From positions 124,001 to 188,000 of the forward strand of contig BOYI01000002.1 in assembly GCA_019651435.1 (NCBI GenBank): a DNA stretch of 64,000 nt, read 5' to 3'. The first letter of the stretch is position 1; each line of letters opens with the position of its first letter. The DNA comes from Pelagibacteraceae bacterium. GTDB lineage: Bacteria > Pseudomonadota > Alphaproteobacteria > HIMB59. The notes beneath the pieces are model-generated. The model worked only from the letters and a program-made list of their open reading frames with translations. It made no database searches and was not told the origin of the DNA. This document shows, one piece after another, positions 1 to 64,000 of this stretch. Both the position numbers and the translations under genes were made by a program.

Positions 1-1554
1 AAAGAGGATTGGATAGCGAAACCGGCATTAGAAATTAGGATATCTACACCGCCAAATTTTTGAGGAAATTTGTTCAAATACTGCCCTGACTTTATTTTCA
101 TTTGTAATATCACATTGAAAATAACTCATTCCAGTTATATCCTGTTTAACTTTTTTGGGGTCAATAATATCTAATAAAATAATTTCTGAACCTTCTTTTA
201 AAAATTTTTGGGCAGTCGCATATCCGATTGCCCCCAAGCCGCCTGTAATTACTGTGACCTGGCCTTTAAGTTTTTGAGATGAATTTTTAATTTTTGCTAG
301 CTCAAGTGGCCAATATTCCATTCTAAAAATTTCTTTTTCAGGTATTGACTTAAAATTCTCCAAACTTTGCTGCTTGTAAAATCACTGAGAGAGAATTTAA
401 ACCTACATCCATTGCTATTTTAGCATCTTTAAATGTTGGCCCTGTGGAAAAAATACCAATGCCTTTTACTAAAATTAATCTTGGATAAGGGTCTAACATT
501 GAGGCGCTATAATTATATTTATGATTACGTTTAAAATATTTTTTATAATTCTCTTTAAAACTTTCAATGGATTGAATAATAAATTTTTCTAGGTCGTTAG
601 ATTTTTCTTTTGATAAATCGATAATTAATGGTTTCGATTTAATCCTTATAACATGATCAGGTGTTACAGGTCCTTCGTTTGTAAATTTTTTTAAGTTAGG
701 ATGTGAAAATAATTCGTCAAAAAATTTTGGTTTATTAAAATGTACAACCTTTCGATCAATTTCATCATTTGCGTTTATGGCTGATTTGTTGTCTGATTAA
801 ATTTGCTACTAACGAAATTGTAATCTTTTTTTCAACATATTTACTTACTCTAATAAATTTAGATTTTTTTTTGAGCTCTTTTTCGGCCTTAGTTATATAT
901 TTTATCATTCTTTCGTAGCTTTCTTTTGCATTATTCGCAAAAGTAAAAATTCCATGATTTAAAAGAATTAATCCTTTTACATTTGGATTTTTATCAAATA
1001 CCTCAGAGGCTTTTTTTGCTAATTCAAAACCAGGCATAATGTAAGGGACAATGCCCATCTCCTCACCAAATACTTTTTTACAAATTTTAATTGGATCTGG
1101 CTGATCGATTAAAGAGAGAATCGCGTTAGAGTGAGAGTGATCAACAAATTTATGAGGTAAAAAAGGCATGAAGTAAAGTCTCAACAGAGGCGTTAGGAAA
1201 TGAAGTATCAAGCATATATTTACGCTGATAATTAACCATTTGAAAATCATCTAGCTCAGTTAGTTTTCTCATACCAAGAAGATTTTTCATTTCTAAAGCC
1301 GGAAAACCATCCTCCTCAATATTACCCATATCTTTCCCACTACCTTTTACGTAAATAATTTCTTCATTTTCATCAAGAAGTGTATCTAATGACGATTTCA
1401 CCGATGTATTCCCTCCTCCATGAAGAACAACGGTAGGATCATTTCCCAAAAGTTGTGTTGTATAAATGCGGAGCGCTAAGTCTTTAGGAACACCTCTTTT
1501 TGCGTATTTTTTGATGTAAGATTTTGCTTCTTTTTCGTTATATTTACTTTTCAT
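1..1554 (-). CDS. Bifunctional class II aldolase / short-chain dehydrogenase (RhaD-like fusion), frameshifted, C-terminus beyond window
   Basis: ORFs 1150-1554 (VLHGGGNTSVKSS), 765-1250 (class II aldolase, LLNHGIFTF) and 28-363 (SDR, VTVITGGLGAIGYATAQKF) are consecutive on one strand in different frames. Confidence 0.7.
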
Positions 1555-1562
1555 TTAACTAG

Positions 1563-2639
1563 CTAATCGATATATTTTAATCTATTCTTTTGGTTGAAGA
1601 TTTGGTCAAATAAATGTGCTTTTTCAATGTCAAATTGAAAGAGGAATGACATCACCATTTTTAATTGTGGTACGTCCACCATTTTGAACTACTCTAAATT
1701 CGTTATCATCTAACATTGCTATAATATGAGTCTCTGAACCGGTTGTTTCAACTAAAACTACCTCTGCTTTGATATTTGAGCTTGGATCTATACTCACGTC
1801 TGTGGGTCTTATGCCGTAAACTACTTTTTGATTTGGTGATAAATTATTTTTTTGAGTGAGGTAATTCTTGGTGACTTTAATTTAATACTACTCTTATCTG
1901 TTACAACTCCCTCAAGAAGATTAATTGCAGGAGTGCCAATAAAATCGGCAACAAATAAATTGTTTGGTTTTTCATAAATTTCATTTGGAGTTGCTATTTG
2001 TTCAATAATACCATTGTTCATAATCACTATCTCGTCAGCCATAGTCATAGCCTCAATTTGATCATGAGTTACATAAATAGTTGTAGCATTTTGTTGGTTA
2101 TGAAGTTTTCGAATTTCTAATCGCATATGAGCACGTAGTTTTGCGTCTAAATTAGAGAGAGGTTCATCAAACAAAAAGACTTTTGGGTCTCTAACTAATG
2201 CTCTACCCATAGCTACCCTTTGCCTTTGTCCACCTGACAGCTCTTTTGGTGTTCTGTTTAAAAAATCTGTTAAATTTAATACAGAAGCCGCCCACTCAAC
2301 TTTTTCTTTTATCTCTTGGCTAGCCATTTTTCTGATCTGTAAACTGAATGCAATATTATCAAAGACATTCATTTGAGGGTATAAAGCGTAGTTTTGAAAA
2401 ACCATTGCTATATCTCTATCTCTTGGGTGGATATTATTAATAATGTCTCCTCCTATTGAAATTTCCCCACTAGATATAGTTTCTAATCCAGCGGTCATTC
2501 TCAGCAAAGTAGTCTTTCCACACCCTGAAGGGCCAAGTAAAACAACAAATTTTTGATTACCAATATTTAGATTTATATCTTTAAGTACCTCTACAGAACC
2601 AAAGTTTTTTTTAATATTTATATATTCTACTTCAGACAT
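1563..2639 (-). CDS. CUT1-type sugar ABC transporter ATP-binding protein (MalK/UgpC family), frameshifted near C-terminus
   Basis: Walker [29 protein letters not shown], Walker [14 protein letters not shown]-terminal domain ([12 protein letters not shown]...) continues in another frame to about 1563. Confidence 0.85.
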
Positions 2640-3947
2640 TTATTAATCCATCTAGTTGATTGCTATCCCCGGCTAAATCAAGAATAGTGTATCGATCTCT
2701 TATGAACCTAGCATATCTTAGAGCATCTTTATAAAAATTACTATCAAGTTTAGCGTCTTCGGGAGTTCTTAATGCGCCGCACTCTCCCATTGAATTCCAA
2801 ATTAAATCATAGTCCAACATTTTTTCTCTTAATGGTTCTACGAATTCTAACCAATGGTTTTGAAAAATACTCATTTGTGGTATCTGCTTTTTTTTGATCA
2901 AATAATTTAGGTTCCATAGATGTTTTTTATTGTCTCTAACATTGGATCTCCTAGCTTTTGAGAAATCTCCTGCTCAGGTATTTGAGTAGGTTTTATTATT
3001 GGTGGTTGATCTTTTTTAAGAATTGTATTTTGGAACTTAGATATGCTTATGGTGGCAATTCCAACTTGCTCACCATGAGAAGTTCCAGGGTGCATATCTC
3101 CAGCAAACATATCTATATAATGTGAGATACCATGCTCACCCATGCTTCCAACATGAGTAGTTTGCGTAAATGAAGTTCCTAAACCCATAATTGCAGAAAT
3201 TAATGTTAGTAAGGCCAATGAATCAATTTTTCCAGCAGCTATATCAGATGCATTGTTGATCATGTCCATTTCATATAAAGCAAGCAATTCGTACGGGGTA
3301 GTTTTATAATCTGTATTAAGTAGTTTATGTGACATTAGCCAATCGACTTGTGCTGTAGTCCTACATATTACATCTGCAAATGCAGCAGCTGTTAAGCGCT
3401 TAGGACAATTACTGAGAACCTCTAAATCAAAGAAAACACCTTGTGCATAGTGCGCAACCAGTGATTTTTTGATCCCATCAAAAGATATTGAGGCTGTGCC
3501 TGTTGTGTAAGCATTCATGGGAGTGGTCGCAAAGACAGAGTATGATTTTTTTTCAAGAAAAGTTGCATACTTTATACTATCACTTACTGTGCCCGACCCT
3601 ACAGCAATCATCCCATCATAATCTTTTAATTTTGTTCTTAAAAATTGAACACCTTCAATACTAGAAGATGGTTGTTCCCAAATATATTCTTCTGCATTCA
3701 TTTTAGTTTTTAGATTATTAAATATTCTTGAACCCATAGCTTTATGAGTAAAAGGATCGCTTACAACTAAAAGTTTTTGATTAGAGTGGAGGCTTTCGAT
3801 TAGGTCATACTCTCTGCCATCTAAGGTCTCTCTGATTTCAATATTCTTAATAGGAATTCCGTACTTTTTATTATCACTTGGGCTAATCCATGAACCATTG
3901 ACCAGATCATCAATCACACCATTATAATTTTTGTCTCCACTTATCAC
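2632..3947 (-). CDS. Iron-containing alcohol dehydrogenase family, sn-glycerol-1-phosphate dehydrogenase (AraM)-like, copy 1; frameshifted near 2904
   Basis: ORFs 2907-3947 and 2632-2901 join; [32 protein letters not shown] and [11 protein letters not shown] metal/NAD-site motifs; aligns by eye to the intact copy at 25502-26809. Confidence 0.72.
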
Positions 3948-5461
3948 TTATAATTCTCTGTGAACTTAACTAATGATTTGTTAATTGATTTATTGGAGTC
4001 ATAAATATGCTGATAAATATTAATTAAATCTTGGTATCTTTTATAATTATCCAAATTAGGTTTGATCAATTTAGTTTTGCCGCTCATGTTTTCGGCAGAC
4101 TCTGAAATACTTTTAAACCATCCAGCCCCATGTGCCGCAATCATTGCTGCACCTAAAGAGGAGGCTTCAATAGTATCAGCTATCAATACATTTTTTCCTG
4201 ATGCATCTGCCAGCATTTGAACCCAAGAAGAACTTTTCGCTCCACCGCCTATTGCTAAATACTCTTTAATGTTTAAGCCAGTCTCTTTTTCAATATTTTG
4301 AGTTCTAAAAACAGAGTCTAGGGTCAATCCTTCTAATATCGATCTATAAACATGATATGGGGTATGACTTATACTTAAACCAACTATAATCCCTCTTGCA
4401 TATGAATCCCAATAAGGATCCATTACTCCACCAGTGTATGGTTGTAAAATCAATCCATCACTTCCAATTGGTATTTTATTAATTTGTTCTTCTAAGTTTT
4501 TAAAAAAATTTGGATCTTTCCTATCACCCTGTATAAATTGGTCGACATACCAGTTGACTAATAAAGCTCCTGATAATAATACATTTTCCATTATAAAACC
4601 TTCTCCGTGTGCAGCAATTTCTGTTCTCCAATTTTTTGAAATTTTATAGTCCTTTGACCAAACTCCAGAAACGACAGCTGTTCCAAGATTGATATATGCT
4701 CTATCTGATTTTGTACAATTTGTGCCAAGACCAGCGAGTTGCCCATCACCCCCTGCAGCAAATATACTTAAACCCTCTTTTAAACCAGTTTGGTTAGATG
4801 CATCCTTTGAAACTTTGCCTATGCAGGTTCCTGGTTTGAACGATTTAGGAAGTCTTGATTCATCAATATTCAAATGTTCCAATATATCTTTAGACCAACA
4901 TTTATTGACAACATCAAACATTCCATGAGGATCCGAACTTATCCAACCGGTGTTAAATTCCCCTGATAATCTATGAACTAAAAAAGCTTGAACATCTGCA
5001 AAACAAGCAACTTCATCAAATATTTTTTTTTCATTTTTCTTAAGCCAATAAACTCTATAAAGACATGGACATGGATCTTTTGGACGTCCTGTAATTTTGT
5101 GAATTTGGCCTTCACCCATTATAGAATTCAACTCTTCTACTTCCTCTACAGATCTTTTGTCCATCCAAACTGTCGCTGGGTAGACTGCTTTCCCTGACTT
5201 ATCTAATTTTGCTAAAGTTTCACGTTGATTGGATATGGCTAGTCCTTCAACTTTAGTCATATCTATTTTTTTAGCTAATTCACTACATGATACGCAAAAA
5301 GCTTTCCACCAATCCTCGACATCCTGTTCAAATTTTTCAAGGCTTGGGTTGTTTAAAGGAATATCACATCTACCCTCAGCGATCGCATTACCTTTATCAT
5401 CCCATGCAATTGCTTTTGTTGATTGTGTTGAACTGTCGACGCCAATAACTAGACGTGTCAT
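3944..5461 (-). CDS. FGGY-family carbohydrate kinase (xylulokinase-like)
   Basis: 505 aa; GVDSSTQSTKAIAWD, NLGTAVVSG, AIGGGAKSSSWVQMLADASG; ATGA overlap with upstream gene. Confidence 0.88.
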   Translation of the reverse strand: MTRLVIGVDSSTQSTKAIAWDDKGNAIAEGRCDIPLNNPSLEKFEQDVEDWWKAFCVSCSELAKKIDMTKVEGLAISNQRETLAKLDKSGKAVYPATVWMDKRSVEEVEELNSIMGEGQIHKITGRPKDPCPCLYRVYWLKKNEKKIFDEVACFADVQAFLVHRLSGEFNTGWISSDPHGMFDVVNKCWSKDILEHLNIDESRLPKSFKPGTCIGKVSKDASNQTGLKEGLSIFAAGGDGQLAGLGTNCTKSDRAYINLGTAVVSGVWSKDYKISKNWRTEIAAHGEGFIMENVLLSGALLVNWYVDQFIQGDRKDPNFFKNLEEQINKIPIGSDGLILQPYTGGVMDPYWDSYARGIIVGLSISHTPYHVYRSILEGLTLDSVFRTQNIEKETGLNIKEYLAIGGGAKSSSWVQMLADASGKNVLIADTIEASSLGAAMIAAHGAGWFKSISESAENMSGKTKLIKPNLDNYKRYQDLINIYQHIYDSNKSINKSLVKFTENYK

Positions 5462-6184
5462 TTAGTAATCTTGTTTTGTTGGTGTCACTACCACTTCTTG
5501 CATGATTACATTTTGTGGCATTTCATATGCAAAAAGTATCATTTTTGCAACATAGTCTGGGGATATTCTTCCTCCAATTCTCTCGATATTTTTTTTATAA
5601 GCTTCTAAAGTGTTAGGATCGGTAATTCCATTTAAAACTTCCGCTTCAATATTTCCAGGTGACATTACTATCACTCTAACATTATGCGGTGACAGATAAC
5701 CTCTAATACTCTCTGATATTGCATGGACAAAAAATTTTGTACCACAATAGACAGTATGGTCTTCATAAATTTTTCTTCCTGCTATTGAACTCATATTAAC
5801 AATAGTACCACCTTTTCGGGCTTTCATATCGCTCATTACAGCATAAATTCCATTCATTACGCCTTTCGTGTTAACGTCAATCATTTCATCCCATTCAGAT
5901 GGATCTTGAGTTCCAATTTCTGCAAGTCTGGCCACACCAGCATTGTTAAAAATCATGTCAGTTGGTCCATACTCTTTTTCAGCCTCACGTATAGCGGCTA
6001 TAAGCGCCTCTCTATCTCGAACATCTACTTTTCTACACATTGAGTTTTCTAATTTAAACGACTCCATTATATCCAGCCTTCTTGCTATCAATAAAGTAGG
6101 GTATCCTGCTTTTGAAAATGCTTTTGCAGTAGCGGCACCTATACCACTACTTGCACCAGTTATAACTGCTAAAGGTTTTTTCAT
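5462..6184 (-). CDS. Short-chain dehydrogenase/reductase
   Basis: VITGASSGIGAATAKAF, NNAGVA, YCGTKFFV; ORF track start 6199, internal ATG (MKKPLAV) at 6184 more likely. Confidence 0.87.
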   Translation of the reverse strand: MKKPLAVITGASSGIGAATAKAFSKAGYPTLLIARRLDIMESFKLENSMCRKVDVRDREALIAAIREAEKEYGPTDMIFNNAGVARLAEIGTQDPSEWDEMIDVNTKGVMNGIYAVMSDMKARKGGTIVNMSSIAGRKIYEDHTVYCGTKFFVHAISESIRGYLSPHNVRVIVMSPGNIEAEVLNGITDPNTLEAYKKNIERIGGRISPDYVAKMILFAYEMPQNVIMQEVVVTPTKQDY

Positions 6185-6204
6185 ATTTTTATCTAACACA
6201 TCAT

Positions 6205-6232
6205 AACTAGGGTGGTTAAAACCACCCTAGTT
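6205..6232 (-). repeat. Intercistronic perfect inverted repeat/hairpin after solute-binding-protein gene
   Basis: AACTAGGGTGGTT-aa-AACCACCCTAGTT, 13-bp arms, between SBP stop (6243) and SDR start; no U-tract on the transcribed (-) strand. Confidence 0.85.
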
Positions 6233-6242
6233 AATTTTTTAA

Positions 6243-7763
6243 TTAAACCCCAACAGTTTTGTTGAAGTTTTTAGCAATAGTGTCTAAACAATCTTTTGCT
6301 GATCCGTATTCTCCAGCAAAATACCTACCAAGCTCAATAGGTATCATGTTGCTTGACATGTCAGCCCATTCAGGAAGATCTGGTTCTGATCCCATATCAT
6401 TAAAGATAGCATCTCTAACAACATCTAGGTGACGAGTTGTACCGTTACCGCTTCTATTATTAGCTTTAACTCTCTCATCGTCATAAACAGCTGATCTAGT
6501 TGGACCAGTACCACCACCAAGTGCAGTGATATAGACTTGTGTTTCATAGCTAGTTGCCCATTGAGCAAATAACCAAGCTGCATCTTTATTTTTTGAATAT
6601 TTAGAAACAGCTAGTGAAGATCCACCTTGGTGTGCAACACCTGGAATTTCACCATAACCACAGTCACTTGTTGATCTTAAAGGACTCGCAGGAGCAGGGC
6701 AGGCTGCTGCCATCATTTTCCCTTGAACATTTGACTCATCAGAGTCCCACCATGGGAAGAATTCACCCCATGAGATTGTTTGAGCAGAACCACCTTGAAG
6801 GATATCCTGTCCTTGACCATCCCATGTCCAACTTGTAACACCCGAAGGCATATACTCTTTAAGTTTTGTCCAGTAATCCATACCTGCTAAACCGTTTGCA
6901 TCATTACCTGCAAAACTTCCATCAGGATTGGTAATTGAACCACCGAAAGCCCAGGCAAACATAGTCCAGTCACACTCTAAGCTGTAGTGACCAGATTTCA
7001 TTTGACCATTAGTTCCGTATATTGGTCTTCCGTCTGGATTTAAATGACCAAGTTTTGCTGCCTGTATTACTTGAGCATTACTCATGTACTGATCAAATGT
7101 TGTTGGAACACTTAGTCCAAGCTCTTTGTAAACATCATCTCTGTACATCATAATAAAGACAGGAATGTCATAAGGAACACCAACCATAGTGCCGTCGTAC
7201 ATGGAAATACCATCTACAAGTGGTCCTAGGAAATCGTCAAAGTTATAATTAGGCATAGCTAAGGTAGGATTTGCTGCATAAAGCTCACGAGGATCTTCTG
7301 CATCACCTCTAAAGGCTGCCATCCAACTTTGATCTAGGTAATAAGTGTCGTAAGTTCCTAATCCAGAGGCAACGTCTAAAGTTAGTTTTTGTAAAACTTG
7401 CTCTAAAGGTAAAACCTCAATGTTAACTTTAATACCTGTTACTTCCTCAAAGAAAGGTTTTAAAGTTGTATTTATCGCATTAGAAGGAGGAGTTGACTCA
7501 GTTGCCAAAGATACTGTTTGGCCTCTGAAAGGAGATGATACATCTTTTAACCAATCCATCATATCCCCTCTCCATTCTATTCCATGAGAACCAGCATGAG
7601 CTTGAGGAATAAATTTTCTGCTCATAGTTCCCATTGTGCCCAAGCAACCAGCTCCTAGGCCAAGCATACCGGCATTTTTAAGAAAATCTCTTCTCTTCAT
7701 ATTACCGTTTACGTACTTGCCTACAATGTTTGCAAGGTGCATTTTTCTATACATATCGCGCAT
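6243..7763 (-). CDS. Carbohydrate ABC transporter substrate-binding protein, Tat-type signal
   Basis: MKRRDFLKNAGMLGLGAGCLGTMG twin-arginine signal; SBP_bac_1-like body; ATG at 7763 is preceded by GGAGGG SD, better than the ORF start at 7835. Confidence 0.87.
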   Translation of the reverse strand: MRDMYRKMHLANIVGKYVNGNMKRRDFLKNAGMLGLGAGCLGTMGTMSRKFIPQAHAGSHGIEWRGDMMDWLKDVSSPFRGQTVSLATESTPPSNAINTTLKPFFEEVTGIKVNIEVLPLEQVLQKLTLDVASGLGTYDTYYLDQSWMAAFRGDAEDPRELYAANPTLAMPNYNFDDFLGPLVDGISMYDGTMVGVPYDIPVFIMMYRDDVYKELGLSVPTTFDQYMSNAQVIQAAKLGHLNPDGRPIYGTNGQMKSGHYSLECDWTMFAWAFGGSITNPDGSFAGNDANGLAGMDYWTKLKEYMPSGVTSWTWDGQGQDILQGGSAQTISWGEFFPWWDSDESNVQGKMMAAACPAPASPLRSTSDCGYGEIPGVAHQGGSSLAVSKYSKNKDAAWLFAQWATSYETQVYITALGGGTGPTRSAVYDDERVKANNRSGNGTTRHLDVVRDAIFNDMGSEPDLPEWADMSSNMIPIELGRYFAGEYGSAKDCLDTIAKNFNKTVGV

Positions 7764-7940
7764 ATGATATCCCTCCGATATAAAATTTTTGCATAAACAA
7801 TGTTTCTTAGCAAGAGGCTTAATATAGTTATACACAAAATATTATTTTATTATGTTGACTTCTTTAAATAATCTTCAGTTTCATTAAGAATTTCTAATAG
7901 AAAAATAGAGGTATTTTAAAATAAACTCTTTGAAATTTAA

Positions 7941-8849
7941 GTGTATAGTCTCACTATGGCCGCTCAAAAGTCTTATTCTTTGCCAAGTTTTATGAATTCT
8001 GACAGTTCTCTACCTTGGCTTTTGCCATTGATCACTATGCTGATAGTATTTGCGATTATTCCTTTCTTTTACAATATTTACCTAAGCTTTCATGAGTTTG
8101 TCCCAGCAAAAAGGGCACTACTTTTTGTGGGATGGGATAATTGGATAAGGCTATTTACTGATGGAGTATTCTGGGGATCTTTAAAGGTGTCCTTATATTA
8201 CACATTTATGTGTTTATTAATTCAACTAGTTTTGGGCATGGGAATTGCTCTACTAATTGACTCCGACGATCCTGGATTTGGAATTATAAGATCTATTTTA
8301 ACTCTCACTTTAGTCATACCTCCAGCAATTGCTGGTATGATATTCTTAATAATGGAGGATGCTAATTATGGTTTAATACCATGGCTCTTGAAATCAGTTG
8401 GGCTTATAGGTCCTGAAGATACAATTTTGGCAGATCCAACACTAGCCCTGTGGGGTGTAATGATAGTTGATATTTGGCAATGGACTCCTTTTATGGTTTT
8501 AATCTTAGTTGCTGGTTTAAGATCTTTACCAAGTGAACCTTTTGAGTCAGCTGTCATAGATGGCGCAAGACCTTTTCAAGTGTTTAGAAGATTAACACTA
8601 CCAATGCTTCACAAAGTTATTGCTGTAGCAATTTTGATAAGAGGAATAGATCTATGGAGGATGGTAGATTATGTATTTGTTTTAACATCAGGTGGGCCAG
8701 GTACAGCCACTTACACTTTAAGTTTATATTCGTGGCAAAGGTTTACTTTTGTTCAATGGGGTTACGGAGCAACGATTAGTTTATTTTCTTTAATTGTAAT
8801 TTTAATAGTTGGAAATGCATTTATTCATTTTGCAAAAGTAAAATGGTGA
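7941..8849 (+). CDS. Sugar ABC transporter permease (MalF/UgpA type)
   Basis: EAA motif (PFESAVIDGARPFQVFRRLTLPML), multiple TM segments; ATG at 7956 is an alternative start. Confidence 0.87.
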   Translation: MYSLTMAAQKSYSLPSFMNSDSSLPWLLPLITMLIVFAIIPFFYNIYLSFHEFVPAKRALLFVGWDNWIRLFTDGVFWGSLKVSLYYTFMCLLIQLVLGMGIALLIDSDDPGFGIIRSILTLTLVIPPAIAGMIFLIMEDANYGLIPWLLKSVGLIGPEDTILADPTLALWGVMIVDIWQWTPFMVLILVAGLRSLPSEPFESAVIDGARPFQVFRRLTLPMLHKVIAVAILIRGIDLWRMVDYVFVLTSGGPGTATYTLSLYSWQRFTFVQWGYGATISLFSLIVILIVGNAFIHFAKVKW

Positions 8850-8853
8850 GGAA

Positions 8854-9720
8854 TTGAATAAAGTATTTAAACAAGTATTAGGTTGGTTTATTGCTGCGAT
8901 ATTTTTCTTTCCTATATATTTCTGGATTACCGTATCTATTAAAAAGGATAAAGATATTTTTGCCCTACCTCCGAAATTATTTGATTTTGAAGTATCATTC
9001 GCTGCTTATGAAGAGGTGTTTGGTATTTCACGCTTTCTCTATGTAGAAGATATGGGTGCTGTTCGACCTGGCGGTGGAGACTTTTATATGATGCCAAATC
9101 TTGTGGATAGTATCATTATTGCTTTAGGCTCTACAGGTATAGCAATGCTTATATCTATACTAGCAGCATATTCTCTCTCAAGATTACCTATTAGGGGTCA
9201 ACAGCATTTTATGGGATGGATTTTATCAACAAGAATGATGCCCCCAGTTGCAGTAGCAATACCAATGTTTTTTATTTACAAAAATATAGGCTTAATGGAT
9301 ACGCATCTAGGTATCATTATTATTCACGCGTTGATGAATCTCCCACTTGCTGTTTTACTAATGAAAAGCTTTTTTGATGACATTCCAAAGGACATAGATG
9401 AAGCTGCGTTACTAGATGGGGCTACGAGATTTTTTGTATTTTGGAGATTAGTAGTGCCTCTTGCCATAGGTGGAATAGCGGCAACTGCTGTGCTTTGTTT
9501 TATATTTAGTTGGACAGAATTTATCTTTGTTCTGATGCTTACACAAACGGGACTAAAAACAATTCCTGTGGTTTCCACATCTTTTGTTACTTCTACTGGA
9601 ACTGCTTGGGATAACATGGCAGCATTAGGCACAGCCGCTATTATACCAGCATTCATTTTTATACTTTTAGTTCAAAGACATTTAGTAAGAGGATTGACTT
9701 TAGGTTCAGTAAAACAATAA
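8854..9720 (+). CDS. Carbohydrate ABC transporter permease (MalG/UgpE type)
   Basis: EAA loop (DIDEAALLDGATRFFVFWRLVVPLA), C-term RGLTLGSVKQ; TTG start following upstream permease. Confidence 0.87.
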   Translation: MNKVFKQVLGWFIAAIFFFPIYFWITVSIKKDKDIFALPPKLFDFEVSFAAYEEVFGISRFLYVEDMGAVRPGGGDFYMMPNLVDSIIIALGSTGIAMLISILAAYSLSRLPIRGQQHFMGWILSTRMMPPVAVAIPMFFIYKNIGLMDTHLGIIIIHALMNLPLAVLLMKSFFDDIPKDIDEAALLDGATRFFVFWRLVVPLAIGGIAATAVLCFIFSWTEFIFVLMLTQTGLKTIPVVSTSFVTSTGTAWDNMAALGTAAIIPAFIFILLVQRHLVRGLTLGSVKQ

Positions 9721-9726
9721 GGTCAG

Positions 9727-10523
9727 TTGTTTAAAAAAATCTCAGCCTATTTAATTGGGTTAATATTTTTTTTTCCTATTTTTTTTTTAATATCCTCTGC
9801 AATTAAGCCTACTAAAGATATATTTGCCATTCCCCCTAAAATACTTTTTTTTTCAATTGATCTAAAAAATTTTCAAAATGCTTTTTCTCAAATTAATTTT
9901 TTTCCCAGTATTATAGATAGTTTTATAATTGCCTTTGGGTCCGCTAGCTGGACTTTAGTAATAGCCACTTACTCCGGCTATTATCTCTCAAGAAATAATT
10001 TTAAATTTAAAAATTTATTTATCGTTTCAATCATTAGTACACGTATGATGCCCTTAGTATCAATTTCTATACCCATATATTTTGTACTAAGTAGATTGAA
10101 TTTATTAGATACCTATTTAGGACTAATTTTAGTGCACAGTTGTATCAATTTACCTTTAGCAGTTCTTTTGATGAAAAGTTTTTATGACGATATACCTAAA
10201 CAGATTGATGAAAATGCATTCATTGATGGTGCAGGTAAATTTTTATATTACATAAACTTATTCTTCCACTTAGTTTAGGAGGTTTGAGTGTTACTTTTAT
10301 TTTGTCTTTTATCTTTAGCTGGACAGAGTTCATTTGCGCGGTGATGTTGAGTCAAATGGAAATCAAAACTCTGCCCGTATATGCTTCTCTTTATAAAACT
10401 TTGCCTAGTTGGGATACTATGTCAGTAATAATATCTATCTCATTAATGCCATTGTTTATTCTTTTATTATTTATTCAAAAATATATTGTTCGGGGATTAA
10501 CTCTTGGGTCAGTAAAAGAGTAA
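9727..10523 (+). CDS. Second MalG-type permease, tandem paralog of 8854-9720, frameshifted near 10260
   Basis: ORFs 9727-10278 and 10284-10523 align co-linearly with the preceding permease (ISTRMMP, NLPLAVLLMKSF*DDIPK*IDE, FSWTEFI, VRGLTLGSVKE). Confidence 0.75.
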
Positions 10524-10561
10524 CTTATTTATTAATATTACTGATTTTGGTATATTTTACT

Positions 10562-11338
10562 GTGGAAACAAAAAAAGAAAGACTCTCAATAATTATTAAT
10601 GAAATTATAGAAAACGGGCAAGTTGATATTAAATCCATTGCTAAAAAACTTAACGTCAGTCAGATGACAATTTATCGTGATGTTGATGATTTCATTTCAA
10701 GCAGATTGGTTAGAAAAGAGAAAGGAATTCTTAAAACCAATGACTCTTTTTCATTAGAGTATTTTCATGAGGTAAGAGCAAATCTTAGCTTAAATGCTAA
10801 GAATAAATTAGTAGAAGAGGCTGGAAAATTAATCAAACCGAACTCGATAGTTGCTTTAGATGATAGCACAACAACTATACAATTTTTAAACTTTCAGCAT
10901 TATTTAGAAGGAACGACTGTGATCACTAATAGCTTTAAACTAATTATGGGACTAAGCAATAATTCTAAAATTAAATTAATTTCAGTAGGCGGTAGATATC
11001 AAAAGTCTACTGGAAGTTTTGCAGGAGTATTGACAGAAAATACGATATCTCAATTACCTTCAAGTATATTATTTATGTCTTCTACTTCATTAGATGGAAC
11101 TCAGCTATACACACATGATGAAGATGTGTATCGCTTTAAATCTATGTTCATGTTAAATACTGATCAAAAGTACTATCTTGTAGATACTAGCAAGATTGGA
11201 AAGAAGTCTATGCATAAACAAGCAGATCTAAATGAATTTGATAAATGTTTTTTTGCAGGTCCTAAACTTGAGCCAAGTTTTCTTTCAAAAATTCAAAAGA
11301 AAAAAATAAATTACGAATTCTTTAAAATTAAAAATTAA
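10562..11338 (+). CDS. DeoR-family transcriptional regulator
   Basis: N-terminal HTH (VDIKSIAKKLNVSQMTIYRDVDDF) and DeoRC-type sugar-phosphate sensor domain; GTG start at 10562 inside the longer ORF. Confidence 0.85.
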   Translation: METKKERLSIIINEIIENGQVDIKSIAKKLNVSQMTIYRDVDDFISSRLVRKEKGILKTNDSFSLEYFHEVRANLSLNAKNKLVEEAGKLIKPNSIVALDDSTTTIQFLNFQHYLEGTTVITNSFKLIMGLSNNSKIKLISVGGRYQKSTGSFAGVLTENTISQLPSSILFMSSTSLDGTQLYTHDEDVYRFKSMFMLNTDQKYYLVDTSKIGKKSMHKQADLNEFDKCFFAGPKLEPSFLSKIQKKKINYEFFKIKN

Positions 11339-11782
11339 CTATTGATCTAATTCGTTAATCTTATCTACTTTTTTTCCAGATCGCTCCGCTTGAAAATCAT
11401 TGCTCAACCATATGTCAGTATACATTTTCGCGTTTGGCACACCGGTAATCAAAGCGCCAAATGTAATAACTTGAGCATTATTGCTAGCGATTGACCTTTC
11501 TGCAGTATAAGCATCGTTTACGCAAACAGCACGAACACCTGAAAACTTATTCGCCACAATAGCCATTCCTGCTCCAGTTCCGCAAACCAAAATACCTCTT
11601 TCAAATTCATTATTTTGGACTCTTTTTGAAAGCTCTTTGCCGACATCTGGATAGTCGACAGAGTCATCTGAATTAACACCAATATCAGTTACTTCTATTC
11701 CTTTGGAGGTTAAATGTTCTTTTAAATTATCTTTTAATTCGCGACCTAAATGATCACATCCAATGACTATTTTTTTGATCAT
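11339..11782 (-). CDS. RpiB/LacA/LacB-family sugar-phosphate isomerase
   Basis: IGCDHLGRELKDNLKEHL, DYPDVGKEL, GILVCGTGAGMAIVANK. Confidence 0.9.
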   Translation of the reverse strand: MIKKIVIGCDHLGRELKDNLKEHLTSKGIEVTDIGVNSDDSVDYPDVGKELSKRVQNNEFERGILVCGTGAGMAIVANKFSGVRAVCVNDAYTAERSIASNNAQVITFGALITGVPNAKMYTDIWLSNDFQAERSGKKVDKINELDQ

Positions 11783-11794
11783 GATTAAATATAA

Positions 11795-12811
11795 CTAAAG
11801 TTTTTCCCATGGTATATAGAGCTTTTTGTCCTTAGAAATTGCCTGAATTAACTCGTAAAAAATTGGTAACTGACTCTTATTTAAGAAACCACTTTCAAAC
11901 TTAGCATTCAAAGCAACTTGCAAATCTAAAATCAACTGAGCTCCCTCTACAGTTTGACCTAATAATTCATTCTTCATAATTGAGGAATACAATTTTCCTT
12001 CACCAAAATGTTTTCCCAAGGTTCCATTTCTCCCTGTGCCAGAAGTTACATGAAGATCTCCAACACCAGGCAATCCATAAGCTGTAAAAATATCTCCTTG
12101 ATGAAGTTTTACAATTTGTGCTAATTCTTTAATGCATTGTGTAAAAATACCTGACTCTGGATTATAAATTTTTATTTGATCGTTATAACAAGTTTGTGAG
12201 CAACCCACCATGATTGCAAAAACATTTTTTAATGCAGCGCAAAACTCACCTCCAACAAAGTCTGTTAGAGTTTCAATAATATAAAATTCATTTTTAAAAA
12301 GCTCTGCTAAAGTATTAGCAGTATCAATATTTTGATTAATAAAACAAATGTTTGTTATGTATTGTTGAGCTAACTCGATAGCTTTACATGGACCAGCTAC
12401 AGCAGTTATGTCAATATTATATGGGATATTGCCTAAAATTTTATTTGGTAAAATATCAATTGAATTTTGATCATTGATGTAAAGTCCTTTAGTAATGATT
12501 AAAAATTTTTTATCTTGAGCTTTAAATTTATTTAATAAATCAATATACCAATCAACACCAGCAGAACTTACCCCAATAATAATGACATCTGCCTCATCAA
12601 AATCACTTTGCAATAATTCATCTATTTGTTTTGCATGGGTATTTTTGAGTTCAACATTTAAAATCGGATGAATATTTTTATCTTTTATAGATTGAATAAT
12701 ATCTTTATCCAAATGTGTGCCAATTAAAGTTACGTCATGTCCATTTTTAGATGCAGGAACTGTAATAGCTGTTCCCATAACACCTGCGCCAATTGATAAA
12801 ATTTTTGCCAT
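11795..12811 (-). CDS. NAD(P)-dependent glycerol-3-phosphate dehydrogenase-like (GpsA family, divergent)
   Basis: LSIGAGVMGTAITVPASKNGHDVTLIGTH, AVAGPCKAIELA, ALKNVFAIMVGCSQ, GLPGVGDLHVT. Confidence 0.78.
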   Translation of the reverse strand: MAKILSIGAGVMGTAITVPASKNGHDVTLIGTHLDKDIIQSIKDKNIHPILNVELKNTHAKQIDELLQSDFDEADVIIIGVSSAGVDWYIDLLNKFKAQDKKFLIITKGLYINDQNSIDILPNKILGNIPYNIDITAVAGPCKAIELAQQYITNICFINQNIDTANTLAELFKNEFYIIETLTDFVGGEFCAALKNVFAIMVGCSQTCYNDQIKIYNPESGIFTQCIKELAQIVKLHQGDIFTAYGLPGVGDLHVTSGTGRNGTLGKHFGEGKLYSSIMKNELLGQTVEGAQLILDLQVALNAKFESGFLNKSQLPIFYELIQAISKDKKLYIPWEKL

Positions 12812-13581
12812 TAAGAAATAAATTGGCCTCCATTAATTTCTAAAATTTGGCCAGTGATGTAGCCACTTAGCTTCTCAGATGATAAAAATATGATTGAGCC
12901 TACACAGTCTTTAGCAGTTCCTAACCTTCTCATTGGTATCTTCAATCTTGTATTTTCAAGCTTTTCCGGTGATGAATATTGTTCATGGAATTTAGTGGTT
13001 ATAGTTCCTGGTGAAATTGCGTTAATTCTAACATTATAAGGAGATAGCTCTGAGACCAAAGAACGCGTAATTCCTGAGACAAAAGCCTTGGAAGCTGCAT
13101 ATACACTAGATCCTGCACTTCCTCCTGTTCGGGCGCTGATTGTGGATACATTAACAATACATCCACTTTTTTGCTCTTTAAAAATATCACTAGCAAACTT
13201 AGTCGTAAAAAATGCAGATTTTGCATTTAAGTCAAAAATTTCTAAAAATTGTGCCTCTTCGATAATATTTAAGTTGTATCTACCAACCATTGTACCAGCA
13301 TTATTAATAAGAACATTCAATCCGCCCAATTCTTTGATGGCGCTCTTCATGAAATTTTCAACTTCATTCAGGTTTGTAAAATCTGACTTTAAAATTGAAA
13401 AATTATGATTTGCAGTTCTTTTTTTAATTCGATCATCCAAATCTTCTATTGATTTATTTCCGTGAAAAACAACCTTCGCACCTAACTCCAAAAACTCAAT
13501 ACCTGTCTCAAAACCTATGCCCGTACTAGAGCCGGTAACAATTACTTTCTTATTTTTGAATTCTGTTATGTCCAATATCAT
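12811..13581 (-). CDS. Short-chain dehydrogenase/reductase
   Basis: KKVIVTGSSTGIGFETGIEF, INNAGTM, YAASKAFVSG, ITGQILEINGG. Confidence 0.9.
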   Translation of the reverse strand: MILDITEFKNKKVIVTGSSTGIGFETGIEFLELGAKVVFHGNKSIEDLDDRIKKRTANHNFSILKSDFTNLNEVENFMKSAIKELGGLNVLINNAGTMVGRYNLNIIEEAQFLEIFDLNAKSAFFTTKFASDIFKEQKSGCIVNVSTISARTGGSAGSSVYAASKAFVSGITRSLVSELSPYNVRINAISPGTITTKFHEQYSSPEKLENTRLKIPMRRLGTAKDCVGSIIFLSSEKLSGYITGQILEINGGQFIS

Positions 13582-14419
13582 TTTAATTTTTCCATTATAT
13601 AAGTTGGTATACCTGTATTTTGATAATCGGAATGAATATTGTCAATGATTTCAAGAGGGTCTTTATTTGATAAAAAGAATTCTCTATGTATACCAGAAGT
13701 GACAAGTAATGAGTCTATTTTAAACTGGTTTGCTCCATAAATATCATTAAACAAGGAATCTCCAATCATTAAAACTTTCTCTTTAGGAACAGATGTTTTG
13801 TCATAAGCAAAGTTAAAAATTTCAATACCTGGCTTACCGATAATATGAGTTTTTCCTCCAAGTTTTTTATATTGAATTGCCAAATCACCTGTAGAAGGAT
13901 GAATCTTTTCACCAGATACACCAAGGATATCAGGATTAGAACAAACTAAAGGTAAATTTAATCTAATTGCTTGCTCAAATATTTTTCAAGTGCTTCATAG
14001 TTTGTAAAGCCTGTTGTAGTTGATAAGAGTAAAAAGTCTGATTTATTTAGATCCTCAGTTTTTTAAAATGAGTATTTTTTAAAAGTGGATAATCAGTAGC
14101 TATAACAAAGTATTTGTTGCCAATAGTTTGAAATGGTTCTTTATTATTGATTAAAAGATCATAACAAACATCACCTGATGTGATGATAGGAAAATTCAAA
14201 ATATGATTGGCACCTAATTTTTTCATTCTATGAATATTTTCAGGAGATTTTTTCCAGAATTACTAATGATAAAAACTTTTTTGCTTTTCTTGAAGTATTT
14301 TAAAAATATTTTCTGCATCTGAAAAATATTTTCGCCATCATGAACCACCCCCATTGATCAAATAAAAATAATTCGTACTTGTTAATAATATCCAAAATAG
14401 ATTTAATATTTTTAATCAT
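13578..14419 (-). CDS. HAD-superfamily (IIA, NagD-like) phosphatase, multiple frameshifts
   Basis: C-term KTHIIGKPGIEIFNFAYDKT...KVLMIGDSLFNDIYGANQ (13578-13883); N-term MIKNIKSILDIINKYELFLFDQWG near 14350-14419. Confidence 0.65.
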
Positions 14420-15679
14420 TTGTACTAACCTTACCTGAAGCCAAAAGTGCAACACCATATGAAGCTTCGTTTGACAAAGGCTCTGATAACTCAACATTTA
14501 AAATATTTTTTCTGATCTCGTTCCATTTCTTATTTTTCCACCACCTCCAATAGTGAAAATTCTCTTGGATAGCCTCCTCCAATCTCAACTATTTTTTCAT
14601 AACTTAATTTTTCTACTTGAGAAATACCCTCAAGAACCGCCTGAAAAATTCAAAATCACTCTCAGGCTTGGGTTCTAAGACTGGCAATTTATCTGGTCAT
14701 TTATTGGAAATCTTTCTCCTTTTGAGCAAGTGGGTAATAATTCAAGTTCATAAGTTTGTTTGGGTTTAAATTTTTAGATAATAATTCAATTTTATCTCCA
14801 AATAGTTCCTTAATAATTTTTCCTCCAACATTAGATGCTCCCCTGCTAACCAGCGATTACCTAAACGGTGACTATAAATGCCGAACTCTTTATTAAATAT
14901 GGGCTTTTGAGAGATAGCTTTTACTACTAAAGTGGTTCCTATAGAGGTTACTGCCTCACCAATTTGACTGGCACCAGTTGCAAGAAAAGCAGCAATACTA
15001 TCTGTTGTTCCTGCTACTATTTCAAGGTCACGACTAAAACCTAAATCCAAAAGATCTTTATTATTAAGAGTGCCCATTACTTGGCCCGGTATTAATATTT
15101 CAGGCAAACTATCTTCATTAATAGGCAACTTTTCAAACCAAGTTGGCCACATACGATTTTGACAATCATATCCAAGTTTAAGTGCTTATTCTCATCAGAA
15201 AATTTAAATTCTCCTATAATTTTAGATGCTATCCAATCAGCTTGATGTAGAATTTTATATGACTCATTAGAGTTTTTTTTATAAGAGCTAAAGCTCTGAC
15301 TAATGCATTTGTTGGACTTGAAACAATAGGATGTCCTGAAGAAATAACCTCAGTATATTCAGCTTCTTTAACACTAGAAGCATCGTTGTACATTAACGCA
15401 TGATCAATTGGATCTCCTAATCTGTTTGTAATTAAAACTGTTCCAGAGGTTCCATCAATAGATAATCTTTTAATATCTTCTAATTAATTTTTAATTTTAA
15501 ATAATGAAAATTTTTTAATAAAGCTTCCCACCACAAATTTGGATTTTGGTATACCAATGAACCTTTTGAGATAGGACTTTCAATAGAAACACTATAATTA
15601 ATTAATTCCTCTTTTTTTCATTAATTACAGAAGTTCTTACCCCAGTTGTACCAAAATCAATTCCAAGATAAAGATGCAT
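14412..15679 (-). CDS. FGGY-family carbohydrate kinase, multiple frameshifts
   Basis: N-term MHLYLGIDFGTTGVRTSVINEKKEEL at 15679; middle fragment 14766-15152 (GTTDSIAAFLATGASQIGEAVTSIGTTLVVK); overlaps the downstream gene start. Confidence 0.7.
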
Positions 15680-16700
15680 TAATTTATTGATTGACGATAT
15701 TTTTCTACATCCCAATTCAATAATTCATTTTCTTGTTCACTAGATAAGAACTTTAAAGAATATGATAAATCTACTTTTAATAAAACCTCTAGAAAGCAAT
15801 CCATCATTTCCTTAGCTGCAGGAATGGCAGAAGAGTTTTCAAAAAGACCTTTATTTTTTATTATGAAGTAAGGGGGTAGAGGTAAGTTTTTAATTTTTAG
15901 ATTACCAATAAATTTTTCAGCTTGATCTTTTCAACAAAAGTAGGGATACCTGGACCAAGAAAAATCACATGATCGGGATAAAAAGATTTTGAAAATAGAG
16001 AATATAAATTTTCATCAGGAGACATAAATAATCTATATTTTTCGCTATTTTTTAAACGATAATTATCAATTTCCAAACCCTCAGTCACTTCTAAGTTTGT
16101 AAATTTATTATTTCTAGTTTTATCTAACTTATTATGAATATTTAAAAGTAAATTATACGTCTCTTCAATATCATCACCTGCAACTATTAAGCCATGATTT
16201 TCAAGAATAAAAATTTTTATCTCAGGTTTTATCAATTTTTTGATACCCATTGTTAAAGTGAAACCAGGTCTATAGTAGGGTACAAATATAAAATCTTCAT
16301 TGATTTGTTTTTCTAATTCATTTTTTGAGTCACTCGAAATAGCGTTAGCAATTGTTGCTGTGGAATGAACATGTAGTACATATTTATAATTAATTAAGGC
16401 ATGAAAAGATGTCTCAAGGGAAGGACGTAAATTATTTTTTGAAATAATATCCTCTTCAAAACTGTCATCATGTTCATTTGAAATTTTTTGATTAATTGAA
16501 GGAAGATTTACCTCAACAAAAATGTCTTTATTTAAAGAATTGATTAACCATGTACCCGAAGCTTTTATAAGCATACTTTTATCAGACTTAATTGAGGTAT
16601 TCCCGCCAGCAGCTTGAACTAGTGAAGGATTTTTTCCAAGTTTATATGATACTTCTTTAAACTTACTTATCTCTGATTCTGTAAAACTACTGTTTCCCAT
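15679..16700 (-). CDS. Class II aldolase/adducin-family protein, frameshifted near 15930
   Basis: LVQAAGGNTSIKSDKSMLIKASGTWL, LHVHSTATIANA, ILENHGLIVAGD. Confidence 0.78.
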
Positions 16701-16714
16701 ATGTTTTGACTGCT

Positions 16715-17324
16715 TCAATAATCATTTTCATCTTTTTTTTATCAACAAGTTTTGGAGTTCCGTTGATTTTAGCTATTGTTATTTGTTTACATAACACTTC
16801 TAACTCTTGAGTTAAAAAAGTGCTTCGTCCAAACCTGAACCGGTGACAATTATGCCATGATTGGCTAATAAACAGGCTTTATGATTTTTTAATGCCTTAA
16901 CAGCATAATTTGAAAGTTGTTGGCTTCCTGGCACATCAAATTTTGCACATGGTACAGAGTCACCACCAAAAAAGCAATCATATAATGATAGCAAGGTATT
17001 GGCTTTCCGAGAATTGATAAACCAGTGCTGTACGGGGCGTGGGTATGAATTACTGTATCTATCTCTTTTTGTATTTCAAAATATCATAATGAAATGGTGT
17101 CTCCACAGATGGTTTTCTTTTCCCATGTGATTTTCCTTTGTTATCAATAAAAACTATGTCTGCAGGCTTTAGCTTGTGGTAGTCCATTCCTGATGGTGTG
17201 ATTAATATTCCACCATTCCAACGAACGCTAATGTTACCCGCCTTGCCTTGATTTAAATTTTTCTTCTCTAATTCTAAAGCAGTGGAAATTATATTTTTCT
17301 TATGGTTAACTCTTTTTTGTTCAT
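16715..17324 (-). CDS. Class II aldolase (fuculose-1-phosphate aldolase-like), several frameshifts
   Basis: LEKKNLNQGKAGNISVRWNGGILITPSGMDYHKL then ACLLANHGIIVTG (16812-16994); AAAGGAGA SD before ATG at 17324. Confidence 0.68.
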
Positions 17325-17334
17325 CAATTCTCCT

Positions 17335-18373
17335 TTAGCAAATTTTATTGATTATCTCAGAATTATTTAAGTAATTACCAAGATCTTTAGCTATTACTTC
17401 AGCTGCATAATATACAGTTCTAATAGATGCCCCAGCAATATGAGGGGTCAGGGTAACATTATTTAGTTTTCTTAATTCATGATTAACAGGTAACGGCTCT
17501 ATATCAAAGTATCTAAAGCAGCTCCGCAAGGTGGTTATTTTTTAAATATTTTAACAAGTCGTTATAATTTACAAGTGGACCCCTAGCTGTATTTATAAAA
17601 TAAGTTCCTTTTTTTCATATTTTTAAATTCTTGCTCGGCAATAAATTTTTCTGTTTGCTTAGTAACTCTAGCATGTATTGAAATAACATCACTATTCTGA
17701 ATTAATTCTTCTTGGAAACTTTTTCTATATTATTTTTGACATCAATTTCATCGGGATCAACAAAAGGATCGGTAAAGATAATTTTACATCCAAATGGAAG
17801 TAATAAGTTACGGACTCTTTTTCCAATATGACTATATCCAACTAAGCCAACTGTCATTTCGCAAAGTTCTTTACCTGTAATATCATATCGATATAGATCT
17901 CCTCTCCATTGACCTTCGATCATACTTTGGTGTCCTTTAGTTATGAGGCGGGTTTCAGCAAGTATTGAGGCAACTGTGAATTCAGCTACAGCCGAAGCAT
18001 TTCTTCCTGGAGCGTTAGAAACAGTAACACCAAATTTCTTACATGCTTCTAAGTCAATGTTAACCGGACCTCCTCTTGACACTCCAATAAATTTTAAATT
18101 AGGTACCTGTTTTAGTATTTCTTCCGATATAGGTGCTATATGATTAATCAAAATTTCACTATCACCAATAGCGTTTACTACCTGTTCAGATGTCCCAAGA
18201 TATTCTTTGATCTTTGAAAAATCACCTTTTCCATATTCATTATGAAAAGGTTCATCTGGCCATAAGGCATTAGTCTTATAATAGGTTGCATCGTGGAGCC
18301 CAAGATCTCTTTTAATTACCTCCTCAAAAACCTCAGCTTTCATAAATTGATCACCGTAAATACTTATTTTCAT
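17335..18373 (-). CDS. D-isomer-specific 2-hydroxyacid dehydrogenase, frameshifted
   Basis: FIGVSRGGPVNIDLEACKKFGVTVSNAPGRNASAVAEFTVASIL, TVGLVGYSHIGKRV; C-term LTPHIAGASIRTVYYAAEVIAKDLGNYL. Confidence 0.8.
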
Positions 18374-19928
18374 GATTTATTTTCCTGCAAATAGTGGTTT
18401 TTGTTCCAAAAATCTTTCATTGATTCATAACCACTCTTGTAAACTTCAAAAGCTTTATCATAGATTTGAGATAGCTCAACATCATATGTTTCTTCTTCTT
18501 GAAGGTAGGGCTCGACCCAATTTTTATTTAAATCTTTATATTCTTGAGATTGATTTAAGGCTAATAATGCTACCATGCAAGCTCCCGCTGCACCTTGTTC
18601 ACTGTTATCGATAACTTGCGTATTATTTCTCGTAATTGATCCTACTATTTTTCTTACCGTTGGGCTGTTACTTGCGCCTCCTGTTAGTCTTAATAAATTT
18701 AAATTAGCACCAAATTCTACATAGCAGTCTTTGCAAGCATATCCCAACGATTCATACAAAGCCCTCACTAAATCACTAGGCTTCGTCATAGTATTCAATC
18801 CTAAAATTGTGCTCTTGCTTTGGCATTTACAAAAGGTCCTCTTTCTCCATTGGGCGAAATAAAAGGAAAATAAAAATATTTGCTGGTTCACTATTACTTG
18901 CGCTCTCTTCAAATAATTGAAGTATTTCAGTTTTATTTAAATTTTTACTACCTAATTCGTTTCCAATTTCAGAGTAGATATCAATTAACCAATCCGTATT
19001 TAAGGATGCCACCATGTTAGAAACCATCTTTGCATTGGCGGATAAGCCAGCTAAGGGAAATGTGTATCCCAGCATTTTTTGGGGATCAACTTGGTTATTT
19101 TCAAAATCAACAAATATATGAATGCCAGCGGTACCTAAGACTGTACATCCAATTTTTTTGATGAGTCTACAAAGCCACTTCCTATTCCTGCACATACAAC
19201 ATCTACAGGTGCTAATATTATTGGGGTGGCTTCCAAAAGATCAAGGCGTTTTGCAGCATCGCTTGTAAGTTTTCCAACATATTTTGTACTATCAATAATT
19301 TCAGGTTGAAGTTTTTTCATACTTCCAAAATTTAAAATATTTAAAATTTCATCATCATACTTACGAGTCATAGGTGAACCCCAAGTCATAATTGATTCAC
19401 TAATGTCAGTTAAAATTTGACCTGTCATTTTGTAAAATATCCAATCCTTACATCTAAGAACTTTGTCAATTTTATCAAATCGGTCTTTCTCATTATGAAA
19501 AATATGAAACATTTGACCAGACTGCATTGAGGCATTTAAACCAGTATGAGTAATTTTTGAAATACTTGGCCCAATAGAAGAATTTCTCCAATCATCAATG
19601 ATATCTCCAGACCTTCCGTCTAACCATAAAGCAGCATCGCCAACAGGATCAGCGTTTTTATCTATTGGCCAAGACCCGTCTCCTTGTCCAGTAATTGAAA
19701 TTCCTAAAATTCTATCTTTTAAATTATCAATTTTTCTTGGAGTTGATTAAATGAATCTATGACCTTATCCCAAGTTTCATTTAAACTTTGCTCTGCTTTG
19801 CTGCCTGATCGATAATAAACTTTATTTCTTACAGATGCAGAGTCTATGACTTTGCCATCTAAATCGAAAGCAACGAATTTTATAAGAGATGTGCCAGCAT
19901 CAAGACCAACTATAATATCTTTAGACAT
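18370..19928 (-). CDS. FGGY-family carbohydrate kinase, frameshifted (four ORF fragments)
   Basis: IVGLDAGTSLIKFVAFDLDGKVIDSAS; KDWIFYKMTGQILTD; VRALYESLGYACKDCYVEFG...LRLTGGASNSPTVRKIVGSITRNNTQVID. Confidence 0.8.
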
Positions 19929-21059
19929 TATAATCCGTTTAGAATTACTTCTTCTGTCTCTAAATTAAAAATATTTATTGACTCAGCAGGAAAATTTAAT
20001 TTTACGTCAGAACTTGGTTCAAAGTTTCTATCTGCAACTCCAATTATTGAAGATCCATTTATTTCAATTCCAATATGAACTTGATCTCCTAACCAGTGGT
20101 AAGATGAACTACTTGCCTTTCCATCAAAATTAGAATCTTTTTCATTAAAGAAAATTTTATGCGGTCTTATACCCAATGTAATTAGTTGGTCATTAGCTAA
20201 TTTAGCTAAATTATCTTTTTGTAAGTTATCTTTATTAAAATTTATTGAAAATGTTTTTCATTTCTGTCATTTAAAATTTCAAATTTTAATTTCTCTTCAG
20301 TGGTACTAATTTTTGCTTTGAGAATATTCATTGGCGGTTCACCAATAAAAGAAGCAACAAACACATTTGATGGTTTTGCACTTATTTCATAAGGTGAAGC
20401 TAATTGTTTTAAATCACCATTTTCCATTACAGCAATTTTATCTGCTAAGGCAACGGCTTCAGTTTGATCGTGTGTAACAAATATTACTGTTTTCTTGTTG
20501 TGTTGAATATAATCTTTAACTCTAGCTCTCAAAACAGCCCTGAGTTGGGGCTCAAGTTGAGACATTGGTTCGTCCAGCAATAAAGCGTCAGAGTCTCTTA
20601 CAAGCGCTCTAGCAAGACTAACTCTTTGTTGTTGTCCACCAGAAATAGATGGTGGATAACGCTCAAGAATGTCAGTAATTTCAAGTAATTCTGCGACTTC
20701 CATTACTTTTGAGTCCACTTTTCTTTTGAAATTTTTTCTCTCATTAAGCTAAATGCAATGTTATCCCTAACGGTTAAAGGTGGATAGAGCGCATATCCCT
20801 CAAATGCCATTGCGACGTTTCTTTCAGCAGGTTTTAAGTCATTAACTATTCGTTCACCAATTTTGATCTGACCAGAAGAAGCGGTCTCGAACCCAGCAAT
20901 CATTCTTAAAGTTGTAGTTTTTCCACAGCCAGATGAACCAAGTAAAGCAAGAATTTCACCATCTTCTAGTAATAAATTAAAATTATTTACAGCTTTGACA
21001 TCGTTACCAATCTTAGAGGTAAAAACTTTATTCAAATTTTCTAATATTACTTTTGCCAA
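19928..21059 (-). CDS. ABC transporter ATP-binding protein (CUT1/MalK family), frameshifted; first of two tandem ATPases
   Basis: LLGSSGCGKTTTLRMIAGFETASSGQI, SGGQQQRVSLARALVRDSDALLLDEPMSQLEPQLRA. Confidence 0.83.
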
Positions 21060-22148
21060 CTACTCTAAATTCCTTTTTGTTTCTTTATCAAAAAAATGTG
21101 ATTTTTCATCTAAAAACGATATGTACATTTTTTTATTTTCATCAATTAGTTGTGACTCTTCTTCAGTGGTCGAACATAAAAATTCTAAGCCATTATTTAA
21201 TCTAACTAAAAATACAATTCTCAAATTTAACGGAGTCTTAGTTCTGAATTCTACTTCAATTGAGTTTTCTGATGGTTCATTCGATAAAATTATATCCTCT
21301 GGTCGAATGCCAACAATACATTTGCCATCTTGGATATTAGTTTTCTCTTTCAATTAAAAATGTTCACCATTTACATCAACTTCGACAAAACCATTCTGCT
21401 TTTTAATAGTTGCATCAAAATTGTTAATTGTAGGGTCTCCAAAAAGCTTTGCGGTAGTTAATGAAGAAGGGTTTTGATATATATTTTTTGGAGAGTCAAT
21501 ATCATTAAATTTACCGTCATATAAAACTGCTATTCTATCCCCCAAAGCCATAGCTTCTCTGAAGTCTTGAGTAATATAAATTACAGTCGTATTAAATTCT
21601 TTTAAAACCTTTGGTAGTTCAAGTCTCATTTCAAATCTAATTTTAGCATCAACATTCCTTAGCGGATCGTCTAACAAAACTACAGATGGCTTGTCCACCA
21701 AACTTCTTGCAAGTGATGTTCTCTGTTTTTGACCATTAGATAATTCTTTTGGAAATTGATTAAGGACATGCCCTATTTTTAAAAGATTGGCGATTTCATT
21801 GACTTTTTCATGAATTTCATTTTCTGGCATATTTTTGTTTTTTGCCCTTAATGGGCTAGCAATATTTTCGTATGCCTTCATATGGGGGTATAAAGCAAAA
21901 TTTTGAAATGCCATGGATACATCTCTTTCTTCAGGGTGAAGTTCATTAATGATTTGATTATCCATTTTTATTTCACCACTATCTGCCATCATAATTCCAG
22001 ATAAAAGTCTTAATAAAACAGTTTTGCCAGATCCAGACGGGCCAAAAACTACAAAAAATTCTCCTTTTTCAATCTTAGCATTTAAATTAGAAATTATTTT
22101 ATCGTCTTTAAAGCTTTTGGATAAATTATCTAAATCTAAATAAGACAT
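21060..22148 (-). CDS. ABC transporter ATP-binding protein (CUT1/MalK family), interrupted by in-frame TAA at 21354-21356
   Basis: VFGPSGSGKTVLLRLLSGIMMADSGEI, LSNGQKQRTSLARSLVDKPSVVLLDDPLRNVDAKIRFEM; the following ORF (IVGIRPEDIILS) is in the same frame. Confidence 0.8.
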
Positions 22149-22150
22149 CC

Positions 22151-23005
22151 TTATCCTTTAATGGCGCCTAGACTTAATCCTTGTACAAGATATTTTTGAA
22201 TAAATAATGCTAAAATTAAAGTCGGTAAAACTGAAACAACAATACCACACGCAATTAAACCATAAGGTATCGCGCTGGCAGTAATAAATGCTAACGCACC
22301 AACAGTGACTGGTTGAATCTGACTTGAGCCAAGTATAAGCGCAAATACAAAATTATTCCAAGCATAGATGAAACATAATAAGGATGCGGCTGCTATTCCA
22401 GGTTTAGCTAATGGTATTGAAATTTTCCAAAAAGATTGAAACCAAGAGTGACCGTCTAATCTATAAGCATATTCGATATCTGGGCTTATATCCTCAAAGT
22501 AACCTCTAACTATCCATAATAAAAGAGGAAGTGTTATTAATTGATATACCCATATTAAAGCAAAGTAGCTGTCGTATAATCCTATTTCTGAAAAATATAG
22601 ATTTAGTGGGAGAATAATTAGTAACGCTGGAGCAAATCTAAAACTTAGAAGTGTGAAAGCTATGTCTTCACCTCCCTTAAACTTATATCTAGCAAAAGCA
22701 TATGCAGCCGGAACCCCTAGAAGTAATGTTACTGAAACCGAACCAACTGAGAGTATTGCACTATTAATTAAATTTTGTTTGAAATAAACATACATTGTGG
22801 CAAACCCCTCAATTGCAATTTCTCCCTCCCATAAACCTATATAATTTTTAAAAGTGGGTTCGTAAAATAAAACTGGCACTTTTCTTAAAATTTCATCATT
22901 AGTCATAAAAGACATGTTAAAAATCCAGGCTATTGGGAATAGAAAAAACATAATTATAGCCACGTAAGCGAAAAATTTAAGAATGCTCCATACATTAATA
23001 CTCAT
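22151..23005 (-). CDS. Carbohydrate ABC transporter permease (MalG type)
   Basis: EAA loop (ISPDIEYAYRLDGHSWFQSFWKISIPLAKPGI); C-term VQGLSLGAIKG. Confidence 0.87.
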   Translation of the reverse strand: MSINVWSILKFFAYVAIIMFFLFPIAWIFNMSFMTNDEILRKVPVLFYEPTFKNYIGLWEGEIAIEGFATMYVYFKQNLINSAILSVGSVSVTLLLGVPAAYAFARYKFKGGEDIAFTLLSFRFAPALLIILPLNLYFSEIGLYDSYFALIWVYQLITLPLLLWIVRGYFEDISPDIEYAYRLDGHSWFQSFWKISIPLAKPGIAAASLLCFIYAWNNFVFALILGSSQIQPVTVGALAFITASAIPYGLIACGIVVSVLPTLILALFIQKYLVQGLSLGAIKG

Positions 23006-23898
23006 TGAAGCAGCTCCCCTTTAGTTTTAATTTTTAACTTATGCCATTGTTGTACAAAAACATGACATAAGAAATAACAAATTGCCCATAAAACAACCAT
23101 CATCGCAGCAGCTTTTCCAATATTAGTGTATTGGAAAGTTTGAAGGTATGCCGAAACTTGAAAAACCATACTACTTTCACCTGGCCCACCTTGAGAAAGA
23201 GCATAAATAATGTCAAATTGTTGTATGCTCTCTAATAATCGAAACAAAGAAGCAGTTAAAATAAATGGGAAGAGCATTGGGAGAGTAATTCTAAAAAACT
23301 TGTAATACTCTGGAACACCATCTAACTCTGCAGCCTCAAAAGGTTGTCTTGGCAAAGATCTCAAACCCGCCAAAAGTAGTATCATAATAAATGGAGTGAA
23401 AACCCACACATCAACCATTATCAAAGTAAACAAAACAGTATCTGGGTGACTGGCCCAAGTGAAATCATCTATGCCAATAAATGATAAAAGATAATTTACA
23501 ATACCAAAGTTTGGATTAATTAATAATCTCCAAATCAATGATGCAAGAGCAGGCGCTATCATGAGAGGAAGAACCAATAAAACGCCTAAGATATTATTCA
23601 GCCAATTACGCTTTGCTAATAACAAAGCTATTCCTAGTCCAAGCAAAAGTTCGATAATGATTGTGAAAAAGTATAGGTTAAAGAAACTCTTATCGTATTC
23701 CAAAAGAGGGATCGGTGAAAATATTTACATAATTATCAAACCAGATGAAACCTTTCATATGAGGCATTTTTAAGTTGTATCTTTGCAGTGAATAATAAAC
23801 TGCTGTAAAGAAGGAATGAGTATTCCAACACAGACTAATAAAGCAGGTAAAGTGAGAACGTATGGAAAAAGTTTCCGATTTATTTTCATAAATTTCAT
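23002..23898 (-). CDS. Sugar ABC transporter permease (MalF type), frameshifted in N-terminal part
   Basis: PFEAAELDGVPEYYKFFRITLPMLFP; N-term MKFMKINRKLFPYVLTLPALL in another frame from 23898. Confidence 0.82.
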
Positions 23899-23899
23899 T

Positions 23900-23932
23900 C
23901 TACACCGCTTTATAGAAAATAAAACGGTGTAG
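23900..23932 (-). repeat. Intercistronic inverted repeat/hairpin after solute-binding-protein gene
   Basis: CTACACCG (23900-23907) / CGGTGTAG (23925-23932), continuing as TTTAT/ATAAA with a mismatch. Confidence 0.8.
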
Positions 23933-23950
23933 TAATCAAGGAGGTTATTA

Positions 23951-25405
23951 TTAAGCTAGACCAACATCTTTCATCATTCTGTCAATCTTAGATGCTAATT
24001 TATCAAGTGTTTCATCAACATTTGATCCTGTTTGCATCTCTTGAAGTGCTGCAGCCCATTCTGTTGTTGTTTCAAAGAATAAAGGCTGAGCTGTGAAGTG
24101 GATTTTTGATCCATCTATTGAGCTGTTATATTGCTCCATGTAACCAGGAGATGTTCCACGAATTTTATCGTCAAAATCACCTGAGGCCCAAACAGACTCT
24201 CTCACAGGGTTCACTTGGTTATGTTTAACACCACCAGCCATTGCATTTTCTGGTCCATTACACCATTGCATCCAGTACCAAGCAGCATCCTTCTTTTTAG
24301 AGAAGTTGCTCATAGCTAGAGACCAGATCCAAACGTTAGGTGTTGGAGCACTTGCACTTGGATTAGGTGTGAAACCATGGAAACCGAAGTTTCCAGCTTC
24401 TTTATTATCAGGATTTCCGTTGAAGAAGTAGCCTAAAATATCAGCATCGAAAATCATAGCTGAAGCTCCAGCTCCAATATCATTTCCTACTTCATACCAT
24501 GTGTAACCAGACCAGTTTGCAGGTCCAGAAGATGCTATCATCTTTACCCATTGTTTATGGAAGTCTTTAGACGCTTGAGAGTTCATAGCAGCTTTTAATT
24601 TTCCACCATTATTCTCAAAATCTACTAGTCCATAGTTAGCATATGCTGACATAAATCCTGGGTGGATTGTTGCCCAACTTCTACTTCCTCTGGTTCCGAT
24701 ACCATAAGACCATTCATTTGATCCAGCATTTTTTGTGAAATATTCTGCTTGATCTGTCATTTCAACAAGATCTCCTGGGGGCTTCATACCCGCCTTTTCA
24801 AAATATCTCATGTTATAAGTAACACTGTTTAACTCAAAACCCCAAGGCATACACCACTGTTTGGATCCTGCTGCACCTGGTACATCACCAGCCACACCAC
24901 TCCAAGAGCAAGCATCTCTTAAATTACCTACTACATCATTCCAGTTGTAACTTGGATTTGTTTTATTTGAGTCCTGAATAAAGTCATTTAAATCTGCACA
25001 CCATCCTGCAGGACCATAAGTCCAAGTCATGTAAGCACCTGTCATAAATGCATCGTATTCTGATGACTTAGATGATAAAGCAGCCGTTACTTTGTCAAAA
25101 TAAACATCTTCTGCGAAAATGTCATATTCAACATTCATGCCTGTTAGGGCTTTGAAGTTGTCAAGTTCCGCAATCATGGAATCCATGTATGGATGTTTAT
25201 TCATTAAAAGTTTGATTGTAGTGCCACTGTGTTTCTTCCAATCAAAGTCTTGTGCAGCTAAAGCACTAGTTACTTGCATTCCCATTAACTTAGTTAATGC
25301 AGCAAAACCAATACCATATCTACCTGCTTTGATTAGGAGATCACGTCTAGACATTTTTCCCTTAAGGAAAGTGTCAATAGCACTCTTCATCTTTGAATGA
25401 GACAT
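23951..25405 (-). CDS. ABC transporter substrate-binding protein, Tat-like signal
   Basis: MSRRDLLIKAGRYGIGFAALTKLMG; SBP_bac_1-like fold (FSKKKDAAWYWMQWCNGPENAM). Confidence 0.87.
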   Translation of the reverse strand: MSHSKMKSAIDTFLKGKMSRRDLLIKAGRYGIGFAALTKLMGMQVTSALAAQDFDWKKHSGTTIKLLMNKHPYMDSMIAELDNFKALTGMNVEYDIFAEDVYFDKVTAALSSKSSEYDAFMTGAYMTWTYGPAGWCADLNDFIQDSNKTNPSYNWNDVVGNLRDACSWSGVAGDVPGAAGSKQWCMPWGFELNSVTYNMRYFEKAGMKPPGDLVEMTDQAEYFTKNAGSNEWSYGIGTRGSRSWATIHPGFMSAYANYGLVDFENNGGKLKAAMNSQASKDFHKQWVKMIASSGPANWSGYTWYEVGNDIGAGASAMIFDADILGYFFNGNPDNKEAGNFGFHGFTPNPSASAPTPNVWIWSLAMSNFSKKKDAAWYWMQWCNGPENAMAGGVKHNQVNPVRESVWASGDFDDKIRGTSPGYMEQYNSSIDGSKIHFTAQPLFFETTTEWAAALQEMQTGSNVDETLDKLASKIDRMMKDVGLA

Positions 25406-25501
25406 AATTATCCTCCTTATCTATTCCTTATTTAAATTTTATCAAAATCTATGTTAAAAAAAACATCATTTTTGTGACAAATATGTTAAAAAAGTCATGA
25501 A

Positions 25502-26809
25502 ATGGTCAATAAAATAGGGAAAATTGAAAAGTTACTAACAGGTGAATATCAAAGTCCCTTTTCAAGAAAAAATATCAAACTTCCAATTGATGAAATTGTA
25601 ATTACTTCATCGATATTAAATTATCAATTTCGACATTTTGAAAAATTTGAGAATAAAAAAAATTTAATTATTAGTGGAGTTAACTCTTTTAAGTCACTTG
25701 GAAACAAAGTTATAGAAAGATTTAATCAAGAGAAAATAAAATACGAAATTAAAATATTAGAAAATTATCAATCTACTGTAAATTATGCTTCTTCAATAGC
25801 TAGTTCATTGAAAGAATATGACAATATAATCTGCATAGGCTCAGGTTCAGTAATTGATCTATGTAAATTTATATCAAATCAAAATAATCAAGGACTATTT
25901 GTTTATCTATCTTCTCTATCAGCTGCAGCAACTACATCAACAGTTTCTTTGACAGAAGATGGAATTAAAATCTCAGTCAAATCAAAAATACCTGAGGCAA
26001 TTGTAATTGATTTAGATAATTTAAAAAGTGCTCCTGCTCGTCTATTAAGAAGCGCATTAGGAGATGTTTTATGCAGAACAACTTGCCAGGTCGATTGGCT
26101 TACTTCTCATTTTTTATTAGAAACATTTTATGATGAAACTCCCTTTGCTTTACAATATGAAGATGAAAAAATTCTTTTAAATCATTCTCAAAAAATTTTA
26201 ACAGGAGATGAAGAAACGTTTGCCGCGTTATCAAGAATGACATTACTTAATGGAATAGCTGCAATCATTATTGGCTCTACTCATGCTGGAAGTATGGGAG
26301 AGCATCTTATTAGTCATTATATAGATATGTTTATGGGAGATGAACATCCTGGATCTCTGCATGGTGAACAAGTAGGGATAGCAACACTTTTATTATCAAA
26401 AATGCAAAATGATATTTTAAACAGCTCAAAGACTCCTCAATTTCTAGAAATTAATTATGACTTAATAATTTTTGAAAATATTTTTGGCAAAGAAGCTGGG
26501 TCTAATCTACACAAGCAATTCCAAAATAAACTATTCACTCAAAAGTCTCTTACTGATATAAACAAAAAGTTAATCAAAAATTGGAGTGATTATAAAAAAA
26601 CAATAATTAAATTTGCAGTTCAGACCGATAAAATCAAAAAATCATTTATTAACTGTGGTGCTGCCTGTACTAACGGTGATTTAAATATTCCTGATGATTT
26701 TTTCCAAAATGCTGTTGAAAACGCACATTATTTGAGAGATAGATTTTCTTATTTAGATATAATGCAATATTTAGGTTGTATTGATAAATACAGCAAAAAT
26801 CTTATATAA
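25502..26809 (+). CDS. Iron-containing alcohol dehydrogenase family, AraM/G1P dehydrogenase-like, copy 2 (intact)
   Basis: [73 protein letters not shown]. Confidence 0.75.
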   Translation: MVNKIGKIEKLLTGEYQSPFSRKNIKLPIDEIVITSSILNYQFRHFEKFENKKNLIISGVNSFKSLGNKVIERFNQEKIKYEIKILENYQSTVNYASSIASSLKEYDNIICIGSGSVIDLCKFISNQNNQGLFVYLSSLSAAATTSTVSLTEDGIKISVKSKIPEAIVIDLDNLKSAPARLLRSALGDVLCRTTCQVDWLTSHFLLETFYDETPFALQYEDEKILLNHSQKILTGDEETFAALSRMTLLNGIAAIIIGSTHAGSMGEHLISHYIDMFMGDEHPGSLHGEQVGIATLLLSKMQNDILNSSKTPQFLEINYDLIIFENIFGKEAGSNLHKQFQNKLFTQKSLTDINKKLIKNWSDYKKTIIKFAVQTDKIKKSFINCGAACTNGDLNIPDDFFQNAVENAHYLRDRFSYLDIMQYLGCIDKYSKNLI

Positions 26810-26818
26810 ATTAAAAAA

Positions 26819-28255
26819 ATGCAAGACATATTAATTATTGGGGGTGGTATTAATGGAGTTGGCATCGCAAGAGATGCTGTTGGAAGGGGCTTAAATGTAA
26901 CCTTGGTTGAAAAAGGAGACTTAGCTTCTCAAACATCCTCATGGTCAACAAAATTAATTCATGGAGGGATAAGATATCTAGAGAATTATGAATTTAGGCT
27001 AGTAAGAGAGTCTCTAAAAGAAAGAGAGGTGATAAAGTCTATTGCACCCCATATATCAAAACCAATCAGATTTGTAATGCCTCATGTCTCTCATCTAAGA
27101 CCCGTATGGTTAATTAGAATGGGACTTCTTCTTTATGATTGGCTAGGAGGTTTCATCACTCTGCCTAAGTCAAAATATGTAAATCTACAAAATGATTATA
27201 GCGATAATCCCTTAAAAGAAAATTTTCAAAAAGGCTATGAATACTCAGACCTTTCCATCGATGATGCGCGCCTAGTTCTTTTAAATGCACAGGATGCATT
27301 AAATAGAGGTGCTGAAATTATTCTCAACAAATCAGTAACAAATGCTATTAGACATGATGATTATTGGGAGGTTGAGCTTAGTGATAAAAAAATTATTAAG
27401 ACAAAAACAATTATCAATGCATCTGGTCCATTTGTTTTAAATATTTTAAAAGATATTTGTAAGGTTCAGACAAATAAATCTCTGCGTTTAGTTCAAGGAA
27501 GTCATTTAATCGTAAAAAAACTTTATGAAGGAGAACAAGCTTACATACTTCAACAAGAAGATAGGCGAATAGTTTTTATGATCCCTTATCAAAATGAATT
27601 TACACTTATTGGAACTACAGACAAAGAAGTTGACAGCTATCTCAATCCCACAATTACATCTGAAGAACAGTCTTATTTATTAAATGCTGTAAACAGTTTT
27701 TTAAAAAATCAAATTTCAGAGTCTGACATTGTTTGGACTTATGCTGGCATTAGGCCTTTATTAGATGATTTTAACCAGAGTGCCTCTAAAGTAACAAGGG
27801 ACTATGAATTTGATTTAGATGTCAATGGGGCCCCTATTCTTTCGATATTTGGTGGAAAATTAACCACTTACAGGAAGCTTGCTGAGCATGCTCTGGAAAA
27901 ATTATCTGCTGTTATTTCAATCAAAAATACAACTTGGACAGATAAAGAAAAGCTACCTGGAGCAGGAACTTTTACATCAGAAGAATTTAATAACCTTCTT
28001 CCTATTAATATGATGCAAAGATTTAGCCAATCATATGGTAATCAAATCTCTAAACTTTATTCTTATTTTATAAGTTCTGGAAATGGTGGTGCTAAAATCA
28101 CTGAAGATTTATATGAGTTTGAAATAGCTTATCTTGTAAAAGAAGAAATGGCTTCAAGTGCTGAAGATATTCTTTTTCGAAGAACAAAACTAGGCATCAA
28201 TTTTCCAAAAGATAAAATCAATAGCTTAAATGATGTTTTAAAAAAATATTTATAA
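26819..28255 (+). CDS. glpD: Aerobic glycerol-3-phosphate dehydrogenase
   Basis: ILIIGGGINGVGIARDAVGRGLNVTLVEKGDLASQTSSWSTKLIHGGIRYLE...GGKLTTYRKLAEHAL. Confidence 0.93.
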   Translation: MQDILIIGGGINGVGIARDAVGRGLNVTLVEKGDLASQTSSWSTKLIHGGIRYLENYEFRLVRESLKEREVIKSIAPHISKPIRFVMPHVSHLRPVWLIRMGLLLYDWLGGFITLPKSKYVNLQNDYSDNPLKENFQKGYEYSDLSIDDARLVLLNAQDALNRGAEIILNKSVTNAIRHDDYWEVELSDKKIIKTKTIINASGPFVLNILKDICKVQTNKSLRLVQGSHLIVKKLYEGEQAYILQQEDRRIVFMIPYQNEFTLIGTTDKEVDSYLNPTITSEEQSYLLNAVNSFLKNQISESDIVWTYAGIRPLLDDFNQSASKVTRDYEFDLDVNGAPILSIFGGKLTTYRKLAEHALEKLSAVISIKNTTWTDKEKLPGAGTFTSEEFNNLLPINMMQRFSQSYGNQISKLYSYFISSGNGGAKITEDLYEFEIAYLVKEEMASSAEDILFRRTKLGINFPKDKINSLNDVLKKYL

Positions 28256-28273
28256 TCATTATAATAATACATC

Positions 28274-29755
28274 ATGAAAAATTATATCCTTTCAATTGAT
28301 CAAGGTACCACTTCAACACGTGTAATTATTTTTGATAAAAAATTTAATTTTATATCCTCTAGTCAAAAAGAATTTAAGCAAATCTTTCCAAGAGATGGTG
28401 AAGTTGAACATGATCCTGAAGAAATATATCAATCTGTTTTGTTTACAGCCAAAGATGCTATTCGTAGGGCTAAAATCAAACCAACTCAAATAAAGTCTAT
28501 AGGAATAACCAATCAAAGAGAGACGACAGTCCTTTGGGATAAAACCAATGGTAAGGCTATTTATAATGCGATTGTATGGCAAGATAGAAGAACAGTTAAA
28601 TTTTGTAAAAATCTTGTACAAAAGGGTTTTGCAAAAAAAATACAAAAAACTACAGGACTAGTTGTTGATTCATATTTTTCAGCATCAAAAATTAATTGGC
28701 TTTTAAAAAATGTAAAAGCTGCAAAAGAATTACTAAAAAAAGACAGGTTATTATTTGGCACTATAGATACTTGGCTATTATGGAAATTAACTGATGGCCA
28801 AAGTCATTACACAGAAGCCACTAATGCTTCAAGAACAATGCTTTTTGATATTAAAAAAAATCAGTGGTCAAAAGAAATGCTTCATATATTTAAAGTACCA
28901 GAAAAAATTCTACCAGTTGTAAAAGATAGTGCGGATGATTTTGGTCAGACAACAAAATTTGGAAGTAACATTCCAATTCAAGGCATAGCAGGAGATCAAC
29001 AAGCTGCAACGATTGGCCAAGCATGTTTAGAACCTGGTTCAATAAAATCAACTTATGGAACTGGTTGTTTTATGATAATGAATGTAGGTTCAAAATTAAA
29101 ATATTCTAAAAATAAATTACTCTCTACAATTGCTTACCGCATCAAAGGAAAAAATACCTACGCCCTAGAGGGATCGATATTCATTGCAGGAGCTGCTGTT
29201 CAATGGCTAAGAGACTCACTTAAAATTATAAAAAATGCAAAAGAAACCGAAAACCTTTACTCAAAAAATGATCCATCACAAAATGTTTATCTGGTGCCTG
29301 CGTTTGTGGGGTTAGGTGCCCCCTATTGGGATGGAGAAGCAAGAGGTGCTCTTTTTGGACTTACTCGTAATACAGGTGTTCCCGAATTAGTTAAAGCAAC
29401 TCTAGATAGTGTTGTTTACCAAACGAAAGACTTAATATCAGCTATGGAAAAAGATAGTGGTATTAAAATTAAAAAAATTAAAGTTGATGGAGGGATGGTT
29501 AACAATAACCAGTTTGTTCAATTTTTATCAAATTTACTTTTGTGTGTGTGTTTAAGACCCAAGATTAATGAGACCACGTCTTTGGGTGCCGCTTATTTAG
29601 CGGGGTATCAAAGTGGCTTGATAAAAAAATTTACGGACATAAATCAAAAATGGAAGAGTGAAAAAAAGTTTGTTCACAAAATGAACAAAAGAGATATAGA
29701 AAAACTATATTTAGGATGGCAAAAAGCAATTAAAGGCGCCCTTATAGTAAAATAG
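28274..29755 (+). CDS. glpK: Glycerol kinase
   Basis: ILSIDQGTTSTRVIIFDKK, ITNQRETTVLWDKTNGKAIYNAIVWQDRRT, GIAGDQQAATIGQACLEPGSIKSTYGTGCF. Confidence 0.95.
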   Translation: MKNYILSIDQGTTSTRVIIFDKKFNFISSSQKEFKQIFPRDGEVEHDPEEIYQSVLFTAKDAIRRAKIKPTQIKSIGITNQRETTVLWDKTNGKAIYNAIVWQDRRTVKFCKNLVQKGFAKKIQKTTGLVVDSYFSASKINWLLKNVKAAKELLKKDRLLFGTIDTWLLWKLTDGQSHYTEATNASRTMLFDIKKNQWSKEMLHIFKVPEKILPVVKDSADDFGQTTKFGSNIPIQGIAGDQQAATIGQACLEPGSIKSTYGTGCFMIMNVGSKLKYSKNKLLSTIAYRIKGKNTYALEGSIFIAGAAVQWLRDSLKIIKNAKETENLYSKNDPSQNVYLVPAFVGLGAPYWDGEARGALFGLTRNTGVPELVKATLDSVVYQTKDLISAMEKDSGIKIKKIKVDGGMVNNNQFVQFLSNLLLCVCLRPKINETTSLGAAYLAGYQSGLIKKFTDINQKWKSEKKFVHKMNKRDIEKLYLGWQKAIKGALIVK

Positions 29756-29792
29756 TTATACTAAATTTTTTCTATTTTGATATTAATGTTAA

Positions 29793-30683
29793 ATGCGCAT
29801 AAATATTGAAATTGGTGATATTGAAGCATTTATAGAGTTAACAGAAACAAACTCCTTTGCTAAAGCTGCAACAAATCTAAATCTATCTCAACCAGCTCTA
29901 TCTAGAAGAATACAAAAACTTGAAAATGAACTAGGAACTACACTTTTTGATCGAACCACTAGAAAAGTACAACTATCTTATTCTGGACGAAATTTTTATG
30001 ATAGAGCAAGAGGAATTATTGAAGCCGTTAAAACAGCAACTAAAACCTTAAGTGAAAAATATAGTTTTCCTTCAATAATTAAAATTGGTGTGGTTCATTC
30101 AGCACTAAGAAATATTTTATTTTCTGCTTTAAAAGATTTAAAAGAGATCGAGCCTCGATGTAAAGTTCAGATTATTGAAAGGTCATCAAATAATGTTGTA
30201 GATAGTGTTTTAGGTGGTGAGTGTGATTTTGGTATTAATTTTACAGGAATACAAGAACCAGGAATAAATTTTGAAAAATTATTTGTTGAAGATTATGTGG
30301 TAGTTTTTCCTAAAGGGGATAAGCTCGAAAAAAAAAGGAAAGTTAAGTTATCTGAAATTAAAGACAGGAGTTTTATATCCATTTGGAAAGGTTCAGGCAG
30401 CAGAATATACATAGAAAATGCTTTAGCCATGCAAAAAGAAGATATGGAGTGGGCTTATGAAGTTAGGCATATACCCACAGCTTTAAATATGGTTGAACAA
30501 GGACTTGGTATCACATTAGCTCCAAAATTAGCAATATCTAAAGATTATTCATCTCTATCTTATAGACCTTTGATTGATCCTGCAGTTACACGAACAATTG
30601 GATTGATTAAAAGATCTGGCAGAGAATTAAGCTATGATGCACAAAAATTATACGAACTATTAATAGAAAAATTTAAGCGCTAA
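29793..30683 (+). CDS. LysR-family transcriptional regulator
   Basis: AFIELTETNSFAKAATNLNLSQPALSRRIQKLENELGTTLFDRTTRKVQLS. Confidence 0.93.
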   Translation: MRINIEIGDIEAFIELTETNSFAKAATNLNLSQPALSRRIQKLENELGTTLFDRTTRKVQLSYSGRNFYDRARGIIEAVKTATKTLSEKYSFPSIIKIGVVHSALRNILFSALKDLKEIEPRCKVQIIERSSNNVVDSVLGGECDFGINFTGIQEPGINFEKLFVEDYVVVFPKGDKLEKKRKVKLSEIKDRSFISIWKGSGSRIYIENALAMQKEDMEWAYEVRHIPTALNMVEQGLGITLAPKLAISKDYSSLSYRPLIDPAVTRTIGLIKRSGRELSYDAQKLYELLIEKFKR

Positions 30684-30737
30684 TTTATTAATATTATGCA
30701 TATAAAAAACCATTAATAAGATGGTAGAAACTTGTTT

Positions 30738-33371
30738 ATGAATTCACTCGATAGCTTTCAAACTCTAGACTCACTAAAGATAGGTAACAAAAATTTTGCT
30801 TTTTATAATATCTCTAAACTCAATGATCAATATCCTAATATCCGAAAATTACCAAAATCTAAAAAAATTCTTATAGAAAATTTATTGCGTCTTGAAGATG
30901 GTAAAGATGTCAATAAAGATTTGATTGAAAAAGTTTTACAAAAACCTCAAGAAAAACATGAAATATTTTTTCTTCCAGCTCGTGTTCTGATGCAAGATTT
31001 TACCGGTGTGCCTGCAGTTGCTGATCTTGCTGCAATGAGGGATGCTGTCGCTTTAAAGGGCAAAGATCCTGCAAAGGTAAATCCTTTATCTCAAGTGGAT
31101 CTTGTAATAGACCACTCCGTGATGGTTGATTATTTTGCTACCCCTCAAGCTTTTCAAAAAAATGTGGATATGGAGTTTGGAAGAAATAAAGAGCGGTATG
31201 AATTTCTAAAATGGGGACAACAAGCATTTGAAAATTTTCGGGTAATTCCTCCCGGGACAGGTATTTGTCATCAAGTAAACTTAGAATATTTAGCTAAAGT
31301 TGTTTGGAATAGATCAATTAATGGACAAGATTATTTATATCCTGACACTCTTGTTGGAACAGACAGTCATACAACAATGGTTAATGCCTTAGGAGTTTTA
31401 GGCTGGGGCGTTGGAGGCATAGAGGCAGAAGCAGCGATGCTTGGTCAATCAGTTTCAATGTTATTACCAGAGGTCGTTGGTTTTAAAATTGAAGGCAATC
31501 TTCAAGAAGGAGTTACCGCTACTGACTTAGTTTTAACAGTAGTTGAGATGCTAAGAGCAAAAGGAGTGGTGGGTAAGTTTGTGGAGTTTTATGGTGAAGG
31601 AGTAAAAAATCTATCCTTAGCAGACCGAGCTACGATTGCCAACATGGCGCCTGAATACGGAGCTACTTGTGGATTTTTCTCCACTGACGAAGAAACAATT
31701 AAATATCTCAACCTAACAGCTAGAGACAAAGACTTAGTAGAAATAGTTGAAAAATATAATAAATCTCAAGGTCTTTGGATGGATAATCAAAGTGAGTACA
31801 ATGATAATCTTGAGTTGAATCTGAAAACAGTTCAGGCGTCTTTGGCGGGACCAAAGAGACCTCAGGATAGAATTAATTTAAATGGCGTATCTGATAATTT
31901 TCAAAAACTATTAGAAGGCAATCCAAAAAAATCTGATGTAAAAAATCATAACTATCAATTAACTGATGGTGATGTTGTGATTGCTGCTATTACATCCTGT
32001 ACGAACACATCTAATCCCAATGTTCTTGTAGCGGCAGGATTGGTTGCAAAAAAGGCAAGTGAACTTGGGATGCAAGTAAAACCATGGGTAAAAACTTCTC
32101 TTGCTCCAGGCTCTAAGGTTGTAACTGACTATCTTGATAAATCAGACTTAACCAAGCATTTAGATGCGATGGGATTTCATCTGGTTGGCTATGGCTGTAC
32201 AACCTGTATTGGAAATTCAGGACCTCTACATCCGGATATTGTTGATAGTATTAATGAAAAAAACTTAACAGTCGCGTCTGTTCTTTCTGGTAATAGAAAC
32301 TTTGAAGGTCGAGTTAACCCTCATGTGAAAGCAAATTACCTTGCGTCTCCACCGCTGGTAGTAGCCTACGCTTTAGCAGGAACAGTCAATATCGATTTAA
32401 CAAAAGATGCTTTAGGCATCAATGGAGAGGGAAAAGAAATTTTCTTAAAAGATATTTGGCCATCTAATGAAGAAATTAATTCTATTGTTAGTCAGCATGT
32501 GTCAGCTGAAATGTTTTCTCAACAATATAGTAATGCTCTTCAAGGCCCAAAAGAATGGCAAGACATCCAAACCTCAGAAGGTGATTTGTACCAATGGAAA
32601 GAGGAGTCTACCTATGTCCAACAACCACCTTTTTTTAATTCTATCTCAGAAGAAGAAAAAGAAATCAAAAATATTGATAATGCCCGACCTCTCCTTTTAT
32701 TAGGGCATAGTGTAACTACAGATCATATTTCTCCTGCTGGTGCCATCAAACAAGACAGTCCCGCAGGCGACTATTTTATGGAAAGACAGATTTTACAAAA
32801 AGACTTTAACTCTTACGGCGCGAGAAGAGGTAACCATGAAGTAATGGTTCGAGGTACTTTTGCCAATATCAGAATTAAGAATGAACTTCTCTCTAACGTA
32901 GAAGGCGGGTATTCCATTCTGGAGCCTGAAAAGAAGCAAATGAGTGTTTACGAGGTGGCCATGGAGTATCAAAAAAGAGCTGAAAACATTGTTGTTTTTG
33001 CTGGTCAGGAATATGGAACTGGTTCATCAAGAGACTGGGCCGCCAAAGGAACAAAATTGTTAGGAATAAAAGCCGTAATCGCAGAGAGCTTCGAGAGAAT
33101 ACATCGATCAAACTTAATTGGGATGGGTGTTCTTCCAATTCAACTTGATAACACCAATATTCAAGAACTAGGAATTAAATCTTCTGACCTGGTTGATATC
33201 AAATTACACTCTGAAATTAAGCCGCTCGAAAAAATATCTGTAATCTTGAAACAGGGTGATGATACAAGAGAATTACAGTGTACTTTGAGAATAGATACCA
33301 TTAATGAACTTCAGTATTACAAATCAGATGGGATTTTAAATTTTGTGCTTAAAAATATTTTAAAAAATTAA
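30738..33371 (+). CDS. acnA: Aconitate hydratase
   Basis: [87 protein letters not shown] at 30738 is likelier than TTG at 30732. Confidence 0.95.
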
Positions 33372-34448
33372 TCGACTTTAGGGTCTTCTAAAATTTCTTT
33401 TAGTCTCACTAAGAAAGTGACAGCTTGTTTGCCATCAATTAATCGATGATCATAACTAAGTGCTGTATACATCATGGGTCGTATCACAACTTTATTTTTG
33501 ACAGGCAATAGGTCGCTCGATAATTGAATGCATTCCAAGTATTGCACTTTGAGGTGGATTAATTATTGGAGTGCTCATCATTGATCCATAGACTCCTCCA
33601 TTAGTAATAGAAAAAGTGCCACCCGATAAATCTTTCATGGCTAATTTATTAGTGTTTGCTTTTGTTGCTAAATCAATGATTTCTTTTTCAATTTCTGCAT
33701 TTGTTAAATTTTCAGCATTACGAATAATAGGAACTACCAAACCTTTTTCTGAACCGATTGCAACACCGATATCAAAATAGTTTTTATAAATTATTTTATC
33801 TTCAAAAATCTCTGAATTAATTTCAGGTAATTCTTTTAAAACCTTAACACAAGCTTTCACGAAGAAAGACATGATGCCTAATTTGACTCCATGTTTTTTT
33901 TGAAAGGCTGCTTGTTGTTTTTTTCGAAGTGCCATAATAGCGGTCATATCTACTTCGTTGAATGTCGTTAAAATAGCTGCTGTATTTTGTGCATCTTTTA
34001 ATCTTCGAGCAATTGTTTGACGCAACTTCGACATTGGAACTGATCTTTCACCCTCTTTGTCAGTTGGCTCATCAAAGTTAGAAAAAGTTGGTTCTAAATT
34101 TTTTTGTTGATTTTCAGCTCTTTTTTCAAGCTTTGGTTCTTCAACTGCTTTTGAAGATGGTGCAGGGGTCTCTTCTTTTTTTGCTTTTGATGGTGGTGAT
34201 GTAGTAGCTTCTCCACCTTGAGAAAATTGTGCAATAACCTCGCCTACTTTTACTGAGCTGCCCTCTGTAACTAAAATTTTTGAAATAGTACCGGCTGACT
34301 GAGCTGGAATTTCTATAGTTATCTTTTCTGTCTCAATTTCAGCTAAGTTGTCTCCAGCTTGAAATGAAGAGCCTTCTTTAACCAACCACGAGGTCAAAGT
34401 CCCCTCAATAATAGACTCTCCTAATTCTGGCACATTAATGTCTGTCAT
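33368..34448 (-). CDS. sucB: 2-oxoglutarate dehydrogenase E2 (dihydrolipoyl succinyltransferase), frameshifted near 33500
   Basis: Lipoyl domain [49 protein letters not shown]-term [32 protein letters not shown] in another frame. Confidence 0.92.
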
Positions 34449-37300
34449 TATTCGTTTGATGGTAAGTTTTTAAATTTCATAAAACTTACTCCTGTCTTTT
34501 CTTTTATCACACTTTTGATAGAAGACTGAAGAGCTAATTTCTTGATGAGGCTTTGATTTGCAATATGTCTTTTAGCAATACCTGTTGCAGGAGCTGCAGC
34601 ACGTCTTCTTCCAACATAATATAAATTTTGGTTTAGTTTATATTTTGAGAAAATATGTCTAATTCGACTTTTTACAAATCCCCAAGCACCCATATTTTTT
34701 GGTTCCTCTTGTACCCATAACATCTCAGCATCTTTATTTTTGAGAATAACTTGACCTATTGTGTCAAAAGGAAATGGATATATTTGTTCTAATCGAACAA
34801 TCTTTACATTTTTAATTTTATTTTCCTTTCTATAATCATCTAGTTCATAGAAGATCTTTCCCGAGCAGAACACAATTCTTTTGGGGTTCTTAATGTCTTC
34901 GTCAATTATCCGATGAAAGGCAGTTCGACCTGAAAAGTCTTCAATATTTGATACATTGTTAGGATGTCGTAGGGTAGACTTAGGTGTAAACATTATTAAA
35001 GGTTTTCTAAAATTTCGATGAATTTGTCTTCGAAGAGCATGAAAATAACTTGCTGGAGTAGTACAGTTTAATATCTGGATATTATCTTCAGCTGCCATTT
35101 GTAAAAATCTCTCAATTCGGGCACTAGAATGTTCTGGTCCCATTCCTTCATGACCGTGGGGCAAAAGCATTACTAATCCACTCATTTGCATCCATTTTCT
35201 CTCACTTGCCGCAATAAATTGGTCGATAATAATCTGAGCTCCATTAGCAAAATCTCCAAATTGCGCTTCCCAAATCACTAAGGCATTGGGATCTGCTAAT
35301 GAGTAACCATATTCAAAACCAAGGACACCCATCTCTGAAAGAAAACTATCAATAATTTCAAATTGTTTTTGGTTTTTAGCTAAGTGGTTTAAAGGAATAT
35401 ATCGTTCTTCAGTTTTTTGGTCATAAAATACAGAGTGTCTTTGACTAAAGGTACCACGTCCAGAGTCTTGACCAGCCAGTCTCACTTTGAAGCCTTCTTT
35501 AAGTAGAGATCCAAAAGCGAGTGCTTCAGCAAATGACCAATCAATACCTTTACCATTTTTGATTGCTTTAAGTCTTGCAGCATTAAACTTTTCTAGCTTT
35601 GGGTGAAGGTTGAAACCCTCAGGGGTTTGAGTAATCTTTTTTCCAATATCCTTTAATGATTTAGATGGCTCTGCGGTTCTGCCTCTTCGAAGCGTATCTT
35701 TGGGTGCTTTACTTAAACCACTCCATTGTCCCCCCATCCAAGATTTTGTTTTTAGTTTATAGTTTTTAGCTTTTTCAAATTTTTTTTCTAAATCTGACCA
35801 AACAGTATCTTTAATAAAATCAATTTGTTGTTTGTTGAGTATTTCATTTTCAATAAGTTTATTTGCATAGATTTCAGCCACTGATTTTTTCTTTTTAATA
35901 GTTTGATACATTAAAGGCTGAGTAAAAGAGGGCTCATCACCTTCGTTGTGCCCATGTTTACGATAACAGAACATATCGACTAAAGTATCCTTTTTAAAAG
36001 TATTTCGAAATTCTGTCGCCGCTCTTGAAGCTAGTACCACGGCCTCAGGATCATCACCATTAACGTGAAAAATTGGAGCCTGAACTATCTTTCCAATTTC
36101 TGAAGAATAGGGAGCTGATCTACTATATTGAGGGGATGTAGTGAAACCGATTTGATTATTAATAATGAAATGAATAAGTCCACCAATACGATAACCGTTA
36201 AGCTGAGACATTGTGAAAGTTTCAGCTACAACACCTTGTCCAGCAATAGCAGCATCTCCATGTATTAATAATCCAGAAACTTTTGAATTTTCTTTGTCGC
36301 CTACTATGGTTTGTTTTGCTCGAATTTTACCGGCAACAACAGGATTCACAGCTTCTAAATGTGAAGGGTTTGCAGCCATACTGACATGAATGACATTTCC
36401 GCTAAAACTTCTATCTGAGCTTGCTCCTAAATGATATTTTACATCACCTGAACCTTCGTTACTTAAAGCGTTTTCACCTCCATGAATAAACTCACTGAAA
36501 ATTTGTATGTGTGGTTTTTTTACAACATTCGCTAAAATGTTTAAACGTCCTCGATGTGCACAAGCAAAGGAGAAGTCTTCAATCCCATACTCTGAAGATC
36601 TTTTTAAAATTTGCTCAAGCGCTGGAATGGTTGACTCTGCACCGTCCAGTCCAAATCTTTTTGTTCCTCGATACTTAGTATCTAAAAATTTTTCAAAATA
36701 TTCTGCTGAAATTAGTCTCTCTAAAATAGTTCTTTTTCCTTTAGGGGTTAGTTGCATATCTTTTTGGTCTTCTATTCTGCCTTTGAGCCAAAGATATTCC
36801 TCCGCGCTTTGGATGTGCTTATATTCAATTGATAGGGTGCCAGAATAAATTTTTTGTAATTTCTCAAATACTTGGCGAACAGATGCGGTCTCAAATCCCA
36901 AATATCCTGAAAGGAAAATTTTTCGATCTAAATCTTTTTCTTGAAAGCCATAATACTCTGGGTCTAATCCTTGAGGCTTTGATTTAACTGTTAGGCCTAA
37001 GGGATCAAGGTCAGCAATTAAGTGACCAATTTCTCTGTAAGCTCTAATCATCATCACCAATCTTAGTGAGTCAGAGATAGCTTGACTCAAGGAAGTTTGT
37101 GAAAAATCTGAACTTCGAGCTTTTTTGGACCAATCTAGTTTTTCATAATCATCAAGAATAGCTAACTCCTCAGGAGCTAATTCCTTGAAAAAATTATGCC
37201 AACTTTGATCAACTGAAGATGGGTTTTTAACAAAGTCTTTATATATGGAAATAATTTGAGAGGCGTTATTTGCAGTCAAAAAGGAATTATAAGATCTCAT
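34448..37300 (-). CDS. sucA: 2-oxoglutarate dehydrogenase E1
   Basis: 950 aa; FAHRGRLNILANVVKKP-type motif, GQDSGRGTFSQRHSVFYDQKT, VWEAQFGDFANGAQIIIDQFI. Confidence 0.96.
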   Translation of the reverse strand: MRSYNSFLTANNASQIISIYKDFVKNPSSVDQSWHNFFKELAPEELAILDDYEKLDWSKKARSSDFSQTSLSQAISDSLRLVMMIRAYREIGHLIADLDPLGLTVKSKPQGLDPEYYGFQEKDLDRKIFLSGYLGFETASVRQVFEKLQKIYSGTLSIEYKHIQSAEEYLWLKGRIEDQKDMQLTPKGKRTILERLISAEYFEKFLDTKYRGTKRFGLDGAESTIPALEQILKRSSEYGIEDFSFACAHRGRLNILANVVKKPHIQIFSEFIHGGENALSNEGSGDVKYHLGASSDRSFSGNVIHVSMAANPSHLEAVNPVVAGKIRAKQTIVGDKENSKVSGLLIHGDAAIAGQGVVAETFTMSQLNGYRIGGLIHFIINNQIGFTTSPQYSRSAPYSSEIGKIVQAPIFHVNGDDPEAVVLASRAATEFRNTFKKDTLVDMFCYRKHGHNEGDEPSFTQPLMYQTIKKKKSVAEIYANKLIENEILNKQQIDFIKDTVWSDLEKKFEKAKNYKLKTKSWMGGQWSGLSKAPKDTLRRGRTAEPSKSLKDIGKKITQTPEGFNLHPKLEKFNAARLKAIKNGKGIDWSFAEALAFGSLLKEGFKVRLAGQDSGRGTFSQRHSVFYDQKTEERYIPLNHLAKNQKQFEIIDSFLSEMGVLGFEYGYSLADPNALVIWEAQFGDFANGAQIIIDQFIAASERKWMQMSGLVMLLPHGHEGMGPEHSSARIERFLQMAAEDNIQILNCTTPASYFHALRRQIHRNFRKPLIMFTPKSTLRHPNNVSNIEDFSGRTAFHRIIDEDIKNPKRIVFCSGKIFYELDDYRKENKIKNVKIVRLEQIYPFPFDTIGQVILKNKDAEMLWVQEEPKNMGAWGFVKSRIRHIFSKYKLNQNLYYVGRRRAAAPATGIAKRHIANQSLIKKLALQSSIKSVIKEKTGVSFMKFKNLPSNE

Positions 37301-37353
37301 TAATCTTATTAATTTATACTCCTATCACCGAACGATGTCATTGTCTTTTGAAG

Positions 37354-38302
37354 CTATTTTAGTATTTTCTCAACTGCATTTACCAATCCCTGAACTGATT
37401 TTACAGATTTCTTTAACATAGATTTTTCATTAGCTGAAAGTTTAACCTCAATAATTTTTTCAATTCCTTTGTTTCCAATTATTGTAGGAACGCCCATATA
37501 CATATTTTTTAAACCATATTGGCCATTAAGAAATGCAGCACAAGGTAATAATTTTTTTTGATTAAGTAAGTAAGCTTCAGCCATTTGAATAGCTGAGCTA
37601 GCAGGGGCATAAAATGCAGAACCTCTTTTTAAAAGTTTAACTATTTCACCTCCACCCATTCTAGTGCGATCAACAATTTTTTTAATTTTAGAGGTTGGTA
37701 CTTTTTTAATTTTAATGTAGTCCATCAGAGGAATACCCCCAATGGTTGTATAGTTAACTAAAGGTACCATGTCGTCTCCATGGCCTCCTAAAACAAAGGT
37801 CTCAACATCATTAATGGAGACATCTAAGGCTTCAGATAAAAAGAATTTCATACGTGAAGAGTCAAGAACTCCCGCCATACCAACACACATATTTTTTGGA
37901 AGTTTTGAATACTTTTGTAAGACATAGACCATTGCATCAAGAGGATTAGTAATACAAATAACGAATGCTTTAGGTGAGTGCTTTTTGATATCAAGACCTA
38001 TCTTTTTTGATAATCTTTCCATTGGTCTCCAAAAGATCATCTCTACTCATTCCAGGCTGTCTAGGTAAACCAGCGGTAATGATAATGACATCAGAGTTTC
38101 TCATATGAGAGAAATCATTGGTTCCAGTTATCTTTCCAGTAAAACCCTCAACGGCAGATGACTGACTAAGATCAAGTGCTTTACCTTGAGGCATACCCTC
38201 CACAACGTCTATTAAAGTAATGTCTCCTAATTTTTTGAGTGCTGCCAGGTGTGCTAGCGTTCCACCGATATTCCCTGCGCCAATTAATGATATTTTATTC
38301 AT
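37354..38302 (-). CDS. mdh: Malate dehydrogenase, frameshifted near 38015
   Basis: [62 protein letters not shown]. Confidence 0.94.
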
Positions 38303-39103
38303 TAACTATTAATTTTTGATATTTCATTTTTAATTTCAGCTATAGCTTTAGCTGGGTTTAGTCCTTTTGGACATGAATTTGTGCAATTCATGATTGAATG
38401 ACATCGGTACAGTTTAAAACTATCGTCTAATTCATTCAATCTTTCTTTTTTTTCTTCGTCGCGACTATCTTGTATCCATCTATTTGCTTGTAAAAGAACA
38501 GCTGGGCCAAGATACTTATCTTCATTCCACCAATAGCTTGGACATGAGGTGCTGCAAGAAAAAACACATCACGCATTCCCACATTCCATCTAATTTATCT
38601 CTATCTTCAATGGATTGATAATTTTCTTTTTTATTGTTAGGAGTTTTTTTACTTAACCAAGGTTTAATTGATTTAAATTGTTCAAAAGCTTTTTTTAAAT
38701 CAACAACTAAATCTTTTAAAACCTTCATATGGGGAAGTGGATAGATATTTATTACATCTGAACATTCTTCTATATTTTTTTGGCATGCTAATGTATTCAC
38801 ACCATCAATATTCATTGCACAGGAACCACAAACCCCTTCTCTACAAGATTTTCTGAAAGTTAAGCTAGGGTCCACTTCTGCTTTTATTTGATTCAAAATA
38901 TCCAAAACCATCGTACCGGCTTTTTTTACATCAATTTCAAATCTATCAATTTGAGGAGGTGTATTTTCATCTCCAGACCAACGATACACATAAATAACTC
39001 GAATATCGTGATTTTGTTGAGATTGTTCGTCCAATAAATCTACGTTGGAATATGATTTTCCTTTTATCGGGACTAAATTTTTAGGAAGTGATAGTTGAAC
39101 CAT
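38302..39103 (-). CDS. sdhB: Succinate dehydrogenase iron-sulfur subunit, frameshifted near 38550
   Basis: [22 protein letters not shown]-term [28 protein letters not shown] in another frame. Confidence 0.93.
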
Positions 39104-40880
39104 TAATAAACTCTTACTTGCGGTTGGATAACCGAAATTTGATTACTTAAAGTTGTCATTCTGACTGGACGATGTGATATTCTGTGATCCTCGCTATTTC
39201 CCCAATATAGCGTATGTTTTAGCCAATTTTCATCATCCCTATCTGGAAAATCTTCTCTAGCATGGGCGCCTCTGCTTTCAGTTCTCTGCTCAGCAGAAAT
39301 TCCTACACTTCCAGCAACCTGCATTAAATTGTGTAATTCTAATGCTTCAACCAAATCAGTATTAAAGACATCAGATTTGTCATTCACATTTATGTGTTTG
39401 AGATCTTTCGACATTGATAAAAGTTCATCATTTCCTAATTTTAAAGTTTCACTTTCTCTATAAACACCAAATCTTTTTTGAACTGTTTTCTGCATTTTTT
39501 CTCTTAATTCACCGACGGAGATATCTCCAGAGTTATTTTTAATGGAGTGAAGTCGATCAATGATTTCTTGGGTGGATTCATTAGATGGCATTTTATTAGA
39601 TTCCATTGGATTAATTACTTGACCAGCCTGAATAGCCGCACCTCGCCCAAAAACAATAAGCTCTGCAAGAGCATTAGTGCCTAATCTGTTTGCACCATGA
39701 ACAGAAGCACAAGCTGCCTCACCTATGGCCATTAAACCCTCACATATCTCCTCGCTATCAGAGTTGGTTGGCTTTAAAACTTCTGCTTTGAAGTTTGTTG
39801 GAATGCCTCCCATACAATAGTGAACTGTTGGGACAACCGGAATTGGCTCTTTAGATATATCTCTTCCACAAAAAGCTTTTACTGACTCAGAAATGCCTGG
39901 CAACCTTTTTGATAACATGTCAGCATCAAGATGTTCTAGATGTAAATTTATATAATCTTTATTAGGACCACAGCCTCTGCCGGCACTTATTTCTTTACTT
40001 ATAAATCTTGAAATTACATCTCTTGCGGCAAGGTCTTTTGCATTAGGTGCATACTCTAGCATGAACCTTGTTCCTTCATTGTTTTTTAAAACTCCCCTTC
40101 ACCTCTAGCTGCTTCAGAGATAAGTACACCAACTCCATAAATGCCAGTCGGATGAAATTGTATAAACTCCATATCAGATAAAGGCAATCCGGCTCTTAAA
40201 GCTATTCCTGCACCATCTCCCGTACAAATATGAGCGCTTGTAGATGATTGAAATATTCTTCCATACCCCCCGGTTGCCAATATCGTCATCTTGGCAATAA
40301 ATCGATGAAGCGACCCATCTTCAATATTAATGGCTAACAACCCACAAATTGTATTTGACTCATCTTTTAATAAATCAACAGCGAAGTATTCATTAAAAAA
40401 ATCAACATTATTTTTAAGACTCTGCTGGTAAAGAGTATGAAGTAGTGCGTGTCCGGTTCTATCTGCTGCAGCGCAAGCTCTCTTAGCCGGATCTCCTTTC
40501 CCGTTATTAGTCATATGGCCACCAAAGGGTCTTTGATAAATTTTTCCATCTTCTGTTCTAGAAAAAGGCATCCCGTAATGTTCAAGCTCAACAATTGAAT
40601 CAACTGCATTAGAGCATAGATATTCAATACTATCTTGATCGCCAAGCCAATCTGATCCTTTGACGGTATCATACATATGCCACTGCCAACTATCTTCTCC
40701 CATATTACCAAGCGCAGCGCCTATACCTCCTTGCGCAGCAACTGTGTGACTTCTTGTAGGATAAACTTTTGAGACACATGCTGTTTTTAAACCTTGCTCA
40801 GAGCAGCCAAGTGCAGCTCTCAGTCCTGCTCCTCCAGCTCCTAAAACAACAACATCTAATTTATGGTCTGTATAATTCAT
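39103..40880 (-). CDS. sdhA: Succinate dehydrogenase flavoprotein subunit, frameshifted near 40080
   Basis: [73 protein letters not shown]. Confidence 0.95.
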
Positions 40881-40881
40881 A

Positions 40882-41207
40882 TTAATTTATAAGCAAAACA
40901 GGCAAAAATGATAATAGGCAAATACAAATGCCCATATCTGTTAATTTGGAGAAAAATTTAACTTTTTTAAATTGAAGTAGTCCTCTAAACTTTAATTAAT
41001 TGTATTCTTATATGGATGAAAGAAATAATAAAAAAATGAGATTAACAATTTATTAAAGTCATTTGAAAAAGCTATTATTAGAAAATTAGTATCAGAAAAA
41101 TTTTGCAAGAATATAAAAATAAACCAATAACTTATGGGAATTAAAGCAATATAAACTAATCTCTCAATTTTCCACTTACTTGATGCTTTCATGATAAAAT
41201 TATCCAT
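40882..41207 (-). CDS. sdhD: Succinate dehydrogenase membrane anchor subunit, frameshifted
   Basis: Small TM protein between sdhC and sdhA ([29 protein letters not shown]...); C-term [16 protein letters not shown] in another frame. Confidence 0.65.
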
Positions 41208-41557
41208 GAAAAGCAAATTGTCATAATTACATTTAAAATTAATATTAAATATGTGGTTAAATAAACTCGATTTAGATCTAGCCCTAATGCATAGGACCAT
41301 ACAAAATACTTAAAGCCATTTAACAGATGATGGTTGAAGATAAAAAACCAAAAAATAAATAAAAGCTTAATTGGAAAAAAATTTATCAAAGAATTTAAAG
41401 ATGAATGAAAACCTGGTAATAAATTTATACTACCAACCCACAAAGCAAAAAAAGGAAGAGAAAAAGCAAAAGCAATCATGCCAATTCTACTAGATATGGA
41501 AAATATCATTGTCAAAAAAGGCTTATATATTTGTAAATGGGGCGATAATGGTGCCAT
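41189..41557 (-). CDS. sdhC: Succinate dehydrogenase cytochrome b556 subunit
   Basis: PLSPHLQIYKPFLTMIFSISSRIGMI; HHLLNGFKYFVWSYALGLDL. Confidence 0.88.
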   Translation of the reverse strand: MAPLSPHLQIYKPFLTMIFSISSRIGMIAFAFSLPFFALWVGSINLLPGFHSSLNSLINFFPIKLLFIFWFFIFNHHLLNGFKYFVWSYALGLDLNRVYLTTYLILILNVIMTICFSWIILS

Positions 41558-41719
41558 TCGCGAAATATATCTAAATATAATTTTATAGTAAAAAACTATT
41601 ATTTTATTAATTCATGCAAAATGTAAATAATTAAGATTGTGGAAAAATTGTTAGTTAAATAACAAGGATATTTAATTTTTGAATCAAAATTCTAATTTAA
41701 ATTCATTAAAGTGAACACT

Positions 41720-41818
41720 GGTCGAAAACCGAAACTTTGGTTTCCAGGGTGCCGAATCTCACCCCGCATGAGAAAGACTTCATATTTATATGGAGTTGGC
41801 GCCCCGACCTAATTTTTT
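41720..41818 (+). ncRNA. Candidate structured RNA (sRNA or regulatory element) upstream of TRAP dctQM, family unknown
   Basis: Nested stems: P1 GGTCG/CGACC (41720-24/41805-09), P2 AAACC/GGTTT (41726-30/41739-43), P3 GGGTGCC/GGCGCCC (41747-53/41798-804), P4 TCTCA/TGAGA (41757-61/41769-73), P5 ACTTCATAT/ATATGGAGT (41777-85/41788-96), then T6 (41813-18). Confidence 0.6.
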
Positions 41819-41845
41819 ACTTATTTTATCTTAAAAACTACCGTA

Positions 41846-41851
41846 TATAAT
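41846..41851 (+). promoter_or_regulatory. Possible -10 element (TATAAT) for dctQM
   Basis: Perfect TATAAT, 9 nt gap to ATG at 41861; -35 weak (TTATTTT region). Confidence 0.35.
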
Positions 41852-41860
41852 TCTCGCTTA

Positions 41861-42373
41861 ATGTCGGCATTGGCTCAAATCTCAAAATTTCTTGACCGTA
41901 TCAATACCTATATTGGTTATTTATGTGGAATTTTTGCTTTCTCAATGGTGATTGTGGTTTTCAGTGTAGTAGTGCTTAGATACGGTTTTAGTATTGGCTT
42001 CATTTGGATGCAAGAAATCTATGTTTGGCTTCATAGCTTTATTTTTATGATGGGCAGTGGTTTTACCTATTTGGCGAATGAGCATGTTCGAATTGATGTC
42101 TTTTACCGTGATGCTTCTGCAAAATATAAGGCAACAGTTGATATCTTAGGAAATATTTTCTTATTAATTCCATTTTTATACATCATATGGAAATTTAGCT
42201 TTCCATTTGTTTACCGTTCTTTTTTAATGAACGAGGTTTCAAGAGAAGCTGGAGGAATGCCAGCCCTTTACATTTTAAAAAGTGCTATTCTTTGGTTTTG
42301 TATAGTTTTGTTTATACAAATCATCTCTAATATTTGTAAATCTGTTCTCTCTTTATCTGGATCTAAAACATGA
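41861..42373 (+). CDS. dctQ: TRAP transporter small permease subunit
   Basis: Four-TM DctQ-like protein (FIWMQEIYVWLHSFIFMMGSGFTYLANEHVRIDVFYR) with ATGA overlap with DctM. Confidence 0.9.
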   Translation: MSALAQISKFLDRINTYIGYLCGIFAFSMVIVVFSVVVLRYGFSIGFIWMQEIYVWLHSFIFMMGSGFTYLANEHVRIDVFYRDASAKYKATVDILGNIFLLIPFLYIIWKFSFPFVYRSFLMNEVSREAGGMPALYILKSAILWFCIVLFIQIISNICKSVLSLSGSKT

Positions 42374-43746
42374 TCACTCCAGAAATACTTGCTATTGTAA
42401 TGTTTTTGACGACTTTAGGTCTACTACTCTTTGGTTTTCCAGTAGCGTTTACTCTTGCTGGCTCTGCCTTGTTATTTGGTTTTCTTGGTGATGCATTAGA
42501 AGTTTTTAATTTTAGAATGATGGGTTTTTTCCCTCAAAGAATTTTTGGGACAATGATAAATGAACCACTTGTTGCAGTTCCTCTTTTTATATTTATGGGA
42601 ATCATGTTGGAGAAAACAAAAATTGCAGCAGGTCTTTTACAATCTATTGGGGAACTTTTTGGTTCAACTAAAGGTGGGTTAGGCATAGGAGTTGTAATAG
42701 TAGGTATGCTTCTTGCGGCCTCAACTGGAATAGTTGGAGCAACTGTAGTTACTATGGGCATGCTTTCTTTGCCCTCAATGATCAAAGCTGGATATGACCA
42801 AAAAATTGCAACAGGAACTATTTGTGCAGCTGGTACTCTTGGTCAAATTATTCCTCCTTCTATTGTACTTGTTTTGTTAGCAACAATTCTGCAAGGAGCA
42901 AATGAAGAAGCGGCGATGTTAAAAGGAGATCTTGCTCCTGATCCTGTAACAGCAATTGATCTGTTTGCAGGTGCTTTAATGCCCGGGCTCATGCTGGTGG
43001 TGATGTTTATTATCTTCATCTATTTTTATGCAAGAATATTTCCCAACTCCTGTCCACCAATTCAAACCGTTAAATCTAGAAGTGAAATTTATAAAGAGGC
43101 TTTCAAATCTATTTTCCCACCTTTAATACTTATTGTACTAGTTTTAGGCTCGATATTAATGGGCGTTGCAACTCCAACTGAGTCAGCTTCAGTAGGGGCT
43201 GTTGGGGCTGCTATTATCGCTTTTACAAAAGGAGAATTAACTTTTCAAAATCTAAAAGAAGTATCTCTTAATACAGTAAAACTTAGCTCTTTTGTTTTTG
43301 TCATTTTAATTGGTGCTTCTATGTTTTCCTTAGTTTTCAGGGGATTCAATGGTGATGCTATGATTGAGCATTTTCTGGGTAGCCTTCCAGGGGGATTATT
43401 TACAGCCTTATTAATTGTTATGATTGCTATCTTTTTCTTAGGTTTTTTTCTAGACTATATAGAAATTATTTTTGTAATTGTTCCTTTAGTGGGACCAATA
43501 CTAATCGCAAATGGTGCGGACCCTTTGTGGCTTGGTATTTTGATTTCACTCAATCTTCAAACCAGTTTTTTAACTCCACCATTTGGCTTTTCTTTATTCT
43601 TTTTAAGAGGTGTCGCTCCAAACGAAATACAAACAAGAAACATGTATAAAGGTGTTATGCCATTTATTGGAATTCAAGTATTAGCCATTATTATTGTTGC
43701 TCTTTTTCCAAGTATCGCTACTTGGCTTCCGAACTTAATGTTCTAG
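42370..43746 (+). CDS. dctM: TRAP transporter large permease subunit
   Basis: VPLFIFMGIMLEKTKIAAGLL, GTLGQIIPPSIVLVLLA, NLQTSFLTPPFGFSLFFLRGVAP. Confidence 0.94.
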   Translation: MITPEILAIVMFLTTLGLLLFGFPVAFTLAGSALLFGFLGDALEVFNFRMMGFFPQRIFGTMINEPLVAVPLFIFMGIMLEKTKIAAGLLQSIGELFGSTKGGLGIGVVIVGMLLAASTGIVGATVVTMGMLSLPSMIKAGYDQKIATGTICAAGTLGQIIPPSIVLVLLATILQGANEEAAMLKGDLAPDPVTAIDLFAGALMPGLMLVVMFIIFIYFYARIFPNSCPPIQTVKSRSEIYKEAFKSIFPPLILIVLVLGSILMGVATPTESASVGAVGAAIIAFTKGELTFQNLKEVSLNTVKLSSFVFVILIGASMFSLVFRGFNGDAMIEHFLGSLPGGLFTALLIVMIAIFFLGFFLDYIEIIFVIVPLVGPILIANGADPLWLGILISLNLQTSFLTPPFGFSLFFLRGVAPNEIQTRNMYKGVMPFIGIQVLAIIIVALFPSIATWLPNLMF

Positions 43747-43772
43747 TTCTTCTTTTGCTGTTTTTTGAAAGA

Positions 43773-44702
43773 TTAGAACCAGCTAATATTCTCTTTTTCA
43801 CAAAGTTTTTTTAACTTTAAAGGGTAATCGGTTATTATTCCATCCACCCCATAATCAATCATTCTTAACATTTCGTATTCTTCATTGACTGTCCACACGT
43901 TCACAGGAAGGCCTTCATCATGAGATATTCTAACCATATCTTTGCTTATATCTTTACGGTTGGGGTGCCATGCTTTTCCTCCTAGTGTTTTGATAAGCCT
44001 AGGTAACTCTCTACTTTCACTATCGTATAAAGGCATAAAATCCAACCAAGGTGATTTATCATAAACTTTGCCTTTAAGATCAGATGTTAAATAAGCTCTA
44101 GAAATTTTAGGATCTATATTTTTTATTTCTGTTAAAACTCTCCAATCAAAAGATGAGTAAATGACTTTATCTTTTAATTTAGTTTTATTAACTTCTTCAA
44201 TTATTAATTTTGCCATTACATTTGGAGGGGGTGTTAAATTATCCTCAACGGGTGTTGATTTAATTTCTAAATTAATTATTAAGTCATCTGAAATATTAGT
44301 TGATGTCAATTCAAGTAGATCAGATAATTTAGGTATATTTTTTTCACCTAAGCTTTTTTGATTATCAAATCTTCTTCCATATTTAGATTTTTTATTAATC
44401 GAACCAATTTTAAAACTAGTCAGCTGCTCATAAGTCAGTTCAAAAATCTTAATATCATCATTATCAATCCAATTGCCCTCGCTATTTTTTGTGAGAGCGG
44501 GATTTAACCTAAAATCATGATTAACTACTGGAACTAAGTCTTTTGAAAGTAAGATGTCAGTTTCATATGCATTAATTTTGTTTTCAAATAAATATTTAAA
44601 ACTATCTAAAGTATTTTCTGGTAAGTCTCCCTAGCCCCTCTGTGGCCGTAAATTTTATGTGATTTGGCTTAGATAAAATCAAAATTCTTAGAATATTAGG
44701 CA
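43773..44702 (-). CDS. Glycerophosphodiester phosphodiesterase, frameshifted
   Basis: N-term GHRGAR...PENTLDSFKYLFENKINAYETDI in shifted frames; C-term DEGLPVNVWTVNEEYEMLRMIDYGVDGIITDYPLKLKKL. Confidence 0.82.
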
Positions 44703-44726
44703 TTTGCCCCCAAAAAAGGGGCAAAT
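44702..44726 (-). repeat. Intercistronic perfect inverted repeat/hairpin after dctP
   Basis: ATTTGCCCC-caaaaaa-GGGGCAAAT, 9-bp arms. Confidence 0.8.
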
Positions 44727-44738
44727 TAAAATCAATTA

Positions 44739-45864
44739 TTATGCAGATGGATAAGTAAATGGGAGACTTCTAACTCTCATGTACTCTTTCTCAGAAGTGT
44801 TTGTCCATCTTAAAATTGATGATCTAAATTCAACGATATGAGAGAAAAGCGCTTGAGAAACTGGATCTTCTGCTGCGATTGAACTACATACCTCACCTGC
44901 TCTTTGTCCTAAAGCGTTCATAACATCATCTGGCAGTTGTCTCATTTGAACACCATGCTCATTGATGAGTTTTTGGTATGAACTATCATTCACAGCTTGG
45001 AAATGAGATAGAACTTCCATATTCACTGCTTTTGAAGCAAGAGTAATAAGTTCTTTAGTTGAGTCATCTAACTTCTCCCACTCAAACATATCAATTGAAC
45101 AATCAAGGATTGTTGCTGGCTCATGCCATCCTGGGTTGTAGTAATACTGAGCAGCTTGGTAAAAACCAGCTCCTAAATCAGCAGCAGGACCAATCCATTC
45201 AGTACCATCGATTGCACCAGATGCAAGCGCAGGCAACACATCAGGACCAGCAAGTAAAACGATATTAGCACCAAAAGTTTTTAGTACTTCGCCGCCAAGA
45301 CCTGGCATTCTTATTTTTAAACCGTCAAAATCTGCGAGTGAGTTAATTTCTTTATTAAACCAACCACCCATCTGGTTACCAGTGTTTCCCATTGGAAGAA
45401 ATTTCACACCAATTGAATTGTAAGCTTTATCTGCTGCTTCAATTCCTCCCCATAGTAACACCAGGCATTTTGTTCTTGAGCTGTCAAACCAAAAGGTAAC
45501 GCCGCAGAAAATGATGGAGCCATGCTTATATTAGTCCAATAATATCCTGCACCGTAAGCCATCTGAGCAGCACCAGATCTAACTGCATCTAGCGATTCAA
45601 GAGGTGGGACTAATTCACCCCATGATATACAGTGATTTTTAACTTATCAGATGCATTATTAATATAACTAGCAAATCTATCTATTGCTTTGCCGAGACCA
45701 CTTGCCTTACCAAAAGCAGAACATGCAATCCATTCCATGTGTCCGCCCGATATAGCTGGAGCTGGAAAGGAAGAAACTGTTGCGGCTCCAAGTGCTGCAG
45801 CACCTGCGCCTTTAAGGAAGTTTCTTCTTTTCATGGTCTTATTGTTTTTTGTTTTTTTTGCCAT
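44739..45864 (-). CDS. dctP: TRAP transporter substrate-binding protein (DctP, TakP-like), frameshifted 45460-45620
   Basis: MKRRNFLKGAGAAALGAATVSSFPAPAIS signal; GPDVLPALASGAIDGTEWIGPAADLGAGFYQAAQYYYNPGWHEPATILDCSID. Confidence 0.85.
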
Positions 45865-45899
45865 AAATATTTCCCTCCTAAATATTAAGAAATAATTAA

Positions 45900-46790
45900 T
45901 TATTTTTTATTAGTGATAATTATACCAACTATTACTGATACTATTCCAGCGTAATGATAGATTTGAAGGGTTTCTTGAAAAATAAAAAAGGCAAGAATTC
46001 CGCCAAAAATTGGCATTAAATGTAAATAAGGACCCGATTTATTAGCCCCAATTAGAGCGACACCTGTATTCCAACATATATAAGAAAAAATACTTGGAAA
46101 TATCCCAGTATAGCCAATAGCTAAAAGTGATTGATGTGTTACTTTTAAATAGTTTCCTTGAATGAAGATATCAAAAAGATAAACGGGGAATAATAAAATG
46201 ACCGTCAGTCCAAAAGAAATATATAAAAAACTAAATCCTGATACTCCAGTTTCATTTTTTTTTAAAAAAATTGAATACAAAGCCCAAGAGGTTACAGCTA
46301 ACAATATAAAAAGATCTCCTGAATAAAAATCAGATTTAAAAATGTTTTGATAGTTTCCTTTAGCAATCACAAAACTAACACCTACAAGAGAGATAATAAT
46401 ACCAATCATCTGATATCGATTAGTATCAATTCTATAAAGAATCTTATTAAAAAGAATGATTAACATAGGCGTTGTAGAAATAATTAATAATGCATTAATC
46501 ACTGTAGTAGCTGTGAGCCCTAAATAAACAAGAGTATTAAATAGAGTTGGTCCGGTGAGAATAATCAAAAAAATCATTCCAGGTTGTTTTTTTAATAAAG
46601 GCAGTTCTTTAAATGCTTTTGAGAAACAAAAAGGAGTTAAAATTATAAATGCAATTACCCATCGATAAAAACCAAGTGATAAAGGAGACACTAAACTTTC
46701 AACTGAAGCTAATCTTCCAATAACAAAGTTACCTGACCAAAATAAAGAAGCGAAACATAGAACTATTGTCGCTTTTAAAGAATTACTCAA
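45900..46790 (-). CDS. DMT/EamA-family transporter
   Basis: Ten-TM layout; FASLFWSGNFVIGRLA, FLKKNETGVSGFSFLYISFG. Confidence 0.87.
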   Translation of the reverse strand: MSNSLKATIVLCFASLFWSGNFVIGRLASVESLVSPLSLGFYRWVIAFIILTPFCFSKAFKELPLLKKQPGMIFLIILTGPTLFNTLVYLGLTATTVINALLIISTTPMLIILFNKILYRIDTNRYQMIGIIISLVGVSFVIAKGNYQNIFKSDFYSGDLFILLAVTSWALYSIFLKKNETGVSGFSFLYISFGLTVILLFPVYLFDIFIQGNYLKVTHQSLLAIGYTGIFPSIFSYICWNTGVALIGANKSGPYLHLMPIFGGILAFFIFQETLQIYHYAGIVSVIVGIIITNKK

Positions 46791-46801
46791 AATTAAATTT
46801 A

Positions 46802-47950
46802 CTATAATTTTTCAATTGCCATTGCCAGTCCCTGTCCACCACCAATACACATGCTTGCTACTCCAAATTTTTGTTTAGTTCGTTTTAATTGGTGTGCAAG
46901 AGTAGTAACAATTCTTGTTCCTGAACAGCCGATTGGATGACCAAGAGCAATTGCGCCGCCTGCTATATTTAATTTATTTGGATCAATTTTTAAGGATCGT
47001 TGAACAGCCACTGAAGTGGCAGCAAAAGCCTCATTAATTTCAATAAGATCAAAATAACCTATATTAACAGACATTTTTTTCATCAACTTCTGAATAGCTG
47101 TAATTGGTGTAATTCCCATGTAGTCAGGATTACCTGCTGAAGAAGACCAAGATAATATTTTAGCTAAAGGTTTAATCTTATTTGCTTTAATGTAATCAGA
47201 TGAAGCTAATGCTAGAAATGCTGCACCATCATTTAGAGATGATGCATTGCCAGCACTAACAGATCCTTTCTTTTTAAAAACTGGTTTCAGCTGACTAAGT
47301 TTGACTAATGTTGTGTCAGCTCTCACCTCATCTTTAAGAGACGTTTGACATAATTCATTTTTAAAATATTTATTCTTTAAAGCTTTATAAGTTTTTAAAT
47401 AAGATCCGTAAGCATATTGATCTTGTTCTTGACGAGTGACATTGTATTTCCTAGCAACGTTTTCTGCAGTAATCCCCATATGTTCTTGAGAGAAAGCATC
47501 TGTTAATCCATCATGAACAAGGGTATCAATAAAAACATTATTACCTAATTTTTTTTCTCCAGTTCTACTTAAATATGCATGACGTGCTCGAGACATACTT
47601 TCCTGTCCACCAGCAATAACTAAATCACATTCTTTAGTGTGAATTTTCAAAGAGGCTTCAATAGCTGCACGCATGCCACTTCCACATACTTGGTTGACCA
47701 CATAAGCAAAAGAGGATTGGGACATTCCAGATTTTAAAGCTACTTGACGAGCAGTGTTCATCCCAAGTCCACTAGTTAAAACTTGACCTAAGACCAAGCC
47801 TTCAACATCTTTTGTGGCTATTTGTTTATTGCGTTGAAATAAGTCTTGGAGACATTGTGTGCCTAGCTCTACAGACTCAGTTTTTTTATATTGTCCAAGA
47901 TAGGAGCCAATAGGTGTACGTACACCATCAATAATATAAATATCACTCAT
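46802..47950 (-). CDS. Acetyl-CoA acetyltransferase (thiolase)
   Basis: [36 protein letters not shown]-type motif ([21 protein letters not shown]), [15 protein letters not shown]. Confidence 0.93.
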   Translation of the reverse strand: [382 protein letters not shown]

Positions 47951-49850
47951 TAATTTTTATCTCTTTATACTCTTGAACAGACTCTGGATTAGCCAAAGCT
48001 CCAAGATTTTGGACTTTATCATTATTAATTATATTTTTGACAAGAATTTCAGAATTTTTTCCACTCTTAGTTCTTGGAATATCTTTAACAACGAAAGTTT
48101 TCCAAGGCACATGGCGTGGACTAAGAGTTGATTTTAAATGCTTTTTGATTAAATCAGTAAAATTGGGGGGTATTTTATTTTTTATGGACTTAATAAATAA
48201 GACGACTCTCTCATCATTATCAGTTAAGTAGCCGTTGCCAAACTATCATCAATCCAAGAGAAGTTTTGTAATGCACTATAAATTTCACCGTTCCAATTCT
48301 CACCCTCCGGATTTAAAGTGGCATCTGATCTTCCATAAATTATATAACCACCATTTTTAGTTTTTTTCACATAATCACCATGTGCCCATATATTTTTAAA
48401 TTTTTCAAAATAGGCTGATTGATATTTTTTAAAACTTTTATCATTCCAAAAAAAGATAGGCTTAGATGGGAAAGGTGTTTTACAGACTAATTCTCCAGTC
48501 ATTTTAGTAGGTTTACCTTTTTCATTAAACACATCGATATTCATTCCTAAACCTGGTCCTTGTATTTCTCCTGCATAAACAGGTATTGTGGGAACACCTA
48601 ACATGAAACATGAAACTATATCTGTTCCTCCACTAATTGAGTGAATAAAAGATTTTTTATTTAGATTTTGGTTAATAAATCGAAAAGTAGAACTACTTAA
48701 AGGAGAGCCTGTTGATATAAAACATTTAATATTAGGTAAAATATTTTTTTTCTTAGGATTATGATTATTTTGTATAGCTTCGTAAATCTTAGCTCCTGCT
48801 CCTAGCATATTTGATTTAGATTTTTTTGTTAAATGGATAACTCTATCTTTTGATGGATAAAAAGGAGATCCATCATATAAGGTAATACTAGAGCCTAATA
48901 ATAAATTAGATACAGTCCAATTCCACATCATCCATCCACATGTAGTTAAAAAAAGCATTTTGTCTTCTTTCTTAACATTAGTATGGATAGATAATTCTTT
49001 TAAGTGTTGTAACAATGAACCTCCATGACCATGAGTGATACATTTAGGAAGCCCGGTAGTGCCACTAGAGAAAAGGACATATAAAGGATGATTAAAATCT
49101 ACTAATTTAGTTTTTTCTTCTAAGAGATATTTCTTATTTCTGTAAATTCTATGGAGTTCAGAGAGATTATTTTTACATGGATAAGAAGTTTTAAGAATTT
49201 TGGGATTGCCTATTTTGGATCTGATTTGTCTTAGGCTCTTTGAATATTCGAACTTTTTTCCATTATAAAAATAATGATCGGCAACTATCATCAGCTTAGG
49301 TTTTAATTGAGAAAATCTATCGATGACTGCCTTTGCGCCAAAATCTGATGAACATGAGGACCAAACAGCCCTATTTTTGCAGAGGCTAAGAAAGAAATAA
49401 TTGTATCTGCAATATTAGGCAAATAGCCTACAACAACATCCCCTTTTTATTTTCAAAGATCTGTAATAAGAGCTTAAGGCATTTACTCTAAGATTAAGTC
49501 TTTATAAGTTATTTTTCTTCATAGTAATTTTCTCCTATAAAGTGAATAGCTAAATCATTAGAGTTATTTTTTTCAATAAGTTGAATGTAATTCGTCTGAA
49601 AATTATAAAAAAAATTATTTTTCCAAAATTTTGTATTTTTTTGAATTAATTTTGAATTTTTATTTTTAATTAGTGGAACTTGATAAAACTCTGTAATTGA
49701 TTTCCAAAAATCGCTGGGATATTTGACTGACCAATTCCATAATTGAGAATAGTTTTTAAACTTTTTTATAATTTTTGTTTAAATAATTTTCATAAGCATA
49801 AGGTTAGAAATCTTGATTTGTTTTTGGGTTGGTTGAAAAATTTTAGACAT
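47943..49850 (-). CDS. Acetoacetate-CoA ligase (acetoacetyl-CoA synthetase), multiple frameshifts
   Basis: YVLFSSGTTGLPKCITHGHGGSLLQHLKELSIHTNVKKEDKMLFLTTCGWMMWNW; YGRSDATLNPEG; C-term PRTKSGKNSEILVKNIIN. Confidence 0.85.
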
Positions 49851-50232
49851 TAATTACTGAGCTAAGTGAGTCAGGTATTTTTATTGGTTTCCCAGTTGAA
49901 TTGATAATTACCATGAGCACTTTTGACTTAAAAATTACCTTATCATCCTTATAAATATTCTGTTCTAATTCAAATGAGGCTTTTTTAATATCAATAAATT
50001 TTGTTTGAATACTTAATTCATCTTCTAATTTGGCAGATTGGATATAGCTACAGTGAATATTTTTGACAACAAAGTGGCAGTCATATTTTTCACTTAGTGA
50101 TTTTAAAGAAAAGCCTAATTCTTGAATTAAATTTGTGCGAGCTCTCTCTATAAATTTTAAATAATTAGCATAATAAACAACTCCACCTGAGTCTGTATCT
50201 TCGTAATATACTTTGGTTCTAAATTTAAACAT
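49843..50232 (-). CDS. YbgC/4-hydroxybenzoyl-CoA-type acyl-CoA thioesterase
   Basis: KVYYEDTDSGGVVYYANYLKFIERARTNLIQELGF hotdog thioesterase motif. Confidence 0.87.
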   Translation of the reverse strand: MFKFRTKVYYEDTDSGGVVYYANYLKFIERARTNLIQELGFSLKSLSEKYDCHFVVKNIHCSYIQSAKLEDELSIQTKFIDIKKASFELEQNIYKDDKVIFKSKVLMVIINSTGKPIKIPDSLSSVINV

Positions 50233-50363
50233 TAGGTGGTTAATCCCAAATAAAGTAAGTAAGTTATTGAGATTATCGCTATGCCAAAAATTAGATATCT
50301 GTATTCACCCATAGTGTATTTTTTTATAATTTAATCTAAAATAAATATATCAAAATATTAAAG

Positions 50364-50438
50364 GGTTCCGTGGTGTAACGGATAGCACAAATGACTTCGG
50401 ATCATTTAGTCAGGGTTCGAATCCTTGCGGGACCGCCA
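50364..50438 (+). tRNA. tRNA-Arg (anticodon UCG)
   Basis: Acceptor GGTTCCG/CGGGACC, anticodon arm AATGA-CTTCGGA-TCATT, T arm CAGGG-TTCGAAT-CCTTG, encoded CCA. Confidence 0.92.
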
Positions 50439-50445
50439 GAAGTAT

Positions 50446-51323
50446 TTAAAGAAAACTTCCCAATCCCTGAAGTTTATTAATAAATTCTTTAATTTGATTA
50501 TTAATTTTTTGATTATCTATTTCTATTTGATCATTATTACTGAAATCTAAATCAAATAAACTCTCTCTATCTTGTAATATTTCTTCTAATTTTAGATCTG
50601 AACTATTGTCAAAATCAAAATTATTTAAAATCACCTTAGTAAGAAGTGGTGTAATGGCATAACTGGACATTACTCCAAATACTCCTGCCTCATTAAACTC
50701 TTGGCCATTTACTGCGCTAAAAAAAACAAGAAGTTTTGATGCTCTATTGATCTCAGCGTTTGAAAGCGCTTTATTTCCTGAAACATCTAAAATTGAACAT
50801 ATCTTCAAAGCAGTTTGCTTTATTAAAAATAAAGTTAGAACATGAGAGAGATGCTTGAATTCATAAAAGAAGGGCCCCTCACCAAAAGTAAGGTACACTT
50901 GCGTGTTATCACATTTTTATAAGTAAGAGTGTTATTAGTGTTTATTAGAAAATCATAAGAACCATCTGGATTTTCTAAATCTTCAAAAACTATCTCTAAG
51001 ATATCGGTTTCTAATTTCATAAATACTTTTTTAAAATCAAAAATATCTCCATCAACACTTATCCAATCTTCATATGATGTTGAGTCAGTTAGTTGAAGAT
51101 AAAAATATGTATACTCATCTATCTCATCTTGACTTTGATATAGGTTGAAATAACCACTTTCGGTAAAAATAAAAACGTCTTGTTCTTTAGAACAATCATT
51201 ACTCCAAGTACCATGAAATTTTTTTGGAATTACGTTTTCAGCAACTAATAAAAATGGAAAAAATAAAATTAATATAAAAAAACTCAGAAAATTTCTCATA
51301 AGTAAAAGTAACATAAAATTCAA
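50446..51323 (-). CDS. Hypothetical secreted protein, probably one gene with a frameshift near 50890
   Basis: ORF 50835-51323 has a signal peptide and overlaps ORF 50446-50898 (TFGEGPFFYEFKHLSHVL) in another frame; no close family recognised. Confidence 0.55.
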
Positions 51324-51398
51324 TAATTTTAAAACAGCACGGAAAGTGTGCGAAAATTTTTCCTCTATTTTTATTGATATAGTTTAATTCTTGAAATT

Positions 51399-52817
51399 CT
51401 AAGTTCTTTTGAGTTTTGTTTTTCTTTTTAAATTCAGATCTTCAGGCAAAAGTTGAAATAAGTCATAGAGCACTCTAATGACCACATAAGTAATAATAAA
51501 ACTCATGATGGTGTCACTTAGAAAATGATCACCTTCCATGATTCTTAATAAAGAGATTAGAATAATTGCAGAATAGGCAAAGATATTCCAAGTTTGTTTA
51601 TTAAATATTAATAAAATCGCTAAGGATAATGTGAAAAAAGAAACATCACCTGAAACAAAACTACAATTAGCCTCACAGTAATCAACATTTAACCAAGGAA
51701 TAGTAAAAGGCTGCTCACCTCCAAATACTAAAGTATCATTAGGCCTAGCCCTTCCCCAAAAACTTTTAAAAATTGAATTAACAATTACACCTGTTCCAAG
51801 AACCAAACATGAAAATAAAAATGTCCAATCTCGTAATGGTTTATTCATAATTTTCTCTCCATAAATATATTGTTTCACTGCAGCAGCAATAGGTATAAAA
51901 AAAACTAGAAGCGCCAACAATGGTAAAATCATTTTTCGAATAAAATAAATAAACCAGTCTTGTTCGCTAGCTAAGAATCTTCCGTCTTGACCAAAAAATA
52001 ATCCACTAACTGTGATATCTATATTCGGAAATAAGAAAAAAATAATTGAAAGCGCGAGCATCAAAGTAAGTGTTTTTAAGTAAAAATTGAAGCCAAGATA
52101 AAGTGAAAATAAAGATTTCAGTTTTTCTTCAAGACTTCTGTAAATAAAATTAACATTTTCGTTTGATATTAAATATCCTTGATCGCTTTGAAAAAGTTTA
52201 GATTTTTGAAAAAATTTATCTCTTAGTAAAATGCTAGTAATATATGCAACTAAAGCTCCACCAAATATATCACTTACATAATGAGCACCCACAATAACTC
52301 GGGTAGATGCAATGACGATTGCTATGGTAATTAAAATATTTTTGATTTTAGGAAAAAGAAATATTAGACAAAAAATAAATGCAAAAATCGTTGCGGTGTG
52401 GCCTGATGGAAAAGAATGCCATCGAGAGTCAAAATTAAAAATATCTAAGGTTGTTAAATTATTTGAATGGAACAACGGAGGTCTTGGTCGACCCAAGATA
52501 TGTTTAAAAATTTGAACAGCTATTCCACTTAATAAAATATTAAAAAATATGAATAATGAGATATCACTGATTGTTAAAATAATTTTATTTTTATTTTGAA
52601 TAATTTTTATGACTGCCCAAATTAAAATTGTTGGAACAAAAAAATATAGAGAGTCTCCAAAATGTGTAAGGGTTTCAAATAAAGATTTAGTTTGTGAATT
52701 GATATTATAAAAAAACTTTGAAATAGAGTAATCAAAGAAAAGAAAAACAAGAACTCCTAAGAGGAGATAGATACAAATTGCTTTTTCGTCTTTTTGGAAT
52801 TTAGTAAGAAAATTCAT
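51399..52817 (-). CDS. Integral membrane protein with two PAP2 (type 2 phosphatidic acid phosphatase) domains
   Basis: Domain 1: KHILGRPRP...FPSGHTATIFA...STRVIVGAHYVSDIFGG. Domain 2: KSFWGRARPND...SFVSGDVSFFTLS...RIMEGDHFLSDT. Confidence 0.85.
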   Translation of the reverse strand: MNFLTKFQKDEKAICIYLLLGVLVFLFFDYSISKFFYNINSQTKSLFETLTHFGDSLYFFVPTILIWAVIKIIQNKNKIILTISDISLFIFFNILLSGIAVQIFKHILGRPRPPLFHSNNLTTLDIFNFDSRWHSFPSGHTATIFAFIFCLIFLFPKIKNILITIAIVIASTRVIVGAHYVSDIFGGALVAYITSILLRDKFFQKSKLFQSDQGYLISNENVNFIYRSLEEKLKSLFSLYLGFNFYLKTLTLMLALSIIFFLFPNIDITVSGLFFGQDGRFLASEQDWFIYFIRKMILPLLALLVFFIPIAAAVKQYIYGEKIMNKPLRDWTFLFSCLVLGTGVIVNSIFKSFWGRARPNDTLVFGGEQPFTIPWLNVDYCEANCSFVSGDVSFFTLSLAILLIFNKQTWNIFAYSAIILISLLRIMEGDHFLSDTIMSFIITYVVIRVLYDLFQLLPEDLNLKRKTKLKRT

Positions 52818-54292
52818 TTCTTTATAAAGTTTACATTAATAAAGGATTTTTGATTTAAATCTAATAAAGTTTTATTGATACTTGAGGGGTTATCAATGGG
52901 CGTTTCGTCTAAACTGGTAAAAGCCAATTCTATTTCACAGTCAGGAAAATACGAAGGTTTTAAATTTTTAGGGAAATATAGACTTATTGTTGGATTTTCA
53001 AGATTTGAAATAATTTCGGTTTTATCCAAATCGCAAGATAAATCATCGGTAATCGTTTGTGCGATGCCTTTATGTAAAAACTTACTTTGATAATTAATAG
53101 TAAAAAAACTTAAAGAAATTGAGAGTAGCAGTAAAAAGGAAAAGGTAATTATTTTATAAGACTCAACAAATAACTGTGATTGCATAGAAAATGCAGGATT
53201 CACAAAGCAAATTATTACAATTAATGCATAGAAAAGATAATTGAATTTGGGTATGGCTTCAATATTTGGGTAAAGAGAGGTATCAACATAGATTACAAAA
53301 GCAGGTAGCAATAAAAAACTTAAATAAAAAAGCCTTAACCATTTTAATTCTACAAACTCTAATGTTCGAAATATATAAATCGTTAAAATTGAAAGTATAA
53401 AAATGATTATTGAAAAAATCTGATTATTTAAAAATATGAAAGCCAAAAAAGAGATAGCTATCAACAATAAATATAAAAATAATTCCTTATTCCAATTTAT
53501 TTTTTTCACAAGATTGTAATAGAAGGAAATAATTAAAATACTTATTATAGGTAATAATAATCCTACAATTAGATAAGTTCTTTTGAGTATTTCAGATAAA
53601 CTGAAATTAATTTTAAAAAGTAATTGTTCTCCATATATTTGATCAAGAATGACAAAGATAATGGCTAAGATATAAATAAAAGAAAGATTACTTAAAATAG
53701 CAAATCTTTTATTTTTTTCTATTTTCCAGTCTGATAACTTTAGTATTGATAAAGTTGTTACTATTAATAAAAAAAAATAATTGCCCAGAGATAAGGCGAT
53801 AATACAAAATAGACCTAAGAAAAAACTATTATAAGTTTTTTCTTCGATGAAAAATTTGATTTGAAAATAAAAAATAATTAAAGAAATAAGACCAATAAAT
53901 AAAATTCCATGAAGAGAAAGAAAGCTAATAAAAATTACACCTGTGCATGTAATTGCTGTTAACACGGGAAGGATTTTTAAATCGTAAAATTGTAATTTGA
54001 TAATTTTATATAGAGTGAAAATTAATAAAGAAAAATATATTAAATTTAAAAATCTATAACCATAAAGGGATCTAATTTCATAAGAGTCCAAAATAAGATT
54101 TAGAAAATATGAAAATATATTGTGAACATTAATTGAGTCTCTAAAACTCCATGAGTTTTTATCTACTATTAAATTTAAAATCTGAGTGTCACTTTCAGTT
54201 CCAAATGGAAACAAAAATGCTGTTAAGAAAAGCAAAATAAAGCTACAAGCTAAAAGAAAAAAATAAGGAATATTTGTTAAGATTCGAAACAT
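52814..54292 (-). CDS. Polytopic membrane protein of unknown function (possible GT39/ArnT-like topology)
   Basis: 492 aa, many TM helices, ATGA overlap with the double-PAP2 gene. Confidence 0.6.
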   Translation of the reverse strand: MFRILTNIPYFFLLACSFILLFLTAFLFPFGTESDTQILNLIVDKNSWSFRDSINVHNIFSYFLNLILDSYEIRSLYGYRFLNLIYFSLLIFTLYKIIKLQFYDLKILPVLTAITCTGVIFISFLSLHGILFIGLISLIIFYFQIKFFIEEKTYNSFFLGLFCIIALSLGNYFFLLIVTTLSILKLSDWKIEKNKRFAILSNLSFIYILAIIFVILDQIYGEQLLFKINFSLSEILKRTYLIVGLLLPIISILIISFYYNLVKKINWNKELFLYLLLIAISFLAFIFLNNQIFSIIIFILSILTIYIFRTLEFVELKWLRLFYLSFLLLPAFVIYVDTSLYPNIEAIPKFNYLFYALIVIICFVNPAFSMQSQLFVESYKIITFSFLLLLSISLSFFTINYQSKFLHKGIAQTITDDLSCDLDKTEIISNLENPTISLYFPKNLKPSYFPDCEIELAFTSLDETPIDNPSSINKTLLDLNQKSFINVNFIKK

Positions 54293-54368
54293 CTAAGCTA
54301 ATTTAATCACTAGGTTTAGTAGCATAAGAAATCATATAGTTCTATATATAGTGGATATTTCAATTTTC

Positions 54369-54397
54369 TTGATGTTGTTTTTTCCCCAAATTATAAT
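54369..54397 (+). promoter_or_regulatory. Sigma70-type promoter TTGATG-N17-TATAAT
   Basis: TTGATG at 54369-54374, TATAAT at 54392-54397, 17-nt spacer. Confidence 0.6.
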
Positions 54398-54403
54398 GAG
54401 TTT

Positions 54404-54510
54404 AAGAGAGAAAATCTCTATTTTTACAGCCTTATAGAAGTGGCTTTTTTCTTAGTGGGTCACTTCTTTCTTAAAAGGGTTAGGACAAATTGTTCTAACC
54501 CTTTTATTAT
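54404..54510 (+). ncRNA. Candidate small RNA or leader/attenuator
   Basis: Follows a promoter; hairpins AGAGA-GAAAA-TCTCT (54405-54419) and AGAAGTG/CACTTCT (54436-42/54461-67); ends in intrinsic-terminator-like stem. Confidence 0.5.
54473..54505 (+). terminator. Intrinsic-terminator-like hairpin
   Basis: AAAAGGGTTAG-gacaaattgtt-CTAACCCTTTT, perfect 11-bp arms with A/U-tracts in the stem. Confidence 0.75.
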
Positions 54511-54530
54511 TTCTATATTATCCTTTTTTT

Positions 54531-54660
54531 ATGCTGAAATTAGCTTTCATGGTATTATTTTTTTTTCTTAGGATACTTCTTAGCTGATACAAAATTGGTA
54601 GAAATTCCTTTTAAGGATATGCCGTATATAGAAAAACTTTATGAGGTGGTAGATGATTAA
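54531..54660 (+). CDS. Possible small membrane protein (about 42 aa) in front of the aminotransferase
   Basis: Removing one T from the T9 run gives MLKLAFMVLFFFLGYFLADTKLVEIPFKDMPYIEKLYEVVDD*, ending in the aminotransferase start (ATGATTAA). Confidence 0.35.
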
Positions 54661-55979
54661 TACAGATAGCGTTCTTCACGGTTTTACAGATCTTAAAAAC
54701 TTAGACTCATTGGGCCCAATAGTCTTAAATCAAGCAAAAGGAATTTATGTATACGATCAAGATGGAAAAAATATCTTGATGCTAATTCTGGTTTATGGAA
54801 TTCGTAGTTGGTTTTGATCATCCTAGAATGATTGAGACTGCCAAAAACAATATGAAAAGTTTTCTGGGTATCATTCTTTTTTGGAAGAATTTCTGAACCT
54901 GCAGTGCAACTTGCCGATAAGCTTATTGAAATTTCTCCTTTGATAGTGGGAAAGTCTTTTTACAAACTCTGGTTCAGAAGCTAATGATACAACAGTTAAA
55001 CTTTTATGGTTTATTAATCGTCGTAAAGGAAAACCCGATCGAAGAAAAATAATTACTCGCATCAACTCTTATCATGGTGTGACCGCTGTTTCGCATCTAT
55101 GACAGGAAGCCTTATAATAGTGAATTTGGTCTTCCATTAGATGGTTTTTACATGCAGCTTGCCCCATTATTGGAAATATTCTGAGCAAAATGAAAGCGAA
55201 GAAGAATTTACAAAACGAATGGGTGAAGATCTAGAAAATTTAATTCAAAAGGAAGGGGCAGATACTATTGCAGGATTTTTGCCGAGCCAGTGATGGGCGC
55301 AGGTGGAGTTATTCCGCCTTCTCAAGGATACTTCGATGTTGTTCAAAAATTTTAAATAAATACGATATACCTTTCATTGCTGATGAAGTCATATGTGGCT
55401 TTGGTCGTACTGGAAATCTTTGGGGCTCTCAGACTTATAATATTCAACCTGATATTTTAATCGCATCTAAATGCATTACCTCAGGCTTTTTTCCTTTAGG
55501 CGCTGTCATACTAGGAGAGAAAATGACCCAAGAAATGATGGAAGCTTCATATAAAGCCGAGGAATTCTTCCACGGATTCACGGCAGGTGGGCATCCTGTA
55601 GGTTGCGCTCTAGCCCTTGAGGCTATCGATATCATTATCAATGAAAAATGATTGAGAATGTTCGAAATTTAGAACCCATATTTATGGGAGGTTTAAAAAT
55701 TTGAAGAGCTTGAATTTATCGGTGAGGCTAGAGGTATTGGTCTAATGGGCGCCCTAGAAATGGTCCATGATAAAAAACTAAAACACCTTTGATGGATCTA
55801 TCTCGATTGGTGAGCGAGTAGCTAATCAATGTATTGAGAATGGATTAATCTGTAGACCTTTAGGCCTCATTGTTCTTTGTCCTCCTTTTATTACCACAGA
55901 GGATGAAATGGGAATAATTTTCGAAACGCTAGATAAGACGCTAAGAAAAGTTTTTGACGAAGTTAAATCTCTAGGATAA
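54653..55979 (+). CDS. Class III (PLP) aminotransferase, multiple frameshifts
   Basis: MINTDSVLHGFTDLKNLDSLGPIVLNQAKGIYVYDQDGKN; VSFTNSGSEAND-type motif; FIADEVICGFGRTGNLWGSQTYNIQPDILIASKCITSGFFPLGAVI. Confidence 0.82.
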
Positions 55980-56931
55980 CGGAACCGGTCGTTTTTCTAT
56001 TTTCAATATCTGTATGTACTTGAGCGACATTCTCAAGAGGATACTTAGTGACTTGATCTAGTTTAACTTTCTCATTGCTTATCAATTCAAATAATTCTGC
56101 ACTGGCATTTTCCAACCAATTTCGATTAGCATAAAAATGAAACAAAGTTGGGCGAGTGAGGTGAAAAGAGCCAAAGGCTAAATCTGTCATCTGTAAATCT
56201 GTGTATGCGCCTGATGACTGACCAAAGCTGACAACTGTTCCATGACGCTTTAGAGCTTTAAACGAATTGAACATTGTATCTTTACCAACACTATCATAAA
56301 CAACATCAACCCTGATTGGTTTGTAATTTCTTGAACTCTTTGTAAAAAGTCTTCATTGGAGTAGTTAATTGTTTCCCATAACCATGATCTTTGGCTAAAT
56401 TGCATTTATCGTCACTTCCTGCAGTACCAATAGTCTTAGCACCTAAAACTTGCATCCATTGACCCGCGATTAATCCAACACCGCCAGCAGCAGCATGAAA
56501 CAAAACCGTATGATGACTCTTGACTTCAAAACTATCTTTTAAAAGGTATCGGACAGTTAAACCTTTCAGCATTGCGGCTGCGGCTTGATCAAAAGAAATA
56601 GCATCGGGAATTCTCACCACTAAATTAGCATCTAAAATTCGGTGTGTGGCATAAGCATTGTTGGCTTGTGCGTAAGCAACTCGATCTCCTACGCGTAAAT
56701 TGACAACGTCACTACCGACCGCTTCGATAATGCCGGCTCCCTCAGAGCCTAGGACGAGGTTATTTTCTTGAGGCCAAGGGTAGAGTCCTTTTCTAAAATA
56801 AATATCAATAAAATTTACACCAATTGAATGATTTTTAATTAAACTTGATTGGGTAGAATTTCTGAAATTTCAAATTCTTTTTTTTGAAGAACGCTGATAT
56901 CGCCAGGTTTGGTTGCTACAATTGAATACAT
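55963..56931 (-). CDS. Zinc-type quinone oxidoreductase (NADPH:quinone reductase), frameshifted
   Basis: ISFDQAAAAMLKGLTVRYLLKDSF, VLFHAAAGGVGLIAGQWMQVLGAKTIGTAGS. Confidence 0.85.
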
Positions 56932-56972
56932 GTCGATATTTACGCTAGCTCAGTATGAAGAAATAGATCCCT

Positions 56973-57001
56973 CTTGAAAATTTAATTTTTCTACACCAAA
57001 T
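56973..57001 (+). promoter_or_regulatory. Sigma32 (RpoH)-type heat-shock promoter
   Basis: CTTGAAA-N14-CACCAAAT, close to CTTGAAA-N13/14-CCCCATNT, directly upstream of an hsp20 gene. Confidence 0.6.
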
Positions 57002-57010
57002 AAATTAAAC

Positions 57011-57089
57011 AGAAAGTTGCCTGATGGAACTTTCTAAAAATAACGCAGGTTTATAACTGCATAAAAATTAACGCTTAAGGAGGTTAATT
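57011..57089 (+). promoter_or_regulatory. Structured hsp20 5'UTR, candidate RNA thermometer
   Basis: Hairpins AGAAAGTT/AACTTTCT (57011-18/57028-35), GCAG/CTGC (57045-48/57057-60) and AATTAAC-GCTTAAGGAG-GTTAATT (57066-57089), the last enclosing the SD and abutting the ATG. Confidence 0.5.
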
Positions 57090-57539
57090 ATGACTACATT
57101 TGACTTATCTCCATTATGGAGATCTTCAGTTGGATTTGATGAGTTTGATAGACTCTTCGACTCCGTATTTTCAACTAACAACAAAGGTGCATCTTACCCA
57201 CCATATAACATCGTTAAACACGATAAAAATATTTATCAAATTACAATGGCTATTGCTGGTTTTGATCAAAATCAAATTAATATTTCTCAAGAGGGAAATC
57301 TTCTAACCGTAAAAGGAGAAATGGGTAGTGAAAAAGATAAAGATAAAACAGAATATCTTTATCGAGGTATTGCTAATCGAAACTTCGAGAGAAAATTTGA
57401 ATTAGCTGATACTGTAAAAGTAATCAATGCTGATTTAAAAAATGGACTCTTGAGTATTGATCTGGAAAGAGAAATTCCTGAGCATCAAAAGCCAAGACAA
57501 ATTAAAATTAATACAGACTCTAAATTATTGTCTGCTTAA
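57090..57539 (+). CDS. Small heat-shock protein, Hsp20/IbpA family
   Basis: Alpha-crystallin domain (YPPYNIVKHDKNIYQITMAIAGFDQNQINISQEGNLLTVKGE, RGIANRNFERKFELAD); AAGGAGG SD. Confidence 0.95.
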   Translation: MTTFDLSPLWRSSVGFDEFDRLFDSVFSTNNKGASYPPYNIVKHDKNIYQITMAIAGFDQNQINISQEGNLLTVKGEMGSEKDKDKTEYLYRGIANRNFERKFELADTVKVINADLKNGLLSIDLEREIPEHQKPRQIKINTDSKLLSA

Positions 57540-57549
57540 ATAAAAAGAG

Positions 57550-57587
57550 GAGGGCTGCAAAAAAAATTTTTAGAGTATGCAGCCCTC
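57550..57587. terminator. Perfect inverted repeat between convergent hsp20 and sod genes
   Basis: GAGGGCTGCA / TGCAGCCCTC, 10-bp arms, A/T-rich 18-nt loop. Confidence 0.6.
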
Positions 57588-57594
57588 ACTTCAA

Positions 57595-58188
57595 CTAATC
57601 TAATTGAGAAGCAACAAATTCCCAATTCACTAAGCTATCTAGAAAAAGCTTTTAAATAATCAGGACGTTTATTTCTATAATCAATATAATAAGAGTGCTC
57701 CCAAACATCACAGCCCAAAATTGGCTTCATTCCATCAACAAGTGGATTAGACGCATTTGGGGACTTAGTAACTACTAATTTACCATTATCAATCGCAAGC
57801 CAAGCCCAGCCTGAGCCAAATTGTGTTGTTCCAGCTTGAATGAAAGCTTCTTTAAATTGTTCTACACTTCCAAAATCACTGTTCAATCTTCCTCTAATTC
57901 AGATGGAATGGATCCACCTCCATTGGGCTTCATGCACTGCCAAAACAAAATATGATTCCAATGTTGACCTGCATTATTGAAAATGCCTGCCATCGAAGCA
58001 TCTTTAGAAGCCTTTACTACAATATCTTCTAATGAGGAACTTTGAAGCTCGTGGTCTTTTAATAGGTTATTTAAGTTAGTTACATACGTTTGATGATGCT
58101 TGCCATGATGAAAATCAAGTGTCTCTGCCGACATATAAGGGGCCAAGGCATCATTTGCATAAGGTAAACTAGGTAATTCAAATGACAT
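57595..58188 (-). CDS. Fe/Mn superoxide dismutase, frameshifted near 57885 and 57640
   Basis: FELPSLPYANDALAPYMSAETLDFHHGKHHQTYVTNLN; GSGWAWLAIDNGKL; DVWEHSYYIDYRNKRPDYLKAF. Confidence 0.93.
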
Positions 58189-58276
58189 ATTTATTTCCTT
58201 TAATTAAAATTCTTAATGCGTATTTTCTATATTATTGTAACTATTTTGACAACTAAAGGCAAAAGAGTAAATAATA

Positions 58277-58980
58277 ATGGCTAAAATTCTGAGCATTCAA
58301 TCAACAGTTTTAAACGATTTGGTTGGGAATCAAGCTGCTAGATCAATTCTTAAACCTCTAGAACATAACCTAATTGAAGTTCCTACTATTATTCTTACAT
58401 CACATAAAGGCCAAAAATCATCCCTTCAAATCCATTCAAATGAGTTAAATATTTCAAAAATTTTTAATAACGTTCGTTCCACTTATGGTATCAAAAAGTG
58501 ATTTGACAATTATTGGTTATTTGCCATCAAAAAATTCCACAAACATATTTCTCATTATGAAAACTCAAAGAAATATTTTACTTGATCCAGTCATTGGCGA
58601 TATTGGTGTTGGAATGTATGTAAATTCTGACGTAGCATAAATATTTTCAAAGCATATTTACAAAACAAATATCTATCTGCTAATTTTTTTGAATGGAGTT
58701 TTCTAATAAAAAGATATCAATCAATATCAATTTTTAGATCTAGTTTATGATTTAAAAAATTTTTCTTCTAAAAATAATTCTACTGTTTTAATAAGAAGTA
58801 TTCCTAAACAAAATAAATTAATCAATTTAATAGCCAGTCCTAAGGGGCTTGGAGTATCCCACACCTGAAATCAAACTTTAAAACTCGCTATCACGGAGCG
58901 GGTGATTTACTACAGCTTTATTTGCAATTATTTGACTCAAAAATTTCAGAAAAAAAATATTAGAAGAATTTGACAAATGA
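58277..58980 (+). CDS. Pyridoxal kinase-like (PfkB/ThiD superfamily), multiple frameshifts
   Basis: MAKILSIQSTVLNDLVGNQAARSILKPLEHNLIEVPTIILTSHKG then NILLDPVIGDIGVGMYV in another frame. Confidence 0.68.
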
Positions 58981-59026
58981 TATTTTTCATATCATTTCAA
59001 AAAAAAAGAAAAAAATAAATTTAAAT

Positions 59027-60056
<1,030 letters not shown>

Positions 60057-60057
60057 C

Positions 60058-61139
60058 TTAAATTCTTTCGATAATTAGATCGCCCATCTTAGAGCATGAA
60101 ACTAGTGTTTGATTTTCACTTGTATAAATATCTCCAGTTCTGAAACCTTCAGATAAAACTTTTTGAACAGCACTTTCAACTTTGTCAGAAAGTTCTGATT
60201 GATTAAGGTTATATTTTAACATCATTGACAAACTTAGGATGGTGGCAATAGGATTAGCTTTATCTTGTCCTGCAATATCAGGAGCGCTTCCATGAACGGG
60301 CTCAAATAAACCATGTCTTTTGCCATTAGTTTCTGCTCCTAAGGAAGCAGAAGGAAGCATTCCAAGAGAACCGGTCAGCATCGCAGCACAATCGCTCAAT
60401 AAATCTCCAAATAAATTATCTGTAACAATTACATCAAACTGTTTAGGGTTGCGCACGAGTTGCATCGCACAGTTATCAGCTAACATATTCTCAAGTTGCA
60501 CATCAGAAAAATCTTGGTGAGTATCTTTCACCACTTGTCTCCAAAGCACGCCAGTTTCCATTACATTAGCTTTTTCAACAGAAGTAACTTTGTTGTTTCT
60601 TTTTCTTGCCAAATCAAATGCGACGCGAGCAATACGATCAATTTCATAATCATAATAAACTTGCGTATCAACAGCTTTTTTCCATCAGAGGTATCCTCAA
60701 TGCCACGAGGCTGTCCAAAATAAACCCCACCCGTCAGTTCACGCACGATCATGATATCAAGGTTACTTACTACCTCATCTTTTAATGTGGATGCAGATGC
60801 CAACGCTTCAAAAACAAGTGCTGGTCGAAGATTAGCAAATAATTCTAATTCTTTTCTTAATCCTAATAATCCAGCTTCGGGCCTTTTGGAACGCTCAACA
60901 TCATCCCATTTAGAGCCACCAACAGCACCAAGTAAAATTGCATCTGATTGTTTAGCTTTTTCTAAAACTTCTGAAGTTAAGGGTTCGCCATTTGCATCAT
61001 AAGATGCACCACCTACTAATTCTTTTTCATAAGTTGCATCCAAGCCTAGCTCATTAAGTTTATCAATTACTCGAATAGCTTGGTCTGCTACTTCAACACC
61101 AATACCATCGCCAGGAAGAACTAAAATTTTAGAACTCAT
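60058..61139 (-). CDS. leuB: 3-isopropylmalate dehydrogenase, frameshifted near 60610-60690
   Basis: [69 protein letters not shown]. Confidence 0.94.
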
Positions 61140-61748
61140 TTATAGATCACCAAACAGCCAAGGTTTTTGGGTTTTTTTATTAGACTCATAGGAGCTAATG
61201 TCTTCTTTATAACCAAGAGTAATACCAATATCGTCTAATCCTTGTAAAAGTCTTTCTTTACGATGATCCTCAATGTCAAAGTTAATAGAATGATTTCCAA
61301 CCTGAATGGACTGATTAGGTAGATCAATATTAAACTCTAATTGACTTCCAGCAGCACTCATTAGTCTGTCTAATTCCTCAGCATTAACGACTATGGGCAA
61401 AATTCCATTTTGAAAGCAATTATTATAGAAAATATCAGCAAAACTTGTTGAAATTACGCAACGAATACCGAAGTCTTTTAAAGACCAAGGTGCATGCTCT
61501 CTACTTGATCCACAACCAAAATTATCACCTGCTACTAAAATTTTAGAATTATCATAAGGCTTAGTATTTAGAACAAAATCCTCAATTAATTTTCCCTCGG
61601 TGTCATATCTCATTTCATAAAAAAGACTAACACCTAAACCAGTTCTTTTTATTGTCTTCAAAAACTGTTTTGGAATAATCATATCAGTATCAATGTTAAC
61701 TATTGGAAGTGGAGCAGCGATACCTTGAAGTGTTGTGAATTTATCCAT
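61140..61748 (-). CDS. leuD: 3-isopropylmalate dehydratase small subunit
   Basis: [45 protein letters not shown]. Confidence 0.95.
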
Positions 61749-63157
61749 TATGAAAAATCTCTGATGTCAGCAATGTTGCCTTTAATGGCTGAAGCTGCAG
61801 CTAATTCAGGGCTCATGAGATGAGTTCGACCGCCTCGACCTTGACGCCCTTCAAAATTTCTATTGGAAGTTGATGCACAACGTTCCCCAGGTTTTAATTG
61901 ATCAGGATTCATGCCTAGACACATGGAGCACCCTGCTTCTCTCCATTCAAAACCAGCATCTTTTAAAATAGTATCAAGACCCTCTTCTTCGGCTTGCTTT
62001 TTTACTAAACCTGAACCAGGAACGATCATAGCCTGAACATGCGATGCAATTTTTTTATCTTTGACGATTGTTGCAACTTTGCGAAGATCTTCAATTCGGC
62101 CATTTGTGCAAGAACCAATAAATATTTTATCAAGTTTAATGTCAGTCATTTTGGTGCCAGGCTTTAAACCCATATAATCAAGAGAGCGTTCAATACTTTT
62201 CTTTTTATTTTCAGACTTTGCACTATCAGGACTAGGAACAGTTCCATTAACAGCAATAACATCTTCAGGACTTGTTCCCCAGGTAACCATCGGGTCAATC
62301 TCTGAGCTATTAATTACGATTTCATGATCATAATGCGCATCATTATCAGAAGGGAGTGAGGACCAATACTCAACAGCTTGATCCCAATGAGAGTCTTTTG
62401 GAGCATAGGGTCTTCCTTTGATATAATCAAAAGTAATTTGATCAGGAGAGATTAATCCTGCTCTAGCACCTGCTTCGATGCTCATATTACAAATAGTCAT
62501 TCGGGCTTCCATCGATAAACTTTGAACAGAACTACCAGCGTATTCAATAACATGGCCTGTTCCGCCCGCAGTCCCAATTTGACCTATTATATAAAGAATA
62601 AGATCTTTCGAATTCACACCAAAGGGGAGTTCTCCATTAACAGAAATTCGCATATTTTTCGCAGGATTTTGAACAATTGTCTGAGTTGCAAGGACATGTT
62701 CAACTTCACTTGTGCCAATTCCAAAAGCCAGAGCGCCGAAAGCGCCGTGAGTAGAAGTGTGACTGTCACCACAGACAATGGTCATCCCTGGTTGAGTGAT
62801 ACCTTGCTCTGGACCTATGATATGGACTATTCCTTGTCTTTGATCCATTAAATCAAAATACTGGATGCCATGCTCTTTTGTGTTTTGAGCTAATGTCTCA
62901 ACTTGAATTTTACTTTGGGGATCTTCTATATTTTGACGGTTAATTGTAGGAACATTGTGATCCGCTACAGCTATCGTTGCATCTGGACGATGAACAGATC
63001 GATTGGCAATTTTTAAACCTTCAAACGCCTGAGGGCTGGTGACCTCATGTACCAAGTGTCTATCAATATAAAGCAAGCTTGTTCCATCATCTCTTTGACG
63101 AACCAGATGATCAGACCAAATTTTATCGAATAATGTTTTTGGGCTTTGATTGCTCAA
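61748..63157 (-). CDS. leuC: 3-isopropylmalate dehydratase large subunit
   Basis: [64 protein letters not shown]. Confidence 0.97.
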
Positions 63158-63164
63158 GATTAAA

Positions 63165-63758
63165 TTAGTTTTTAGCTTCAGGTTCCTCGGCAGGAGCTTC
63201 TTCGCTTGCAGCTGGCGCCTCTTCTGGAGCGGCTGGAGCTTCTTCTTTTGCTTCTTCTTGAGGAGCGGCTTCTACTTTTTCTTCAACAGCTACAGGAGCC
63301 TCTTCCGCTGCAGGTGTTTCTTCAGCTGGCTGCTCTTCGGGAGCTGCCTCAATATCTTTGATAGTAGAGATATATTGATCATCATCATATGAACGACCAT
63401 CAGTTCTTTCTGCAATTCTTGCTTTCTTACCTGATAGTTCTCTCAAGTAATAAAGTTTAGCTCTTCTAACATCGCCAACTTTAATTCTTTCAATTGACTC
63501 AATAACGTTACTGTAAAGTGGAAAAACTCTTTCCACACCTTCACCGCTTGAAATTTTTCTAACAGTAAAAGAGGAATTTAATCCATTGTTTTTCTTTCCA
63601 ATACATACGCCTTGAAAAGCCTGAACTCTTTCTTTATTTCCTTCTTTAATTTTAACATTCACTTTAACAGTGTCACCAGGTGCGAAATCTGTAACTTTAG
63701 AATTTTTTAAAATTTGTTGAATTTGAGATTGTTCGTAATTTTTAATTATTTCATTCAT
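63165..63758 (-). CDS. rplS: 50S ribosomal protein L19 with acidic Ala/Glu/Pro-rich C-terminal extension
   Basis: [59 protein letters not shown]...[16 protein letters not shown]; tail [21 protein letters not shown]...EPEAKN. Confidence 0.95.
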
Positions 63759-63807
63759 GTTATGCTCCATCCAATACTAGATGTGGGTGGTATTAGAGCC
63801 CGATATA

Positions 63808-64000
63808 TTACTCATTTTTGCTTTTTTTTAAATAGTTTTTCATTAAATCTGGTCTATTTTTTTGTGTATTTTCCAATGCATTTTGCTTCTTCCAAGCCTC
63901 AATTTCTTCATGATGGCCATTTGTTAGAACGGTGGGGACTTCATAGGGTTGATTATCCGGTCCTATCCATGGGTTAGGCCTTGTGAACTGGTCGTGCTCA
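63808..64000 (-). CDS. trmD: tRNA (guanine-N1)-methyltransferase, C-terminal part, truncated by window edge
   Basis: EHDQFTRPNPWIG...YEVPTVLTNGHHEEIEAWKKQNALENTQKNRPDLMKNY, next to rplS. Confidence 0.85.
   Translation of the reverse strand, partial: EHDQFTRPNPWIGPDNQPYEVPTVLTNGHHEEIEAWKKQNALENTQKNRPDLMKNYLKKSKNE

Follow-up and report, generated by a model that had tools for sequence, protein, structure and literature searches.

The long region between two divergently oriented genes of a marine HIMB59 bacterium contains a promoter-like sequence followed at a short distance by potential hairpins, for which a sequence-only reading had offered two explanations, i.e. an independent small RNA (sRNA) of roughly 105 nt or an attenuated leader controlling a small ORF and a class III aminotransferase gene downstream. 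The question raised by this locus is which of the two applies and, if the RNA is independent, on what it might act.

Genomes compared and features of the locus

The window, i.e. the whole 64,000 nt stretch of DNA that was analysed, comprises positions 124001–188000 of contig C2 from an assembly totalling 1.35 Mb. Its close relatives include the Pelagibacteraceae MAG CP.5 and the single cell AG-891-G06, the latter being a genome of the HIMB59 clade (PMC10734472). The reference throughout was G001, the sole complete member of the genus (1,410,127 bases). Indels are present in the window assembly, as both the 42 aa ORF and the aminotransferase gene downstream of the RNA are broken here and intact in G001, and an apparent lack of ORFs in the window is therefore to be taken cautiously. 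Further genes of the window look fragmented too, e.g. at 55963–56620 on the minus strand, and sequencing indels are the likely cause of such fragmentation. The features of the locus are collected in Table 1.

Table 1. Features in and around the predicted RNA gene, numbered from the first base of the window
Feature	Position	Strand	Basis or remark
Divergent membrane protein, 492 aa, no family match	52814..54292	-	ORF
Upstream box TTTAGTAGCATA	54315..54326	.	Conserved in core-genus alignment, neighbours variable
Upstream element TTCTATATATAGTGGATATTTCAATTTTC directly 5' of -35	54340..54368	+	Identity 74–92% in core
Promoter: -35 TTGATG (54369–54374), 17 nt spacer, -10 TATAAT (54392–54397)	54369..54397	+	Core-genus conservation
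sRNA gene, about 105–110 nt, predicted ends	54404..54512	+	Fold z -6.15; covariance model 129.9 bits in window; 46/52 genus genomes
Hairpin H1, AGAGA/UCUCU	54405..54419	+	Compensatory changes in G008 and G007
Hairpin H2, exposed U-rich loop	54436..54467	+	G-C to A-U stem change in G007
Near-invariant core GGCUUUUUUCUUAGUGG, candidate antisense seed for histone H1-like mRNA	54442..54458	+	Complementary to codon-frozen site
Terminator hairpin H3, then U-rich tail	54472..54506	+	Several pairs changed on both sides
Small membrane-type ORF, 42 aa, conserved	54531..54660	+	Intact in G001; protein-type conservation; one extra T breaks frame here
Class III aminotransferase (NCBIfam PRK06105), with frameshift in the window assembly	54653..55979	+	Intact 448 aa orthologue in G001

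A conserved, structured RNA

Judged from comparison across genomes, the locus encodes a strongly conserved small RNA of about 105 nt that belongs to marine HIMB59 bacteria, which are relatives of SAR11. A DNA search showed the region to be present in nearly all genomes of the genus, and a covariance model made from 22 sequences matched the RNA at the same locus in 46 of 52 genus genomes and in all ten of those with a completeness of at least 90%, in a single copy per genome. Comparison of orthologous intergenic regions and a cmsearch-type search, which the sequence-only reading had named as ways of checking it, thus both spoke in its favour, the RNA being conserved and its stems covarying in relatives. 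The model did not find the RNA in the sister family within the order, where the sole match, in G066, proved on alignment to be the rplL terminator region. Among about 380 genomes elsewhere in the class only two (G273 and G318) scored, and their matches were rejected on alignment as terminator-like sequences without the core; a second match in G004, likewise without the core, was also rejected. No Rfam 15 family reached its gathering threshold in the region, so that membership of these families was rejected; the best sub-threshold match, to rseX (29.6 against 50), covers only 54464–54530, i.e. the terminator region and beyond. We found no earlier account of the RNA in the literature searched, in which coverage of subscription papers was limited.

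The predicted RNA folds at -38.5 kcal/mol compared with -19.9 ± 3.0 kcal/mol for shuffled sequences (z -6.15), none of 200 shuffles being as good. Two hairpins and a perfect 11 bp terminator-like stem had been described from the sequence; the fold contains H1, H2 and a terminator stem that is indeed present and is larger than the 11 bp claimed, H3 having 16 pairs (one G-U included), a 3 nt loop and a U-rich tail on its 3' side. Each of the three stems covaries. In H1, AGAGA/UCUCU is replaced by AGGAU/AUCCU in G008 and by AGGUA/UAUCU in G007; a G-C pair of the H2 stem has become A-U in G007; and in H3 there are changes from U-A to C-G, from C-G to G-C and from G-C to A-U. Automatic counting found two-sided changes at six pairs, a number reached by none of 500 shuffles and itself lowered by misalignment of H1 and H2 in the three deepest genomes. 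At position 54440, in the H2 stem, most core genomes have a C·A mismatch, and the window and three deep-branch genomes have U-A. In the core lineages the H2 core is 95–100% identical to that of G001 and the upstream promoter block 74–92%, compared with 28–53% at the fourfold-degenerate sites of the flanking genes.

The promoter described in the sequence-only reading, TTGATG-N17-TATAAT, is present; it is conserved in the core genus and shows small changes in the deep branches. The absence of a good ORF inside the unit is likewise confirmed, since comparison of relatives revealed no conserved ORF within the RNA, and a 13 aa leader peptide starting from the ATG at 54398 was rejected because this ATG is not conserved. 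Pattern scans by themselves are at chance level in such AT-rich DNA (23 promoter patterns found and 22.9 expected; two terminator patterns found and 2.3 expected), as they would be if a promoter arisen by chance preceded an ordinary terminator or a repeat without any function as RNA. That explanation is nevertheless scarcely credible in view of the covariation, the stability of the fold, the single copy per genome and a conservation far above that of the saturated fourfold sites. It is because of conservation and covariation, and not of promoter or terminator patterns, that the RNA stands above chance.

Two conserved boxes, TTTAGTAGCATA and TTCTATATATWGTGG, lie between the divergent promoters (54315–54368). 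The former is possibly a regulator site or a piece of the divergent gene's promoter, and TTCTATATATAGTGGATATTTCAATTTTC possibly an UP element or an activator site; TTCTATATATWGTGG looks by eye like a palindromic operator of the NrdR kind. Nothing close to the full upstream element recurs elsewhere in the complete G001 genome, and the idea of an upstream regulatory motif shared with other G001 loci was dropped.

Independent sRNA or leader

The RNA is best read, from its sequence features, as an independently transcribed sRNA in preference to a leader. It has its own promoter with conserved -35 and -10 elements, an intrinsic terminator (H3 and the U-rich tail), no conserved ORF inside and a conserved secondary structure, as the z-score and the six two-sided pairs indicate. 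The alternative is an attenuator, i.e. a leader of the 42 aa ORF, and usually also of the aminotransferase gene that this ORF overlaps, in which some signal relieves termination at H3. The end of H3 lies about 25 nt 5' of the conserved small ORF, which is never parted from the RNA (the two occur in the same genomes, one contig-cut case apart), and in the core group the 5' arm of H3 can form an alternative 6 bp AGCCUU/AGGGUU helix when its 3' arm is missing. However, this helix is weak, includes several G-U pairs and is shifted in register in the deep branch, and beyond it no conserved, mutually exclusive antiterminator was found. Furthermore, conservation is highest in the H2 loop and not in an antiterminator strand, and in G017, where seven inserted ORFs put the aminotransferase gene at a distance of about 6 kb, the RNA and the 42 aa ORF remain together. 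We regard an attenuator as quite improbable, keeping a leader role for the 42 aa ORF as a rival because this ORF never leaves the RNA. The sRNA half of what had been proposed from the sequence is supported by the promoter, three hairpins, terminator, purifying selection and a site in a distant mRNA, to which we turn below, and the leader half is disfavoured by G017 and the weakness of the helix.

A putative target in a histone H1-like mRNA

Apart from that with its own locus, the best G001 duplex of the H2 loop, GCGGCUUUUUUCUUAGUGGGC, is with a gene at 284799–285234 (-32.3 kcal/mol), about 24.5 kb from the RNA gene, which lies at 260270–260383 of G001. This gene ranks first of 1,422 G001 coding sequences for duplex formation with the loop (z -6.0), its start region ranks second, and a 15-base site pattern is found at a similar distance from the RNA in many genomes. 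The gene encodes a Lys/Ala/Pro repeat protein of 144 aa (MAVKKKKAAKKKAAPKKK...), which matches no Pfam family and in NCBIfam resembles 'histone H1-like DNA-binding protein' only weakly (E 0.34). Its mRNA contains an internal site of 19 bp at about codon 50 (CCACTAAGAAAAAAGCTGC in G001) and a start-proximal site at about codons 5–9 (AAGAAAAAAGCTGC; about 14 bp counting G-U pairs), the latter beside a conserved AAGGAGG Shine–Dalgarno sequence. Nearly all core genomes retain the start-proximal AAG A(A/G)A AAA GCT GC, exceptions being AAA as first codon in L210 and AAG as third Lys codon in L184, and the exact TIR sequence of the start region occurs only in the RNA-bearing family. A target scan with the linker UUUUUACAGCCUUAUAG gave several like matches, which were set aside as none was outstanding. 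The gene giving the top start-region duplex in G001, encoding a CarD-like protein, was rejected as a conserved target, as its codons drift. This protein (280644–281367 of G001, minus strand) carries an N-terminal tail rich in Lys and Thr, which differs among genomes in both length and codons.

When considering such complementarity, it is important that Lys codons alone can pair with a U-rich loop. For this reason orthologues of the H1-like gene were fetched via the neighbouring helicase gene, not via the site, and the fixity of codons was asked for. Codons -4 to +4 of the internal site, AAG AAA AAA GCC ACT AAG AAA AAA GCT, are synonymously fixed: identity in 27 core genomes is 0.93–1.0, compared with 0.58 and 0.48 just outside, and in nine lineage representatives it is 1.0 for the block against a mean of 0.57 over 20 flanking codons (permutation P<1e-5; Mann–Whitney P=1e-4). 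The invariant loop is complementary to the last six of these codons, and a shorter second copy of the loop complement, AAGAAAAAAGCC, lies in the first four. Variants with K-to-R replacement (AGA) retain G-U pairing. In the Lys-rich start region of the CarD-like gene, which served as control, codons drift freely; in the sister family an H1-like gene lay beside the helicase in only one of 30 loci, too few to inform on the frozen site. As to individual genomes, G008 and G002 keep the core ACT AAG A(A/G)A AAA GCT, and the absence of the ATKKKA site from G007, which alone has a loop change, from UUAGUGG to UUAAUGG, speaks for the pairing. Against it count one mismatch within the match in G002, where both partners have changed, the absence of the repeat stretch holding the internal site from G003 and G019, and two synonymous changes found at this site in G038.

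These data suggest, with a probability that we put at about 0.6, that the RNA is a trans-acting sRNA whose H2 loop pairs with the H1-like mRNA and so tunes a nucleoid protein; regulation of this mRNA is probable as the loop matches a codon-frozen stretch of the message. It is also conceivable, though unlikely, that the RNA is a conserved independent sRNA acting on other mRNAs or by protein binding, the frozen codons having some other cause. Matches between a U-rich loop and a Lys-rich repeat gene are common under single-gene synonymous shuffling (shuffles of single genes often match the duplex energy, and Watson–Crick-only per-genome rates are mostly about 1–13%), and start-proximal codons are often conserved for different reasons. 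Single-gene complementarity being thus unremarkable, the argument for the H1-like mRNA as target rests on cross-lineage codon conservation, and against any other cause stands the fact that the frozen internal block, including the uncommon codon GCC, is the complement of the invariant loop with codons drifting on both sides.

The conservation and structure of the RNA, its complementarity to the distant mRNA, including first rank in G001, and the codon constraint at the internal site were all established by computation; for the proposed pairing the support is comparative, and strong. We infer transcription, pairing in the cell and the direction of the effect, as well as a signal controlling the RNA. 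In our working model, H1 is followed by a single-stranded linker, by H2 with its exposed seed loop and by the H3 terminator, and the H2 loop, GCGGCUUUUUUCUUAGUGG, would base-pair with the H1-like mRNA. The loop is predicted to be mostly unpaired, costing about 3.5 kcal/mol to open, and pairing may be initiated by its exposed 10–13 nt, after which the stem would open to allow up to 19 bp; the cost of opening H2 fully, about 8–10 kcal/mol, speaks against the model. By analogy with other sRNAs, a duplex at codons 5–9 would interfere with initiation, and one at about codon 50 would halt ribosomes or bring in RNases, the most likely outcome being less translation initiation and/or mRNA decay. Hfq (PF17209) was found in none of 16 genus genomes, control genomes being positive, and complete G001 gave no significant tblastn match to it; pairing is therefore probably Hfq-independent, with which its length is in line, though the missing Hfq also counts among the points against the proposal.

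Relation to known systems

The closest parallel is IhtA of Chlamydia, which represses the histone-like hctA (Hc1) by means of a 7 nt loop over the AUG (PMC4355289; PMC3469542). Both are small RNAs with three stem-loops, one loop being directed, here putatively, against the message for a small, basic nucleoid protein of the histone H1-like type. However, IhtA uses loop 1, with 6–7 nt over the AUG, whereas the HIMB59 RNA would use loop 2, with 14 nt at codons 5–9 and up to 19 nt at about codon 50, so that its predicted pairing lies 3' of the AUG and not over the start codon; moreover, the bacteria belong to another phylum and the HIMB59 protein is a Lys/Ala repeat without Pfam match. What we propose from this likeness, drawn from descriptions, is a functional analogue and not a homologue. 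Pairing within a coding sequence, as proposed here, has a precedent in MicC, RybB and SdsR, which bind the ompD coding sequence (PMC4911921), yet these RNAs use Hfq, of which the searched genomes of the HIMB59 genus gave no match, and the site here is embedded in repeats with frozen codons. Candidate structured RNAs, the pntA-upstream and SAR11_0636 motifs, have been reported from Candidatus Pelagibacter ubique (PMC2704228). They too are conserved, lie between genes and come from marine alphaproteobacteria with streamlined genomes, and the pntA motif also has two serial stems with the second loop conserved; by description they are set apart from the HIMB59 RNA by their other gene context.

On balance we lean towards an undescribed sRNA–target pair that works without Hfq, whose loop co-evolves with frozen repeat codons and which is independent of IhtA–hctA. 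If this is true, sRNA control of histone-like proteins arose at least twice. Cells of the HIMB59/SAR11 type have tiny genomes with few regulators and, in this genus, apparently no Hfq. In such cells a conserved RNA whose target has evolutionary support would offer a testable case of nucleoid-protein control in abundant ocean bacteria, parallel to that in Chlamydia. The freezing of synonymous sites in a repetitive, low-complexity gene can, furthermore, expose an sRNA site.

Neighbouring genes

The 42 aa protein, MLKLxFMVxFFFLGYFLADTxLVEIPF..., has a hydrophobic N-terminus, is found genus-wide and has no family match. The G017 insert that parts the aminotransferase gene from the small ORF (L159, 414–7107) contains, named by eye, a putrescine/spermidine-type ABC transporter operon and glycosyltransferase-like, cupin-like and FAD oxidoreductase ORFs, and hints at polyamines as substrates of the aminotransferase.
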